Positions 1 through 64,000 of a stretch of 64,000 nucleotides of DNA are shown one piece after another. This stretch comes from Planctomycetaceae bacterium (GTDB lineage: Bacteria; Planctomycetota; Planctomycetia; Planctomycetales; Planctomycetaceae). How positions within the stretch are numbered: position 1 is the first letter of the stretch; every line of letters begins with the position of its first letter. The translations under genes were made by a program, and so were the position numbers. The notes beneath the pieces were generated by a model, which worked only from the letters and a program-made list of their open reading frames with translations, searched no databases and was not told where the DNA came from. Location of the stretch: the NCBI GenBank assembly GCA_019636285.1, contig JAHBXV010000014.1, positions 1-64,000 on the forward strand, given 5' to 3'.

Positions 1-2282
<2,282 letters not shown>

Positions 2283-2385
2283 GGTCGACGGTTCCTGAAA
2301 ACCGGTGGGGAATCTGCGGCAGGTGAATCCTGAATTCTAACCGATCAATGGTCGTGAATGCAAAAAATAGCGGCGAGCGAAGGCA

Positions 2386-2410
2386 GCGCTCCCCGTTGGG
2401 TCGCGGCTAG
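2386..2410. repeat. Solo copy of a dispersed repeat (family A)
   Basis: This 25-base stretch in the divergent gap (2283-2515) matches one arm of the inverted repeat at 11923-11988; the shared core is CCCGTTGGGTCGCGG. Only one arm is present here. The rest of the gap contains no gene that I can support. Confidence 0.75.
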
Positions 2411-2515
2411 GTGGTGGGGAAAATCGAAACCTTTTTGAACGGGACGGGGTTAAATGGAACGATCCGTCCGAAACTGCTCGATCAAGTCGATCGGGGCCCC
2501 TTCTGAGGTGTTAGC

Positions 2516-4369
2516 ATGATCGCTAATCGCTGCTGGAATCGTAAGACACCACGGCTGGCAGTTGCGGCTGTTGCCTGGATGGGCAGCCTGATCGGGCTGG
2601 CGAATGGAGCGGAGGGACCAAACCCTCACGAAGTCGCGAAAGCGGTTGATGCTCGCCTGAAGCAGGCGTTCGAACAGAGCGGTGTGAAGGTCAGCCCGGT
2701 CTGCAAGGACGAAGACTTTCTGCGGCGGGTGTCACTCGATCTCACCGGACAGCTCCCCACCCCCCGTCAGACGACGCTCTTCGGTTTGAGCCCGGCGGCC
2801 AATAAGCGGGAGGCGATGGTCGACTCCCTGCTGACGTCCCCCGAGTTCGGCCGGCATTGGGCACGCTACTGGCGGGATGTGGTTTTTACCAACGCCACGA
2901 ATCAGCGAGCCCAACTTGGGCGGCAATCGTTCGAAGACTGGCTGGCGGCGGAATTCAATCGCGGCGCTGCGTGGGACGAAATGGCCACGGCACTACTCAC
3001 GGCGACGGGCGACGTTTATGACGAGGGGTCGACCGGCCTCTTGTTCGCACACGATGGCGACCCGAACGAAGTGGCGGCCGAGGCTTCGCGGATCTTTCTG
3101 GGAATTCAGATTCAGTGCGCGAGCTGTCATGACCATCCATCCGACGTCTGGAAGCGCGAGCAGTTCCATGAGTTGGCGGCCTACTTCCCTCGTGTCGGCG
3201 TGCGGCCCATTCGCGATGGCGAGCGAATCGTCTCGTACGAAGTGGTCTCGGTGAATGTCTCGCGTCCGAATCCGGGCGACGCGTTACGCGAAAACGCGGA
3301 CCGCATGGTGCGCATGCTGGACCGCAACGGTGACCAGAAAATCTCCAAGACCGAAGCCCAGAATGCCCGATTCGGCGGTCCACTTGCGACAGCGTACGAC
3401 CGCATTCTCGAAGTGGCGGATGCCGACAAGGACGGCCTCCTGAACGCCACTGAACTCAAGAATGTGCCCGCCCCCATGATGGGCCGCCAGCCGAATACCG
3501 AGCACTACATGCCGGATCTGAATGATCCCGCGTCGCGCGGCCGATTGATCCAGCCGAAATTCTTCGTCGATGGCTCGGAACCGGGCCAGTCACTTTCGGA
3601 CGAAAACCGCCGGGGTGCGATTGCCCGTTCGATGACGTCTCCGGAGAACCCCTGGTTCGCCAAGGCGCTGGTCAACCGGATGTGGTCGGAACTCTTGGGC
3701 GAAGGGTTCTATATGCCGGTCGACGACATCGGCCCGACCCGCGAGGCGCGGTTTCCCGAAGCGCTGGAGGCCCTTGCGGTGGGATTCACCGCGAGCGGCT
3801 ACGACTACAAGTGGCTGCTGAAGACTATCACGCTGACGGACGCCTATCAGCGTGAAATCCGGGCTGCCAGCGGATCGCCGGACGAACTCCCCTTCGCCGC
3901 GCAGAAGCCGACACGGCTGCGAGCGGACCAGGCGTTTAACGCGCTGCTGACTGTTCTGGGAGTCGCTGAGCCAACGCCGCGAGGTGGCGGCGACGGACCC
4001 GGTGCCCGGTTCCAGGCTTTGCGAAGCCCGCGATTCCAGTTCCAGCAACTGTTCGGGTTCGATCCCTCGACTCCGCAGGATGACCTGTTGGGGAACGTTC
4101 CGCAGTCACTGTTCCTGATGAACTCCACGACGCTGTCCGGGGCATTGACGGCCCAGCGAACGACGCGACTGGGACGAATCCTCTCGGAGTTTCCCGACGA
4201 CGGGGACGCACTCTCGGAACTTTATCTGCTGACGCTGGTGCGCGAACCGTCGAAGCGCGAGCGGGAGATCTTCAGCGAGTACCTGGCATCGGTCGGCAAT
4301 CGGGCGGAAGCCTATGAAGACCTGATGTGGAGCTTGCTCAATTCAGCGGAATTCCTGACGAAACGGTAG
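2516..4369 (+). CDS. DUF1549/DUF1553 domain protein with inserted EF-hand pair
   Basis: A 617-residue secreted protein. ATG 2516 follows a GAGG ribosome-binding site at good spacing, and a signal peptide ends in an ANGA-type site near residue 31. The DUF1549 part carries a CASCHDHP motif near residue 203. The DUF1553 part fills the C-terminal half (FAKALVNRMWSELLGEGFY region). Between them are two canonical calcium-binding EF-hand loops, residues 269-280 (DRNGDQKISKTE) and 302-313 (DADKDGLLNATE). Unlike the gene at 1-2282 it has no N-terminal cytochrome segment. It is followed 55 bases later by a DUF1501 gene, the usual planctomycete pairing, so the two are probably co-transcribed. Biochemical function is unknown. 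Confidence 0.9.
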   Translation: MIANRCWNRKTPRLAVAAVAWMGSLIGLANGAEGPNPHEVAKAVDARLKQAFEQSGVKVSPVCKDEDFLRRVSLDLTGQLPTPRQTTLFGLSPAANKREAMVDSLLTSPEFGRHWARYWRDVVFTNATNQRAQLGRQSFEDWLAAEFNRGAAWDEMATALLTATGDVYDEGSTGLLFAHDGDPNEVAAEASRIFLGIQIQCASCHDHPSDVWKREQFHELAAYFPRVGVRPIRDGERIVSYEVVSVNVSRPNPGDALRENADRMVRMLDRNGDQKISKTEAQNARFGGPLATAYDRILEVADADKDGLLNATELKNVPAPMMGRQPNTEHYMPDLNDPASRGRLIQPKFFVDGSEPGQSLSDENRRGAIARSMTSPENPWFAKALVNRMWSELLGEGFYMPVDDIGPTREARFPEALEALAVGFTASGYDYKWLLKTITLTDAYQREIRAASGSPDELPFAAQKPTRLRADQAFNALLTVLGVAEPTPRGGGDGPGARFQALRSPRFQFQQLFGFDPSTPQDDLLGNVPQSLFLMNSTTLSGALTAQRTTRLGRILSEFPDDGDALSELYLLTLVREPSKREREIFSEYLASVGNRAEAYEDLMWSLLNSAEFLTKR

Positions 4370-4424
4370 ACGGTTTCTGAGAAGCAGAATTGGTCCCCAG
4401 CCTCCGATCACGAGGAAGAAGAAA

Positions 4425-5717
4425 ATGTCTATCGCCCGACACGACAATATCGCAATGACGCATCGGGGGTTTTCCCGCCGTAGTTTCCTGCACACGGTCT
4501 CGGCTGCGTCGCTCGCAGCGGGATCGCTGGGAATTCGCGACGTGGCGACGCTGCATGCCGAGGAACTGAAGCGGCAGCACAAGTCGATGATTCTGTTGTG
4601 GATGGCGGGCGGCCCCAGCCAGTTGGAGACGTTCGACCCCAAGCCGGGAACGGAAAATGGTGGACCGACGGAAGCGATTTCGACGGCGGTCGACGGCATT
4701 CAGATCGCTAAAGGCTGGGAACGCACCGCCCGGCAGATGAAGGAGATCACGGTCCTGCGATCGCTCACCAATAAGGAAGGTCAGCACGACCGGGCGACTT
4801 ATCAATTGCATACGGGCTATATTCCTTCGGGCTCGGTCAAACACCCCGCTCTCGGGTCGAACCTTGCCAAAGAACTCATGAGCGAGGCGCTCGAGTTGCC
4901 GTCGGTTGTCACCATTGGAGGCGGCCGCTTCGCCAACATTGGAGCCGGGTTCCTTGGAGTCGATTTCGAGCCTTTCCAAGTTAATAACCCCGGCGGTTTG
5001 CCGGACAATGTCGGCGTTGCTTCGACAAAACCCCGTTACGAGAGGCGTCTGGGCCTACTGGGCCGACTCGACGAAGAGTTCGCCCAACGCGGCGGAGAAA
5101 CGGTCGTCGAGAACCATCGCCGGATTTACGACAAGGCGTCGAAACTGGTGCTGAGCACCGAGACCGAAGCGTTCAACCTGGAACAGGAATCAGCCGCGAC
5201 GCGCGATGCGTATGGCCGCACCGCCTTCGGGAACGGGTGTCTTCTGGCACGGCGACTCGCCGAACGAGGCGTGCCGTTCATCGAAGTTCGTGTGAATGGC
5301 TGGGACACGCACCAGGACAACTTCGAAGCCATCGATCGCCTGGCTGGCGAAGTCGACCCCGGCATGGGAGCCCTGATTGGCGACTTGAAGGATCGGGGGC
5401 TGCTCGACTCGACTCTGGTTGTCTGGATGGGAGAATTTGGACGAACGCCGAGGGTCAATCCGCGCGGCGGTCGCGATCACTATCCGCGCGTGTTCAATGC
5501 CCTGCTAGCCGGGGGCGGAGTTCGAGGTGGTCAGGTGATCGGTAATTCCACGGCCGATGGAACCGCGGTCGCGGACGCTCCGGTGACCGTCCCGGATCTG
5601 TTCGTGTCGATCTGTCAGTCGCTCGGCGTCGACGCGGCCAAGGAACGGATGAGCCCGCTCGGCCGACCGATGAAGATCGTCGACGGGGGAACCGCGATCC
5701 CGGGTCTGTTCGGGTAG
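4425..5717 (+). CDS. DUF1501 family protein, Tat-exported
   Basis: A 430-residue protein of the DUF1501 family, which is distantly related to the alkaline phosphatase/sulfatase fold. The N-terminus has a twin-arginine signal (SRRSFLHT, about residues 17-24) followed by an alanine-rich hydrophobic stretch, so export in folded form is likely. Family motifs include WMAGGPSQLETFDPKPG near residue 60, GWDTHQDNF and WMGEFGRTPR with a GGRDHYP segment. ATG 4425 has a GAGGAAG ribosome-binding site; a second ATG 33 bases downstream is also possible. DUF1501 genes almost always accompany DUF1549/DUF1553 genes, as here. No enzymatic activity has been firmly assigned. Confidence 0.9.
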   Translation: MSIARHDNIAMTHRGFSRRSFLHTVSAASLAAGSLGIRDVATLHAEELKRQHKSMILLWMAGGPSQLETFDPKPGTENGGPTEAISTAVDGIQIAKGWERTARQMKEITVLRSLTNKEGQHDRATYQLHTGYIPSGSVKHPALGSNLAKELMSEALELPSVVTIGGGRFANIGAGFLGVDFEPFQVNNPGGLPDNVGVASTKPRYERRLGLLGRLDEEFAQRGGETVVENHRRIYDKASKLVLSTETEAFNLEQESAATRDAYGRTAFGNGCLLARRLAERGVPFIEVRVNGWDTHQDNFEAIDRLAGEVDPGMGALIGDLKDRGLLDSTLVVWMGEFGRTPRVNPRGGRDHYPRVFNALLAGGGVRGGQVIGNSTADGTAVADAPVTVPDLFVSICQSLGVDAAKERMSPLGRPMKIVDGGTAIPGLFG

Positions 5718-5752
5718 GCGCCCCAGCCCATTGATCGCGCTGAGTCGATAGA

Positions 5753-5881
5753 GCGCCCCAGCCGTTGCGTCTCCGCGACGGATCCTTATATCTGGCAAGA
5801 CATTGCGCACACAATGGTCTTCCAGGTTCGCGACGCGGGCGTCATACACCCGGCAGATTCTGCCGGAGTTGGGGCGTTTTT
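5753..5881 (+). ncRNA. Candidate structured RNA / multi-branched terminator-like element
   Basis: Downstream of the DUF1501 stop is a closed, multi-hairpin arrangement. The outer stem pairs 5754-5762 with 5868-5876 (CGCCCCAGC with GTTGGGGCG, one G-U pair) and is followed at once by a five-T run. Inside it are an 8-bp hairpin (5762-5769/5774-5781, TCTC loop), a 13-bp hairpin with two or three single-base bulges (5792-5805/5812-5825) and a perfect 7-bp hairpin (5850-5856/5860-5866). An 11-base copy of the 5' strand, GCGCCCCAGCC, also occurs at 5718-5728 and could compete for pairing. It could be a 3'-UTR structure, a terminator, or a small RNA. I recognise no known RNA family. Confidence 0.45.
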
Positions 5882-6080
5882 GCCGTCTTCTTCGGTCCGC
5901 CGCAACCTGAAGCGAGGAATGATCTTGACGGTCTTGCCGCTGGTCAAGAAAATCCCCCGACTTCGAGCCTTCAGGGTGACTTGAAGGGACTCGACCTGAG
6001 GATCAGGTCAAATACGCTGTTCTCGCGGAAGACAGTTCCTGGAATTTCCGCAACCGGCCTCGCAAAGGAGTGCATCAGCC

Positions 6081-6752
6081 GTGAAGAATTTCCTTCGTTC
6101 CGCGACCGCGGTCGCGCTGTTGGCGGGCATCGTGACCACGAGCGGAACGGCGTTCGGCCAAGGTGCCGCTCCGGTATCGCGCGACGTTCCCCACAAGGTG
6201 GGCCTGATCGACATGGCTCACATTTTCAAGAATTACAAGAAGTTCGAAGCTCTTCGCGAGGATCTGAAGACCAAGATCCAGCAAAGCGAAGAACAGATGA
6301 AGCAGATGGTCGGCTCGCTGCAGGCCAAGCAGAACGAGATGAAGACCCTGAAGGAAGGTTCGCCCGAGTTCACCGCCGCCGAGCAGCAAATGGCGAAGAT
6401 GACGGCCGACGCGGAAACGTATCGCCGCCAGATGCAGCGGGAATTCCTGAAGGAAGAATCGCAGATCTACCACACCGTTTACATGGAAGTGTCGGACGCC
6501 GTCAGCAAGTGGGCGACCTATCACAAGTACACGCTGGTGATCCGGTTCAACCGCGAAGAGCTCGACACGGAAAACCCCCAGAACCTGATTCAGGGAATGA
6601 ACCGCCAGGTGGTCTGGCACCGCGATGAAGACGACATGACGACGGCGGTGCTCGACTTCCTCAACAAGCAGTTCGCGTCGCAAGCCGGCGGAGCTGCTGC
6701 CGCTGCTCCTCGAGCCGCCACCCGTCCCGCAGCGACGACTCCCCGGAACTAG
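6081..6752 (+). CDS. skp: Skp/OmpH family periplasmic chaperone
   Basis: A 223-residue protein starting at GTG 6081 with an AAAGGAG ribosome-binding site 10 bases upstream. It has a signal peptide (cleavage near AFGQ, residues 24-27). The VGLIDMAHIFKNYKKF segment is typical of OmpH/Skp, and a long, charged, predicted coiled-coil region (about 55-135) corresponds to the chaperone tentacles. An Ala/Pro-rich low-complexity tail (about 200-223) is unusual. Skp holds unfolded outer-membrane proteins in the periplasm. Its position just before lpxC and lpxA places it in an outer-membrane biogenesis cluster, an arrangement known from Gram-negative bacteria (skp-lpxD-fabZ-lpxA). Confidence 0.88.
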   Translation: MKNFLRSATAVALLAGIVTTSGTAFGQGAAPVSRDVPHKVGLIDMAHIFKNYKKFEALREDLKTKIQQSEEQMKQMVGSLQAKQNEMKTLKEGSPEFTAAEQQMAKMTADAETYRRQMQREFLKEESQIYHTVYMEVSDAVSKWATYHKYTLVIRFNREELDTENPQNLIQGMNRQVVWHRDEDDMTTAVLDFLNKQFASQAGGAAAAAPRAATRPAATTPRN

Positions 6753-6759
6753 TGGATGA

Positions 6760-6847
6760 GGAGACCGGTCAAACCGTCTCCGAAACGCCCGCCGGATCGT
6801 GAAAAACTCGTGAAGAGCATCCCCTTTCATCCCAGTGGTGAAAGGGG
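6760..6847 (+). promoter_or_regulatory. Two hairpins in the skp-lpxC gap
   Basis: Eight bases after the skp stop is a 9-bp hairpin with one bulge (6760-6781, GGAGAC paired with GTCTCC plus an inner CGGT/ACC stem). A second, perfect 9-bp hairpin lies at 6821-6829/6839-6847 (CCCCTTTCA with TGAAAGGGG). Neither is followed by a T run. They could be rho-dependent termination, mRNA-stability or regulatory structures. The remainder of the 301-base gap (6753-7053) shows no gene. Confidence 0.4.
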
Positions 6848-7053
6848 ACTCGTCACGCGCCGCGGTTTAAGACGTGAACTGAGCTTCACGACGGCTGGCG
6901 CCCGTTTCTAAACTGACTTTCGGCCGGAATCGCACGCACATTTCGCTCATTGCGGCTGTCGCGCGGTTTGAGTCTTCTGCTCAGTGAGAGCGGAAAGGCC
7001 CACCGGCTCCTGAAACCTCGAAACACGCGCACGATTGACGTCCGGATCGCACC

Positions 7054-7935
7054 ATGCTGACACCCCGCCTGCAACGCACGCTTGCCAAGCCGGCCGAATG
7101 TCGGGGGATTGGCTTTTTGACGGGCGCGGACATCACGGTGACGTTTCTGCCGGCTCCCGAGAACTCGGGAATCGCGTTCCAGAGGGTCGATCTTCCCGGA
7201 CAGCCCATAATTCCGGCGACGCTGGAATACGTACAACCGCGCGAGCGGCGGACAGCCATTGCCTCGGAAGGGGCCGTGGTGGAATTGATCGAGCACGCGA
7301 TGGCGAGCCTCGCCGGGTTGCAGATCGACAACTGTGTCGTCCAGCTCAACGCACCGGAACTTCCGGGCGGCGACGGCAGTGCCTTGCTCTTCGTCCATGC
7401 GATTCTCGAAGCGGGAATCGTCGAGCAATCGGCGACGAAGCCACTCCTGGTGGTCAGCCGGGAATGCCAGGCGGTTGACAGCACGGGGAGTTCGCAGATC
7501 CTCGCCGGGCCGATTCCGCGACATCTGTTGGCCATCACCTTCGAACTCGATTACGGACCGCGTTCACCCATTCGCCCACAGGTTCTCACTGTGGAATTCA
7601 GCCCGGAACTGTTCGTGGCGGGGCTGGCGTTCGCGAGAACGTTCATCCTGGAAGAGGATGTAACGGCGCTGCGAGCGGCTGGATATGGCACACGCGTGAC
7701 CGAACAGGATTTGCTGATTTTTGGCCCGGACGGAGTCATCGGCAATGAACTGAGAGCTCGCGACGAATGCGTGCGGCATAAAATTTTGGACTGCATTGGG
7801 GATTTTGCCCTGCTCGGCTGCGACCTTCACGGGCACTTCCGAGCCTACCGTTCCGGCCATTCGCTGAACCATGCAATCTGCCGCGCGGTGCGCGAAGCCC
7901 ATGAAGAAGAGGGGACATTCCGCCAGGTCGCCTGA
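7054..7935 (+). CDS. lpxC: UDP-3-O-acyl-N-acetylglucosamine deacetylase
   Basis: A 293-residue LpxC, the zinc enzyme for the committed step of lipid A synthesis, in the cytoplasm. All catalytic landmarks are visible: the E80-H81 pair (LIEHAMASLAG), zinc ligands H242 and D246 with the intervening K243 (RHKILDCIGD), and H269 in the SGHSLNH loop. The length matches stand-alone LpxC (about 300 residues), not the LpxC-FabZ fusion of some phyla. ATG 7054 is the natural start. lpxA follows after 112 bases; fabZ is not present between them. Confidence 0.93.
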   Translation: MLTPRLQRTLAKPAECRGIGFLTGADITVTFLPAPENSGIAFQRVDLPGQPIIPATLEYVQPRERRTAIASEGAVVELIEHAMASLAGLQIDNCVVQLNAPELPGGDGSALLFVHAILEAGIVEQSATKPLLVVSRECQAVDSTGSSQILAGPIPRHLLAITFELDYGPRSPIRPQVLTVEFSPELFVAGLAFARTFILEEDVTALRAAGYGTRVTEQDLLIFGPDGVIGNELRARDECVRHKILDCIGDFALLGCDLHGHFRAYRSGHSLNHAICRAVREAHEEEGTFRQVA

Positions 7936-8047
7936 AAGTTACTTGCGGCGAGCCCGCCTGGCATGTCGATCAAGATACGAAATTGCGAGTTGGATCGCGG
8001 ACCGCGGCTTCAAGGATGGCCGCCTGTCGGACAAGGATGTCGACACG

Positions 8048-8905
8048 ATGTCTGAAGCCATTTCCCCCCTAGCTGTTGTCAGTCCGTCGGCCCGAATTGC
8101 CGACGATGTTCAGATCGGCCCGTTCTGCCACGTGGGCCCCGAAGTTACGATTGGCGCCGGGTGCTGCCTGGACAGCCATGTGACAATCACGGGCAAGACC
8201 ACGATCGGTGAACGGAACCGGTTCTTCCCGAACGCGGTCATTGGTTGCGAGCCGCAGGATCTGGGCTATCGCGGCAACAACACCTCGGTCGTCATCGGCG
8301 ACGAGAACATTTTCCGCGAAGGCGTGACGGTCCATCGCGGAGCCGACAAGGAAGACGGCGTCACGCGGATCGGGAATCGCAACTACCTGATGGCAAACGC
8401 GCACGTCGCGCACAACTGCCATGTCTTCAACAATGTCATCCTGTGCAACGGCGTCCTGCTGGGGGGCCATGTGCATGTGCAGGATTATGCGATTGTCTCG
8501 GGGAATTCGGTCGTTCATCACTTCGCGACGCTGGGAACGTCATCGTTCGTGAGCGGCGGCTGCCGGGCTCCGTTCGACATTCCCCCCTATATGCTGGCCG
8601 CCGGCAGCGATGATCCGCAGATCATCACGGTAAACCTGGTCGGGATGCAGCGGCGGGGAATTTCGCGCGAGACGATCGGCACGATCAAGCAGGTGTTCAA
8701 GCTGCTGTTCCGCGAACATAAGCGTCCGGACGACGTGCGAACTTTGATCGAGGAAGAACTGGATGGAGTCTTCCCGATCGAAATTTCGAACCTATTGACC
8801 TTCGTCGAAGCGTCGCGACGTGGTAAGAACGGTCGCGCCAGGGAAGCGCTGCGGACAGCGAGTCCGGGGGATCAGGGCAAGGAAGCGGCCAGGAGAGCGG
8901 CATGA
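8048..8905 (+). CDS. lpxA: Acyl-ACP--UDP-N-acetylglucosamine O-acyltransferase
   Basis: A 285-residue LpxA, which transfers a hydroxyacyl chain to UDP-GlcNAc as the first step of lipid A synthesis. It has a left-handed beta-helix of hexapeptide repeats (about residues 5-190), catalytic His122 in AHVAHNC, and an LpxA-type helical C-terminus. The open frame reaches back to 7871 inside lpxC, but ATG 8048 (MSEAISPLAVV) fits the family start. The stop overlaps the start of the dehydrogenase at 8902, so the two are translationally coupled. Confidence 0.93.
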   Translation: MSEAISPLAVVSPSARIADDVQIGPFCHVGPEVTIGAGCCLDSHVTITGKTTIGERNRFFPNAVIGCEPQDLGYRGNNTSVVIGDENIFREGVTVHRGADKEDGVTRIGNRNYLMANAHVAHNCHVFNNVILCNGVLLGGHVHVQDYAIVSGNSVVHHFATLGTSSFVSGGCRAPFDIPPYMLAAGSDDPQIITVNLVGMQRRGISRETIGTIKQVFKLLFREHKRPDDVRTLIEEELDGVFPIEISNLLTFVEASRRGKNGRAREALRTASPGDQGKEAARRAA

Positions 8906-9951
8906 GCGGGCTGAGGGTGGCTGTGGTGGGGGTCGGGGCACTGGGTCGGCATCACGCGAGAATTCTCGGACAAATGCCGGAAGTGACGCTGGCCGGAGTC
9001 GTGGACAGCCACGAGGAACGAGGTCGGCAGGTCGCGACGAGTTGCCAGACCGAATGGTTTCGCGACTACCAGGAACTGGACGGCAAGGTCGACGCGGTTT
9101 CGGTGGTGGTTCCGACGGTCGCTCACAGAACTGTCGCCGGGTACTTCCTGGAACGTGGGATTCCGGTCCTCGTCGAAAAGCCGATCGCGTCTGACCTGAC
9201 CGCGGCGCAGGAACTGGTCGACCTCGCCCACGCCAACCATTGCCTGTTGCAGGTTGGCCACATCGAGCGGTTTAACCCCGCCTGGCAAGCCGCACAGCCT
9301 CTGTTGCGCGACCCGAAATACATCAAGACGGAACGGACCAGCACCTATACGTTCCGTTCGACCGACATCGGCGTCGTTCTGGATCTGATGATTCACGACT
9401 TGGATCTCGTTCTTTCGGTGATTCAGTCGCCGCTGGATCGCGTCGAAGCCTTCGGCGTCGGGGTGATGGGCGACCACGAAGACGCCGCGCAGGCCCGGCT
9501 GTTCTTCGAGAACGGGGCCATCGCCGATCTGACAACGAGCCGGATTCACCCGTCCGTTGCACGCAACGTGCAGTCGTGGTCGGCCACGGATTGTCTGACC
9601 ATCGACCTTCATCAGCGAAAGGTCAGCCGGTTTGGGATCTCCGAGGCGCTGCGTGGCGGCCCAGCTCCGGTCGAATTGTCGCGGCAGCCGAACGCCGACC
9701 TCGAGGCGCTCAAGGCCCAGGTGTTTGGGCATTTTGTCGACGTGCAGTCGATCGAAGTCCCGGAACCGCCGACTGATGCCCTGACACAGGAGCTGACGGA
9801 GTTCGTCCGTTGCCTGACGACGGGAGGGCAACCTCGCGTCGACGGCCGACAAGGCCTGCGTGCCATCGCGGCGGCACATCGAGTGCTGGAATCGATCGCC
9901 AGCCATAGTTGGAATGGCCGCGCGAAAACGCGTTCGCGGTTCGCCGCGTAA
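8902..9951 (+). CDS. Gfo/Idh/MocA family dehydrogenase, possible UDP-sugar (GnnA-like) dehydrogenase
   Basis: A 349-residue NAD(P)-dependent oxidoreductase. The Rossmann motif VVGVGALGRHHA sits at residues 8-19, followed by VEKPIASD and VGHIERFNPAW, the latter typical of nucleotide-sugar dehydrogenases of this family. Its ATG overlaps the lpxA stop (ATGA). In Acidithiobacillus and some other bacteria, a Gfo/Idh enzyme next to lpxA (GnnA) oxidises UDP-GlcNAc at C3 before the aminotransferase GnnB makes the 3-amino sugar of amide-linked lipid A. By position and sequence type this is a GnnA candidate, but no aminotransferase follows, so the exact substrate is inference. Family assignment is secure. 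Confidence 0.85.
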   Translation: MSGLRVAVVGVGALGRHHARILGQMPEVTLAGVVDSHEERGRQVATSCQTEWFRDYQELDGKVDAVSVVVPTVAHRTVAGYFLERGIPVLVEKPIASDLTAAQELVDLAHANHCLLQVGHIERFNPAWQAAQPLLRDPKYIKTERTSTYTFRSTDIGVVLDLMIHDLDLVLSVIQSPLDRVEAFGVGVMGDHEDAAQARLFFENGAIADLTTSRIHPSVARNVQSWSATDCLTIDLHQRKVSRFGISEALRGGPAPVELSRQPNADLEALKAQVFGHFVDVQSIEVPEPPTDALTQELTEFVRCLTTGGQPRVDGRQGLRAIAAAHRVLESIASHSWNGRAKTRSRFAA

Positions 9952-10089
9952 ATCGCGCGAGTCGTCGTGTTCGACAGACTGTCAGGGACGACCGACGTCA
10001 GGGTGGTTGTTTGACGAGGGGACGGCGAGCGCCGACAATCGTGGCGACATAAAGTTGCCTCAACGATTCCCTCCACGAGAATTTCCACG

Positions 10090-11904
10090 ATGATGCTGGT
10101 CCGATGCCTGGGGCTGTGTGGCCTTCTCATATCTGCCCTGTGGCTCGTCCAGCGCGACGTTCGGGCGGAACAACCGAACGTCATCGTCATTCTGGCCGAT
10201 GACCTGGGTTGGGCCGATCTGACGTGCTACGGGAGCACGTTTCATCGGACACCCTCGCTGGACCTGCTCGCCCAAAGCGGCGCCAAGTTCACGCAAGGCT
10301 ATGCGTCTTGCCCGGTCTGTTCGCCCACGCGTGCGGCCCTGTTAACGGGCAAGTGGCCGGCTCGGCTGCATCTAACCGACTGGCTCCCCGGCCGGGCCGA
10401 TCGCCCGGACCAGAAGTTGTTGCGTCCCGAGATTCGCCAGGAATTGGAACTGTCCGAAGTCACCCTCGCGGAACTGTTTCGCGCGGCGGACTACATGACG
10501 GGACACATCGGGAAGTGGCACCTGGGCGGTGACGGATTCTCCCCGCTGGAACAGGGCTTCCAGACAAACATCGGCGGCGATCATACGGGAACTCCGCTCA
10601 GCTATTTCGCACCGTACGAACGGAACGGGCGCTTCATGCCCGGCCTGGAAGAAGCTCCGGCGGGGGAGTACCTGACCGATCGCTACGGCCTGGAAGCCGA
10701 GAAATTCATCGAGGCAAATCGGAATCGTCCGTTCTTCCTGCAACTGTCGCACAATGCGGTGCATACGCCGATGAAAGCGCGAGAAGATCTGATTAAGCGC
10801 TATGAACTCGGCTCGGCTCCACCGGGTCAGCAGAGCAATCCCATCTACGCAGCGATGCTGGAAAGCCTCGACAATTCGGTCGGCCGGGTGATGAAAGCCT
10901 TGGAGCGGACTGGCCAGAAGGACCGGACAATCGTTGTCTTTACGTCGGACAATGGCGGGCTGGCGACCAAAGAAGGCCCCAACACTCCGGCAACCAGCAA
11001 CAGCCCCCTTCGCGAAGGCAAGGGTTGGCTGTACGAAGGCGGGATTCGTGTGCCGCTGATCGTCTCCTGGCCCGGAAAAATCGCGGCGGGCAAGGTTGTT
11101 GAGGCCCCGGCCTCATCGATCGACCTGCTCCCGACGTTGGTCGAATTGTGCGGACTCACCGCTCCGAAAAACGCTGATGGAATCTCGCTGAAGCCCGTTC
11201 TCTTCGAACCGGCTGCCACGCTGGAACGCGAGGCGATGTATTGGCATTACCCTCATTATGCCAACCAGGGGGGTAAGCCCGGCGGCGTGATCCGGCAAGG
11301 GAACTGGAAGCTGATCGAGTTCTACGAAAACGGCCGTCGAGAACTCTACGACGTGCAAAAAGACCCGCGCGAGTTGCAGAACATCGCGGACAAGCACTCG
11401 GAGCAGGTGACTGCGATGGCTGCGGCACTCGAAGCGTGGCGGGAATCGGTGGGGGCTCAGCGGAACGTTCCGAACCCCGATTACGTCCCCCATCCGCCGG
11501 GAAAAGACGGCACGATTGAGCTGCCAGCCCGGGGAGCCCAGGTACATGGGGCGATGCTGCGGTACGAACCGCTGCCACATAAGAACACGCTCGGTTTCTG
11601 GACCCGCGCGGAAGACTGGGCAAGCTGGGAACTGACGGTCGAGAAGCCCGGCACCTATGCGCTCGAAGGTGAAATCGGCTGCGGAGCCAAGAGCGGCGGC
11701 AGCGAAGTGGCGTTCGAGGTGGCTGGCCAGACCTTAAAATACACAGTCGCCGAAACCGGGGGCTTCCAGATGTTCGTGGCGACGCCGCTCGGCCAGGTTC
11801 GCTTCGATGCTCCCGGACGGTACACGCTGACGGTCCGTGCCGTATCCAAACCAGGTCCGGCCGTCATGGACTTGCGACAGTTGACTCTCAAACCCGTGCC
11901 GTAA
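10090..11904 (+). CDS. Secreted type I sulfatase with C-terminal beta-sandwich-like domain
   Basis: A 604-residue arylsulfatase-family enzyme with a signal peptide (cleavage after DVRA, near residue 26). The sulfatase core begins with ILADDLGWAD (metal-binding D37/D38). Cys77 lies in CSPTR, the site converted to formylglycine. GKWHLGG and FTSDNGG motifs follow. The core ends near residue 475; the last 125 residues (TIELPAR through the C-terminus) look like an added beta-rich, possibly carbohydrate-binding domain. Planctomycetes use such enzymes on sulfated polysaccharides. The substrate cannot be named. The palindromic repeat at 11923 lies just beyond the stop. Confidence 0.92.
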   Translation: MMLVRCLGLCGLLISALWLVQRDVRAEQPNVIVILADDLGWADLTCYGSTFHRTPSLDLLAQSGAKFTQGYASCPVCSPTRAALLTGKWPARLHLTDWLPGRADRPDQKLLRPEIRQELELSEVTLAELFRAADYMTGHIGKWHLGGDGFSPLEQGFQTNIGGDHTGTPLSYFAPYERNGRFMPGLEEAPAGEYLTDRYGLEAEKFIEANRNRPFFLQLSHNAVHTPMKAREDLIKRYELGSAPPGQQSNPIYAAMLESLDNSVGRVMKALERTGQKDRTIVVFTSDNGGLATKEGPNTPATSNSPLREGKGWLYEGGIRVPLIVSWPGKIAAGKVVEAPASSIDLLPTLVELCGLTAPKNADGISLKPVLFEPAATLEREAMYWHYPHYANQGGKPGGVIRQGNWKLIEFYENGRRELYDVQKDPRELQNIADKHSEQVTAMAAALEAWRESVGAQRNVPNPDYVPHPPGKDGTIELPARGAQVHGAMLRYEPLPHKNTLGFWTRAEDWASWELTVEKPGTYALEGEIGCGAKSGGSEVAFEVAGQTLKYTVAETGGFQMFVATPLGQVRFDAPGRYTLTVRAVSKPGPAVMDLRQLTLKPVP

Positions 11905-11922
11905 TTGGGCATAGCCGCTTTT

Positions 11923-11988
11923 TAGCCGCGACCCAACGGGGAGCGTTCTGATTTTCCGAGCGGAGCGCTCCCCGTTGGGTCGCGGCTA
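11923..11988. repeat. Perfect 23-bp inverted repeat, family A
   Basis: Arms 11923-11945 and 11966-11988 are exact reverse complements separated by a 20-base spacer; the arm core is CCCGTTGGGTCGCGG. It starts about 20 bases after the sulfatase stop and has no T run. One arm recurs at 2386-2410. This fits a dispersed palindromic (REP-like) element that may act as a transcript end or stability structure. Confidence 0.85.
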
Positions 11989-12075
11989 CGCGAGGAATCT
12001 GGGAGAATTCCGCGACTCGCGCCGGGACTGGTCCGCGCGCCGGTGTCATTTATTTCCGCGAAAGCCGTTTGTTCC

Positions 12076-13176
12076 ATGAAAGCGATTGCCGTCATTCCCG
12101 GTCAGCCGAACAGCGTGCATCTGACCGACATCCCCGAGCCGACGCTGGACGAGATTCCCGGCGGTCGGGGCGTTCTGGTCAAGACGCTACAAATCGGCGT
12201 CGATGCGACGGATCGCGAGATCAACGAGGCGCTGTACGGTAACGCTCCGACCGGCTGCAAGCACCTGGTCATCGGCCACGAGAGCTTCGGCGAAGTGCTG
12301 GAGGTGGGACCGGCGGTCAAGGACATCAAGCCGGGCGATCTGGTCTCCTGCACGGTGCGACGGCCGGGTGGGTCGATCTACGACCAGATCGGCCGGAACG
12401 ACATCACCAGCGAAGAGACGTACTACGAACGCGGGATCAACCTGCGGCACGGTTTCATGACCGAGCGCTTCGTGGACGACTGCGAATACATCGTCAAAGT
12501 CCCGCAGCGGCTGAGGCACCTGGGCGTGCTCTCGGAACCCGCCAGCGTATGCGCGAAGGCAATCGAACAGGCATACCTGGCGCAGACGCGCTTGCAGGTC
12601 TGGCGTCCAAAACGGGCGTTCGTGCTGGGATCGGGGCAGATTGGACTGCTCGCGACGATGATGCTGCGGCTGAAGGGGCTGGAGGTTTACACGGTCGCGC
12701 GCGGCAAGGCGCCCAATCGCAAGGCCGACATTGCCGGCGCGTACGGGGCGACCTATGTCAGCACCAGCGATCGCACGCTGCAGGACCTGACCAAGGAAGT
12801 CGGGCGACCGGACATTATTTTCGAAGCGACCGGCAGCAGCCGAATCGCCTTCGAAGCCATGGAAGTGCTGGGGCTGAACGGAGCGCTCATCTGGACGAGC
12901 GTGACGGGCGGCAAGCACGAAGTGACCGTTCCCGGCGACCGAATCAACCTGGAATGGGTACTGGGGAACAAACTGCTGGTGGCATCAGTCAACGGCAACC
13001 GGCATCACTTTGAACTCGGCTTGCAGGCCCTGAGCCATGGCGAGTTGACCTACCCAGGCGTCACGGAACGCATCCTGACCCATCCCGTCGCCGGGCTCGA
13101 CCAGTATCAGGAAATGATGAGATTGCTGGTCGAAGAGAAGGAAGCCCTCAAGGTCTTCGTCAACGTGGGGATCTAA
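12076..13176 (+). CDS. Glucose 1-dehydrogenase-like medium-chain dehydrogenase
   Basis: A 366-residue zinc-type medium-chain dehydrogenase. ATG 12076 ([11 protein letters not shown]) is preferred over an upstream in-frame start at 12043. The segment [15 protein letters not shown] resembles archaeal and bacterial glucose dehydrogenases, with Asp where most alcohol dehydrogenases have the catalytic-zinc Cys. GHE follows in [10 protein letters not shown], and a Rossmann motif ([11 protein letters not shown]) sits near residue 195. Glucose dehydrogenases of this group oxidise glucose to gluconolactone with NAD(P). The substrate is inferred from family likeness. Neighbours do not define a pathway. 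Confidence 0.8.
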
Positions 13177-13235
13177 GCGGATCGAGTCGAACGGTCGTTC
13201 CGGCGAATGTCCATGCCCCGAGCAGTTGCGTTGCC

Positions 13236-15092
13236 ATGACATCGTTGCGGAATCATGCCCGGATCGTCCGTTCGCTGGCGGATGAGGTCGCCACGATCGA
13301 CCGGCAGACGCGCGTTCTGGGCGAATTCGCGGAAGGGACCGCCGACTGGCGCGAACTGCTGACGCGAAAGCTGCTGCCGCAACTGAGCGATGATGCCTGG
13401 TTGGTGGTGGCCGTCGTCGGCGGCACGAACATCGGCAAGAGCGTCATCTTCAATCACCTGGCGGGCTCGGCGATCAGCGCATCCAGCCCGCTGGCGTCGG
13501 GAACCAAACATCCGGTCCTGGTCTGCCCCGAGGGTTTCACGAATGAGCATGACCTGTCGGCCATATTTCCCGACTTCACGGTGCTGCCGTGGAATTCGGC
13601 GGACGAGTCGCTGAAAGAAGACTCGCGGCATTGCCTCTTTTGGCGGACCACGGAATCAGCCCGCCCCAACCTGCTGCTGCTCGATACCCCCGATATTGAC
13701 AGTGACGCCCCGGTGAACTGGGAACGGGCCGACGCCGTGCGGCAGGCGGCGGATGTGCTGGTGGCGGTGCTCACGCAGCAGAAATACAACGATGCCGCCG
13801 TGAAGCAATTCTTCCGCAAAGCAGCGGCTGAAGACAAGGTGATGGTGATTGTCTTCAACCGCGTCGACCTTCCCGACGACGAAGAGTGGTGGCCGAAGTG
13901 GCTGGAGACCTTCTGCCAGGAGACGGGGGCTCGGCCGGAAGCGGTCTTTCTGGCACCGAATGATCGCCGCGCCGCCGACCGGCTGGCGCTGCCATTCTAC
14001 GATCGCACGGCAGGCAAGAGTTCGTTGGAGCCCTCTTCCCTGTCGAACGTGCTGTCGGATCTGCGATTCGGCGAGATCAAACTGCGGACGCTGCGGGGTT
14101 CGATCCAGCAGTTGATTGGTCCGGAGGGTCTCCCCGGCTGGTTGGGGTCGATTCGTGCTCGTTCGGCTGAGTTTCAGTCAGCGGCGGACCTTCTCGCGAC
14201 ACATCGGCTGGCGGAAATCCGCAACTGGCCGGTGCTCCCCAATGCCGTCATGCTGCGGGAGATTCGGCAATGGTGGGCCAATAACCGCACGGGGTGGACC
14301 GCGACGATTCACACGGCCTACGACAAAGTCGGCAACGTGCTGCTGACTCCGTTCACCCTCGCCAAGAACTGGGTCCAGCCCCCCGGTCCGCCCCCGATCG
14401 AGGACTATCGCCATCGCGAATGGGCGGTCATCGTCGAAACGATCGAGCATGTCTTCCAGAAGCTCGAATGGCTGTCGGAACTGGGGAATCCGCTGCTGAC
14501 GAACCGGCTCAGCGAGATTCTCTCCGGGAAGTCTCGAGCCCACCTGCTTTCGCGCTGGGACCGGGAGCATTCGGAACTCGATTTCTCCAAACTCGCGCAC
14601 GAAGTTGTCGCCCGTGAACTGGCCGGCTTTCGCGAAGAGAATCCTGCGTACTACCGGTTCTTTCAGCAGTTGGATATCGCCGCCGCCGCCAGCCGCCCTG
14701 CCCTGACGATCGCTCTTGGAATCACGGGAATCGGGCTGCCGTTTGGCGAAGCCGCCACGCAACTGGCATCGACGGCCATCATGCAATCGGCCCTGCATGT
14801 CACGGGAGACGTGATTGGTGGAGCGACGGTAGCGACGGTTGGAGACGCAGCCATTAACACGGCGGCGGGGACGACAACCGGGTACTTGCAGGCGCGATTC
14901 CGCCGACTTCAGGAGGTTTTCGCCAGCGAGCGAACGGCCTGGCTGGCCGAGCGACTGGAGCGGGATCTTCTGGGCGAGCTCGCAAAAGACTGGCGGGAAG
15001 CCGCCGCGGTGCCGATGCTGCCGTCGCTGCAGCGCGTGGACGAACTCGTCAAAGAGTTGCGGCAGACTTTGAACTCTGGTGACGATGCCTGA
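13236..15092 (+). CDS. Large membrane-associated P-loop GTPase
   Basis: A 618-residue GTP-binding protein. G1/P-loop GGTNIGKS at residues 62-69, a G2 threonine in ASGTKHP, G3 DTPD (LLLLDTPDID) and G4 NRVD (variant of NKxD). The middle third is helical. Near residues 490-560 are small-residue-rich hydrophobic stretches (ALTIALGITGIGLPFG and a following glycine/alanine-rich run) that may be membrane hairpins, then a charged helical tail. This architecture resembles dynamin-like or Era-like GTPases of unknown role. A second P-loop GTPase occurs at 61235. It ends 3 bases from the converging ribD. Confidence 0.8.
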   Translation: MTSLRNHARIVRSLADEVATIDRQTRVLGEFAEGTADWRELLTRKLLPQLSDDAWLVVAVVGGTNIGKSVIFNHLAGSAISASSPLASGTKHPVLVCPEGFTNEHDLSAIFPDFTVLPWNSADESLKEDSRHCLFWRTTESARPNLLLLDTPDIDSDAPVNWERADAVRQAADVLVAVLTQQKYNDAAVKQFFRKAAAEDKVMVIVFNRVDLPDDEEWWPKWLETFCQETGARPEAVFLAPNDRRAADRLALPFYDRTAGKSSLEPSSLSNVLSDLRFGEIKLRTLRGSIQQLIGPEGLPGWLGSIRARSAEFQSAADLLATHRLAEIRNWPVLPNAVMLREIRQWWANNRTGWTATIHTAYDKVGNVLLTPFTLAKNWVQPPGPPPIEDYRHREWAVIVETIEHVFQKLEWLSELGNPLLTNRLSEILSGKSRAHLLSRWDREHSELDFSKLAHEVVARELAGFREENPAYYRFFQQLDIAAAASRPALTIALGITGIGLPFGEAATQLASTAIMQSALHVTGDVIGGATVATVGDAAINTAAGTTTGYLQARFRRLQEVFASERTAWLAERLERDLLGELAKDWREAAAVPMLPSLQRVDELVKELRQTLNSGDDA

Positions 15093-15095
15093 CCG

Positions 15096-16199
15096 TCAGA
15101 CGTGTTCGCGGGCGACGAAGCCGTGAATGAGGAGATCGTCGCTGAGTCTTTGCACCGAGACATCGCGCAGAGTCTGGTGGGAGGAAATCGCTGCCAGACC
15201 AACACCGGCGATGGGAGAGGCTCCCGATCCACCGACCAGCTTCGGTGCGACGAAAGCATGAACTTCGTCAATGAGACCATCGTCCCACAAGGAGCCGAGG
15301 ACCGAACCGCCTCCTTCGACGAGCACGTTGGTCAGCCGCCGCTGCGCCAGGTCTTTGAGCCACTCGGCATTCGCGCAGTGGCCGGATTCGTCGGCCGCGA
15401 CGGTGACGACTTCGGCCCCGGTTGCTTGCAACGCCCGGACAGAGTCTGCGTCGGCCCGATTTGTCACGACGACCAGGAGGGGATGCTCCTTCGCCGTGCG
15501 AACGAGCTGGCTATCGAGTGGCAGCCTGGCACGTGAGTCGAGAACCACTCGCAGGGCCATCCTTGGCCCTGGAGGTCGCGCTGTGAGCAAAGGATTATCG
15601 GCTAAAGCCGTCCCGATTCCAACGACGATCGCATCCATGCGACCGCGCAGTTGATGGACAACGGTGCGACTGTCGGGGTTTGAAATCCACTGCGAATGTC
15701 CGGTCCGCGCGGCGATCTTGCCGTCGAGCGTCATGGCCCATTTGGCGTGAGCCCACGGACGACCCCGAGTGACGAGCGACACAAAGGGGGCGATGAGCTG
15801 ACGGGCCTCGCATTCCAGCAGTCCGACTTCGACCTCAACGCCGGCTTGCCGAAGTTCATCGATACCGCCGCCAGCGACGTGCGGAGCCGGATCGCTGCAA
15901 GCAACGACGACCCGGCGGATTCCCGCGGCGAGGACGGCGCGGCTACAGGGCGGAGTTTTGCCGTGGTGGCAACAGGGCTCGAGCGTGACGAACAGGGTCG
16001 CCCCGCTCGCCCTTTCTCCTGCCTCGCGCAGGGCGAAGACCTCGGCGTGCGGGCCGCCGTATTTCTGGTGCCAGCCTGCTCCCAACAGTCGAAGCTGGTC
16101 ATCGACAACAACGGCCCCGACCGTGGGGTTGGGCTCGACGGAACCCAACCCGCGCCGCGCCAGGTTGAGCGCGTGCCGCATCACGTCGGTCGGAGACAC
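15096..16199 (-). CDS. ribD: Riboflavin biosynthesis protein RibD (deaminase/reductase)
   Basis: A bifunctional enzyme of about 367 residues converting the 2,5-diamino-6-ribosylamino-pyrimidinone phosphate intermediate to the 5-amino ribitylamino form in riboflavin synthesis. The N-terminal deaminase has the zinc motif HAE (YGGPHAEVFAL) and PCCHHGKTPPC. The C-terminal reductase includes KWAMTLDGKIAARTG and VEGGGSVLGSLWDDGLIDE. GTG 16199 puts MRHALNLARRG about six residues from the start, as in typical RibD; the frame is open to 16265. No other rib gene is adjacent. Confidence 0.92.
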   Translation of the reverse strand: MSPTDVMRHALNLARRGLGSVEPNPTVGAVVVDDQLRLLGAGWHQKYGGPHAEVFALREAGERASGATLFVTLEPCCHHGKTPPCSRAVLAAGIRRVVVACSDPAPHVAGGGIDELRQAGVEVEVGLLECEARQLIAPFVSLVTRGRPWAHAKWAMTLDGKIAARTGHSQWISNPDSRTVVHQLRGRMDAIVVGIGTALADNPLLTARPPGPRMALRVVLDSRARLPLDSQLVRTAKEHPLLVVVTNRADADSVRALQATGAEVVTVAADESGHCANAEWLKDLAQRRLTNVLVEGGGSVLGSLWDDGLIDEVHAFVAPKLVGGSGASPIAGVGLAAISSHQTLRDVSVQRLSDDLLIHGFVAREHV

Positions 16200-16311
16200 G
16201 AATTGCCAGAAACGACCGTCAAAACCCGGTTGGCGGCTCGCAGCCCGCTGCAAATGCTGGTGCACTTCAGACGTCCAGAGGGTTTTGACGGTACTAGAGA
16301 AGCCGCATCGC

Positions 16312-18459
16312 TCAGCTACCTGGCAACCACAGCTTTCCGGCTCCGGCTGGTGCCGCCTCGGCCTCGGGTGTCCAGACGCCTCCCGCCGTCACGCTGCCGC
16401 CGACATCGCTCAGGCCGCCGATTTGACCATTCTCCCAAGGGGATTCCAATCCGGCGGAGGCGAGGAGCGGTTCGAGCATTTCGCGCAGCCGGGGGATTTT
16501 GGGGCCGTAATAGCGAGAAAAGCGTTGGAGCAATCCCGGCAATTCCGGATCGGCGGGATCGTCCACACGGATCATCAGTTCGCGGAGATCGCACGTCCAT
16601 TGGATCTGGAAGGCGTTTTCGCCCACGGCCAGCTTTTCGCGGGCCTGCCGGATCCAGTGGATGGCGGCTTCCGAATCGTTTCGCGACCGGGCCAGTTGCA
16701 TGAGCGTCTGGTAAACGCGATCGAGATCGAGCGATTCCAGACACTTCTCGCGTTTGAGTCCTTCGACCAGGACGTCGTACAAGACACGGTCGTGATGCAG
16801 CAACAGCGTGCGATTGACGACGGAAATCAACTGATCGTCCGACAGTTCGGCGAACGGCAGTCGGTTCATCTGCAAGGCCGACAGATTGCTGACGCTTTCT
16901 TCCGGCCCAACCGTCAACGGCGGCAGGGGCTCGACGTTCAGCCGGCCCAGGAGCCGGCCGATGTCGAGAATCATGTGACTCTCGAGGTAGAACGCGTCGA
17001 GGACGTTGACCAGTGCCAGAATCGCGACGCGTGCCTGGGGATCGGCGGCGGCGGCAGCGATAGTTCGGTCGCCCAGGACGGCGAAGGGTGTTGTCTCGAT
17101 CAGCTCATCGAGTCGACGATCCCATTCGGCGATTTCGAACTGCCGACGACGACGGTTGGAGACACCGCTTAGCGAGCCCCAACGTCCGAGGAACGGACGG
17201 AACGCCGCCGAATGAGCGACGACTTTGTCTTCAATCAACTGATCGAACTGGGCAAGTTCGCCGAGTGTCGCACGCAGCAGATCGTCGGCATCGTTGAGGC
17301 CGTTGTCGAGGAAACCGGCCAGAATCAGCCGCGCCGGTTGACCGGCCTCGGACGAGGCATCGTAGATGGAGATCTGGCCTTGGAGAACGGGAACGGTCTC
17401 ACGGCTGAGCGTCGATAGTTGCTCGGCGGTCGGCGCGGGCCGGTCGAGGACTTCGTAAACGGCGGAGACCGGGAACTGGTCGGGATCGCGGGCCGGCGGC
17501 GTGGGGAGGCGGACGAGTCGCGGTTCTTGATCGAGGATCGACAGGACACGGCTGACCGACTGGATCGGAATGGTCCGTGCCAGCATGTCGACCGTGGCCG
17601 ACAGATGGGTCAGTTCGAAGTAGGTCGCCAGCGTCTGGCACTCGACGGCGAGTCCCGGATCGGCATAGGCCGACGCAGCGCGGCGGAAGGCATCGACCGC
17701 GCGCTGTTCATTGCCGTCATAAGCGGCGGCCAGACCGAGAGCATGCCAGCGTTCGGCCTTCTCGGGAGCAGCTTCGGCCAGCTTGGCGAGCAGATCGGCG
17801 GCGGCGTCCCAGCAGCCGACCGAGCCGTACTTCGCCGCCATCCTGACCGACTTCTGTTCTTCCTCACTACCTTCGATGTTGGGAACCGGATGAACGCCGC
17901 GGACAAAGAAGGGATCGCTATCGTTGCCGTCGAAGCGGAGCAGTTGCAGGAAGATCGCCTGTCGGTCTTCTTCGGGAGCCAACCGCATCGCCAGCACGAG
18001 ATGTTCGCGAGCGGCGAGGGGATGCCCGGCGGCCTGGAACCAGGCAGCTACGCTCCCGGCGAGAGCCGAGACCATTTGCGGGTGCTTCTTGGCCGACTTT
18101 TGAAAAGCCCGATGGACAGCAGACTTGGCAACTTCGTAACCATCGGCATGAAAGGCGGCCGTGGCATACAGCAGGGTGGCGAGTTCAGCTTCGGCGAGGT
18201 GCGGCAACGCCTCGTACAGACCATCGCGGGCGGCGGCCATTTCGCCCAGTTCCAGTTGCACCATGGCTCGGGTGACGACGACCCAGGCGTGATGCGGATA
18301 TTTGCGAAGCAGGCGCGCGAGGCGTTGTTCGGCGGCATGGAGCTGGTTGTTTTCCAGCATCCGGCTGACAGTTTCGATTTCGTCCGCGAGATCAATGCAG
18401 CAAAACTTCAGTTTTTTCCCACTCCCGCAGGGGCAGAGAGCGTAGACATCTAGCGACAT
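16312..18459 (-). CDS. SEC-C motif and tetratricopeptide-rich protein
   Basis: A 715-residue protein starting at ATG 18459 (MSLDVYALCPCGSGKK). The first 25 residues form a SEC-C zinc-binding motif (CPCGSGKKLKFCC), as found at the C-terminus of SecA and in many accessory proteins. The rest is alpha-helical with TPR-like repeats (about 40-330), for example AWVVVTRAMVQLELGEMAAA and GLAAAYDGNEQRAVDAFRRA. No enzymatic motif is visible in the C-terminal half. The open frame extends upstream to 18588, but the SEC-C motif argues for the shorter start. Role unknown, perhaps a protein-interaction scaffold. Confidence 0.82.
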   Translation of the reverse strand: MSLDVYALCPCGSGKKLKFCCIDLADEIETVSRMLENNQLHAAEQRLARLLRKYPHHAWVVVTRAMVQLELGEMAAARDGLYEALPHLAEAELATLLYATAAFHADGYEVAKSAVHRAFQKSAKKHPQMVSALAGSVAAWFQAAGHPLAAREHLVLAMRLAPEEDRQAIFLQLLRFDGNDSDPFFVRGVHPVPNIEGSEEEQKSVRMAAKYGSVGCWDAAADLLAKLAEAAPEKAERWHALGLAAAYDGNEQRAVDAFRRAASAYADPGLAVECQTLATYFELTHLSATVDMLARTIPIQSVSRVLSILDQEPRLVRLPTPPARDPDQFPVSAVYEVLDRPAPTAEQLSTLSRETVPVLQGQISIYDASSEAGQPARLILAGFLDNGLNDADDLLRATLGELAQFDQLIEDKVVAHSAAFRPFLGRWGSLSGVSNRRRRQFEIAEWDRRLDELIETTPFAVLGDRTIAAAAADPQARVAILALVNVLDAFYLESHMILDIGRLLGRLNVEPLPPLTVGPEESVSNLSALQMNRLPFAELSDDQLISVVNRTLLLHHDRVLYDVLVEGLKREKCLESLDLDRVYQTLMQLARSRNDSEAAIHWIRQAREKLAVGENAFQIQWTCDLRELMIRVDDPADPELPGLLQRFSRYYGPKIPRLREMLEPLLASAGLESPWENGQIGGLSDVGGSVTAGGVWTPEAEAAPAGAGKLWLPGS

Positions 18460-18747
18460 CCCACCAATCCTTGTTTCAAATTCACGATCGGCCCGACCGC
18501 AGGGGCGAGCTTCCGAACGGCGTGGCGATCCGAAAATCGCCCGCGAGGGTTTCATGTGCGAGATTAGCAGATTGACGGGAGTATTCACACGTCGTCTGCC
18601 CCCCGCAGGGCTCCAAACAGCCTGAAGTACGTAACTGCTCTCAAGAGAACGTCTTGTCCAGTCAGACCTGTTCCGCTACGATTTCAAAGTTGGTCGTTGC
18701 ATCGGGGCCGGCCGACTTCCGGATTCTTTTCGAACGGACTCCCCTAC

Positions 18748-20799
18748 ATGATGCTCCCGCTGTCCCCACGTCGCGGCGTGCTGCTTTCGTTCCTGTTCCT
18801 GCTGCTGGCGGCAACCACGATCGGGGCGCAGCAACTGGCGGCCCCCGCCAAGCCCGACGAGACGACGACCAAGCTCGTCGCCGAGATGATCGGTCGATAT
18901 CACATCAGCCAGAAGCCGCTGGACGACAAGATTTCGCAGCAGCTTTTGACCCGTTTTCTCAAGGAACTCGATCCGCAGAAGCTGTACTTGTTGCAGTCGG
19001 ATTACCAGGAATTCAGCAAGTACCGCGATCACCTGGACGACTACATCAAGCTCGGAAATACTGACTTCGGCCGGTCTGTTTTCGATCGCTTCATCGCGAG
19101 GCTGAACGAGCGCATCGACAAAGCCCACAAGCTGATCGATTCGCCGCAGGATTTCACGGTCGACGAAGACCTGGTGGTCGACCCGGAGAACACGACGTGG
19201 TCGACGACGGCTGCGGAACTGGACGATCGCTGGCGAAAGCGGATCAAGTACGACCTGCTGAACCTGAAGCTGGACGACGTGAGCGACGAAGAGGCCCGCA
19301 AGCGGCTGCACAAGCGCTACGACACCCTGCGGCGGGCCTACAGCGACATGGAACCGGCCGAGGTGCAGGAACTGTACCTTTCGAGCATGGCCCATTGCTT
19401 CGATCCCCATTCCAGCTACATGTCGCCTCAGACCCTGGAAGACTTCCAGATCTCCATGCGGTTGAGCTTGCAGGGGATCGGCGCGGCGCTGCGGTCGGAA
19501 GATGGCTACACCGTGGTCGCCGAAGTCGTTCCCGGGGGAGCCGCCGAGAAGGATGGCCGCCTGAAGGTTGGCGACAAGATCACCGCGGTCGCGCAAGCGG
19601 ACGGCGAGTACCAGGACATCGTGGAGATGAAGCTGAGCAAGGTCGTGCGTCTGATTCGCGGCGACTCGGGAACCAAAGTGTCGCTTCGGATTCAGACCGC
19701 AGACGGCAAGACCGAGACCTACGACCTGATTCGCCAGAAAATCGAACTGAAGTCGTCGGAAGTGAAGGGAGAAATTATCCCGGCTCCCGAGCGACTGCCG
19801 GGAACGACCGGGCGGATTGGCGTCATCAACATTCCTTCGTTCTACCGGGACTTTGGCGGCGCGCAGGAAGGTCTGGACGACTTTAAGAGCACGGCCCGCG
19901 ACGTCCTGAAGGTTCTGGACGACTTCAAAAAGCAGGGCGGCGTCGATGTGCTGGTGATCGACCTGCGAGGCAATGGCGGCGGGGCGCTGAGCGAGGCCAT
20001 TGAAGTTTCGGGACTGTTCATCGACGACGGCCCCGTCGTGCAGGTCAAAGAACAGAACGGCCGGGTCAAGAGCCACGACGACACGGAAAAGGGCGTCGCC
20101 TACAGCGGCCCGCTCGTCGTCCTGTGCAACCGGTTGTCGGCCTCCGCCTCCGAGATTTTCGCGGCGGCGATCAAGGACTATCATCGCGGCCTGGTGGTTG
20201 GCGACACGACGACGCACGGCAAGGGAACGGTGCAGAACGTGATGCCGGTGGCGGCCAATCAGATGTTTCGGCTGGCAGCGCCGAATCGCGGGGCGCTGAA
20301 GCTGACGATCAACCAGTTCTACCGGGTCAACGGGGACAGCACCCAGAACCTGGGTGTTCCGGCTGATGTCGTCTTGCCGTCGCTGATCGACAATATGGAC
20401 CTGGGCGAGTCGTTCCTCGACAACGCGTTGGCGTTCGACAAGATCGATCCCGCGCACCATGTTGTCTACGACATGGTGAATCCCGGCCTGGTTTCGAATC
20501 TGCGACAAACGAGCCAGGAACGCATCGCCAAGAGCGAGGATTTCACGAAGATCAAGGCCGACATCGCCAAGTTCCTCGAACGAAAGAATCGCAAGACGAT
20601 TCCGCTCAACGAAGAAAAGCTGAAATCCGAACGGGCGATCGACAAGGCCGAGGAAAAGGTTGTCGACGACGAGGAAAAACGAGAAACCAAGAAGAGCGAC
20701 GAACCGATCTTCCCGAAGACCGCGTACAACGACGAAGTGCTCCACATTTCGATCGATTACGCGAACCTGCTGAAGTCCGGTCGGACCGCGGCTCGGTAA
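18748..20799 (+). CDS. prc: S41 tail-specific protease (Prc-type carboxy-terminal processing protease)
   Basis: A 683-residue periplasmic protease. ATG 18748 begins a signal peptide (cleavage near IGAQ, residues 25-28). An N-terminal helical Tsp domain (about 40-215) precedes a PDZ domain (about 235-330, GIGAALRSEDG through the KVGDKI region) and the S41 catalytic core. Ser466 (SASASEIF) and Lys492 (HGKGTVQ) match the Ser-Lys dyad of E. coli Prc, and Asp477 is also kept. The charged C-terminal region corresponds to the Prc tail domain (DUF3340). It degrades proteins through their C-termini and helps envelope maintenance. A strong intrinsic terminator follows at 20910. Confidence 0.93.
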   Translation: MMLPLSPRRGVLLSFLFLLLAATTIGAQQLAAPAKPDETTTKLVAEMIGRYHISQKPLDDKISQQLLTRFLKELDPQKLYLLQSDYQEFSKYRDHLDDYIKLGNTDFGRSVFDRFIARLNERIDKAHKLIDSPQDFTVDEDLVVDPENTTWSTTAAELDDRWRKRIKYDLLNLKLDDVSDEEARKRLHKRYDTLRRAYSDMEPAEVQELYLSSMAHCFDPHSSYMSPQTLEDFQISMRLSLQGIGAALRSEDGYTVVAEVVPGGAAEKDGRLKVGDKITAVAQADGEYQDIVEMKLSKVVRLIRGDSGTKVSLRIQTADGKTETYDLIRQKIELKSSEVKGEIIPAPERLPGTTGRIGVINIPSFYRDFGGAQEGLDDFKSTARDVLKVLDDFKKQGGVDVLVIDLRGNGGGALSEAIEVSGLFIDDGPVVQVKEQNGRVKSHDDTEKGVAYSGPLVVLCNRLSASASEIFAAAIKDYHRGLVVGDTTTHGKGTVQNVMPVAANQMFRLAAPNRGALKLTINQFYRVNGDSTQNLGVPADVVLPSLIDNMDLGESFLDNALAFDKIDPAHHVVYDMVNPGLVSNLRQTSQERIAKSEDFTKIKADIAKFLERKNRKTIPLNEEKLKSERAIDKAEEKVVDDEEKRETKKSDEPIFPKTAYNDEVLHISIDYANLLKSGRTAAR

Positions 20800-20909
20800 T
20801 GGCAAACGAGGGGTGGCTGGGGTCGAGTCTTCGAGCACCCAGCTTCCGATCGTCGACGGATCGTAGTTCGCGTCCAATGAGTTTTTGCCGCGACCTTTGA
20901 CAGATGACC

Positions 20910-20951
20910 CGGCAACCCGCACGATTCGCTCGTGCGGGTTGCCGTCTTTTT
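20910..20951 (+). terminator. Rho-independent terminator after the S41 protease
   Basis: Perfect 15-bp stem (20910-20924 with 20930-20944, CGGCAACCCGCACGA and its complement), a 5-base loop, then TCTTTTT. It lies 110 bases after the protease stop and just before the ABC transporter genes. Confidence 0.92.
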
Positions 20952-21004
20952 ACGGGCCGCCGGCTCGACCTACCGATAGTTGCCCCCCGAATCGCTCGCG
21001 AACC

Positions 21005-22006
21005 ATGACCGCTATTCGCGTTGAGAATCTCACCAAGACCTATCGCGTGGCGCGGCCGGCGAGCAATTCGGCCGGCTGGTTCACGCGTCTGTGGAAGCGG
21101 GAACAGACCATTGTCCGGGCCGTTCGCGGCGTCAGCTTCGAGATCGAACAAGGCGAAATGGTGGCGTTTCTGGGTCCAAATGGGGCCGGGAAGACCACCA
21201 CGCTCAAACTGTTGTCGGGACTGATCTACCCGACGTCGGGAACGGCGACGGTCCTCGGATACATTCCGTGGCAGCGCGAGAACGCCTATCGCCGCCGGTT
21301 CTCGCTGGTGATGGGCCAGAAGAACCAGTTGTGGTGGGATCTTCCCGCGCGAGAGTCGTTCCAGCTTCATCGCGAAATTTACCGGATTGAGCCGACGGCC
21401 TTCGATCGCCGTCTGGATGAGTTGACCGACCTCTTGGAAGTACGGCGTCTGATCGGTCAGCCCGTTCGTGAACTGTCGCTGGGCGAACGGATGCGCATGG
21501 AACTGATCGCGGCGCTCTTGCACAGCCCGGATGTTCTGTTGCTCGACGAACCGACGATCGGCCTGGACGTGGTCTCGCAGCGGCGAGTTCAGCAGTTTCT
21601 CCGTCATTACCAGCAGGAACAACGGATCACCGTGCTGCTGACAAGCCACTACATGAAAGACGTGGAGGCGCTCTGCCGACGGGCGATCGTCATCAACGAG
21701 GGAGAGATCAAGCACGACGGCCCGCTTGGGGAAATTGTGGAGCGATTCAGCCGGAACAAGCTGATTGCCCTGCAATTTGGCGGAACCGAACTTCCCGCGG
21801 AGCTTGCCGAGTTTGGTCGCGTGATCGAAGCAGCGCCGCCGCGCGCGGTCCTTGAGGTTCCACGGACGGAAGTCTCCGCGACGCTCCAGCGACTCTTGGC
21901 GCGGTACACGCTGGAAGACGTGGGCGTGCAGGAACGGCCGCTGGAGGAAGTGATTGCCGAACTGTTTACCTCGTCGCGTCCGGAGTCTGCCGCCGCGACG
22001 CGGTAG
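21005..22006 (+). CDS. ABC-2 type transporter ATP-binding protein
   Basis: A 333-residue ATPase. Walker [11 protein letters not shown], signature [11 protein letters not shown], Walker [13 protein letters not shown] and switch His (LTSHYMKD) are all intact. A DUF4162-like C-terminal segment (about 245-320) is typical of the daunorubicin/NodI-type exporters. ATG 21005 ([13 protein letters not shown]) is the family start; the frame is open further upstream. The permease at 22041 begins 34 bases downstream, so the two form an exporter whose substrate is unknown. Confidence 0.92.
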
Positions 22007-22040
22007 GCGAGTTGAATCCACTTCATCGGCCAGCCAGACC

Positions 22041-22862
22041 ATGATGACCGCCGGTCGCGTCAAACTCTTCATTCTGCGGACGAGCATCGCCGAGCGACTG
22101 GCCTATCGGGCGGACTTCGCCTTCGCGACGCTAGTGCGATTCCTGCCCATCGTCACGCAGATTTTTCTATGGTGGGCGATTTTTCAGTCGACGAAAGAGG
22201 GAAGCGGCTCGCTGAACGGCTACACCTACGCCGACATGGTGGCCTATTACCTGCTCGTGATGCTGGCGCGGGCGTTTTCGAGCATGCCGGGCCTGGCCAC
22301 GGGAATCGCGCGGGACATTCGCGACGGGACGCTGAAGAAATTTCTGATTCAGCCGATCGACATGCTCGACTACCTGTTCTGGCATCGGGTGGCCCACAAG
22401 CTGGTGTATTACGTCGTCGCGGCGGGTCCGTTTGCCCTGGTCTTCTGGCTTTGCCGCAGTTACTTCCCGGGGTGGCCCACACCGGAAATTTTCGCGGCCG
22501 GGACGGTCTCGCTGCTGCTGGGTTTCCTGGTTGGGTTTCTTCTGGAGGCAATGCTGGGGCTGGCCGGGTTCTGGTTTCTCGAGGTCAGTTCCCTGGTCTT
22601 CGTGTATATGCTGATGAGCTATTTCCTCTCCGGGCATATGCTCCCGATCGACTGGTTACCACCGCACGTCTCGGAAGCGATTCAGTGGCTGCCGTTTAAG
22701 TATCTGGCGTTCACGCCGGCGGCCATTTTTCTGGGGCGATACGACAACGCTCAACTGATCCGGGAACTGGCGATCGAAGCCAGTTGGGTGGCAGCGCTGT
22801 TCGCGGCTAACCGCTGGCTCCTGAACCGGGGCCTGAGGCGATACAGCGCGTTCGGTGGCTAG
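22041..22862 (+). CDS. ABC-2 family permease
   Basis: A 273-residue inner-membrane protein with about six hydrophobic segments, matching the ABC-2 permease group (ABC2_membrane_6/DUF990 type). It has an N-terminal [17 protein letters not shown] segment, a cytoplasmic loop ending in [12 protein letters not shown], and C-terminal [23 protein letters not shown] 22041 follows the ATPase gene after 34 bases. It pairs with the ATPase at 21005. A second permease, sometimes present in this family, is not found; the next gene is an MFS transporter. Confidence 0.88.
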
Positions 22863-22997
22863 CGAACCGTGCCGACGGCGTCGCGCCCGGACAAAACGAT
22901 GCGGTTCGGTTGAATTCGAGGGGTCTGGCTCCCAATCGGTGGTTCGAGCTCCTATGATCGTACAGAGGTCGCCAATGCGACCTGAACTGCCCGCCCC

Positions 22998-24251
22998 ATG
23001 GACACCGCCCCACCTCCTCCCTCCGCCGTCGCAGCCGACGCCCCGACTCGTAGTGTCTACGATCGCACGTTCTGGCTCGCCTACCTGGCCAACACAAGCC
23101 TCGTGTTCGCCAACGCGCTGACGTTCCGTTTCGCGGAACTTGTCAGCTTCGTCGGGGGAACCGAAAAGGTCGCCGGGGACATTGTCGCGGTCGGGTTGAC
23201 CATTGCCGTGATTGTGCGGCTGGCCGCGTCGCACGTGATCGACGACTACGGCACACGGCGGATGTGGATCGTCACCACGTTGCTGTTCATCACGGGCTGC
23301 GTGATGTTCCTCCTCGCACAGAGCGTGAGCCTGGAACTGTATGTCGCGCGGACCGTGTTCGTCGTGGGTCTGACCGGCATGTTCGCGTGCAGCATGACGC
23401 ACATCCAGAACCAGGTTCCCCTCGAGCGGCGCACCGAAGTGATCGGCAACCTGGGCAGCAGCGGCTTTATCGGGATGATTCTCGGGGCGAACGCCGGAGA
23501 TTGGATTCTGCGGCTGATTCCGGCGGGGCGCGGGCAGTTTCTGGCGCTGTTCGGCCTGGCGGCCTTCATCGGCGTTATCTACCTGGGAATCGTCCTGGAG
23601 ATGACCAAGGGGCAACGCCGTCCCATCACCCATCAACCCTCGCCCCCCGCCTGGAAATTGCTCATCCGCCATTGGCCGGGAGCCGTGGTTGTCGTCGGCC
23701 TCGTCATGGGGCTGGGAGTGACGGTCAACACCGTGTTCCTGACGCGGTTCGCGACGACGCGCGGCATTGCCAGCCTGGGGGTGTTCTTCACTGCCTACGC
23801 ACTCTCGGCATTCGTGTTTCGTATTCAAGCAGCCCATTGGAGCCGCACGATTGGCCGCCATTGGATGCTCGTGCGCGGACTGTTGGGTCACACGGTGGGC
23901 TTGGCGCTTCTGGCCACCGTCACGCAGGGCTGGCAACTCGTTCTGCCGGCGATCGTGTGCGGCTTCGGCCATGCGCTGCTATTCCCGGGCGTCGTCTCGC
24001 TGGGGTCGGGTTCGTTTCCGCCGGAATCGCGCGGTACGGGAACGGCGACCATTCTGGGGCTGGTCGACTTTGGCAGCCTCGTTGTCTCGCCCATCCTGGG
24101 GCGAATCATCGTGAACGCGGGATTCGAGTGGATGTTCCTGATGGCAAGCGGCTGCGCGCTGCTGACGGCCATTGGCTACAGCGTGGTCGCGTGGCAATAC
24201 CCCGACCACGAGGAAGTCTCGGCCGGGGCCGTCACCGTGGGACAGCGCTAG
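22998..24251 (+). CDS. Major facilitator superfamily transporter
   Basis: A 417-residue polytopic membrane protein with about 12 hydrophobic segments. The first loop (AASHVIDDYGTRRMW) has the position and shape of the MFS motif A (GxxxDrxGrr), and a matching half-repeat appears after residue 220. Residues 1-20 are a Pro/Ala-rich hydrophilic N-terminus. Substrate unknown. It ends 19 bases before the converging gene at 24271. Confidence 0.85.
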   Translation: MDTAPPPPSAVAADAPTRSVYDRTFWLAYLANTSLVFANALTFRFAELVSFVGGTEKVAGDIVAVGLTIAVIVRLAASHVIDDYGTRRMWIVTTLLFITGCVMFLLAQSVSLELYVARTVFVVGLTGMFACSMTHIQNQVPLERRTEVIGNLGSSGFIGMILGANAGDWILRLIPAGRGQFLALFGLAAFIGVIYLGIVLEMTKGQRRPITHQPSPPAWKLLIRHWPGAVVVVGLVMGLGVTVNTVFLTRFATTRGIASLGVFFTAYALSAFVFRIQAAHWSRTIGRHWMLVRGLLGHTVGLALLATVTQGWQLVLPAIVCGFGHALLFPGVVSLGSGSFPPESRGTGTATILGLVDFGSLVVSPILGRIIVNAGFEWMFLMASGCALLTAIGYSVVAWQYPDHEEVSAGAVTVGQR

Positions 24252-24270
24252 GCGTTGCGAGGACCGACCA

Positions 24271-24591
24271 TCAACCTTCGCTGGGCTTGGCCGATGCTTC
24301 CGCAGCCGGTTTGGCGGGCTTCTTGATGACCCCGCGCTGCACGTCTTTCACGACTTCGGCGAGAATCGCGGGATCCGCCTTTTGGACCACGTGTTCGACA
24401 CGGCTTTCCGGGACACCCAGGCGGAGCATGATTTCGCGGGCCGACTCCCACAGCTTGAGCTTCTTTTTGTCGCTCGCCAGATAGAGATCGGCGACGAGTT
24501 CGCCCAGCCGCTGTTCGTCCATCTGGTCGCGGTTGTTGTAGAACCGCTTGATGACTTTCTGCTGATAGGACGAGTATTCGCGATCCGCCAT
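24271..24591 (-). CDS. Conserved small hypothetical protein
   Basis: A 106-residue, highly charged, mostly helical protein (MADREYSSYQQKVIKRFYNN at the start) with a Lys/Ala/Pro-rich tail. The start ATG 24591 has an upstream AAAAGG. There is no signal peptide or membrane segment. It lies 66 bases downstream of gcvT on the same strand and may share its transcript. Codon use and composition look normal, so I take it as a real gene, but I recognise no domain. Confidence 0.7.
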   Translation of the reverse strand: MADREYSSYQQKVIKRFYNNRDQMDEQRLGELVADLYLASDKKKLKLWESAREIMLRLGVPESRVEHVVQKADPAILAEVVKDVQRGVIKKPAKPAAEASAKPSEG

Positions 24592-24657
24592 GATGCCAAC
24601 CTTTTCCCGAGTGCCGAGTCCTCCGTCAGCCGCCAGCCAAAATCGCGTCGCGAGTTT

Positions 24658-25743
24658 TCAGCCGGCGGTCATGGCCCCGCGTTTGTAAAACGGCAGCGGG
24701 ACCACTTCGGCTTCAACCAATTGTCCACGAATTTCGGCGCTGAGTCGCGTGCCAATCGCGGCCAATTCGCGCGGAATGTAGCCCATGGCGATCGCGCGTT
24801 GCAGAGTTGGCGAAAACGTGCCGGACGTGACTCGACCGACGACCGTGGCGTCGTGCAAGAGCGTCGCCCCTTCGCGAGCGATCCGTTTGCCGACAAGTTG
24901 CAGCCCCACACGAACCGGTCGAGAACTGTCGGCCTTCGCCCGCAGCAAGCCGTCGCGACCAATGAGATCGGGCTTCGAAAGATCGACGGACGATTCCAGC
25001 CCCGCCTGGAAGGGATCGATCTCTTCGGAGAGTTCATGCCCGTACAAAGGCATGGCGGCTTCGAGGCGCAACGTGTCGCGCGCCCCGAGCCCACAGGGTA
25101 GCGCGCCACCCTCGATCAACCGTTCCCAGAGCCCCGCCTTGTCGAGCGGCAAAATGACTTCGAAACCGTCTTCACCGGTGTAGCCCGTGCGGCTGACGAG
25201 GCACGGCGCTCCGTCGATGTCGATGAACTTCGACGTATAATACTTGAGGTCCGCCAGCGTGGTGCCGACGATCGGTTCGAGGAGTTCTCGCGACGCCGGC
25301 CCCTGCACCGCCAGCATGGCGGAGGACAGCGTGCGGTCCTCGAAGTTGATGCCTTCCGGCAAGGGGTCGCGCTGCAACCACGCGACGATCTTTTCCCGGT
25401 TCGACGCGTTGACCACTAAACCAACGGTGTTGTCATCGAGCCCGTAGACCAGGACATCGTCGAGAATGCCGCCGTCCGCGTTGCAGACGAGCCCGTAGCG
25501 GATCCGTCCGTTCCGCAATTGACCGACCGGGCACGTCACGAAGCGATCCACCCAGGCGCGGGCCGAGGGACCGGTGACCAGCAGCCGTCCCATGTGGCCG
25601 ATGTCAAAGAGGCCAACGCGATTTCGGACCGCATTGTGCTCGTCGACGATGCCCGAGTACTGGATGGGCATGTCCCAGCCGGCGAAATCGACGAGCCGAC
25701 CACCGTGAGCGCGATGCCAGTCGTTCCAGACAGTTTTCAGCAT
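24658..25743 (-). CDS. gcvT: Aminomethyltransferase, glycine cleavage T protein
   Basis: A 361-residue GcvT, which moves the methylene group from lipoyl-H protein to tetrahydrofolate in glycine cleavage. ATG 25743 has a GGGAG ribosome-binding site. Recognisable segments are HRAHGGRLVDFAGWDMPIQY, GLFDIGHMGRL, SRTGYTGEDGFEV and GLGARDTLRLEA, which hold folate-binding residues, and the C-terminal GYIPRELAAIGTRL barrel. Full length for the family. The other glycine-cleavage genes (H and P proteins) are not in the window. It is 55 bases downstream of sdhB. Confidence 0.94.
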   Translation of the reverse strand: MLKTVWNDWHRAHGGRLVDFAGWDMPIQYSGIVDEHNAVRNRVGLFDIGHMGRLLVTGPSARAWVDRFVTCPVGQLRNGRIRYGLVCNADGGILDDVLVYGLDDNTVGLVVNASNREKIVAWLQRDPLPEGINFEDRTLSSAMLAVQGPASRELLEPIVGTTLADLKYYTSKFIDIDGAPCLVSRTGYTGEDGFEVILPLDKAGLWERLIEGGALPCGLGARDTLRLEAAMPLYGHELSEEIDPFQAGLESSVDLSKPDLIGRDGLLRAKADSSRPVRVGLQLVGKRIAREGATLLHDATVVGRVTSGTFSPTLQRAIAMGYIPRELAAIGTRLSAEIRGQLVEAEVVPLPFYKRGAMTAG

Positions 25744-25798
25744 CGGCGACTCCCTTCAGCGCCCGTTCCGGGCCCGGTGCCCCCGGTCCTGGGGGCGA

Positions 25799-26575
25799 TT
25801 ACTGCACGTTCGACGCGAGGCTCGCGCGAATGTACTCCCGGTTCAGGACGGCGATGTTCCAGAGGCTGATGTTCGCGGGACAGGCGGCCTCGCATTCGCC
25901 GGTGTTGGTACATGCCCCGAAGCCTTCGCGATCCATCTGGCCGATCATCCCCAGCACGCGGCTGGCCCGTTCCCCCCCGCCCTGCGGCAGGTGGGACAGG
26001 TGCGACACCTTCGCGGAAACGAACAGCATGGCGGACGCATTCTTGCACGCGGCGACACAGGCCCCGCAGCCGATGCATGCGGCCGCGTCCATCGCTCGCT
26101 CCTGCTTGACGCGCGGGACGGGAAGCGAGTTCGCTTCGGGAGCACTGCCGGTATTGACCGACACAAAGCCCCCCTGTTGGATGATGCGATCGAACGATGT
26201 TCGATCGACAACCAGGTCGCGCAGGACCGGAAACGCCTCCGCACGCCACGGCTCGATCACGATGGTGTCTCCATCGCGGAAGCGGCGCATGTGCAACTGG
26301 CAGGTGGTCACGTTCCGATCCGGCCCGTGCGGCTGGCCATTGATCATGACGCCGCACATGCCGCAGATGCCCTCGCGGCAGTCGTGGTCGAAAGCGACCG
26401 GTTCCTCGCCGCGGGAGATGAGCTGCTGGTTGAGGACGTCCAGCATTTCCAGGAACGACATGTCGGTGGAAATATTGGACAGTTCGTAGGTCTTGAACTC
26501 GCCAGAAGCCTCGCGGTTCGACTGCCGCCAGACCTTCAGCGTGAGATTCAGACCGGACTTCGCGGGAGCGATCAT
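25799..26575 (-). CDS. sdhB: Succinate dehydrogenase iron-sulfur subunit
   Basis: A 258-residue subunit carrying electrons from SdhA to the quinone. The [2Fe-2S] cysteines are C66, C71, C74 and C92 (CREGICGMC). The cubane-cluster cysteines are in [11 protein letters not shown] (167-177) and [12 protein letters not shown] (222-232). ATG 26575 lies one base after the sdhA stop, with a GAGGAG ribosome-binding site inside sdhA, so the pair is translationally coupled. Composition resembles the b558-type (Bacillus/Wolinella-like) group. Confidence 0.95.
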
Positions 26576-26576
26576 G

Positions 26577-28529
26577 CTACTTGTAGCTCCTCGTGGTCAA
26601 AGGACATTCGATGAATTCGAGAGGTTCTTTGTGGAGCACGGGCGTCTGGCCGGCCCCTTGGAACTCCCACGCCGAGACGTGGCAGAAATCCTGATCGTTT
26701 CGCACGCACTCGCCATCGGGCGTCTGGTGTTCTTCGCGGAAGTGCCCGCCGCACGATTCGTCGCGCTGGAGGGCATCCCAAGCCAGCAGTTCGCCGAATT
26801 CCAGAAAATCGGCGACGCGGCCGGCATGTTCGAGATTCTGGTTGAGCGAGTCCGGGGAGCCCATCACGCGGACATCTTCCCAGAACTCCTGCCGGAGCTG
26901 GCGAATCTGCTCGATGGCGGTCTGCAAGCCGGCCGCGTTCCGCGCCATGCCGACCTTGTCCCACATGATCTTGCCGAGCGCCCGGTGGAACTGCTCGACA
27001 CTCCGCTTGCCGTTGATCGAAAGCAGCTTTTCGGTCTGATTGCGGGACTCGATCACCGCTTCCTTGAAAGCGGGGTGATCGGTCGAGAGCTTTTCGTCCT
27101 TCTTCTTCGCGAGATTGCGGGCGAAGTGATCGGCGATCGTGTAGGGAATCACGAAGTACCCGTCGGCGAGCCCCTGCATCAAGGCCGAAGCCCCCAGCCG
27201 GTTGGCTCCGTGATCCGAGAAGTTCGCTTCCCCAAGCACGAACAGGCCGGGGATATTGCTTTGCAGATTGTAGTCGACCCACAACCCGCCCATGGTGTAG
27301 TGGACCGCGGGATAAATCCGCATCGGAACCTTGTACGGGTCTTCGTCCGTGATCCGCTCGTACATCTCGAACAGATTGCCGTACTTGGCGCGAATCGTCG
27401 ACTCGCCATCGCGAGCAATCGCGGCGGCAAAGTCGAGATAGACCGACTGCCCGCCCGGCCCGACGCCGAAGCCGGCGTCGCACTGTTCCTTGGCAGCGCG
27501 GGATGAGACATCGCGCGGAGCCAGGTTCCCGTACGATGGGTACTTTTCTTCGAGGTAATACTTGCGGTCGGCCTCGGGAATCTGACCCGGCGGGCGCGTC
27601 TCGTCCTTGTTGCGCGGCACCCAGACGCGGCCGTCGTTCCGGAGGCTTTCGCTCATGAGCGTCAGCTTCGACTGATGATCGCCGCTGACAGGGATGCACG
27701 TCGGGTGAATCTGCGTGTAGCAGGGGTTCGCGAAGAGAGCACCCCGCTTGTGGCACCGCCAGGCGGCCGTCACGTTGCAGTTCTTCGCGTTCGTCGAGAG
27801 GTAATAGACGTTGCCATAGCCGCCCGTGCAGAGAACGACGGCATCGGCCGCGAAACTCTCGATTTTGCCAGTAACAAGGTTCCGCGTGACGATGCCCCGT
27901 GCAACACCGTCGACCATGACGAGATCGAGCATCTCGTAACGGGCGAACATCTTGACGCGGCCGGCGGTGACCTGACGCATCAGGGCCTGGTAGGCCCCGA
28001 GGAGCAGTTGCTGCCCCGTCTGGCCCTTGCAGTAGAACGTCCGGGAGACCTGCGCGCCGCCGAACGAGCGGTTCGCGAGCGTGCCGCCGTATTCACGGGC
28101 AAAAGGCACTCCCTGAGCCACGCACTGGTCGATGATCGATGTGCTGAGTTGCGCCAGCCGATAGACGTTGGACTCGCGGCTGCGGTAATCGCCTCCCTTG
28201 ACGGTGTCGTAAAACAGCCGCCAGTGCGAGTCGCTGTCGTTCTGGTAATTCTTGGCGGCGTTGATCCCCCCCTGCGCGGCGATACTGTGGGCTCGCCGCG
28301 GCGAGTCCTGCACGCAGAATGACAGGACGTTGTAACCAAGTTCTCCCAGCGACGCCGCGGCCGATCCGCCCGCGAGCCCGGTGCCGACGACAATCACCGT
28401 GAACTTGCGGCGATTGTTCGGGGCGACGAGCTTCAGCTCGCGCTTACGGGTTTCCCAGCGCATGGCAATGTCGCCGGTGGGGCACTTCCCGTCGAGAATT
28501 TTCGTCGGTGATTCGACAACTGCCGACAT
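26577..28529 (-). CDS. sdhA: Succinate dehydrogenase flavoprotein subunit
   Basis: A 650-residue FAD subunit oxidising succinate to fumarate. It has the dinucleotide-binding motif [19 protein letters not shown], the FAD-linking histidine region [12 protein letters not shown], and active-site segments [17 protein letters not shown] and [14 protein letters not shown]. The C-terminus contains Arg/His residues of the capping domain. ATG 28529. Order sdhC-sdhA-sdhB is that of three-subunit enzymes with one di-haem membrane anchor. Confidence 0.95.
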
Positions 28530-28696
28530 GGTTTGCCTCTAGCCTGTCCGTTGAGAGTCCTGGAAGACGAAGCCCATCTCGCCTTTTCAGTCTCAACTTG
28601 CGTTTACTCGTTCTTTGCCATCCCCTCACCGAGTCGCCCGCGCCGGCTGAACGACGTAGCGACGCCGACCCCTCCACTCGCCTGGCGTGCTGACTG

Positions 28697-29470
28697 CTAG
28701 GGTTCAGCGGGCGTCACAATCTTGGCTTCCGGGGGTGCGACGGCAGCCAGTTCCGGAATCAGAATGGGAAGGCTGCAGAACCCGACCCCGATGACTATGG
28801 CGAACAGCCAGCTCATCAGGCGTATCGTGGGAGTGTATTTCGGGTGATCCCAGCCAAGCGACCGAAACGCGCTCGCCGCGCCGTGACTGAGGTGCAGACC
28901 CAGGAAGATCGTCCCGATGATGTAGACCACCCGGCTCAAGGGGTTGCTGAGGACCGCGACCGTCATTTCGTACATGCGAGGATGATGCTCGTCCCATTCC
29001 GGAAACGCGAGGTCGGGACGCAGGCCGATTCGCAGATCAGCGAGGTGCAGGAGGACGAAACCCAGCACGATCGCGCCCGACACAAACATCCAGTTGTGCG
29101 GGGGCAGCGGCGGCATGCCCGCTTGTTTGGAATGCTTGACCGCATACCGCTTCGAGCGAGCCGCCCGATTCTCGATTGTCACGACCACCGCCAGGTAGAT
29201 GTGAGCCAGGAACAGGAGCAGCAGCCCCAGTTCGATGAGCGGCAAGAACTCCTGGTTGTGGATCCAAGTCGCATAGGCATCGAAGGCCTCGGGACCACCG
29301 AACAGCAGCAGATTGCCAGCCAGATGGCCGATGAGGAACCCGCACAGCAGCAGGCCGGTCACCCCCATCACGAACTTCCGGCCAACCGACGAGGACAGCA
29401 TCCTGCCGAGCCAGCCAAGATTCAGCCGATTGGTGAGCGAACTTTGCGGATTCGCGGATCCGGTCTCCAT
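28697..29470 (-). CDS. sdhC: Succinate dehydrogenase cytochrome b subunit (b558 type)
   Basis: A 257-residue membrane anchor with five hydrophobic segments, the single-subunit di-haem type. Haem-ligating His candidates lie in GFLIGHLAGNLLLFGG, LFLAHIYLAV, LLHLADLRIG and GLHLSHGAASAF. ATG 29470 has a GGGGAGG sequence 11 bases upstream; an in-frame TTG at 29479 is less likely. A sigma70-like promoter is at 29554-29583. It heads the sdhCAB group. Confidence 0.92.
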   Translation of the reverse strand: METGSANPQSSLTNRLNLGWLGRMLSSSVGRKFVMGVTGLLLCGFLIGHLAGNLLLFGGPEAFDAYATWIHNQEFLPLIELGLLLLFLAHIYLAVVVTIENRAARSKRYAVKHSKQAGMPPLPPHNWMFVSGAIVLGFVLLHLADLRIGLRPDLAFPEWDEHHPRMYEMTVAVLSNPLSRVVYIIGTIFLGLHLSHGAASAFRSLGWDHPKYTPTIRLMSWLFAIVIGVGFCSLPILIPELAAVAPPEAKIVTPAEP

Positions 29471-29553
29471 GCTTCGCAAGACCTCCCCTGTGCCAACCCA
29501 ATCCCTGGCTGGCCTGACAGTCGTTTTCGCTTTCTGGTGGTGACAATCATCGA

Positions 29554-29583
29554 ATTATAGGTAGGGCCGCCATGAAGTTCCAA
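29554..29583 (-). promoter_or_regulatory. Sigma70-like promoter for sdhCAB
   Basis: On the minus strand: -35 TTGGAA (29578-29583), an 18-base spacer and a perfect -10 TATAAT (29554-29559). It is about 80 bases upstream of the sdhC start, pointing at it. The rest of the 29471-29749 divergent gap shows no gene. Confidence 0.7.
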
Positions 29584-29749
29584 CCGCGGCCGCTTACGAC
29601 GATCTCAAGTTCTCAAATCCGCGAAGTCGTCCGTAAAATCGTCGCAAGTCTCTCGAATTTGAAGCTTTCGAGGCCGAAGATCGAAGAGGATCAACTCCCG
29701 TCGGCCGACTGGATGCCCACATCTCTTTGCAATCGGTTGTTCTTTTCCC

Positions 29750-31066
29750 ATGTCTGACCGTCGCGTGACGATTGCCTGGCTGGTGGTGACGCTGATGGCC
29801 GTCGGCATCGCGGCACGAGCAGGTGTACAGATCGTTCAGTCAGAGAGCCTGATGACCGATCGCGATGCCTATCTGGCACTCGCCCGGACTTTCCAGGCCA
29901 AGGGAGTCTACGCTCGTCCCGATAGCGACATCCCGACCGCCTACCGTCCGCCCCTCTATCCCGTCCTGCTCGCCGCAACGACCACCTTGCTTCCAGCTGG
30001 AATGGCTGTCGCCCTTCTTAACCTTCTCGCGTCGGCCGCGATTATTGCCGGCACGTATCTCCTGGCCCGAGCCCTGTCGCTCGACGAACTGCCGGCGCTT
30101 TTGGCGGCCGCCATCGTCACGTTCGACCCGCTCCTGGTTTGGTCGAGCAAAGACGCGATGACTGAGATCGTCTTCACGGCGATCATGACGGGAACGCTGT
30201 GGATGACGGTTCGCGGTAATCATTCGGGCAAGCGTCCCGGACGATGGGGAATGCTGGCTGGAGGACTCTTCGGGTTGGCGGGGTTATGTCGGCCGACCGC
30301 CCTGCCCTGGATGATCTGCTGGCTGGTGATGATCATCGTTCCGTCAGACCGGGCCGGGGGAACCGGTTCGACTCAAAGACGATTTGCCCTCGCTGCCGTC
30401 GCGGTGAGTGGAGCGATCCTGGCCCTCTGGGGCCTCCGAAATCTGTGGCAGATGGATCGGTTCCTCGTCACGACCACGCACGGCGGCTACACGCTCCTCC
30501 TGGGAAATAATCCGACGTTCGATCGCGATGTCCTTCAGGCCCCGCCCCATGTCTGGCCCGGCGAAAGCCTGGTCGCCTGGCAGGCCGAGTTGGAGCAGCG
30601 GCAGCGACACGATCTGGGCGGCGATTTCCACCGCGAAGTTGCCGTCGACCGCTGGTGCCGCGACGAAGCCGTCCGCTGGATCACGTCCCATCCGTCGCGA
30701 TTCGTCGCGGCTGCCGTTTACAGAATGCAGAGCCTGTGGTCGCCGGGACCGCGTGGGCCCGAGGCAACCGGTTTACCAATCATCGTCCGCGTGCCTGTCG
30801 TCGCGTGGTCGTTAACACTGTTCGCGCTTGCGGCGATCGGGGCGGCGACTTTAATGCGCGATCCGCAACGGTCGCGGTGGTGGCCCATTCTCGTCTGGGT
30901 CGCCGTTGTCGTGGGCATTCACCTGTTTTATTGGGCCGATGCCCGCATGCGGGCGCCGATCGCGCCGGTCCTGGCGGTTCTGGCCGCTCGTGCACTGGCC
31001 CTACACTGGCTCGCGGGCGGTTCCCACATTCAGGCAAGCATGGGGACCGATGGCATCGAGGCGTGA
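29750..31066 (+). CDS. Polytopic glycosyltransferase-like membrane protein (GT39/ArnT-like)
   Basis: A 438-residue integral membrane protein with about nine to ten hydrophobic segments. The first extracytoplasmic loop carries an acidic TDRDAYLALA motif and a following TAYRPPLYPVLL segment, as in lipid-sugar-dependent GT-C glycosyltransferases of the dolichyl-phosphate-mannose/ArnT group. A soluble loop lies at about 215-340. It would transfer a sugar from a polyprenyl carrier; donor and acceptor are unknown. Its last 37 bases overlap the 3' end of the converging glgX. Confidence 0.72.
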   Translation: MSDRRVTIAWLVVTLMAVGIAARAGVQIVQSESLMTDRDAYLALARTFQAKGVYARPDSDIPTAYRPPLYPVLLAATTTLLPAGMAVALLNLLASAAIIAGTYLLARALSLDELPALLAAAIVTFDPLLVWSSKDAMTEIVFTAIMTGTLWMTVRGNHSGKRPGRWGMLAGGLFGLAGLCRPTALPWMICWLVMIIVPSDRAGGTGSTQRRFALAAVAVSGAILALWGLRNLWQMDRFLVTTTHGGYTLLLGNNPTFDRDVLQAPPHVWPGESLVAWQAELEQRQRHDLGGDFHREVAVDRWCRDEAVRWITSHPSRFVAAAVYRMQSLWSPGPRGPEATGLPIIVRVPVVAWSLTLFALAAIGAATLMRDPQRSRWWPILVWVAVVVGIHLFYWADARMRAPIAPVLAVLAARALALHWLAGGSHIQASMGTDGIEA

Positions 31067-33198
31067 GATTCGCGGTCGGGCCGCCAGCGGAACAGGGCCA
31101 GCGACTTCCCGGGCAAAGGATAACTTTCGCTGGTGCGGACGAGTTTTCCCTGCAAGCCGGGGTCATCGGTCGTCAGCAGCAGTTCCAGTGTCTGGACCTG
31201 CTCGCGGGCCCGTGGCGGGAATTCAAAATTGACCTTGGCATCACCCGCGTTCAGTAACAACAGGAGCCAGTCGCCGACCACGGGGTAGCCGTCTTCATCC
31301 AGTTCATCGAGTTCCCCGGCCATGAACAGACCCAGCGCCTGGGAATGGCCCGCCAGCCAGTCGGAGTTGTCCATTTCGCGGCCATTTGGGTTGAGCCAGT
31401 AAATGTCTTTGACGTTCTGTCCACGAATCGGCCGCCCGTGGAAAAACTTTCGCCGCCGCAGCGCCGGCTGCGACTGCCGAATTTGAATCAAACGGCGGGT
31501 GAACTCCAGCAGCCGTAAACGCTCGGGTGTCGGCGTCCAGTCGATCCACGTGCGCTGGGAATCGTGGCAGTAGGCGTTGTTATTGCCACCCTGCGTGTGT
31601 CCGAATTCGTCGCCCATGACGATCATGGGAACACCTTGGGCCAGAATCAGCGTGGCGAGCAGATTACGGACCTGCCGGTCGCGAAGCTCGTTGATCGCCG
31701 GATCGTCCGTCGGCCCTTCGACGCCGTGATTGCTGCTCCAGTTGGCATCGGTACCGTCACGATTGTCTTCGCCGTTCGCTTCGTTGTGCTTCTCGGCGTA
31801 ACTGACGAGATCGCGGAGCGTGAAGCCATCATGCGCGGTGATGAAGTTGATGCTGGCATGCGGCTGACGACCCGAGTTCGCGTAGAGATCGCTCGATCCG
31901 GTCAACCGCGTGGCCAGTTCATTCATGGTGCCGCCGTCGCCGCGCCAGAACCGACGGACGCAGTCACGGTATTTCCCGTTCCATTCGGTCCACAAGACGG
32001 GGAAGTTGCCGACCTGGTAACCGCCGGGGCCGACATCCCACGGTTCGGCAATCAGCTTGACTCGCGAAAGCACCGGATCCTGCTGGATGATGTCGAAAAA
32101 TGCCGAGAGCCGATCGACGTCGTAGAGTTCGCGAGCCAGGGCGCTGGCGAGATCGAAGCGGAACCCGTCGACATGCATCTCGGTCACCCAGTAGCGCAGG
32201 CTGTCCATGATGAGTTGCAGCACGCGCGGGTGACTGACGTTGAGCGTGTTCCCGCAGCCGGTGAAATCCATGTGGAAACGCGGGTTCTTGCGCACCAGGT
32301 GGTAATACGAGGCGTTGTCGACTCCGCGAAAACAGAGCGTGGGCCCGGATTCGTTCCCTTCCGCCGTGTGGTTGTAGACCACGTCGAGAATGACCTCGAT
32401 ACCCGCCTGATGGAGGCGGCGCACCATCCACTTGAACTCCTTGACCACGCGCGAGGGTTGATTGCCGCTGGAATACCAGGGCTCGGGGGCAAAGAAGGCG
32501 AGGGAGTTGTAACCCCAGTAGTTGGTCAGACCCCGCATGACGAGGGGTCGCTCGCTCACGAAGTGGTGAACGGGCATCAGTTCCACCGCGGTGACACCGA
32601 GCCGCTTGAGATATTCGAGCGCCGCGTCACTCGCGACCCCCGCGAACGTCCCCCGCTGATCGGGAGGCACTCCCGGCATCTCCTTGGTAAAGCCGCGCAC
32701 GTGCATTTCGTAGATGACGGTCTTGTGCCAGGGCGTGCGGGGCGGCGTATCGTCGCCCCAGGTGTAAGCCGGGTCGACGACCATGCCGAGCGGCGCCCAG
32801 GGCGCGCTGTCGCGCTCGTCAAACGAAAGATCGATGCGCGAGTCGTTCAGCGTGTAACCATAAACGGCGTCGTTCCAGGTGAGGCCGCGACCGATCGACT
32901 TTGCGTACGGGTCAAGCAGCAGTTTGTTCGGGTTGAACCGATGCCCCGCTTCGGGGTGGTACGGCCCGCTGATGCGATAGCCGTATAACTGCCCCGGCCA
33001 GATATCCGAAATGTAGCCGTGCCAGACCTGATGCGTCCGTTCCGGAAGTTCGACGCGAACCGCTTCAATTTTATCGGAGGGGCTGTTGAACAGGCACAGT
33101 TCGACGCGCGTCGCGTTCTCGGAAAAGATCGCGAAGTTCACGCCCGAGCCATCCCAAGTCGCGCCAAGAGGATAGGGCAATCCGGGACAGACGTGCAT
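31030..33198 (-). CDS. glgX: Glycogen debranching enzyme GlgX
   Basis: A 722-residue GH13 isoamylase/debranching enzyme hydrolysing alpha-1,6 branches of glycogen. An N-terminal CBM48 domain (about 1-130, PLGATWDGSGVNFAIFSE) precedes the barrel. Catalytic residues are in VDGFRFDLAS (nucleophile Asp), LIAEPWDVG (acid Glu) and FITAHDGFTL (third acidic site). FGHTQGGNNNAYCHD and the C-terminal domain are complete. ATG 33198. No other glycogen genes are adjacent. Confidence 0.94.
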   Translation of the reverse strand: MHVCPGLPYPLGATWDGSGVNFAIFSENATRVELCLFNSPSDKIEAVRVELPERTHQVWHGYISDIWPGQLYGYRISGPYHPEAGHRFNPNKLLLDPYAKSIGRGLTWNDAVYGYTLNDSRIDLSFDERDSAPWAPLGMVVDPAYTWGDDTPPRTPWHKTVIYEMHVRGFTKEMPGVPPDQRGTFAGVASDAALEYLKRLGVTAVELMPVHHFVSERPLVMRGLTNYWGYNSLAFFAPEPWYSSGNQPSRVVKEFKWMVRRLHQAGIEVILDVVYNHTAEGNESGPTLCFRGVDNASYYHLVRKNPRFHMDFTGCGNTLNVSHPRVLQLIMDSLRYWVTEMHVDGFRFDLASALARELYDVDRLSAFFDIIQQDPVLSRVKLIAEPWDVGPGGYQVGNFPVLWTEWNGKYRDCVRRFWRGDGGTMNELATRLTGSSDLYANSGRQPHASINFITAHDGFTLRDLVSYAEKHNEANGEDNRDGTDANWSSNHGVEGPTDDPAINELRDRQVRNLLATLILAQGVPMIVMGDEFGHTQGGNNNAYCHDSQRTWIDWTPTPERLRLLEFTRRLIQIRQSQPALRRRKFFHGRPIRGQNVKDIYWLNPNGREMDNSDWLAGHSQALGLFMAGELDELDEDGYPVVGDWLLLLLNAGDAKVNFEFPPRAREQVQTLELLLTTDDPGLQGKLVRTSESYPLPGKSLALFRWRPDRESHASMPSVPMLA

Positions 33199-33352
33199 CG
33201 CGAATCTCGTGACAGATCGAACCGACAGGCCCCGGATCTCGATTGGACCGGCGCATTCCGGATGTTAATCGGAAACGCCTGGAATTGGCGAGAGGAGCTT
33301 TCGATTCGCCAACGACTGTCAACTGCCATCCGCCGATGTTCTCATCTCCGCG

Positions 33353-34609
33353 TCACTGCCCCTCGCCGCCGTGGGACAGGGACGACCGAGCGCGACGAAG
33401 GCCGCCCGCGATCAGAATGAGGCTGACAGCCATGACTCCGCCCCCCACCCAATAGGGGAGCGCGCGATCGTGCGTTCGCAACCCGTACGCCAACAACGGC
33501 CCGAGAATGCGTGCCAGAGCGGAAGCGCTCTGCCCGAACCCCAGAGAGCCCCCCTGCTCATCTTCCGCGGAGTTCAGCGACAGGAATGCATTCAGAGACG
33601 GCGTTGTCGACGAATAACCCACCACGACCAGGGGGAGCATGAGGGCCAGGAGAATGACCGATTTGGCCGAAACGAGCGTGACCATCGCCAGCAGCCCCAC
33701 GGTCATCAGGGCACAGCCTGCCACTCCCATCTTCCACTCGCCAAATCGCGGCAAGAGCGGTCGAATCAGTATCCCCTGCGAAAGGGTGAGAACCAGCCCG
33801 ACGAAGGCGAAGACGTACAGGTTTTGGCTGTCGTCCAGGCCAAGGTCGCCCGTGACCACCGCCAGCGTTGTTTCAAACTGGGCGAAGGCCAGCGTGCTGA
33901 GGAAAATGCCCACCAAGGTCACGGCAATAAACGGCTGGCGGAGCGCATGGGCCAGGCGGCTGACGCCGAACCAGCTTTGCCGCGGGCGCACCTGCGTTCT
34001 GGACTTCAACGATTCCGGCAGGTACGTGATCGCCAGCAGGAGGGCCGCCAGCGACAACAGTGACGCCACGTAACCCGGCCAGGGGCTGGGAGGGGCGTCG
34101 AGTTCCTTCGTGACAAACGCCGCACCCAAGAGTGGGCCAAACGTGAACCCCGCCCCGAAGGCCGCCCCAATCAGGGCCATTCCCTTGCCGCGATTCCTGA
34201 TGTCGGTGGAATCGGCGATATACGCCTGGGCTGTCGTGATCGTGGCACCGGCGATGCCCGCTCCGATCCGCGAGATGAACAGCCACGTGATCGGACTCAG
34301 GCCGTACAGGTCTCCCGTGTTCCCCCGCGCGGTGATCCAGCCGAACAGCCAGTAAAACACGACCGAGCCGGCCAACCCCACCAGAAGCACCGGCCGGCGG
34401 CCGATCCGGTCGGACAGTCGTCCCCAGAGCGGAGCGAACAGAAATTGCATCGCCGAGAACGAGGCCATCAACGGCCCGAGCACCCATTCCTGATCGGGCG
34501 CCAGGAAGTGCTTCCCGTAGCGCGGCAACAGGGGAAGAACAATCGCGAAGCCCAGCAGGTCGATGAAGACAGCCAGGAAAATGATGAGCAGCGGTCGGCG
34601 GGATGACAC
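33353..34609 (-). CDS. MFS transporter, TetA/multidrug-like
   Basis: A 418-residue, 12-segment membrane transporter. Motif A is well conserved (WGRLSDRIGRRPVLLVG, near residues 60-76). The N-terminal LAVFIDLLGFAIVLPLLPRYG is typical of the TetA/DHA1 group of proton-coupled drug exporters. The start is GTG 34609 with an upstream CCCCTCC-complement weak ribosome site. Substrate unknown; resistance cannot be claimed. Confidence 0.87.
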   Translation of the reverse strand: MSSRRPLLIIFLAVFIDLLGFAIVLPLLPRYGKHFLAPDQEWVLGPLMASFSAMQFLFAPLWGRLSDRIGRRPVLLVGLAGSVVFYWLFGWITARGNTGDLYGLSPITWLFISRIGAGIAGATITTAQAYIADSTDIRNRGKGMALIGAAFGAGFTFGPLLGAAFVTKELDAPPSPWPGYVASLLSLAALLLAITYLPESLKSRTQVRPRQSWFGVSRLAHALRQPFIAVTLVGIFLSTLAFAQFETTLAVVTGDLGLDDSQNLYVFAFVGLVLTLSQGILIRPLLPRFGEWKMGVAGCALMTVGLLAMVTLVSAKSVILLALMLPLVVVGYSSTTPSLNAFLSLNSAEDEQGGSLGFGQSASALARILGPLLAYGLRTHDRALPYWVGGGVMAVSLILIAGGLRRARSSLSHGGEGQ

Positions 34610-34735
34610 GGAGGGGTCTTCTCAACAAATGTTTCTACAACACGCCGCCCTGGCGTGTCGGCTTGGCAGTTTTGCCAAGTCACTGTATCGGCTGCGGTGC
34701 TGGGCTGCACACCGAATGATGAGAACTCTAACTCG

Positions 34736-34776
34736 AAAAAAACGAGGCCCCAGGGCCGAATTGCCCCGGGGCCTCG
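34736..34776 (-). terminator. Rho-independent terminator after the oxidoreductase gene
   Basis: Minus-strand reading: a stem of CGAGGCCCC (34768-34776 with 34743-34751) plus an inner GGGC/GCCC pairing, then a run of seven T (34736-34742). It lies about 36 bases past the stop of the gene at 34812. Confidence 0.9.
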
Positions 34777-34811
34777 TCGTCATTTCGTAATCATCATCGG
34801 TTCAAGCCGAA

Positions 34812-36365
34812 CTAGCCAACAACTTCCGGATCGGTTTCCGGCGTCTCAGGGCGGTCGGCGTCGAACCATTCGTCTTTGAAGACGATTCGCTTCTTGTGCT
34901 TCATCGCCAGATTCGAAGACAAAGCCATGATGGCGTCTTTCATCCCCTGCTCGCCGGGGCACCGCAAGCCGCCGTTTTCACGCGGTTCGTAAATCTTGTT
35001 CTGCACGCAGTAGGCAAAGTGCTCCATCTCCTCGGTGTAACCGCGGCTGACCGGTCCCAGGTCGGCGACGGACGAAGCCCGTGACGGGCCCGTGCTGTCG
35101 CTGGCATTGAGAACCGGCTGGCCATCGTTGCCGTAGAGCACATACAGCCGCTGGTCGGGACCACCGCTTCCCGTGAACGGGCTGGCTTCCTTGTACAGCA
35201 TGGCTTCCAGTTCCTGCTTCATCACCAGCGTGCCGCGGCTGCCGAAGACGGTCTCGCCGTACGGCTCCTGACGGTTGGTGCTGATCGACGAATAGGTCAC
35301 CACGCAGACGTCGTTCTTGTCTTCTTCGTAGTGCGGGCCCGGGAACTCGAACGTGACAAAGACCTGGTCGTCGATGTCGCGATCGTCGGTCTGCTGATCG
35401 GGCGAGCCGATCCCCTTCACGCCGTAGAAGTTCTTCCCGCCAAAACCCTGCACGGCGATCGGCTTGACGCGGCCCAGGAAGATGCTGGCGGCATCCAACT
35501 GGTGGCTGCCAAGTTCGGCCATCAGACCGCCGCCGGTTTCGTAGTACAGCCGCCAGTTGATGAGGCGGTGCATCGACGAATAGCCGAATTCGCTGGCGAG
35601 GAATTCATCGACCGACTTTCCGGCTTCCTTCGCGCGGGCGGCGATGGCTTCCTGATCCTGCTTCGGAATCCCCTTGCGCCAACTGTCGCGACCGGGGAAG
35701 CTGTTGTTCCGGTGCCACTGGGCGCGAATGAACTTGATGTCGCCCAGAACGCCCTTGCGAATCATGTCTTCGGCGTTGTCGTACAGGACGTTGTAGTGCC
35801 GCTGGTGACCGACCGCGAGCAGCTTCTTCTCCTGCCGGGCCACCTGGATCATCTCTTTGCACTGCGCCACCGTTTGAGCCATCAGCTTTTCGGTGAGAAC
35901 GTGTTTGCCTGCTTTCAGGGCGTCGATCGCGATGCGGGCATGCTGGTTGAGCGGCACGGCGATGACAACGGCTTCAATCTCTGGATCTTCGAGCAGCTGG
36001 CGGTGATCGTCGTAGAGCTTGATGCTCATCGCCTTGTCGTGGCCGAGCTTGCGAATGAGCCCGCGACGAATGTCGTTGCCGTCGCCATGCAGCGAGCGCA
36101 GCCGGTTCGTCGGCCGAATGTCGGCGACGCCGATGATGTCCATATATTCGGGCGGATGCTCGTTGAGGAGCACGCTTCCTTCGTCGCCGGTGCCGATGAA
36201 CCCGACCTTGACCGGGCTGCCATTGAGCTTCTGGTAGCCGAAGTACGCGGCTCCCAGGGTGGGAACGGCGGCGGCAGCGCCAACCAGAAAGGCACGCCGC
36301 GTGACGGAGACCGCCTCGTTGAAATTGTCCTTGCCGATTCGCTGTTGTTCGGGGGTCAGTTGCAT
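34812..36365 (-). CDS. Tat-exported Gfo/Idh/MocA family oxidoreductase
   Basis: A 517-residue predicted oxidoreductase. ATG 36365 has a GGGAGAG ribosome-binding site; the longer open frame to 36530 lacks one. A twin-arginine signal ([15 protein letters not shown], about 22-36) indicates export with bound NAD(P). The Rossmann motif [14 protein letters not shown] follows, then LTEKLMAQT (the EKP-like segment) and a C-terminal substrate domain. Such exported Gfo/Idh proteins are multiplied in planctomycetes and assumed to act on sugars or polyols. Substrate unknown. Last gene of the leftward leu/apbE run, with a terminator at 34736. Confidence 0.88.
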
Positions 36366-36536
36366 GGATGCTCTCCCAGACGGATCTTGCCGGATGGTCA
36401 TCCGGCTATTGGCTGCAAAAATCAGGTTCAGGTGTTCTACGTGCAATCGAGTCTGGCTGCCGGACAAGAATTCCCCGGAGTGGCAGGAAATCCGGCTCCA
36501 CCCAGACAGTTTCAAAGAAACAGTTCTCAACGGGCC

Positions 36537-37754
36537 TTATGCGGAACGGCGCCGAAACAGCGCTGCCAGCAACGCATCGATCCCGAACCAACGCCCGGAC
36601 GGCAGAAATGCGAATGCCAGCAGGGTGAGGGCTTCGAGGTAGACCTTATTGACAATTAAATTATGTTCCGGCCCCGGCACTTCGGGAACCCCCGGCCACG
36701 GCGGAGCGGCCAGATAGAACAGCGTCAGCAGCCCCGCGCCAGCCAACGCGGCCACACGCGTGCACAAACCGGCAATCAGCAAAAGACCGATGATCGCCAG
36801 CGAGTACATTGTCCGCAGGTCGATCGAGCGTTGCGGAGTCATGGGTGGCGGTAGCGCGCCCCGCGACAATTGAGACTCGTTGAGCAGTTTCTCGGCTTCC
36901 ACCCGCAGTTCCAGATCCAGGCCCTTGACCGGCCCGAGCAACCGCTTCCGCAACTCGCTGAGTTCCCTCCCCACGCGATCAAGATGTTCGAACTGGTAGG
37001 CAACCTTGGCCTGTCCGAGGCGGCGCTCGTAGTCCGTCGCCTGCTGCTTATAGAGTTCGATGTCCCCGATCCGCTTTTCGATTTCACTGCCGTCCTTCTC
37101 CTTGACCAGCAGCCCGGCCCGTTCGGGGTCGGCCTTCAGCAAGACCGCCAGCCGTTCACGATACGACAGCGACGATGCGGCGTTGAACAGCCGCTCCACC
37201 GCGTTGCGGTACGAGATAACAGCGGCAGGCGGAGCCTCATCACCTTCCGGCAGGGGAGCCATGGCCAGCAGGGAGTCTCGTTCCGAAGGGAGCAGATGCA
37301 ACTTTGCGTCGCAGATCAGCAGCTTGCGTTCGGGATCGAACCGCACGGCCTTCGGGAAGTGCGCCGGGTCGACACCTTCCGGCAAGCTCTCCAGCGGCGC
37401 GCTGAACGCGCCGGGCCCCTCGATGAGCCGCGTGAGCGTCGCTCGCAGTTTTTCGCTGTCTTGCCCGGGCGCGTAATGCGCGACAAAGCGTCGCGACCAG
37501 TCGTTCCACCGCGCCGACATCCTGTCGTAGTCAAGCCACGACAGATCATCGGGATCGCCCGTCAATTCCCGGAAAACCGGCCGCAGGGGTCCGGTGGCGT
37601 TCTTGAGATAGCCCTCGGAACTCCATGGGCTGGCAGTCTTCTGTGTCTGGATTTTCCAGACACCCTCATAGAGGAGATGCCAGCCAATCGACAGCCGCAG
37701 CATGACCAGCAGCACGCAGGCCATCACACCAATTTTTCGATCGTCGCCGGGCAC
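36537..37754 (-). CDS. DoxX-like membrane protein with long soluble insert
   Basis: A 405-residue protein. The first segment (VMACVLLVMLRLSIGWHLLYEGVWK) and the C-terminal segments (TMYSLAIIGLLLIAGLCTRVAALAGAGLLTLFY split over two, then LTLLAFAFLPSGRWFGIDALL) together form a DoxX-type four-helix unit. About 250 residues of charged, partly coiled-coil sequence (about 45-300) are inserted after the first helix. GTG 37754 follows a GGGAGG-type ribosome site. Located between apbE and the oxidoreductase, probably one transcript. Function unknown. Confidence 0.75.
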   Translation of the reverse strand: MPGDDRKIGVMACVLLVMLRLSIGWHLLYEGVWKIQTQKTASPWSSEGYLKNATGPLRPVFRELTGDPDDLSWLDYDRMSARWNDWSRRFVAHYAPGQDSEKLRATLTRLIEGPGAFSAPLESLPEGVDPAHFPKAVRFDPERKLLICDAKLHLLPSERDSLLAMAPLPEGDEAPPAAVISYRNAVERLFNAASSLSYRERLAVLLKADPERAGLLVKEKDGSEIEKRIGDIELYKQQATDYERRLGQAKVAYQFEHLDRVGRELSELRKRLLGPVKGLDLELRVEAEKLLNESQLSRGALPPPMTPQRSIDLRTMYSLAIIGLLLIAGLCTRVAALAGAGLLTLFYLAAPPWPGVPEVPGPEHNLIVNKVYLEALTLLAFAFLPSGRWFGIDALLAALFRRRSA

Positions 37755-37794
37755 TCGCCCCCTCCCTCTACCACGCGGTCAATCAGCGGATTAC

Positions 37795-38868
37795 TCAGGC
37801 TGTCGCCAGGATCAGCCTGTCTTCCGACAGTCCACGGACGATCGGCTCTAACCGATTACCCGCCAGAGGGTAGGGAAACAGAACGACGGCGACATTTGGA
37901 AAATTATCGCAGCAGGCCAGGGCGTTTTCGACCCCGAGTACGAAAAAAGCCGTCGAAAGCGCGTCTGCCAAGGCCGCATCCGGAGCGATCACGCTGGCGG
38001 AGAGGAGTTCCTCGGCTGGCCATCCGGTCCGCGGATCGACAATGTGACCATACCGCTTGCCCCCCACTCGAAACCCTTGGACGGCCACGCCGCTGGTCCC
38101 GAGAGCCGCATTTTTCAGCAGAATCGTGCCAAACGGTCGATCGGGCAGCAGCGGGTTCTGAAGCCCCACGGGCCAGCCGTCGTGGCCCGCATGGCTCCCC
38201 CGCGCGGCCACGCTGCTTTTCCCGCCATGAACCAGAAAATCGGACACCCCCTGCTCGACCAGATGACGGGCCGCTTCGTCGACGGCGTATCCCTTGCCGA
38301 TCGCCCCGAAGTCGAGCCGAATTCCATCCGTCAGCAGGTCGACTGTCTGATCCACATCGTCGAGCCGGACGTGCGCGAAGCCCGATCGATCCCGCGATTG
38401 CAGTAATTCGTCATCGGTGGGAATTCGCCTCTCCCGACGGCAGGTTTTCCACAACGCGGCCAGTGCCCCCGCCGCCGGGTCAAACGCGCCACCCGTCTGG
38501 CGATGGAGGTCGCGGCACCGCGCGAGCAGCGAGAAGAGTTCCGCATCGACGATTTGCGGCCCAGTCCCGGCGGCGGCGTTCAGCCGCGAAACATCACTGT
38601 TTTCGCGATAGACCGTCAACCGCGACTCGATCTGATGGACCCGGTCGAGCGCTTCGGAAGCGGCCTGAATCTGGTGATCGGGGCCGTCGGGATTGAGAAT
38701 GACGTCAAAGTCGCATGCCATCGCGGTCGTGCGCAGCATCAACGTCGCTCCGCGGCCGGGCGGAGTCACGGCGACCAACTCATCGGCGAGTCGGTCGCCG
38801 ACATTGGCCAGAACATCCCGCGCCGCGCGACCGGACAGAAAATCGCGACGACTCGGCTGATCGCTCAC
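37795..38868 (-). CDS. apbE: FAD:protein FMN transferase
   Basis: A protein of about 357 residues that attaches FMN to threonine of target flavoproteins, using FAD and magnesium. Motifs: TAMACDFDVIL, DFGAIGKGYAVDEA and HIVDPRTGWPAEELLS. I choose GTG 38868 (VSDQPSRRDFLSG), as the longer open frame (to 39006) runs into leuD. The SRRDFL sequence resembles a Tat motif but no clear hydrophobic core follows. It stands 47 bases after leuD. Typical partners (Nqr/Rnf subunits) are not in the window. Confidence 0.88.
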   Translation of the reverse strand: MSDQPSRRDFLSGRAARDVLANVGDRLADELVAVTPPGRGATLMLRTTAMACDFDVILNPDGPDHQIQAASEALDRVHQIESRLTVYRENSDVSRLNAAAGTGPQIVDAELFSLLARCRDLHRQTGGAFDPAAGALAALWKTCRRERRIPTDDELLQSRDRSGFAHVRLDDVDQTVDLLTDGIRLDFGAIGKGYAVDEAARHLVEQGVSDFLVHGGKSSVAARGSHAGHDGWPVGLQNPLLPDRPFGTILLKNAALGTSGVAVQGFRVGGKRYGHIVDPRTGWPAEELLSASVIAPDAALADALSTAFFVLGVENALACCDNFPNVAVVLFPYPLAGNRLEPIVRGLSEDRLILATA

Positions 38869-38915
38869 GGGGCTGGCTTTCGATGGCGGCTGGGAACCCG
38901 CAATTCTCGCCCCAA

Positions 38916-39512
38916 TCACGCCTTGAAACCAGACATGTAGGGCAGTTTCCCGGTCGTCGTCTTCACGGCGTCGGCACCTTCCAGCAATTGGCCCAGGAAA
39001 TCCCAATTCCCGGTCATGAGCGATTTCCGGGGGCCATCCGGCATTTCAATCGAACACGTGAGGGGACCAGCGATGACCTGGAGGACGTCCAGATCGACCG
39101 TGACGGGCAGCGTCGGATCGGCCGCCACGGCAGATGCCAGCTTTTCCAGGTCGGCCCGCGAGGCACGGACGCAGGGAATCCCCAGCGCTCCGCAGTTGCC
39201 GAAGAAGATCTCGGCGAACGACTCGGCGACAATTGCCTTGATCCCCCAGCGCATCAGTGCCTGAGGCGCGTGCTCGCGCGACGACCCGCAACCAAAGTTG
39301 CGGCCGGCGACCAGGACAGACCCTTCCCGAAACTCGGGCTTGTTAAACGGGTGCCCAGGATCCTGCTGGCGATCGTCTTCGAACGAGTGCTCCCCGAGCC
39401 CGTCAAACGTGACACAGCGCAAAAACCGGGCCGGAATGATCCGATCGGTATCGATGTCATCCAACAGCAGCGGCACGCCGGTACCGGTGATCGAACGAAT
39501 TTGCTGGGGCAT
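38916..39512 (-). CDS. leuD: 3-isopropylmalate dehydratase small subunit
   Basis: A 198-residue subunit that completes the isomerase of leucine biosynthesis with LeuC. ATG 39512 ([10 protein letters not shown]) fits the family; the frame is open to 39557. Motifs [14 protein letters not shown] and [17 protein letters not shown] are characteristic. It is separated from leuC by a Uma2 gene, an unusual interruption. Confidence 0.94.
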
Positions 39513-39596
39513 TTCGCGAGCCGCCTTAATCTGTGACGAAACGTGATGTTCTAGCAATCGGATGCGACAACCTGCGGTCGCGGAAATTCAAACGGT

Positions 39597-40202
39597 CTAA
39601 CTCTTTTCGGGCAGCGCCCAGTCTTCCGGCAACAGTTCACGGACTGGGACAGTCCACCCCGGAACCGCCGGTTCCGCGTGGGCGATGTCGTCCGGACCAA
39701 AGACCAGCGGCGTTTCCGGCTCACTCGCGCGGTAGCAGCGAATCACCTCGCGAGAAAGGAGATTCACATCCCACACGACCTGCGTGCCGCACGCGAAATA
39801 GTCATTCCGCTTATCGGCCTGCAACCGCTCGGCTCGCGGACCATAGTCTCCCGCGCTGCGGACTTCGACCGCGAAGACGGGAGCGCCTTCGAACGGCCCC
39901 ATCTTCGCTAACTGGCCAACAAAGTAAGCAGCATCCGGGCTGAATGACTCGCGATGCGGAAGATTGACTCTAAAAATCGCATTGTCGCCAACGGCGACGC
40001 CGTGACGACTTTGACGCTCATATCGCATTAATGCTGAGGCAATTCGAAGCGACACAAGACTCGGCCATACTCCGGTCGGCGACATGAGCACAATCCTCCC
40101 GTCGACGATCTCCGCCTTGCCGTCGATGTGCTGGAGCTGCTCGAACAGCAGTTCCACGTCGGCTTTCCAATCGTGCGCTGGAGGCGTCGATGTGGTCGTC
40201 AT
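39597..40202 (-). CDS. Uma2 family putative endonuclease
   Basis: A 201-residue protein of the Uma2 (DUF820) family, a PD-(D/E)XK nuclease-like fold expanded in planctomycetes and cyanobacteria. Recognisable parts are ELLFEQLQHIDGKAEIVDGR, FSPDAAYFVGQL and FAVEVRSAGDYG (acidic core residues), with a C-terminal QVVWDVNLLSREVIRCYR strand set. ATG 40202 has a GGGAGA site. It sits 22 bases after leuC and 84 before leuD. Activity and target are unknown. Confidence 0.85.
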   Translation of the reverse strand: MTTTSTPPAHDWKADVELLFEQLQHIDGKAEIVDGRIVLMSPTGVWPSLVSLRIASALMRYERQSRHGVAVGDNAIFRVNLPHRESFSPDAAYFVGQLAKMGPFEGAPVFAVEVRSAGDYGPRAERLQADKRNDYFACGTQVVWDVNLLSREVIRCYRASEPETPLVFGPDDIAHAEPAVPGWTVPVRELLPEDWALPEKS

Positions 40203-40224
40203 GGGATCTCCCTCGTCGCGATGG

Positions 40225-41631
<1,407 letters not shown>

Positions 41632-41782
41632 CACTTATCTCATTCGCCAGAAAACAGTTACAGCAAACGCTGTGAAGCTCAATCAATGGAGCTCCCGCGA
41701 TGCATCCCATATTGTAGCGTGGCCCGTCAGGAGACGAAACAGGCGCTGAGAATCTCAGCTCACCGGAACATGGCGGCTTACG

Positions 41783-41820
41783 AAAAAGAAAATCGAGCAG
41801 CCGGATTCGCGGCTGCTCGA
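41783..41820 (-). terminator. Rho-independent terminator after the TPR-like gene
   Basis: Minus strand: TCGAGCAGCC (41811-41820) pairs with GGCTGCTCGA (41793-41802), followed by a T-rich tract TTTTCTTTTT. It lies between the gene at 41857 and leuC, which separates the two transcripts. Confidence 0.85.
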
Positions 41821-41856
41821 TCACGAAGAATTCGGGAACTTTCGACCAACGGGACG

Positions 41857-42309
41857 TTATTCGTCGTCCTCGGCCTGCTCGACTTCAACATTCGTGCGGC
41901 GGTTTGCCTTCGTCGCGACCTGAAAGATCGGAACGATCACGAGTTGTAGCTTGGCGCCCGGCGGAAGGTCAGGGGGCGTTGCCCGCGCTTCGGCCAGATC
42001 AGCCAGGTCGACTTCGCCCTGTTCGCGATAGCAGTGACTCAAGCCCAGGAGCGCTCGATGATTAAACGGAGCGGGAAAAAGCTCCGCCGCCCGGTTCAGC
42101 GCGGGAATGGCCTCGTCGAAACGGGCCTGTGCTTGCAGAGCTTCGCCGCGCAAAAGGTGCAGAATGCCTTCAAAGGCACCCGCGTCGTTGATTTTTGCCA
42201 TCTCTCCCAGCGCATAGTCCGGAAGATTCAATTCGAGGTAGCCTTCCGCGGCGGCCAGCCGTCGAACAATCTTATGGGCATCGGTGGGGGTGTCAGGAGT
42301 CATATTCAT
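41857..42309 (-). CDS. Small TPR-like hypothetical protein
   Basis: A 150-residue protein, started at ATG 42309 because of a GGAGG five bases upstream (the frame is open to 42393). Residues about 15-100 have tetratricopeptide-type helical repeats (FEGILHLLRGEALQAQARFD and AELFPAPFNHRALLGLSHCY), with an acidic C-terminal tail. No signal peptide. A terminator follows at 41783. Function unknown. Confidence 0.75.
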   Translation of the reverse strand: MNMTPDTPTDAHKIVRRLAAAEGYLELNLPDYALGEMAKINDAGAFEGILHLLRGEALQAQARFDEAIPALNRAAELFPAPFNHRALLGLSHCYREQGEVDLADLAEARATPPDLPPGAKLQLVIVPIFQVATKANRRTNVEVEQAEDDE

Positions 42310-42697
42310 GATCGCCTCCATCATCGAGAGCGCTGATTCTGGATTCGGCATCCTGCGTGACTGCCCTTTCCATGAGCATCTTACGTGCCACATCCATGCG
42401 GACTAGTTCCAATCACGGCAAACAGTTATCGTTTCTTGGGTTTGGCGTTGAAAGTTCGACAGGGAGCCCTCTCAGGGCGCTGTCAGATTGACAAGACTTG
42501 GGCGACACTGCCGTCAAAGCAATCACTCCCACAACTCTTGGCGGGGACATCGGTTACGCAATCACAAAGACTGCCATTTCGGCAGACGTCATCTGCCGCA
42601 ACCCGATGACCCGTACTGTCATTACGACAGTCCGCCGATTTTGGTGGGAGGGAAATCGGGAAATTGAAAACTCTTCTCTCCGGGTCGGATCTTTTGA
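42310..42697. other. Divergent intergenic region without a gene
   Basis: About 390 bases between the TPR-like gene and the WecA-type gene. Two small hairpins are visible (CTGCC/GGCAG near 42575 and CTGTC/GACAG near 42620), and a TTGACA at 42488-42493 without a matching -10. I see nothing coding. Confidence 0.5.
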
Positions 42698-43798
42698 ATG
42701 CTGTTGTTCTTCCTTGCCTGCATTCTCCCAGCGTTTTGGGTCTCATTTCTGGCAACGGCCGCCATGCGGCGGATTTCGCCGGTCTTCGGCCTGATTGACC
42801 GCCCTGCCGCCCGTAAGGTTCACTCGATCCCGACGCCGCTGGGAGGGGGTGTTGGAATCGTGCTGGGGGTGCTGATCCCCATTCTGGCTGCTCAGGTGGC
42901 AATCTGGCAGTTTCCGGAGCAAGTCGCCGCACGACTGCCTGAAATGGGCAATCTTTCATTCGCCGGAACACTGGGACGATCGACGCAACTCTGGACGGTT
43001 CTGGGAGGTGCGACGCTCCTGGCCGCCATGGGCCTGGTCGACGACCGCAAGCCCCTGCCCTGGCAACCACGAATTCTGATGCAGTTCGCGATCGCGATTC
43101 TTCTGGTCTGGTGCGGAGTTCGGGCAACCGTCTTTGTCAGCGATGCGTGGCTGGGTGCGGCGATGAGCGTGCTCTGGTACGTCGTGCTCATCAACTCCTT
43201 CAACTTCCTCGACAACATGGACGGGCTGTCGAGCGGCATCGCGATCATCGTTTGCATGGTCTTCGCCGCGATGATGCTCGGCCGACCGGGCGACCCCCGC
43301 TGGCTGGTGGGGGGATTTTTCCTCGTACTCGCCGGAGCGCTGATTGGCTTCCTGTGCCACAACTGGTCGCCGGCCCGCATCTTCATGGGCGACGCGGGCA
43401 GCTATTTCATTGGCTGCACGATTGCCAGCATGACCCTGTTGGGAACCTTCTACACACCGGCCGACGCCGGGCGACACACGCTCTTGGCCCCGTTGTGCGT
43501 GCTGGCGGTCCCGCTCTACGACATCGCCTCTGTCATCCTGATTCGCTTGCGGGAAAAGCGCAGTCCGTTTCAGCCCGATAAGCGACATTTCTCGCATCGG
43601 CTCGTGGCGCTCGGCTTCACACGCGTGCAGGCAGTCTTGATTGTCTATCTCTGCACGCTGACGACGGGCCTGTGCGGAATGCTGTTGTATTCCGTCCCAA
43701 CGTGGGCCGGGGCGATCACCAGTTTCGCGATCACCGGATGCGTGTTACTGCTCATCGCGATTCTCGAGTCAGCCCCGAAGCTCAGCGAGCCGGGGTAA
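42698..43798 (+). CDS. Polyprenyl-phosphate sugar-1-phosphate transferase (WecA/MraY family)
   Basis: A 366-residue, multi-spanning membrane enzyme that loads a sugar-1-phosphate onto undecaprenyl phosphate. Motifs: LGLIDRP-type start, GLVDDRK (catalytic DD), NSFNFLDNMDGLSSG, RIFMGDAGSYFIG and the His loop RHFSHRLVALG. These fit the WecA/TagO branch better than MraY. It probably starts an O-antigen, exopolysaccharide or enterobacterial-common-antigen-like glycan. The exact donor is not determined. No glycosyltransferase cluster adjoins it. Confidence 0.88.
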   Translation: MLLFFLACILPAFWVSFLATAAMRRISPVFGLIDRPAARKVHSIPTPLGGGVGIVLGVLIPILAAQVAIWQFPEQVAARLPEMGNLSFAGTLGRSTQLWTVLGGATLLAAMGLVDDRKPLPWQPRILMQFAIAILLVWCGVRATVFVSDAWLGAAMSVLWYVVLINSFNFLDNMDGLSSGIAIIVCMVFAAMMLGRPGDPRWLVGGFFLVLAGALIGFLCHNWSPARIFMGDAGSYFIGCTIASMTLLGTFYTPADAGRHTLLAPLCVLAVPLYDIASVILIRLREKRSPFQPDKRHFSHRLVALGFTRVQAVLIVYLCTLTTGLCGMLLYSVPTWAGAITSFAITGCVLLLIAILESAPKLSEPG

Positions 43799-43799
43799 T

Positions 43800-44714
43800 T
43801 CAACCGGCGATTTCTTGCAGGACAGACTTGGGCAGCTTGCAGACCATGGCGTACGCCGGGTCGAAGACGTTCCCCAGGTCGTAACGCACCGCCTGTTGCA
43901 GCACCAGATTCGCGGCGACGGCATCCAGCCCATAGTCGGCGGTCAACCACTTGAGCATCTCCGTCGTGGCATGCTGCACGCATTGGTCGAGCGGCCGGGC
44001 ACAACCGACTGTGAAAATCTCGCGGTCGTTTTCGCCACGCGGCCAGCCGATTGTTTTGCCCTTGAGGACGGACACCGTCAGCTCGACGTCCATCGAAATC
44101 TCTATGCCGGTCCCACAAATTTCGCCGCAGCCCTGCACGGCGTGGCCATCCCCCACGAAGAGGAGTGCTCCCGGCTCGAACACCGGAAAATAGACCGTCG
44201 TCCCCGCGACAAAGCCGCGGTAGTCCATGTTGCCGCCATAAGGCCCCGAGGTGGCCGTCGAGATCGCCTGACTTCGAGCGGGAGCCACGCCGAAACAGCC
44301 CAGCATCGGCTCGAGCGGCAGAGAAAGAGATCGCGAGCCGAACGCGGAACTTAACAGCGTGGCTGTCCCTTTCTCTTGGTCAATCCGCCATTCGACGACC
44401 TCGCTGGCTGGCAGCGACGGTACAAACTCGGGATCCACCACGTTTGCCGCAACAGCCGAGAGCGACCAGCCGATTTCACGATTCGGTTCGACGCGATCGA
44501 GCCGCACGACGAGTGTGTCCCCCGGTTCAGCCTCTTCGATGAAGAACGGCCCGGTCTGGGGATTCCCCCGCGGCGTGATTCGTTCCCGCCGATGGTCATA
44601 GCCCCGCGCGTCGACGGTCGTCGTGACGATGGTATCCCCCGACCGGACCGACAGAACCGGCTCGTGAGGGCCGAGCGTGATGTGATAATGATCGGGAATA
44701 AATTCGTGCCGCAT
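43800..44714 (-). CDS. Acetamidase/formamidase family protein
   Basis: A protein of about 304 residues of the FmdA_AmdA family, which hydrolyses short amides such as formamide or acetamide. ATG 44714 (MRHEFIPDHYHIT) fits the family start; the frame is open to 44774. Features: DTLVVRLDRVEPNREIGW, GCFGVAPAR, PYGGNMD and GDGHAVQGCGEICGTGIE. Its 3' end lies one base from the WecA-type gene. Substrate inferred only from the family. Confidence 0.88.
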   Translation of the reverse strand: MRHEFIPDHYHITLGPHEPVLSVRSGDTIVTTTVDARGYDHRRERITPRGNPQTGPFFIEEAEPGDTLVVRLDRVEPNREIGWSLSAVAANVVDPEFVPSLPASEVVEWRIDQEKGTATLLSSAFGSRSLSLPLEPMLGCFGVAPARSQAISTATSGPYGGNMDYRGFVAGTTVYFPVFEPGALLFVGDGHAVQGCGEICGTGIEISMDVELTVSVLKGKTIGWPRGENDREIFTVGCARPLDQCVQHATTEMLKWLTADYGLDAVAANLVLQQAVRYDLGNVFDPAYAMVCKLPKSVLQEIAG

Positions 44715-44815
44715 GATCGATGCCCTGACAACACAACCCTGGAAGGGACGTGATGATATCGAGTCCTTCATCATTCCCCCCAGTCATCGCTCTCCACGAA
44801 CGTGAACCACCAATC

Positions 44816-44901
44816 GGGGTGGCTCACCCCAAGTCGTCGAAGGGCGTGGCGAATGGCCAAAGTCCCACGCCCTTCCGCAAAGCCGTCAGGGCATGCCACC
44901 C
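44816..44901. repeat. MITE-like palindromic repeat, family B, copy 1
   Basis: An element of about 85 bases, the reverse-oriented counterpart of 59867-59953. It contains the nested pair AAGGGCGTG (44840-44848) and CACGCCCTT (44866-44874) and the outer TCAGGGCATGCCACC (44886-44900). Its left arm (GGTGGCTCACC) has diverged. It fills most of the gap before the GH18 gene. Confidence 0.75.
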
Positions 44902-45000
44902 AAGCATTTTTGAGGGCATTTCGATTGCCCGCGACCCGTTCAGAACGGCAGAATTCCCACACTCCCGTCCGTTCCGGTCACTCAGAGAGGCGTTGAATTC

Positions 45001-45954
45001 ATGTCACTCCGCTGGTTCGCCGTATTGGGTCTGGTGTTCGCTGCGGTGACGTCTCGTCCGATCGTCGCCGACGACGAACCGGCTGCCCTGCCCGTACCGT
45101 TTCGCGTGGTCGCGTACCTTCCGGAATATCGGGAATTCAAGCCAGAGGCCGCGCTGGGCGTGACCGATCTGATTGTCTTCTCGGCGGAGCCAGCCGTTGA
45201 TGGCGGCCTCGACATGAAGCGGCTCGAGCGGACGCCCTGGAGTGCGCTTTGCGAGTTCAAGACGCGTCAAGGCGTCAGGCTTTTTCTCTGCGTGGGTGGC
45301 GGAGGTCGCTCGGCAAATTTTCCTGCGATGGCAGCAAGTCCGGAACTGCGGAACCGATTTGCTACGGAAGCAGTGCGTGTCTGCCTGGAACGAAGGCTGG
45401 ACGGCCTCGACCTCGACTGGGAGCATCCCGAAGACGCCGCAGAGCAGGAGCACTACGCCGAGTTGCTCATCGCATTGCGGGAGGCGTTCCGACCGCACGG
45501 ACTGGCGCTGTCGGTGACGATGGCCGCGTGGCAGGGAATTCCCAAGAAGGGGTTCGAAGCCGTGGACTGGGTCAATGTCATGTCCTACGACCACCGCGGA
45601 CAGCATTCGACCGAAGAACAGGCGAAAAAGGATGTAACTACGATGATCAACAAGGGCGTTCCGCTGAGCCAGATCACGTTGGGGCTTCCGTTCTATGGCC
45701 GTGACGTCACGAAGTCGGATCGCGTGATGACGTATCAGGAAATCGTTGCCAAATACCACCCGCCCAATACCGTGAACGAGGTGGACAATATCTTCTTCAA
45801 CGGTCCCGACCTCGTCCGCCGCAAGTGTCGCATGGCACGAGATGGAGGTCTGGCGGGCATCATGGTTTGGGAACTCGGTCATGACGCACCGGGGAAACAG
45901 TCGCTGCTGAAGGTGATCACGACGACTGTTAATTCGAAACCTCGTCGACCGTGA
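45001..45954 (+). CDS. Secreted glycoside hydrolase family 18 protein
   Basis: A 317-residue predicted chitinase/endo-N-acetylglucosaminidase-type enzyme. Signal peptide of about 23 residues (cleavage near IVADD). The GH18 catalytic signature DGLDLDWE is intact at 134-141, with Glu141 the acid. VNVMSYD and GLPFYGR motifs follow, and GIMVWELGHD provides the last barrel strand. No carbohydrate-binding module. Substrate (chitin, peptidoglycan or glycoprotein) not known. ATG 45001. Confidence 0.92.
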   Translation: MSLRWFAVLGLVFAAVTSRPIVADDEPAALPVPFRVVAYLPEYREFKPEAALGVTDLIVFSAEPAVDGGLDMKRLERTPWSALCEFKTRQGVRLFLCVGGGGRSANFPAMAASPELRNRFATEAVRVCLERRLDGLDLDWEHPEDAAEQEHYAELLIALREAFRPHGLALSVTMAAWQGIPKKGFEAVDWVNVMSYDHRGQHSTEEQAKKDVTTMINKGVPLSQITLGLPFYGRDVTKSDRVMTYQEIVAKYHPPNTVNEVDNIFFNGPDLVRRKCRMARDGGLAGIMVWELGHDAPGKQSLLKVITTTVNSKPRRP

Positions 45955-45973
45955 CTCCCGTTCGCAGAGGCTC

Positions 45974-46297
45974 GTGATGACGCTCACGGAAAAACAACAA
46001 CTGCTCGCGTCGCACGTGGCAACTTTTCGCACCTGGCCTTACGAGACCTTGGTCAAGGAGCTCTCACGCACCTCGCGAGAGCACGATTGCCTCAGCCATG
46101 TCGAAGGAACCTGGGACGACGGAACCGAATGGCAGATCGAGGTCAACGTATTCTGGGATGACCGGAAGAGTCAGACGGTCCGCGTGTGTGCGGATATCAC
46201 GACCTTCAGACCGAATTCGGGCGACTACATCCCAACAACCTCGTACCCAATTGATGACTTCATCATGGCCCCCGATGGAACCTTCGTGGGGGAGTGA
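45974..46297 (+). CDS. Small hypothetical protein
   Basis: A 107-residue protein beginning GTG/ATG at 45974-45979, 20 bases after the GH18 gene. Composition suggests a compact alpha/beta fold (WQIEVNVFWDD and SQTVRVCADITTF strands). No signal peptide or recognised domain. Possibly co-transcribed with the GH18 gene. It ends 5 bases before the converging gene at 46303. Confidence 0.62.
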   Translation: MMTLTEKQQLLASHVATFRTWPYETLVKELSRTSREHDCLSHVEGTWDDGTEWQIEVNVFWDDRKSQTVRVCADITTFRPNSGDYIPTTSYPIDDFIMAPDGTFVGE

Positions 46298-46302
46298 CGT
46301 TC

Positions 46303-47163
46303 TCACCCTCGCTCCGGCCCCAGCCACTCCGCCAGACCCAGCGATTGCTTGATCTCGTCGAATGTCAGCATCTGTTCGGCCAAACCATCGACACGCCCGT
46401 CTTCGACCATCGCCCGCGCGAGTTGCCGCAGCGACCAACCCGCAACGGCCAGCGTCTCAATCGGGGAGACACAAAGGCGGAACCCCAGGTCCTCCAATTG
46501 CTTGGCTGACAGAATCGGCGTTTTGCCGCCGACGAGCATGTTGGCCAGTTGAGGAGCGGGGATACCGCGGGCGACCGCGGCCAGTTCCTCGACCGATTGC
46601 GGGGCCTCGACGAAAATGACGTCGGCCCCCAGCTCAGCCATTTCGCGGCCCCGCTCGATCGCCTCCTCCAGCCCCAGCGTCGCGCGGGCATCGGTCCGGC
46701 CGAAAATCAGAAAATCGGCATTTCGGCGGGCATCGAGAGCGGCTTTCAGGCGATCGGCCATCACCTCGCGGGGCACGACTCCTTTCCCGGCAAAGTGGCC
46801 GCAGCGTTTGGGAAAGGTTTGATCTTCCAGCAGCAAGCCGGCTGCCCCTGTCGCTTCGATGTCGCGAACCGTCCGGACGACGTTCTGCCAGCCGCCATGG
46901 CCGGTGTCGGCATCGACGACGACGGGGACATCGACCGCCGCGACGATCCGCCGGGCCAGATCGACCATTTCGGACAGGGTCAAGAGGCCAATGTCCGGCA
47001 CCCCCAGATGGCTGGCAGACGCCCCAAAGCCGCCGAGAAACATCCATTCGATCCCGGCCTGTGCCAGAATCCGGGCCGAGAAGACATCGTAGGGGGCCAG
47101 ACAGCGGATCAGGCCAGGTGCGGCCAGGCGTTGACGGGCCAGAGAGGGAAAATCGCGGGTCAT
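46303..47163 (-). CDS. Isocitrate lyase/PEP mutase family enzyme
   Basis: A 286-residue barrel enzyme. Metal-binding DAD in VVVDADTGHGG and EDQ in LLLEDQTFPKRCGH are present; the KRCGH loop with its Cys indicates a lyase (2-methylisocitrate-lyase-like or related) rather than a phosphonomutase. ATG 47163. The methylcitrate-cycle genes prpC and prpD are not nearby, so I leave the substrate open. Confidence 0.87.
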   Translation of the reverse strand: MTRDFPSLARQRLAAPGLIRCLAPYDVFSARILAQAGIEWMFLGGFGASASHLGVPDIGLLTLSEMVDLARRIVAAVDVPVVVDADTGHGGWQNVVRTVRDIEATGAAGLLLEDQTFPKRCGHFAGKGVVPREVMADRLKAALDARRNADFLIFGRTDARATLGLEEAIERGREMAELGADVIFVEAPQSVEELAAVARGIPAPQLANMLVGGKTPILSAKQLEDLGFRLCVSPIETLAVAGWSLRQLARAMVEDGRVDGLAEQMLTFDEIKQSLGLAEWLGPERG

Positions 47164-47286
47164 TGGGCTGTTTCCGGGAGTTCAACCAGCGAAAGGGGTT
47201 GCGGACATGGTGACGGGATGCCAGCATACCGCACAAGACTTCCGCATCCGTGTTTCCACCCCCTCCGCGATCACCTGAAAACCGCC

Positions 47287-48474
47287 GTGTCCGTCCTGAT
47301 TACACGCCAATCCGACTTCGATGACCTCTGCGAAGAAATTCGTGCCGCAGGCATTGTCGGCTTCGATACCGAATTCCTCTCGGAGTTCACCTACCGCCCC
47401 GACCTGTGTCTGTTGCAGTTCGCGACTCCCAACCGCTGCGTGGCGGTTGATCCGCTGGAAGTGGGCGATCTGTCGGCCTGGTGGGAGTTGATGACCGACG
47501 ACACCACGCGGATCGTCGTGCATGGCAGCCGTGAAGAGATTAAGTTCTGTCTGACAAACGCGGGTCGGCGACCCCGACTTTTATGGGACGTGCAGATCGC
47601 GGAGGGTTTTCGCGGCCGCAGTTTTCCACTGGGCTACGAAGCGCTGGTCAAGCGGGTCGTTGGCAAAACGGCTCATGGCCGCGAAACGCGGGCCGACTGG
47701 CGCAAGCGCCCCCTCACGCAGGCCCAGATTGACTATGCCATCGACGATGTCGATCACCTGCTGGAAATCTATCGGCTGCAAACCAACTGGCTGGAAAAGC
47801 GGGGACGAGTCCCCTGGGTGGTCGGGGAATGTGAACGCCTTATCACCGACGTCGAAGCCGAACGCGGCCCCGATGCCTGGATGCGTCTCTCCGGCCTGAC
47901 TCGCCTGCCGCCGCGCGAACTGGCCGTGGCCCGCGCCGTCTACTGGTGGCGCGACGCCGAAGCCGCCGCCCGCAATAAACCGGTCCGCCGCGTTTTGCGA
48001 GACGACCTCATCATCGAAATCGCCCGCCGCAAGCCCCGGAACCAGACGGAATTGCTCTCGACGCGCGACTTGAACCGGACCGATTTCCGCCGCGTCGCGG
48101 ATGACCTCCTCGAAGCCGTCGTGGCGTCTCTGCGACTGACCAACGAGGAGTTGCCCACGCTTCCGCCGAACCCGGACGACGACAAGTCACACGACGAGCA
48201 GGTTGTCGGCCAACTGCTGGGTCTGGCCTTGGCCAACCGCTGTGCCGAGATGAACGTGGCGATGGGCCTCATCGGCAAATCGGCCGATCTCCGGCACCTC
48301 GTCCGATGGCACGTTTATAACGATCACACGGGGGAACAGCCCCGGCTGACCCAGGGTTGGCGCGCCGAAGTGTGCGGGAACCTGCTCGAAGACGTCCTCG
48401 ACGGCAAGATTTCGCTGCGCGTTGCCGACCCGCAATCGGACCACCCATTCGTGTTCGAGCGCCGTCAGGCGTAG
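47287..48474 (+). CDS. rnd: Ribonuclease D
   Basis: About 395 residues, a 3'-5' exoribonuclease for tRNA and stable RNA maturation. Exo I is FDTEF (VGFDTEFLSE), exo III YAIDDVDHLLEIY, and an HRDC domain follows (about 220-300). Exo II reads VVHGSREEIKFC, with Glu where many RNase D enzymes have Asp. Start choice is uncertain: GTG 47287 matches the family start, while ATG 47218 gives 418 residues. The longer open frame upstream is antisense to the lyase gene and is not used. Confidence 0.88.
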   Translation: MSVLITRQSDFDDLCEEIRAAGIVGFDTEFLSEFTYRPDLCLLQFATPNRCVAVDPLEVGDLSAWWELMTDDTTRIVVHGSREEIKFCLTNAGRRPRLLWDVQIAEGFRGRSFPLGYEALVKRVVGKTAHGRETRADWRKRPLTQAQIDYAIDDVDHLLEIYRLQTNWLEKRGRVPWVVGECERLITDVEAERGPDAWMRLSGLTRLPPRELAVARAVYWWRDAEAAARNKPVRRVLRDDLIIEIARRKPRNQTELLSTRDLNRTDFRRVADDLLEAVVASLRLTNEELPTLPPNPDDDKSHDEQVVGQLLGLALANRCAEMNVAMGLIGKSADLRHLVRWHVYNDHTGEQPRLTQGWRAEVCGNLLEDVLDGKISLRVADPQSDHPFVFERRQA

Positions 48475-48764
48475 CCGCGCGATGGCCTTTTTCGCGGGGC
48501 TACCCTCCCGACTCGGGACGCGGCTCTCTGTGCGGCCTTGAGCGCTGAGGGACCAAGCTGGTTGCATGGACTCCAATCCGTGTTCGACCGCCCTGAACCC
48601 CATCCCGCGTAAACTATTTCCGTAAAAAGCTTTAAGCCCTCCCTAGTCGAAATCGCGGCGTGGGCTGGCACGGCGCGTGCGGAACTTGGCGCCATTTGTT
48701 CCCAAAGATGCCGCGGCGGCGGCGGGAAGCCGGAACTCGCGTCTCTCAGCAAGGAGAATTCTCC

Positions 48765-49433
48765 ATGTCCACAATCCACACCGTCGGTGATCACCTCGTC
48801 TACGAATGCCCGCACTGCGGATCCAAAGTCGAAGTCGACGAGGCTCAACTGGATGAAATCATCGATTGCCCGAATACCGACTGTGGTCAGCCGTTTGAGG
48901 CCACCGCTCCCCGTGGTCGGCTGGTGCGGCAGAGGGAAGCGGATGTCCTTCGGGGCGAAGTGCTTCAAGCACACGGCGCGGCGGACGTGGAGAAGGATGT
49001 GCTCGTGCGGCATCCCGCGATGTTCCGCAACGCTCCACTTCAGTATCTGGCCTACCTCGTGCTGATTGTCGGCGGGGGCCTTGTTGGCTGGGCCGCGTCG
49101 GCGGCACTCATGCCAATCGTGGCGTTCTTCGGAGCCTTTGCGGCGGTCGCCGGTCTGGTGGGACTGTTGGGATGGTGGATTCAGACGATGTTTCGTTCAT
49201 TGACGGTAACCAATAAGCGAACCATTTATCGGGAGGGAATTATCTCTCGGCGGACCAACGAGGTTCAGCACGATGATGTTCGCAATATTCAGGTCGATCA
49301 GAATTTTCTCCAGCGGCTGTTTAACGTCGGCCGAGTCGCAGTCTCCAGTTCGGGGCAGGACGATCTGGAAATTGATGTCCGCGGAATTCCGGATCCCGAA
49401 GGGGTCGCGGCGACGATTCGGAAATATCAGTAG
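48765..49433 (+). CDS. Zinc-ribbon and bacterial PH domain membrane protein
   Basis: A 222-residue protein with AAGGAG eight bases before ATG 48765. An N-terminal zinc-ribbon-like segment has cysteines CPHCG and CPNTDCG (about residues 15-40). Two transmembrane segments (about 90-135, LAYLVLIVGGGLVGWAASAA and the following hydrophobic run) lead to a bPH2/YdbS-like (DUF304) domain with TVTNKRTIYREGIISRRTNEV. Function in the envelope is unknown. The 290-base gap before it (48475-48764) shows no gene. Confidence 0.82.
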   Translation: MSTIHTVGDHLVYECPHCGSKVEVDEAQLDEIIDCPNTDCGQPFEATAPRGRLVRQREADVLRGEVLQAHGAADVEKDVLVRHPAMFRNAPLQYLAYLVLIVGGGLVGWAASAALMPIVAFFGAFAAVAGLVGLLGWWIQTMFRSLTVTNKRTIYREGIISRRTNEVQHDDVRNIQVDQNFLQRLFNVGRVAVSSSGQDDLEIDVRGIPDPEGVAATIRKYQ

Positions 49434-49543
49434 TCACTGAGCCGACAAGGCAATTAGCTGGTCATTTGCATAACGAGCGCCTGAATTGACACGATGACCG
49501 ACCTCCAATGGACTTCGGCTTCCTTGTCGCTAGAGTTGCTTAC

Positions 49544-50185
49544 ATGCACAACTCCGCAGAGCAACGGATTGCCCAACTTGAATGGTTGGTCGAAAGAGCG
49601 CGGGAATTGGGATTCTACGTCGTCCAAGATCGTGGCAACGTCGTGATTAAGCGCGAGCGGAGAGCGGCCGGCGGTATTGTGCTTCAATTTGGTCTCTTCC
49701 AGACCTATTGCACCAATCGCGATGGCGGACGACGTGTCGTTGATTTCGCCCCCGATGATGTCTTGGCGAAACTGGCGCAACAACTTAGTGAGGTCGAGAA
49801 CGACCTGTTTCTTAACGGGGAGGTTTCGGAGGACGCTCATTGGAAGGTGATCGCTGCGGACATCGACCTCCTCGAGGCGCACTTCCCACCTTGGTATCAA
49901 CTGGAAGATATCCTTAAATTTGCGCAAAGCCGTGGAATTCCCGCGGTACGTGAAGGCCAGGGCTTGACCCTTTTCGCACGTGGTAACGGCGGCTACCCCA
50001 TCGCCAGCTTGCTTTTGGAAGGGAATCTCTGGTTCTTGACGTTACCGCAGGCACCACGACTTCGTTTTGACGATCGGTACCTGCTGGAACTGGTGCATGA
50101 GCTCGAAATCATCTTGAAAATGTCGTCGGGCGACGCGATGAAGTCTCTCGAAGACGGCTATCATGTTCGATCGGTCGACGATTGA
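49544..50185 (+). CDS. Hypothetical protein
   Basis: A protein of about 213 residues, with ATG 49544 (MHNSAEQRIAQLEW) preferred to the frame start at 49508. It is acidic, without signal peptide or membrane segments. I recognise no domain; two sub-regions (about 25-90 and 130-190) both look like alpha/beta units. It ends overlapping the upstream side of the methyltransferase gene, so co-transcription is likely. Confidence 0.65.
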   Translation: MHNSAEQRIAQLEWLVERARELGFYVVQDRGNVVIKRERRAAGGIVLQFGLFQTYCTNRDGGRRVVDFAPDDVLAKLAQQLSEVENDLFLNGEVSEDAHWKVIAADIDLLEAHFPPWYQLEDILKFAQSRGIPAVREGQGLTLFARGNGGYPIASLLLEGNLWFLTLPQAPRLRFDDRYLLELVHELEIILKMSSGDAMKSLEDGYHVRSVDD

Positions 50186-50208
50186 GAGCTGACCGAGACA
50201 GTCCATTC

Positions 50209-50973
50209 ATGCCCACATTCAAAGACCACTTCTCCCAGCACTCGGCCGACTATGCCAGTTTTCGGCCGCGGTATCCGGCGCGACTGGGAAATGAATTGGC
50301 CGCGCTGTGTCCAGTGCGAGAGCTTGCTCTCGATTGCGGATGCGGCTCCGGGCAATTGTCGGTTGTGCTGGCGCGGATGTTCGACCAGGTCGTCGCAACC
50401 GACGCCAGCGCCGAACAGATTGCCAGCGCGGAACCCTTCCGGAATGTGACCTATCGGGTCATGCCGGCCGAAGAGAGCCATTTACCGAGCCACTCGGTTG
50501 ATCTGGTCACGGTCGCGCAGGCGGTTCACTGGTTCGACCTGGAACCCTTCTATGTCGAAGTACAGCGCCTGCTGAAACCAACCGGGGTGTTGGCTCTCGT
50601 CACTTATGGACGGCTTGTCGTGGACGACGAGACTTGTAACTCGATCGTCGAGAACTTCTACGGCAACACCCTTGCCCCTTTCTGGCCGCCGGAGCGACAA
50701 CTCGTCGAAACGGGCTACCGGACGCTTCCCTTCCCGTTTGACGAACTTGCCGTCCGGGTGATGCGAATGGAGGCGAACTGGAACTTCGACGCCCTCGTCG
50801 GCTACATCACCACCTGGTCGGCGTGCAAGGCATTGCGGAAGTCCGAGGGGCCGTCAAAGTTTGAGGACTTCGCGGACCGGCTGAGCCACGCATGGGGCGA
50901 TCGAGCTGGCACGAAGCTCATCACGTGGCCGCTCACCGTTCGCGCGGGGCGACGTCGATCGGTCGATCGTTGA
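50209..50973 (+). CDS. Class I SAM-dependent methyltransferase
   Basis: A 254-residue methyltransferase. ATG 50209 (MPTFKDHFSQHSADY) fits the family. SAM motif I is LDCGCGSGQLS, with an acidic DASAEQ (motif II) and the VTVAQAVHWFDL segment of the UbiE/type 11 group. It follows the hypothetical gene with 23 bases of gap. Substrate unknown. Confidence 0.87.
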   Translation: MPTFKDHFSQHSADYASFRPRYPARLGNELAALCPVRELALDCGCGSGQLSVVLARMFDQVVATDASAEQIASAEPFRNVTYRVMPAEESHLPSHSVDLVTVAQAVHWFDLEPFYVEVQRLLKPTGVLALVTYGRLVVDDETCNSIVENFYGNTLAPFWPPERQLVETGYRTLPFPFDELAVRVMRMEANWNFDALVGYITTWSACKALRKSEGPSKFEDFADRLSHAWGDRAGTKLITWPLTVRAGRRRSVDR

Positions 50974-51011
50974 TGCTGGCGTGGAAGCGCGGGGTCGGCC
51001 ATTCTGACACG

Positions 51012-51852
51012 ATGAGTCATCAGGATGCCATTTTCCCACCAGCCGGTGCCGTTGAAGAAACGCTTTGCATGACGCTCGCGGCGCGGGCGGTTGACGCCCG
51101 GTCCTCCGCGCCGCTCCTGGCAGATCCCGTCGCGAACAAGCTGGTGGAGGCCATCGATGCCGACTGGGCGGGCCTAGAGCGATCGTTTGGACTTTCGGGA
51201 ATCTGTCTGCGAGCGCGTGTTCGACGCCCTGGTCCGCGACTTTCTATCTCGGCATCCCGAGGGAACGATCGTTGAACTGGGCTGCGGACTTGATGCAAGG
51301 TTTGAACGGACCGACAACGGCCGCGCCACCTGGTGGGAACTTGATGTTCCCGCCGTCATGGATGTGCGACGCCGGTTCTTTCAGGAGACGCCGCGACGCC
51401 ATTTTCTGAGTGGATCGGCCTTCAACACCGAGTGGATCGATGCCGTCGCCGCGTCAAAACCGTCGGCTTGCCTGGTTGTCGCGGAAGGATCAACCATCTA
51501 CTTTCCGCTGGCGGACAATCTCCAACTGCTGGCGAACATCGCAGCGCGGCTGCCAGGGGCGGGCTTTGTAACCGACGCTGCCGGTCGCGTGTTTGTCGCC
51601 ACCCAGCGGTGGCATCCGCAAATCGGCCGTTTCGCTGCCCGCATTCCGTGGTCACTCCCGGAACTTCTCCGAGCGGTCCACGATCATCCAAGCCTGACGA
51701 TCGACCAAGTCATCGATCCGCTCGCGCCTCCCGAGGCATTGGGACTACCTCCGCTACCGGCACGCTGGAGACTGGCGAAAGCGGCACTGAGCCTGCTGGG
51801 ACCACTGGGTCGAAACCAGTATCGGGTTTTGCATTTGGCGCTCGGCAATTAG
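51012..51852 (+). pseudogene. Frameshifted class I methyltransferase (leucine carboxyl methyltransferase-like)
   Basis: The sequence encodes an LCM/PpmP-type methyltransferase in two frames. Frame one begins at ATG 51012 (MSHQDAIFPPAGAVEETL, then ARAVDARSSAPLLADP). From about 51219 the continuation FDALVRDFLSRHPEGTIVELGCGLDARFERTDNG lies in the next frame and runs to 51852. The break falls at RARV/FDAL and is explained by one missing base. Both halves look well conserved, so this is either a recent mutation or a sequence error. If intact, it would be about 280 residues. Confidence 0.8.
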
Positions 51853-51855
51853 GAA

Positions 51856-53382
51856 ATGCCACTCGCCAAGTCATGGAGGGAGGTTGCATCGACAGCGGGA
51901 ATCGTTCAGAGTTCGACTCGCCGCATGGGTTTTTTGCCGCCCCGCACGAGGAGTGCCGAGTTGGAACCGAACACTTCCCCGCCGGATGATTCCCATCGCG
52001 ATCTAGCGTCGACGCCCATTCCCGACAAGGTGCTCCCCGAGCATCGCGACTCGACGCCGCGGAAGGTGCCGCTGCATACCAAGATTCTCATCGGGCTGGT
52101 GATTGGCGTCGTGGCCGGTCTGATCGCGAACCTGGTCGGCAGCCGTTATGGGATCGATGAAAACCAGAATGGCCTCGGCGACTGGGTGGAGACACTCGTC
52201 TACTGGGTCGAGCCGGTCGGAAAGATTTTCCTGCGGCTGATGTTCATGGTGGTGCTGCCGCTGGTCTTTTCGGCCTTGTCGCTGGCCGTTGTCGAAATCG
52301 GCGATGTCCGCAAGCTCGGGCGGATGGGCCTCAGAACGCTGCTCTATACGGCCGTTCTTTCGGGAACGGCGGTGCTATTGGGACTGGTGCTGGTCAATTC
52401 GATCCGGCCTGGCGACGCGCTGCCGGCGGAACTGCGGGACCGGATCATCTCGCAGGAAAAGTCGGCGACCGAAGGAAAAGTGGCGCAGGCCGCCAAGGCG
52501 AAGTCGATCCGCGACACGCTGATCGACCTCTTGCCGGAAAACCCCATTCAGGAAATGGTCGGCGCCTTGGATGGCAGTTCCAAGGGGAACGGCATGCTGG
52601 CCGTGATGGTCTTCTCGCTGGTGCTGGGGATCGCGATCACCGTCCAGCCGGACAAGTGCGGCGTCCTGGTGGCCTGGCTGGAAGGGTTGAACGCCGTCGC
52701 GATGACGGTCATCGACTTCGCGATGCGACTGGCTCCGCTCGGAGCGGGGTGCCTGGTCTTCGGGGTGACGGCCCAGTTGGGATTTCCGATTCTGATGACG
52801 CTGGCCTGGTTCGTCGGAACGGCCGTCTTGGGCCTGGCGCTGCATCTCTTTGGAACGTATTCGATCGTGCTGAGTCTGTTCGGGCGAAAAAATCCGCTGG
52901 CGTTTTTTCAGCAGGTCAGCGAAGCGATGCTGGTCGCGTTTGGGACGAGCTCGTCGAGTGCCACGCTGCCCACAGCGATCCGTGTCGCGAACGTCAGGCT
53001 GAAACTCCCTCCGCGCGTATCGAGTTTTGTGTTGACGGTGGGCGCGACGGGGAACCAGAACGGGACGGCCCTGTTTGAAGGGGTCGTCGTTTTGTTTCTG
53101 GCGCAAGTCATGGGTGTTCCATTGACTGTCGGTCAACAGTTTCAGGTCGTGCTGATGTCGGTCCTCGCGGGGGTGGGCACCGCTGGCGTTCCCGGCGGCT
53201 CGATTCCGTTGATCGTCGTCGTGATGCAATCCGTCGGCATTCCGGCCGAGGCGATTGGCATCGTCTTCGGCGTCGATCGTCTGCTGGACATGTGCCGGAC
53301 GGTGGTGAACGTCACGGGCGACCTGGTGATTACTCAATGCGTCGCGGCGGGAGAACCCCCGGAACCCGTGCCATCCATTTAG
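51856..53382 (+). CDS. Dicarboxylate/amino acid:cation symporter (DAACS family)
   Basis: A protein of up to 508 residues with eight transmembrane segments plus re-entrant hairpins. HP1 motif SSSSATLP is present. The last segment holds D-M-C-R-T-V-V-N-V-T-G-D (equivalents of GltPh D394, R397, T398, N401, D405), indicating an acidic substrate. The NMDGT sodium motif reads NQNGT. A 90-residue insert between early helices (LRDRI through LIDLLPENP) is long. Start is unsure: ATG 51856, ATG 51925 or TTG 51961 (which has GAGGAG upstream); the homologous part begins at VPLHTKILIG. Confidence 0.88.
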   Translation: MPLAKSWREVASTAGIVQSSTRRMGFLPPRTRSAELEPNTSPPDDSHRDLASTPIPDKVLPEHRDSTPRKVPLHTKILIGLVIGVVAGLIANLVGSRYGIDENQNGLGDWVETLVYWVEPVGKIFLRLMFMVVLPLVFSALSLAVVEIGDVRKLGRMGLRTLLYTAVLSGTAVLLGLVLVNSIRPGDALPAELRDRIISQEKSATEGKVAQAAKAKSIRDTLIDLLPENPIQEMVGALDGSSKGNGMLAVMVFSLVLGIAITVQPDKCGVLVAWLEGLNAVAMTVIDFAMRLAPLGAGCLVFGVTAQLGFPILMTLAWFVGTAVLGLALHLFGTYSIVLSLFGRKNPLAFFQQVSEAMLVAFGTSSSSATLPTAIRVANVRLKLPPRVSSFVLTVGATGNQNGTALFEGVVVLFLAQVMGVPLTVGQQFQVVLMSVLAGVGTAGVPGGSIPLIVVVMQSVGIPAEAIGIVFGVDRLLDMCRTVVNVTGDLVITQCVAAGEPPEPVPSI

Positions 53383-53407
53383 CCCCCGTTAACGACAGGG
53401 GATATTC

Positions 53408-54835
53408 TCAATACTCCCAAGTCAGCAGCCCGCCGGTCAGAAACCGGTCCGAGTCATACTGTTCATTCTCGGAATCAAAGCGGTCGTACTGGGAGACGAG
53501 GGCAATCGAGAAGCCCTTCTTCAATCGCTGTCGCAGTTCGCCCCCGGTCCGCCAGATGTTGGTGTTACGGCTGGGGGTGAAGGAAAAGTCGAGATAATCG
53601 CGGTAGGCCCAGCCGCCGCGGAGCGTCAGCGTCAGGCCATCGCGGAGTACGAAGATCGATTGCGTATGCAGGCTGACGCCGCGAAAGCGGTAGTTGCTGC
53701 CCGTGGTGTCGACGTTCTGAAAGTCGGCCCCTACTCGCCAGGCTCGCCACCGCGACTGGCGGCGGATGCCATCATGCAGAAGTCCCACGATGTTCGACAC
53801 CCCGTCCTGGGAAGTAACCGGCGGGTTTGATCCATCTTGCAGGATCGAATTGCTGTCGATCGACCAGAACGCCGTGGTGGTGTGGTCCCGGTTCCAGCCC
53901 AGGCCGAGCGACGTTGCCAGCGTGTGGCGGTTCCCGAAGGTTGAGCCGTCGAATTCGTCGTGCGTGAAGAGGTAGGAAACACGGGGCTTCAGCGTCCGCG
54001 ATTCCCAGGGCAGCGTTCCTTCCAGGAATGCCCCCGGGCGATAGCTCTGCAGGTTGTACCGATTGAGATTCCCTTCGTTGACGGTGAAGTCGCTGTCGAA
54101 GTTAGGCCCAAACCGCCAGGTCTCCGTGTCGTACAAATACCATTTGACGGTCGCGGCTGAAGTCATCTGAGCGCTGGACGGGTCGCCCTGCAACAGTTCG
54201 CGACTGCTGGGAGCGAGACTGACGTTGTCGTTGTACTGCGAACCGAGTTCAAACCGCAGGTCGACTCGGTCGGACCAGGGGGAATCCTCGCCGAGCAGCG
54301 GATCGGCAACAAGAGGTTCGACGTTGCTACCATCGAAACTGCGAATGCGGTAATCCGTGGGCTGGATGCCGCCGGCCTGCTGCAGCCGCTCAACCTCGAC
54401 GAGCGCTTCCATCGCGTACTCGGTATCGGGGGCGAGTTCGAGTACGCGACTGTAGGCGTCCAGGGCATCCTGGGGCCGTTCGATCTGTTGAAACACGCGA
54501 CCGAGATCATGCCAGGCGGCGACGCTTTGCTGATCGAGCGTGACCGCCCGGCGGAGAGCATCAAGGGCTCCCGTCCAATCGCCGCGTTCCAGCCGCAGGT
54601 GTCCGAGCATGCGCCAGGCGGTCGAATCCTCGGGGTCGGATTTCAGGCGGTCCAAGAGTTCCTGTTCGAATTGAGCGAACGAGTTGGGATCGCTGGAAGT
54701 ATTGTCCTCCGCGAGGCAAACGAGAGGGGAAAGCCAAACGGCCAGCAAGCCGACGAGCGCGCGCACGACGACCACGGCAGCACCTTGGGGGATGCGATTT
54801 CCGGCGACGCGAAGCCGGCGTCCCGAGTGGGGCAC
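53408..54835 (-). CDS. TPR protein with predicted outer-membrane beta-barrel
   Basis: A 475-residue exported protein (signal peptide ending near VCLAED, about residue 43; GTG start 54835). Residues about 50-160 form TPR repeats (AWRMLGHLRLERGDWTGALDALR is part). The C-terminal 300 residues are alternating hydrophobic and polar strands rich in Tyr/Trp/Asn, ending in an aromatic residue (LLTWEY), which suggests a beta-barrel. Similar TPR plus barrel layouts occur in surface-lipoprotein modifiers, but identity is only topological. It is divergent from the secreted gene at 55126. Confidence 0.68.
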   Translation of the reverse strand: MPHSGRRLRVAGNRIPQGAAVVVVRALVGLLAVWLSPLVCLAEDNTSSDPNSFAQFEQELLDRLKSDPEDSTAWRMLGHLRLERGDWTGALDALRRAVTLDQQSVAAWHDLGRVFQQIERPQDALDAYSRVLELAPDTEYAMEALVEVERLQQAGGIQPTDYRIRSFDGSNVEPLVADPLLGEDSPWSDRVDLRFELGSQYNDNVSLAPSSRELLQGDPSSAQMTSAATVKWYLYDTETWRFGPNFDSDFTVNEGNLNRYNLQSYRPGAFLEGTLPWESRTLKPRVSYLFTHDEFDGSTFGNRHTLATSLGLGWNRDHTTTAFWSIDSNSILQDGSNPPVTSQDGVSNIVGLLHDGIRRQSRWRAWRVGADFQNVDTTGSNYRFRGVSLHTQSIFVLRDGLTLTLRGGWAYRDYLDFSFTPSRNTNIWRTGGELRQRLKKGFSIALVSQYDRFDSENEQYDSDRFLTGGLLTWEY

Positions 54836-55125
54836 CGCGTGCTTCGGTCAAGTTGAGCCGAAAATCAAGTTTCGCGGATTTTTCGTCGATAGCCTTCGTG
54901 GCGTCGAGAGAATCCGCGCCATTGGACAAGTCGGACGCGTGATTTCGATTCCCGGCGAACGATCCTCCCTGTCCGATTCGGCTGAGACTGCCGGATCGGC
55001 TCGTGAGCAAACCTCGCTGCCCCTTCAGGATCGGGGATTCTCTCCGGCGACGGATAGCCGCCATCACGAGCTGCTGGCACGATTCCCGGCGGTTCGGGTT
55101 TCCCCTCCCTGCACAAGGATGTGTC

Positions 55126-55800
55126 ATGAAGAAACTGACGGGTTGGTTCCTGCTGGCGGGTCTGTGTGCGACGACGGCGGTGGCGATGGACGAAGTGGGC
55201 GGCGCGGCTCCGGCGGTGGAAGTCGTTCCCGACGCGGTCGAGTTGACGGCGGAAATCACCACGCTGGAAGTGACGACTTTCGAGGCAACCAGCAACGATT
55301 TGATCGCCACCACGGGGATCGCGGACTCCGGCCCTGCTTTTGAAAAGGAAGTGCCGTTCGAAAATACGGCCAACCTGGAAGACGTGCCGATTCAGACTTT
55401 TGGTGGCGCGGGTGGCGACGAGGCGCTGATGTTCTCGACCGCTACGCGAGGCGGCGAGGGAGACATTCAACCCAACTTCCGCAACCTGTCGGCTGAGACC
55501 GCAGGTCCCGAATCGCGGGGTGATCGGGGGAATCCGTCGCTGCTCGGCGAACATCGCGATCGTTTGTCGGGAGGCCGGGAACGGGCCACGAGCAGCGCCG
55601 CTAAGAAGCCGGGCTTTCTGTCATGGTTCAAGAAGGACCAATCGCCAGTCGTGAAGTCGACGGATCGCGCCAAACAACTGGCCGAGATCGACCGCATGCG
55701 CGATCAGGCCATGCGTGTGGGCGACCGCGGGCTGATGCAGAAGGCCGATCGCCTTGAAGCCCAACTGAAGACACAGCCCGTCTCGCGCGTCACCAAGTAA
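55126..55800 (+). CDS. Secreted hypothetical protein
   Basis: A 224-residue protein with AAGGA seven bases before ATG 55126 and a clear signal peptide (MKKLTGWFLLAGLCATTAVA, residues 1-20). The mature part is low-complexity, acidic and Thr/Glu-rich, with a basic, Lys/Arg-rich C-terminal third (AKKPGFLSWFKKDQSP and onward). No known domain. A terminator follows at 55832. The upstream 290 bases contain only the divergent gap. Confidence 0.68.
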   Translation: MKKLTGWFLLAGLCATTAVAMDEVGGAAPAVEVVPDAVELTAEITTLEVTTFEATSNDLIATTGIADSGPAFEKEVPFENTANLEDVPIQTFGGAGGDEALMFSTATRGGEGDIQPNFRNLSAETAGPESRGDRGNPSLLGEHRDRLSGGRERATSSAAKKPGFLSWFKKDQSPVVKSTDRAKQLAEIDRMRDQAMRVGDRGLMQKADRLEAQLKTQPVSRVTK

Positions 55801-55831
55801 TATCTTGCAACGATCGCGATCTCATCCGACG

Positions 55832-55869
55832 ACGCCTCGACTTCTCAACCGAGAAGCCGGGGCGTTTTT
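55832..55869 (+). terminator. Rho-independent terminator after the secreted gene
   Basis: An imperfect stem (ACGCC and ACTTCTC paired with GAGAAG and GGGCGT, with a small internal mismatch), closed by an AACC loop and followed by TTTTT. It begins about 30 bases after the stop at 55800. Confidence 0.75.
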
Positions 55870-55913
55870 CATTCTGTGGCCCGGAGAAAGCCGGACTGGT
55901 TCGTTATCGCCGA

Positions 55914-56891
55914 CTATTCAGCAGTAACGCGGACCTTCTGAATGCGGTGGTTCTGGGAATCGACGACGTAGATGAAACCTTCGCTGTCGCGAACGAGTCC
56001 ATGCGGCGTTTCGAACTGTCCGGGTTCATGGCCCGGTTCCAGGGACTCGAACCCGCCGATCAATTTGCCCGCCGTGTCAAAGACCTGCACGCGATGGTTG
56101 GTCGCCGTGACCCAGACGCGGTCGTCCCTATCGACGAGAATCGCGATCGGGCCGGGAAGATTCTTGGCACGTCCCCCGAACCCGCCGCGTTCCGTCGTGT
56201 TGTTGCCGAAGGCGAATTGCGGCTCGCCCTGCGGTGAAAACCGCTGAATGCGTCCCGGTGCTGCTTCGGTCGTCCAGACACGGCTGCGGTGATCGACGGC
56301 CACGAAATTGGGACCGCCCGTGCGATTGGGGAGCTTGTCAACGCCATCGAACTGCCCCGGCGCTGTCCCGTACTCGCCCCATTTGCGCACGAAGGTCCCA
56401 TCGAGCCGAAAGGCCTGGATCCGGCGGTTGACCTGGTCCGCGACGTAGACGTTATCGTCGGGGCCGATGGCGATTCCGCCCGGCTGGTCGAACTCCCCAT
56501 CTCCGTTCCCCTTCTTGCCCCATTCCCGCAACAGTTTGCCCGTGCGGTCATACACGCAGATGCGGTGTTCCATCATAGGAGCCACATAAATGGCCCCTTC
56601 CCGGTCGACGGCGATCCCGCCCGGCATGTCGGCGACGGCGATTTTGCCGAGAAACTTGCCGTCCGTGTCGAACATCTGGACGCGGTCATTCCGGAACTCG
56701 GTCACATACAGCACGTTGTTTGAATCGATCGCGATGCCGATCGGCGAATGAAACTGCCCATCCTCTTCGCCGACCTCCCCCCAGGTGAGAACGGTTTCCA
56801 GCCGAAGGGGCAGCGGCGCGTCTTGTCCGACAACGCTTGCCGTCCAGGGCAAGAACACGACGAGGAACGAAAACAGCCACCGCAGGCTCAT
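55914..56891 (-). CDS. Secreted NHL-repeat beta-propeller protein
   Basis: A 325-residue protein with signal peptide (cleavage near SVVGQD, about residue 22). Repeats of the NHL/6-bladed propeller type occur about every 47 residues, for example GQFHSPIGIAID, GEFDQPGGIAIG and GQFETPHGLVRD. Such domains bind ligands or proteins, and are common as planctomycete exported proteins of unknown role. ATG 56891. No catalytic motif is visible. Confidence 0.87.
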   Translation of the reverse strand: MSLRWLFSFLVVFLPWTASVVGQDAPLPLRLETVLTWGEVGEEDGQFHSPIGIAIDSNNVLYVTEFRNDRVQMFDTDGKFLGKIAVADMPGGIAVDREGAIYVAPMMEHRICVYDRTGKLLREWGKKGNGDGEFDQPGGIAIGPDDNVYVADQVNRRIQAFRLDGTFVRKWGEYGTAPGQFDGVDKLPNRTGGPNFVAVDHRSRVWTTEAAPGRIQRFSPQGEPQFAFGNNTTERGGFGGRAKNLPGPIAILVDRDDRVWVTATNHRVQVFDTAGKLIGGFESLEPGHEPGQFETPHGLVRDSEGFIYVVDSQNHRIQKVRVTAE

Positions 56892-57086
56892 TGGAAGACT
56901 CCGAAGGCGGGACGATCCCGGAAGCGGGTTCCAGCATTCCGATTCGACTTGCCGCCCACAAGGGGGCCTCGGTCGAGCCGAGAGAACCGACTACGACTCG
57001 CCGCTGTCGAGTTGGTATAGTCTGGCGCTCGCCCGCGTGGGCTGCCGTGTCGTAACCCGCATTGCTATTTTGCTGGAACTCGTTTC

Positions 57087-59114
57087 ATGCTCGTCAGTTG
57101 GAACTGGCTGCAAGATTATGTGAACGTCGGCGTTTCGGTCGAGGCGCTCGCCGATCGCCTGACGATGACCGGGCTGAATCTGGAGTCGATCGAATCCACC
57201 GGCGACGATTTCGTGGTCGACTTTGAGGTGACCAGCAATCGACCGGACTGCCTGGGGCACGTCGGAATCGCTCGTGAAGCCGCCGTGATGTTCGGCAAAG
57301 AGCTGTGCCTGCCCGATCCGCACCCGGCGACGGGTGGCGGCCCAACAGCTTCAACCGTCACGGTGGAGATCGAATGCCCCGAATTGTGCCCCCGCTACAT
57401 CGCGCGGGTGGTGCGCGGGGTGAAGGTTGGTCCCAGCCCCGACTGGCTGCGGAAGCGACTTGAGGCGGTGGGCGTCGCCTCGGTCAACAACATTGTCGAC
57501 ATCACCAACTACGTGATGCTTGAATGCGGGCAGCCGCTGCATGCGTTCGATCTTGATCGTTTGGCCGGCGGCGCGATCGTGGTGCGTCGAGCGCGGGCGG
57601 GAGAGACGCTGCAGGCGATCGACCATCGCGCGTACACACTGCAACCCCATATGTGCGTGATTGCCGACGCGAAACAGCCGGTTGCCATCGCGGGAGTCAT
57701 GGGTGGAGCCACGACCGAGATCGGTTCTCGCACGGTCAACGTGCTCATCGAGGCGGCTTCGTTCGCGCCGCGATCGGTCCGGGCGACGGCTCGGCAGTTG
57801 AACCTGCACAGCCCGTCGTCGTATCGCTTCGAACGAGCGCTCGACCCGCTCGGTCCGGAATACGCCAGTCGGCGGTGCGCCGAACTCATTCTGCAACTGG
57901 CGGGTGGCGAACTTCTCGAAGGTCGCGTGCTCGCTGGGACAGAACCGACCGCGGCCCGGGACGCGATCACGATGCGGTTCGCTCAGTGCCGGCGCATCCT
58001 GGGAATCGATATCCCCGCGGACGAGTGCAGCCGAATTCTCAAGTCGCTGGGACTTGAGGAAGTTGGCCAGTCCACGGCGGAGACGGGAACATTCATTCCG
58101 CCAAGCTGGCGCGGCGACTTGACGCGGGAAATCGACCTGATTGAGGAAGTGGCCCGTGTCCACGGGTACGAACAGATTCCGGACAACGAACTCGTTCCGC
58201 TGTGTACCAGTTCCAAGTCGCGACGGGATCGCGTCGCCGAGCGCGTTCGGGAAACGCTGACGGCGTGCGGCTTCTACGAAGCGATTACGATGACGTTCGT
58301 GAGTGCCGAGGAGCAGTCGCTGGTGCGTCCCGCTGGCGAACCGCCAGCCCTGTTTGTCGAGCATTCCTCGCGAAGGCACGAGAACCAGTTGCGGCAGAGC
58401 CTGATTCCCAGCCTGCTCAAGTCGCGACGTGAGAACGAACGCCATGGTTCCTTCCAGGCCGACCTGTTCGAAATCGCGCGCGTGTACCTGTCGACTGACT
58501 CGAGTCTCCCCGAACAGTCCCGCGAGCCCCTGCAACTGGGCCTGTTGAGCGGGCGTCCGTTTGTTGAAATGAAGGGGGTCGTGGAAACTCTGGTCCGCCG
58601 GTTGAGCCGCGACGCAACGCTGGATGTTCGGCCGACAGCGGCCCCTCATTTCACGCCAGGCCGTGGAGCCGAACTCCTGCTGAATGGCGAAGTCTGGGGT
58701 TGGGTGGGTGAACTTGATCGACAGGTCACCGACCGGCTGGACCTGCGCGACACGGTTTGCGCGGCTGAGGTTTCACTGGTTCGTCTCGAAGAACTGGCCA
58801 ACCTGATTCCGCAGGCCGGTCCCCTGCCCCAATACCAGGCCGTCGACCGCGATTTGAACTTCGTTCTGGACGACGAAGTGACCTGGGCTGCCCTGGAAGC
58901 CACCGCGAAAGAAGCGGCCGGCTCGCTGCTGGAACGAGTCAGCTTCGGTGGGCAGTACAAAGGCAAGCAGATCCCGGATGACAAAAAGTCGTACGTGATC
59001 TCGCTGCGCTACCGCTCGGCCGAACGGACGTTGACAAGCGAAGAAGTGGACACCGCGCAGGCACGAGTCATCGCGGCTTGCAGCGAGAAACTGGCGGCCA
59101 CGCTGCGGGGATAA
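57087..59114 (+). CDS. pheT: Phenylalanine--tRNA ligase beta subunit, short form
   Basis: A 675-residue subunit. It starts with MLVSWNWLQDYVNVGVSVEALA, contains the B3/B4 editing domain (PRYIARVVRGVK; SRRCAELILQLAGG), the B5 domain (about 300-370), the core and the C-terminal FDX-ACB anticodon-binding domain (ending AATLRG). The N-terminal EMAP/tRNA-binding domain, normally inserted after about residue 40, is absent, accounting for the shortness against about 790 residues in E. coli. No pheS is adjacent. ATG 57087. Confidence 0.92.
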   Translation: MLVSWNWLQDYVNVGVSVEALADRLTMTGLNLESIESTGDDFVVDFEVTSNRPDCLGHVGIAREAAVMFGKELCLPDPHPATGGGPTASTVTVEIECPELCPRYIARVVRGVKVGPSPDWLRKRLEAVGVASVNNIVDITNYVMLECGQPLHAFDLDRLAGGAIVVRRARAGETLQAIDHRAYTLQPHMCVIADAKQPVAIAGVMGGATTEIGSRTVNVLIEAASFAPRSVRATARQLNLHSPSSYRFERALDPLGPEYASRRCAELILQLAGGELLEGRVLAGTEPTAARDAITMRFAQCRRILGIDIPADECSRILKSLGLEEVGQSTAETGTFIPPSWRGDLTREIDLIEEVARVHGYEQIPDNELVPLCTSSKSRRDRVAERVRETLTACGFYEAITMTFVSAEEQSLVRPAGEPPALFVEHSSRRHENQLRQSLIPSLLKSRRENERHGSFQADLFEIARVYLSTDSSLPEQSREPLQLGLLSGRPFVEMKGVVETLVRRLSRDATLDVRPTAAPHFTPGRGAELLLNGEVWGWVGELDRQVTDRLDLRDTVCAAEVSLVRLEELANLIPQAGPLPQYQAVDRDLNFVLDDEVTWAALEATAKEAAGSLLERVSFGGQYKGKQIPDDKKSYVISLRYRSAERTLTSEEVDTAQARVIAACSEKLAATLRG

Positions 59115-59130
59115 TGCACGATCGTTGAAT

Positions 59131-59155
59131 AGCACCCGGCGACTCGCCGAGTGCT
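59131..59155 (+). other. Hairpin after pheT
   Basis: Nearly perfect 12-bp stem (AGCAC and CGGCGA paired with TCGCCG and GTGCT, one internal mismatch) starting 16 bases after the pheT stop. There is no T run; a rho-dependent or mRNA-protection role is possible. Confidence 0.5.
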
Positions 59156-59224
59156 AAGCGGGCATTCAAATCCCATGATATCGCATGTTAGGATTTGCGA
59201 GGGAGATCTCGCGATACACGGGTG

Positions 59225-59859
59225 ATGGCCATGTTGACGCCGCTACGGAGTGATGGTGATCGAATCACCCTGCCGAACGTGGGCTGGCGGTTGTACGCGC
59301 AACTTCGCGACGATCCGTCGCGCTCGGGCGTGCGGATGACCTACCATCGGGGAGTGCTCGAACTGATGTCTCCCTCCGGACCGCATGAACGTATTCGTCG
59401 ACTGCTGGAGCTACTGGTCGCTGAGTGGTGCGTCCATCATCGAATCGCCCGCGCCACGTTTGGCAGCACCACCATCGGCGGGAAGATCTGCAATCAGGGC
59501 TGGAACCGGATGCCTGTTTCTATATCGAGCACGAAGCCGACGTTCGGGATCACGAGGAGATCGACCTCGCGATCCATCCTCCGCCTGACCTCGTGCTGGA
59601 AGTTGAAATCAGCCGATCGACTGCCGGACGGTTGGCCATCTACGCCGAGATGGGCGTGCCTGAAGTCTGGCGCACTGACGGAGACGTCCTGCGCATGTGC
59701 CGGCTCGACGAAGAGGGGACATATCGCGAAGTTCGCGAGAGCCAGGCGCTTCCCGGTCTGAAGCCCGACGACCTTCGCCGATTCCTAGCACTGCGCACCG
59801 AGGTCGATGAGTCGACGCTCACGATCCAGTTCCGGGAATGGATGAGCGGCGGTGTGTAA
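59225..59859 (+). pseudogene. Frameshifted Uma2 family gene
   Basis: Two frames together make one Uma2 protein of about 210 residues. The first (from ATG 59225) gives YHRGVLELMSPSGPHERIRR and ATFGSTTI; the second continues RREDLQSGLEPDACFYIEHEA and DLVLEVEISRSTAGRLAIYA to 59859. The shift is at about 59475, where AT[C] must have lost one base (ATnCGGCGG). The conserved halves suggest a recent lesion or a sequencing error. Related intact gene at 39597. Confidence 0.82.
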
Positions 59860-59866
59860 TGACTGC

Positions 59867-59953
59867 TCAGGTGGCAGGCCCTGATGGCTTCGCGGAAGGG
59901 CGTGGTGTATGGGCTAACCTCACGCCCTTTGAAGACTCAGGGCGTGCCACCCA
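59867..59953. repeat. MITE-like palindromic repeat, family B, copy 2
   Basis: About 85 bases with outer inverted repeats GGTGGCAGGCCCTGA (59870-59884) and TCAGGGCGTGCCACC (59937-59951), 14 of 15 matching, and an inner pair AAGGGCGTG (59896-59904) with CACGCCCTT (59921-59929). The reverse complement aligns along its length with 44816-44901. It sits 8 bases after the Uma2 remnant. Confidence 0.82.
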
Positions 59954-60004
59954 GGAATGCGATTCTTCCGTCGACATCAAGCAAATTATCGCGTTTGCCG
60001 GGGG

Positions 60005-61044
60005 TTAAATGGGGAGGTTGACCCGCGTTCCCAATGTCGCGCTTTGTTGGACGGCTTCGGTGAATTCCAGGTCGCGGAGCGCGGTGGCGAAATCGTTGTG
60101 GCGGATGGGTTCCAGTCCCCGGATCGCGCGGACGAATTCTTCTTCGACCCGCCAGCGACCGCGTTTCTCTTCGGGAATAATCACTTCCCGCAGCTTAGGA
60201 TCGCCCACGCGAGCCGCAAAGAGGCGATCGACACCGTTTTCAAAGACGATCTTGATGGTTCCCTGGCTGCCGAAGAGGTGAATCTGTCGTCCCGGCCCGA
60301 AGAACGTCATGCCGCTGAAGTGATAGATGCCCCGCGCGCCGTTCGCGTACTGGGTGAGCGCCTGAACCGACTCCGGAACGGTAACCGGGAGCATTCTCGG
60401 GCTGTGAGCGTCCGGACGCGTGGGCTCGAAAATCGTGCGTGCGAAACCGGCTGTGGAATCCACCGGGAGACAGTCTCGTGCAGGATCCCCAGGCTGAGGA
60501 CGTTGATGCCGCTGATCTCGGCATCCTGCCGCCAGTGAAGAAACTCGGAATAGTCGGTGTACGACTCGTCGACGTCGATGACGACGACTTCGCGCAGGTC
60601 GCCCAAGAACGCGAACTGAAACAGTTCGCGAACTTCCGCGTCGCAGACCAGACCGTACGGACTGGGAACCACCATCGCCACCCGGTCGGGCCGAGCCTGG
60701 GCAGCGACGAGCATCTCGCGACCTTCCGCGACGCTTCGCGCCATCCGGGCTTCACACAGCACGTGCTTTCCGGCGGCCAGCGCGTCACAGGTGACATCGC
60801 GATGGAGATTCGGCCAGGTGCCAATCACCACGGCGTCGATCTCAGGGCTCGCGACGAGTTCCTGCCAGGTGGCAAATGCCTGGGGAATGTCGAATTCCGC
60901 GGCCGCCTTTTGCGACGACTCCAGGGTGCTGTTGGCGACGGCCACCACCCGCACGTTCTCTTGCGATCGCAGTCCCGGAAGGTGACGAGCCCTCGTATTG
61001 GCCCCGGCTCCCACAATTCCCACGCGCAACTCGGCACCAGACAT
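60005..61044 (-). pseudogene. Frameshifted Gfo/Idh/MocA family oxidoreductase
   Basis: Minus-strand gene in two frames. The N-terminal frame (ATG 61044) has the Rossmann motif RVGIVGAGANTRARHLPG and the EKP-like segment HVLCEARMARSVAEG up to about SLGILHETVSRWIPQPVSHAR. The remainder (IFEPTRPDAHSPRMLPV, FSGMTFFGPGRQIHLFGSQG, ending VNLPI) is in another frame to 60005. One base appears missing near 60434. If intact, about 345 residues. Neither half has a signal peptide. Confidence 0.82.
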
Positions 61045-61234
61045 AAGGCGAACACCTGAACAGTCATCTCGCGGAAGTCGTTATGGACCGGCAGGGCCGA
61101 TCGAACGGGGAAGCATACCCATCGGCCGGGTTTTCGTCATCCGCGCGTGGTGAATCGACGTTCTCCGGGCTAGTTTTGCCAAAATGAACTTTTCTCGGCC
61201 ATACGTTCAATAACGCTCCACCTGGAAGTTCCGC

Positions 61235-62809
61235 ATGCTGACGCGACTGCAATTTCTGCTGCTGGCGACTCTGCTTGCGCTTCCGGTGGTGGTTTTTGCC
61301 ATCGTTGGCCTGTGGGCGCTGATCGAAACGGGTCGATATCTGTGGATCTGGTGGACCATTCCGGTGGCCTGGGGACTTGCCGGACTGCTGTATCGGCTCT
61401 GGAAACGGCGCATTGAGATTCCGCTTCCGGAACTTCAGGAATCGTTCTGGACGCCCCGCGATCGCCAGGCGGCCGCTGTCGTCGAGCGGATGCAGAATGA
61501 AGTCGTTCGGCGAACGCCCGAGGAATTAACGAGCCCGGAATTCTATGTGTCGGCGAGTCGGCAACTGGCCACCGAAGTCGCCCGCATTTACCACACCTCG
61601 CGAACCGATCCTCTGGACGGTGTTTCAGTGGTCGAATTCCTCGCGGCGGTGCGACTGGCGTCCGAAGACCTGGAAGCGTGGTTCCGCGAGAATGTGCCCG
61701 GCAGCCATCTCATCACGATCGGACAGTGGCGAATGCTGCAGTACGCTCCGACGTGGTGGAACCGGGCGACGGCCATCGGATGGGTGGCGTCGATCGTCTG
61801 GAACCCGCTCAATCTCACTCGGTACCTGGCCTCGAAACTGACGACGGAGCCGCTGGCACGCGACGTTCAGCAAAACGTCCTGGGTGTGTTTTATCTGCTC
61901 TACATCCGACAATTGGGATACTACCTGATTGAACTGCAAAGCGGACGGCTGCGCGGCGGATCGCAGCATTACCGCAACCTGCTGAAACGAACCGAAATCC
62001 CAACCACGACCGGCGAGTCGGCGCAATCGACTGGGGCCCAATCGCACGCGACCGCGTCGATGGCCAAGCCAGCCGTGACCGTTGCCTTGGTGGGCCAGGT
62101 GAAAGCCGGGAAATCGAGCCTCATCAATTGCCTGTTGAAAGAAGAGGCGGCGGCCGTGGACGTCCTGCCGCAAACAAGAGCCGTGCAACGGTATGCCCTC
62201 AAACGCCCGACCGGCGAACATGAAGTCGTTCTGCTCGACACCACTGGCTACAGCGACGCCGGAGTGACCCCCGCCGAACGGGAAGAGACGCGTCGCGCGG
62301 TGCGCGAAGCCGATCTCACCATTCTGGTTCTAGATGCCCGCTCCCCCGCGCGACAGGCCGACCTGGCCATGCTCGACGATCTGGCCGACTACTTCCGACG
62401 GAACCCTCAGCTCAAACCGCCGCCACTGATCGCGGTTCTTAACCGTGTCGACGGACTCTCGCCGGCCATGGAGTGGGCTCCTCCGTATGATCTGACGAAC
62501 CCGGGCCGTCCGAAGGTTCGCTCCATCCTGGATGCGTGCCAATACGCGCGCGAAGTCTTCGGCGACCGCACGGTCGCCGTGGTTCCGGTCTGCGCGGACA
62601 TCGCTCGCGGGCGTGAGTGGAACATCGAGGGAGGGCTGATTCCGGTGATGGCGGAACAGTTGGACGAAGCGCACGGCGGGGCGCTGCTGCGTCTTCTCCA
62701 TGCCGATGTTCGTCGCGAACAATGGCGACTGGTGCTCCGCCAGCTTCGCGGAGCCGGAAGAGAACTGATCGAAGGGATTCAACTGGGCCTGGAGCGGCTG
62801 TCCCGCTGA
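61235..62809 (+). CDS. Membrane-anchored P-loop GTPase
   Basis: A 524-residue protein with two N-terminal transmembrane segments (about 5-25 and 35-52). The cytoplasmic part carries G1 GQVKAGKSS (287-295), G3 DTTG (LLDTTGYSD) and G4 NRVD (AVLNRVDGL). The middle section (about 70-250) is helical. The layout resembles DUF697/YcjX-like or Era-like GTPases of unknown role. ATG 61235. It resembles the GTPase at 13236 in motif type but differs in architecture. Confidence 0.82.
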   Translation: MLTRLQFLLLATLLALPVVVFAIVGLWALIETGRYLWIWWTIPVAWGLAGLLYRLWKRRIEIPLPELQESFWTPRDRQAAAVVERMQNEVVRRTPEELTSPEFYVSASRQLATEVARIYHTSRTDPLDGVSVVEFLAAVRLASEDLEAWFRENVPGSHLITIGQWRMLQYAPTWWNRATAIGWVASIVWNPLNLTRYLASKLTTEPLARDVQQNVLGVFYLLYIRQLGYYLIELQSGRLRGGSQHYRNLLKRTEIPTTTGESAQSTGAQSHATASMAKPAVTVALVGQVKAGKSSLINCLLKEEAAAVDVLPQTRAVQRYALKRPTGEHEVVLLDTTGYSDAGVTPAEREETRRAVREADLTILVLDARSPARQADLAMLDDLADYFRRNPQLKPPPLIAVLNRVDGLSPAMEWAPPYDLTNPGRPKVRSILDACQYAREVFGDRTVAVVPVCADIARGREWNIEGGLIPVMAEQLDEAHGGALLRLLHADVRREQWRLVLRQLRGAGRELIEGIQLGLERLSR

Positions 62810-63286
62810 ATTCTGGCGGAATTCGGAAGGAACATTATATTTTTGCAAACAATTGCCAAATAAAGAGTTGCGAACAAAACAACTTTCACTCCCGGAATTC
62901 GGCGGGGGGCTACCCCGATTTCGGTAATCCACGCCCGGATCAGATTCGTTTCCACTCATGGAGCTGATGAGAAGAAATGAGAACGGTAATCCGAAGTGTT
63001 GAGGCGACAAAGCAATCCGTCGGCCTCAACCGCGTGACTGCGGCTGCGAGCTTCGGAGTTGTCGACCGTTTCGGGTGGATCGGACGAACGCGACTCGTTG
63101 TCGCGGGATGGCTTTGGACTCGCAGCCGTTTTGATGAAATTCCGACAACGGGCTGGCGAAACAGCCGGGCTGATTTCGGATGTTGATTCGCGAAACGAAT
63201 GGTGGTGAAGAGACGTTGGTGTTGTTTGGGTGACGTCGGGGGCCGTTGCGATGGCTCGCCGACCATGACGAGGAAAGGCGCAAAAA
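62810..63286 (+). other. Long non-coding leader before the hibernation factor gene
   Basis: This 477-base stretch contains an AT-rich island (about 62830-62890) that could hold a promoter, but no consensus pair is clear. A 69-codon frame at 62977-63186 lacks a ribosome site and looks like chance. A GAGGAAAGG sequence just before 63287 serves the next gene. Confidence 0.5.
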
Positions 63287-63613
63287 ATGACCTTGCAGAT
63301 CGCCGCTCGTGGAGTTCGGCTGTTGCCTTCTTTCGTGGATGCCGTGGAACGCAAAGCGGCGCAGGCGTTTGACCGCTTTGAACGCAGCTTGATCGATGTC
63401 CGTCTGATGCTGCGCGACCTCAACGGCCCCAAGGGCGGAACCGATAAGCTCTGTCGCGTCGAGATTGCCGTGGTTCATGGTCCGAACATTATCGTCGAAT
63501 CGCGGGGCGACGACGTCCTGTCGGTCGCGGGTCGTGCCATCGACCGCGCGGCGCATGCCGTGTCTCGCCGCCTCGAACGATTGACCAACTCGCGACACGG
63601 CCGGGCGGGTTAA
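63287..63613 (+). CDS. hpf: Ribosome hibernation promoting factor (short HPF/RaiA family)
   Basis: A 108-residue S30AE-family protein that binds the 30S subunit and blocks translation in stationary phase. Recognisable parts: the N-terminal strand LQIAARGVRLLPSFVDAV, helix with RFERSLIDVRLMLRDL, and IIVESRGDDVLSVAGRAIDRAAHAV. Only the S30AE domain is present, so it is a short form. ATG 63287 has a ribosome site about 12 bases away. A good terminator follows. Confidence 0.85.
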   Translation: MTLQIAARGVRLLPSFVDAVERKAAQAFDRFERSLIDVRLMLRDLNGPKGGTDKLCRVEIAVVHGPNIIVESRGDDVLSVAGRAIDRAAHAVSRRLERLTNSRHGRAG

Positions 63614-63663
63614 ACCTCGTGGCGGTGATCTGAAACCGGCTTCTTTGCCGACACTCTGAATGG

Positions 63664-63701
63664 AAGGCCGCGTTTTCTCATCGAGGACGCGGCCTTTTTT
63701 T
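63664..63701 (+). terminator. Rho-independent terminator after hpf
   Basis: Stem AAGGCCGCG (63664-63672) with CGCGGCCTT (63688-63696), 15-base loop, and a run of seven T (63695-63701). Its T run abuts the 3' end of the converging NAD kinase gene (stop at 63700-63702). Confidence 0.92.
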
Positions 63702-64000
63702 AGGCGTGGCCATTTGTCGGGCCGTTGTTGGAAACCAAGTTTCCACCCCAACCAAGTTTGCGATGGAGCGTCGCGTAGTAGCTGTGTTCGGGAAGTCTGG
63801 CCAGGAGAAACGAAACCGGGGCTCGTGAAACCACGACCCTGTCGCCAGGGAGTAGCGGCAACTTCACCTGCCCGTCGATCACCAGCGTCGTGCCAGGCGG
63901 AGGCTCGTCGAGGGAGAGCGTATAAACGCAATCCGCCCGGTCGACGACCGGGCGTTGCGTCAGCGTGTGCGCGCAGATGGGCGTGATGACAAATGCCTGC
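63700..64000 (-). CDS. nadK: NAD kinase, C-terminal part
   Basis: The last 99 codons of a leftward gene that enters from the right edge; stop at 63700-63702. The visible sequence (VITPICAHTLTQRPVV, then LVIDGQVKLPLLPGDRVVVSRA and RKLGWGG) matches the C-terminal domain of NAD kinase, which makes NADP from NAD with ATP. The catalytic GGDG and NE motifs lie outside the window. Confidence 0.85.
   Translation of the reverse strand, partial: QAFVITPICAHTLTQRPVVDRADCVYTLSLDEPPPGTTLVIDGQVKLPLLPGDRVVVSRAPVSFLLARLPEHSYYATLHRKLGWGGNLVSNNGPTNGHA

Follow-up and report, generated by a model that had tools for sequence, protein, structure and literature searches.

A multi-hairpin element between a DUF1501 gene and an ompH-lpxC-lpxA group in a Planctomycetaceae bacterium, and its possible role as a transcript end

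In cluster-hairpin intrinsic terminators the hairpins lie less than 15 bases apart, and 98% are found no further than 80 bases from the stop codon (Gupta and Pal 2021; PMC8355165). In mycobacteria, terminators that lack a U tail have been reported to predominate (PMC12288462). A comparable arrangement is present in the draft genome of a Planctomycetaceae bacterium (6.37 Mb, 113 contigs), at 5750-5880 of the window, i.e. the whole 64,000-nucleotide stretch of contig JAHBXV010000014.1 analysed here. Gaps between its consecutive hairpins measure 11, 0 and 9 nt, and the preceding stop codon ends at 5717, with the outer stem starting 33 nt on (5750) and the first hairpin 46 nt on (5763), so that both spacing and position fall within the described ranges. 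The U tract is short (UUUUUGCC), which is no bar to termination given the predominance of U-tail-less terminators in mycobacteria.

Fold and gene setting of the element

The multi-hairpin structure is real, and its fold, strand, position and U tract are directly observed. A sequence-only reading of this DNA had described hairpins within an outer stem abutting a TTTTT run; the recomputed fold bears out this arrangement and its coordinates, with the 9-bp core originally proposed forming part of a 13-bp outer stem (G-U and T-run pairs counted in) that encloses four hairpins (7, 13, 6 and 7 bp) in a long-range loop of 105 nt (Table 1). The minimum free energy (MFE) of 5745-5890 is -65.8 kcal/mol, compared with -48.3 +/- 4.0 kcal/mol for dinucleotide shuffles (z -4.33), and 0 of 200 shuffles match it. 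A z of -5.6 is obtained for 5750-5881, a value inflated because these boundaries were picked on structure. Three of the four inner hairpins each beat nearly all shuffles, hairpin 3 being weak, and the energy density of the element is -0.470 kcal/mol/nt. The minus strand also folds (-57.0 kcal/mol), but without a T run at its end.

Table 1. Coordinates of the element, its parts and the neighbouring features in the window.
Feature	Position	Strand	Basis
DUF1549/DUF1553 (PSCyt2/PSD1) gene, first of upstream pair	2516..4369	+	Pfam PF07583, PF07587
DUF1501 gene, mRNA 3' end bears the element	4425..5717	+	Pfam PF07394, E 4.9e-106
Distal copy of 5' arm word GCGCCCCAGCC, directly after stop codon	5718..5728	+	sequence
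Outer stem, 5' arm	5750..5762	+	computed fold
Hairpin 1, 7 bp	5763..5780	+	computed fold
Hairpin 2, 13 bp with two single-base bulges	5792..5825	+	computed fold
Hairpin 3, 6 bp, weak (z -1.6)	5826..5840	+	computed fold; absent from the sequence-only list
Hairpin 4, 7 bp; palindrome CCGGCAGATTCTGCCGG	5850..5866	+	computed fold; motif also in relatives
Outer stem, 3' arm, into T tract	5868..5880	+	computed fold
TTTTT, proposed termination zone	5877..5881	+	sequence
Promoter-like site TTGACG-17-GAAAAT, between element and ompH	5925..5953	+	consensus match only
ompH/skp gene, opens the ompH-lpxC-lpxA group	6081..6752	+	Pfam PF03938

The placement of the element after a DUF1501 gene and before an Skp cluster, as first read, is confirmed by Pfam matches for DUF1501 and ompH. 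Three overlapping frames (5505-5849 and 5494-5814 on the minus strand, 5765-6628 on the plus strand) were rejected as coding, having no Pfam match. The promoter-like site downstream of the element agrees with ompH being transcribed separately, and a scan of 5500-5753 found no such site upstream. An inverted repeat, TCTTGAC-N13-GTCAAGA (5923-5949), overlaps the promoter-like site and could be an operator.

DUF1501 orthologues in the nearest genera are 69% identical at the protein level, and in relatives the sequence behind them is unrelated and often contains long hairpins, with strong ones at several loci (L071, L072, L078, L081, L084 and L087). Synteny was searched both via ompH and via DUF1501. 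Among the fetched loci with a readable upstream flank, the window genome (L038) is the sole one with DUF1501 beside ompH; two ompH loci have about 660 bases upstream (L043, L068), and a third, with only 16, was not judged (L060). As this adjacency occurs in no relative's readable ompH locus, the gap holding the element, or its vicinity, may contain a rearrangement breakpoint (4425-6081). An LpxC search of genome contigs returned only two relatives, and the nearest named one is a contig labelled Schlesneria paludicola.

The 5' strand of the outer stem had also been noted as duplicated at 5718-5728, with alternative pairing proposed. The second copy of this 11-nt word (GCGCCCCAGCC) is confirmed at 5753-5763 (proximal copy), and 5868-5877 can pair with either. 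Partition-function calculations give the proximal arm a probability of ~1.0 of pairing with the 3' arm in RNAs starting at 5650 or 5690, and of 0.64-0.99 in those starting at 5700, whereas in RNAs starting at 5718 the distal arm pairs with a probability of 0.29-0.98, depending on the 3' end, and is preferred for three of the four 3' ends tried. Alternative pairing thus stands for RNAs from about 5718 and falls once upstream sequence from 5690 or earlier is included. An arm switch in the full-length mRNA is rejected on the proximal pairing of ~1.0; given that the distal arm is preferred only in RNAs from about 5718, a switch would depend on cleavage close to the stop codon that leaves a new 5' end there. 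These modelled pairings lend no support to a two-state switch.

Chance expectation, conservation and repeats

Genome statistics were computed on 862 kb of the source genome. On the two strands together, seven long-range stems reach 9 bp or longer with no more than one G-U, enclose 60-200 nt and run straight into T5, compared with 7.5 +/- 2.1 in shuffles, so that the long-range stem and T5 alone are no evidence of function. When at least three enclosed hairpins and an MFE per nt of at most -0.45 or -0.478 are added, the expectation becomes 0.034 or 0.014 per 64 kb, and about 3.4 or 1.4 per 6.37-Mb genome; the full combination is therefore notable in one window and unremarkable per genome. The earlier view that the structure is hard to expect by chance accordingly holds for the local fold (z -4.33) and for its rarity per 64 kb, but not for the stem and T5, which occur at the shuffle rate, nor at the scale of the genome. 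Of the other six matches to the long-range class, four were inspected and all lie within or overlap long open reading frames (as judged from frames only), so this match could also be due to chance; its location just after a stop codon and on the right strand favours function somewhat.

Many genes in this genome have a strong fold on their 3' side, z being at or below -4 in 35 of 217 gaps (gene 3' side, at least 130 nt, from simple gene calls in the 862 kb). The element ranks 32nd among them, a rank that is approximate because the gene caller (longest open frames plus a codon-position GC filter) is crude and missed lpxC in the window. The top-ranked gaps are mostly long palindromes, several of which are dispersed repeats. 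On the plus strand of the window, the element is the eighth most stable non-overlapping 130-nt segment for its GC. One of the seven stretches folding better for GC holds a near-perfect 28-bp hairpin at 11922-11990, right after a gene ending at 11904; parts of it (23-33 nt) are repeated at 2385-2409 and in nine or more further stretches of the genome, marking it as a dispersed palindrome.

A search for homologues in other planctomycetes, proposed as a check by the sequence-only reading, came back empty. No relative of the element was found by DNA in 59 genomes, where matches of 15-43 nt represent chance or the hairpin-4 palindrome. A single-sequence covariance model with the fold, which recovers its own element at 166.7 bits, found nothing convincing beyond itself in 170 family genomes (the source and 169 others of the family, with no other of the same genus), nor in 20 near genomes under laxer filters. 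Its best outside match (21.4 bits, in G016) was rejected as a homologue because it rests on the hairpin-4 palindrome without terminator context, and matches of 17-19 bits without the palindrome were taken as chance. The model, at 0.59 bits per position, is a weak one; with no homologue in the nearest genera (about 69% DUF1501 identity), the element does not appear to be an old conserved RNA, though conservation at genus level is possible. Rfam 15 gave no match in the window at the gathering threshold and none in 5690-6090 at E<=5, in line with the earlier remark that no matching family is known. The exact structure appears species-specific as far as seen, and the genome comparisons do not support a conserved small RNA.

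The hairpin-4 palindrome, CGGCAGANTCTGCCG, has a distribution of its own. It occurs at 43 sites in 40 family genomes, with 12 in G016, 10 in G001 and 7 in G005 and others in G011 and G014 (loci L123-L150), whereas a composition-matched palindrome gives 7 and the reversed pattern 1. The centre is almost always A/T and the flanks are not shared, and the motif is possibly a binding site or an iterated palindrome. No literature report of it in planctomycetes was found, the sole text match being a Streptomyces coelicolor paper. Three families of dispersed structured repeats were also observed in the source genome. A long inverted repeat, GTGTGCCACTGGC..GCCAGTG ... CACTGGC..GCCAGTGGCACAC, is MITE/REP-like and lies at gene ends, with 21 core matches in 862 kb (L169:5362, L171, L175, L176, L181, L182 and others); several of the copies carry CTTAAG. 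Gene ends also bear another family of inverted repeats, GTAACCCGAAGCGTCAGCGAGGG ... CCCTCGCTGACGCTTCGGGTTAC (L153:7769, L171:16588; five core matches in 862 kb). A third, GGTGGCAGGCCCTGA...AAGGGCGTGG...CACGCCC, is present at 59821-59990 and 44817-44906, with copies 74-82% identical in L164, L172, L175 and L184.

Proposed transcript end, rival readings and known systems

The element probably forms the 3' terminus of the DUF1549-DUF1501 transcript, serving as a multi-hairpin cluster terminator and/or a 3'-end protector, a reading held with moderate confidence. The GC-rich outer stem would gather the hairpin cluster and end at the short U tract; the cluster would make RNA polymerase pause and release at about 5877-5885, and/or block 3' exonucleases and thereby stabilize the mRNA 3' end. 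Less read-through would thus reach the ompH-lpxC-lpxA group, which is probably transcribed from its own promoter in the 200-bp gap. A multi-branched terminator was among the three options originally offered and fits best, given the right strand, the 46 nt from the stop codon, the T5, and the promoter-like site and separate gene group downstream; the small RNA and 3'-UTR regulator found no positive support. The strength of the fold, its orientation on the coding strand and the adjoining T5 argue for a terminator, as do the frequent strongly folded gene ends of this genome and the hairpins behind several DUF1501 orthologues; the lack of enrichment of long-range stems beside T5 as a class and the shortness of the U tract argue against one. 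Short-loop stems of at least 9 bp followed by T5 number 11 in 862 kb against 0.6 in shuffles, which makes intrinsic termination plausible in this genome; T-tailed intrinsic termination appears to operate here, at scarce sites. A simple pattern scan of 5500-6200 found no classical hairpin and T site. The genome contains a rho gene, and hence Rho may also act at the element, with the structure remaining as a stable end after trimming. Two proteins match the Rho RNA-binding domain (PF07497) above the cut-off (G000:C36:22535-22753 and G000:C70:44413-44637; L191, L192), the second of which, at a far lower score, may be a Rho paralogue.

That the element has no function, being GC-rich intergenic sequence that folds well with a chance long-range stem beside a T run, is unlikely but deserves weight: the stem and T5 occur at the shuffle rate, the full combination is expected one to three times per genome, and no conservation was seen by DNA or covariance model, yet no shuffle folds as well and the element lies on the correct strand, just past a stop codon, in a gap that separates two functional groups. 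A small RNA derived from the 3' UTR, or a cis regulator, processed to end at the T tract and perhaps switching between the duplicated arms, is improbable. Its compact multi-hairpin shape, U tract and two-copy 5' arm, together with the distal pairing reached in RNAs from 5718 depending on the 3' end, would suit such an RNA, but it has no Rfam match, no homologue in the family by either search and no promoter-like site in 5500-5753, and the proximal arm is always the one that pairs once the native upstream sequence is present. Hfq (PF17209) was also not found in the genome by a search that finds it in the Escherichia coli and Bacillus subtilis controls, making a small RNA role less likely. A more specific form of this idea seems very doubtful: a regulatory RNA of about 130-165 nt, particular to this lineage and derived from the 3' UTR, would be processed near the stop codon, and competition between its identical 5' arms for pairing with the single 3' arm would set ompH-lpxC-lpxA read-through. 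Descent from a dispersed palindromic repeat family (REP/MITE-like) is scarcely credible: several such families lie at gene ends here and the hairpin-4 palindrome recurs in relatives, but no second copy, whole or in large part, was found genome-wide by DNA search or in the 862 kb at word size 7, and for the whole element this origin is largely refuted.

If the element does form the transcript end, it represents one more multi-hairpin gene end, with little wider meaning. It nevertheless provides a test case for hairpin-cluster transcript ends in planctomycetes, because this genome has few T-tailed terminators with short loops (11 in 862 kb) and many strongly folded gene ends (35 of 217 gaps).

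Among known systems, REP/MITE-like repeats resemble the element in that strong inverted repeats are common at gene 3' ends in this genome, but the element is single-copy. It shares a structured 3' UTR and a terminator-like end with 3'-UTR-derived bacterial small RNAs, but differs in that no conserved sequence or structure was found among the family genomes, no Rfam family matches it and no Hfq gene was detected in the genome. As in canonical (L-shaped) Rho-independent terminators, a GC-rich stem downstream of a gene leads directly into a T run; however, the loop is a 105-nt multi-hairpin one rather than one of 3-10 nt and the T run is short, so that the short-loop GC-rich hairpin of that class is missing. 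Unlike cluster-hairpin terminators, the element is also closed by an outer stem ending at T5, and termination here is predicted from sequence; like them, it comprises several close hairpins near a stop codon, on the coding strand of a GC-rich genome, in a class where the U tract is optional.
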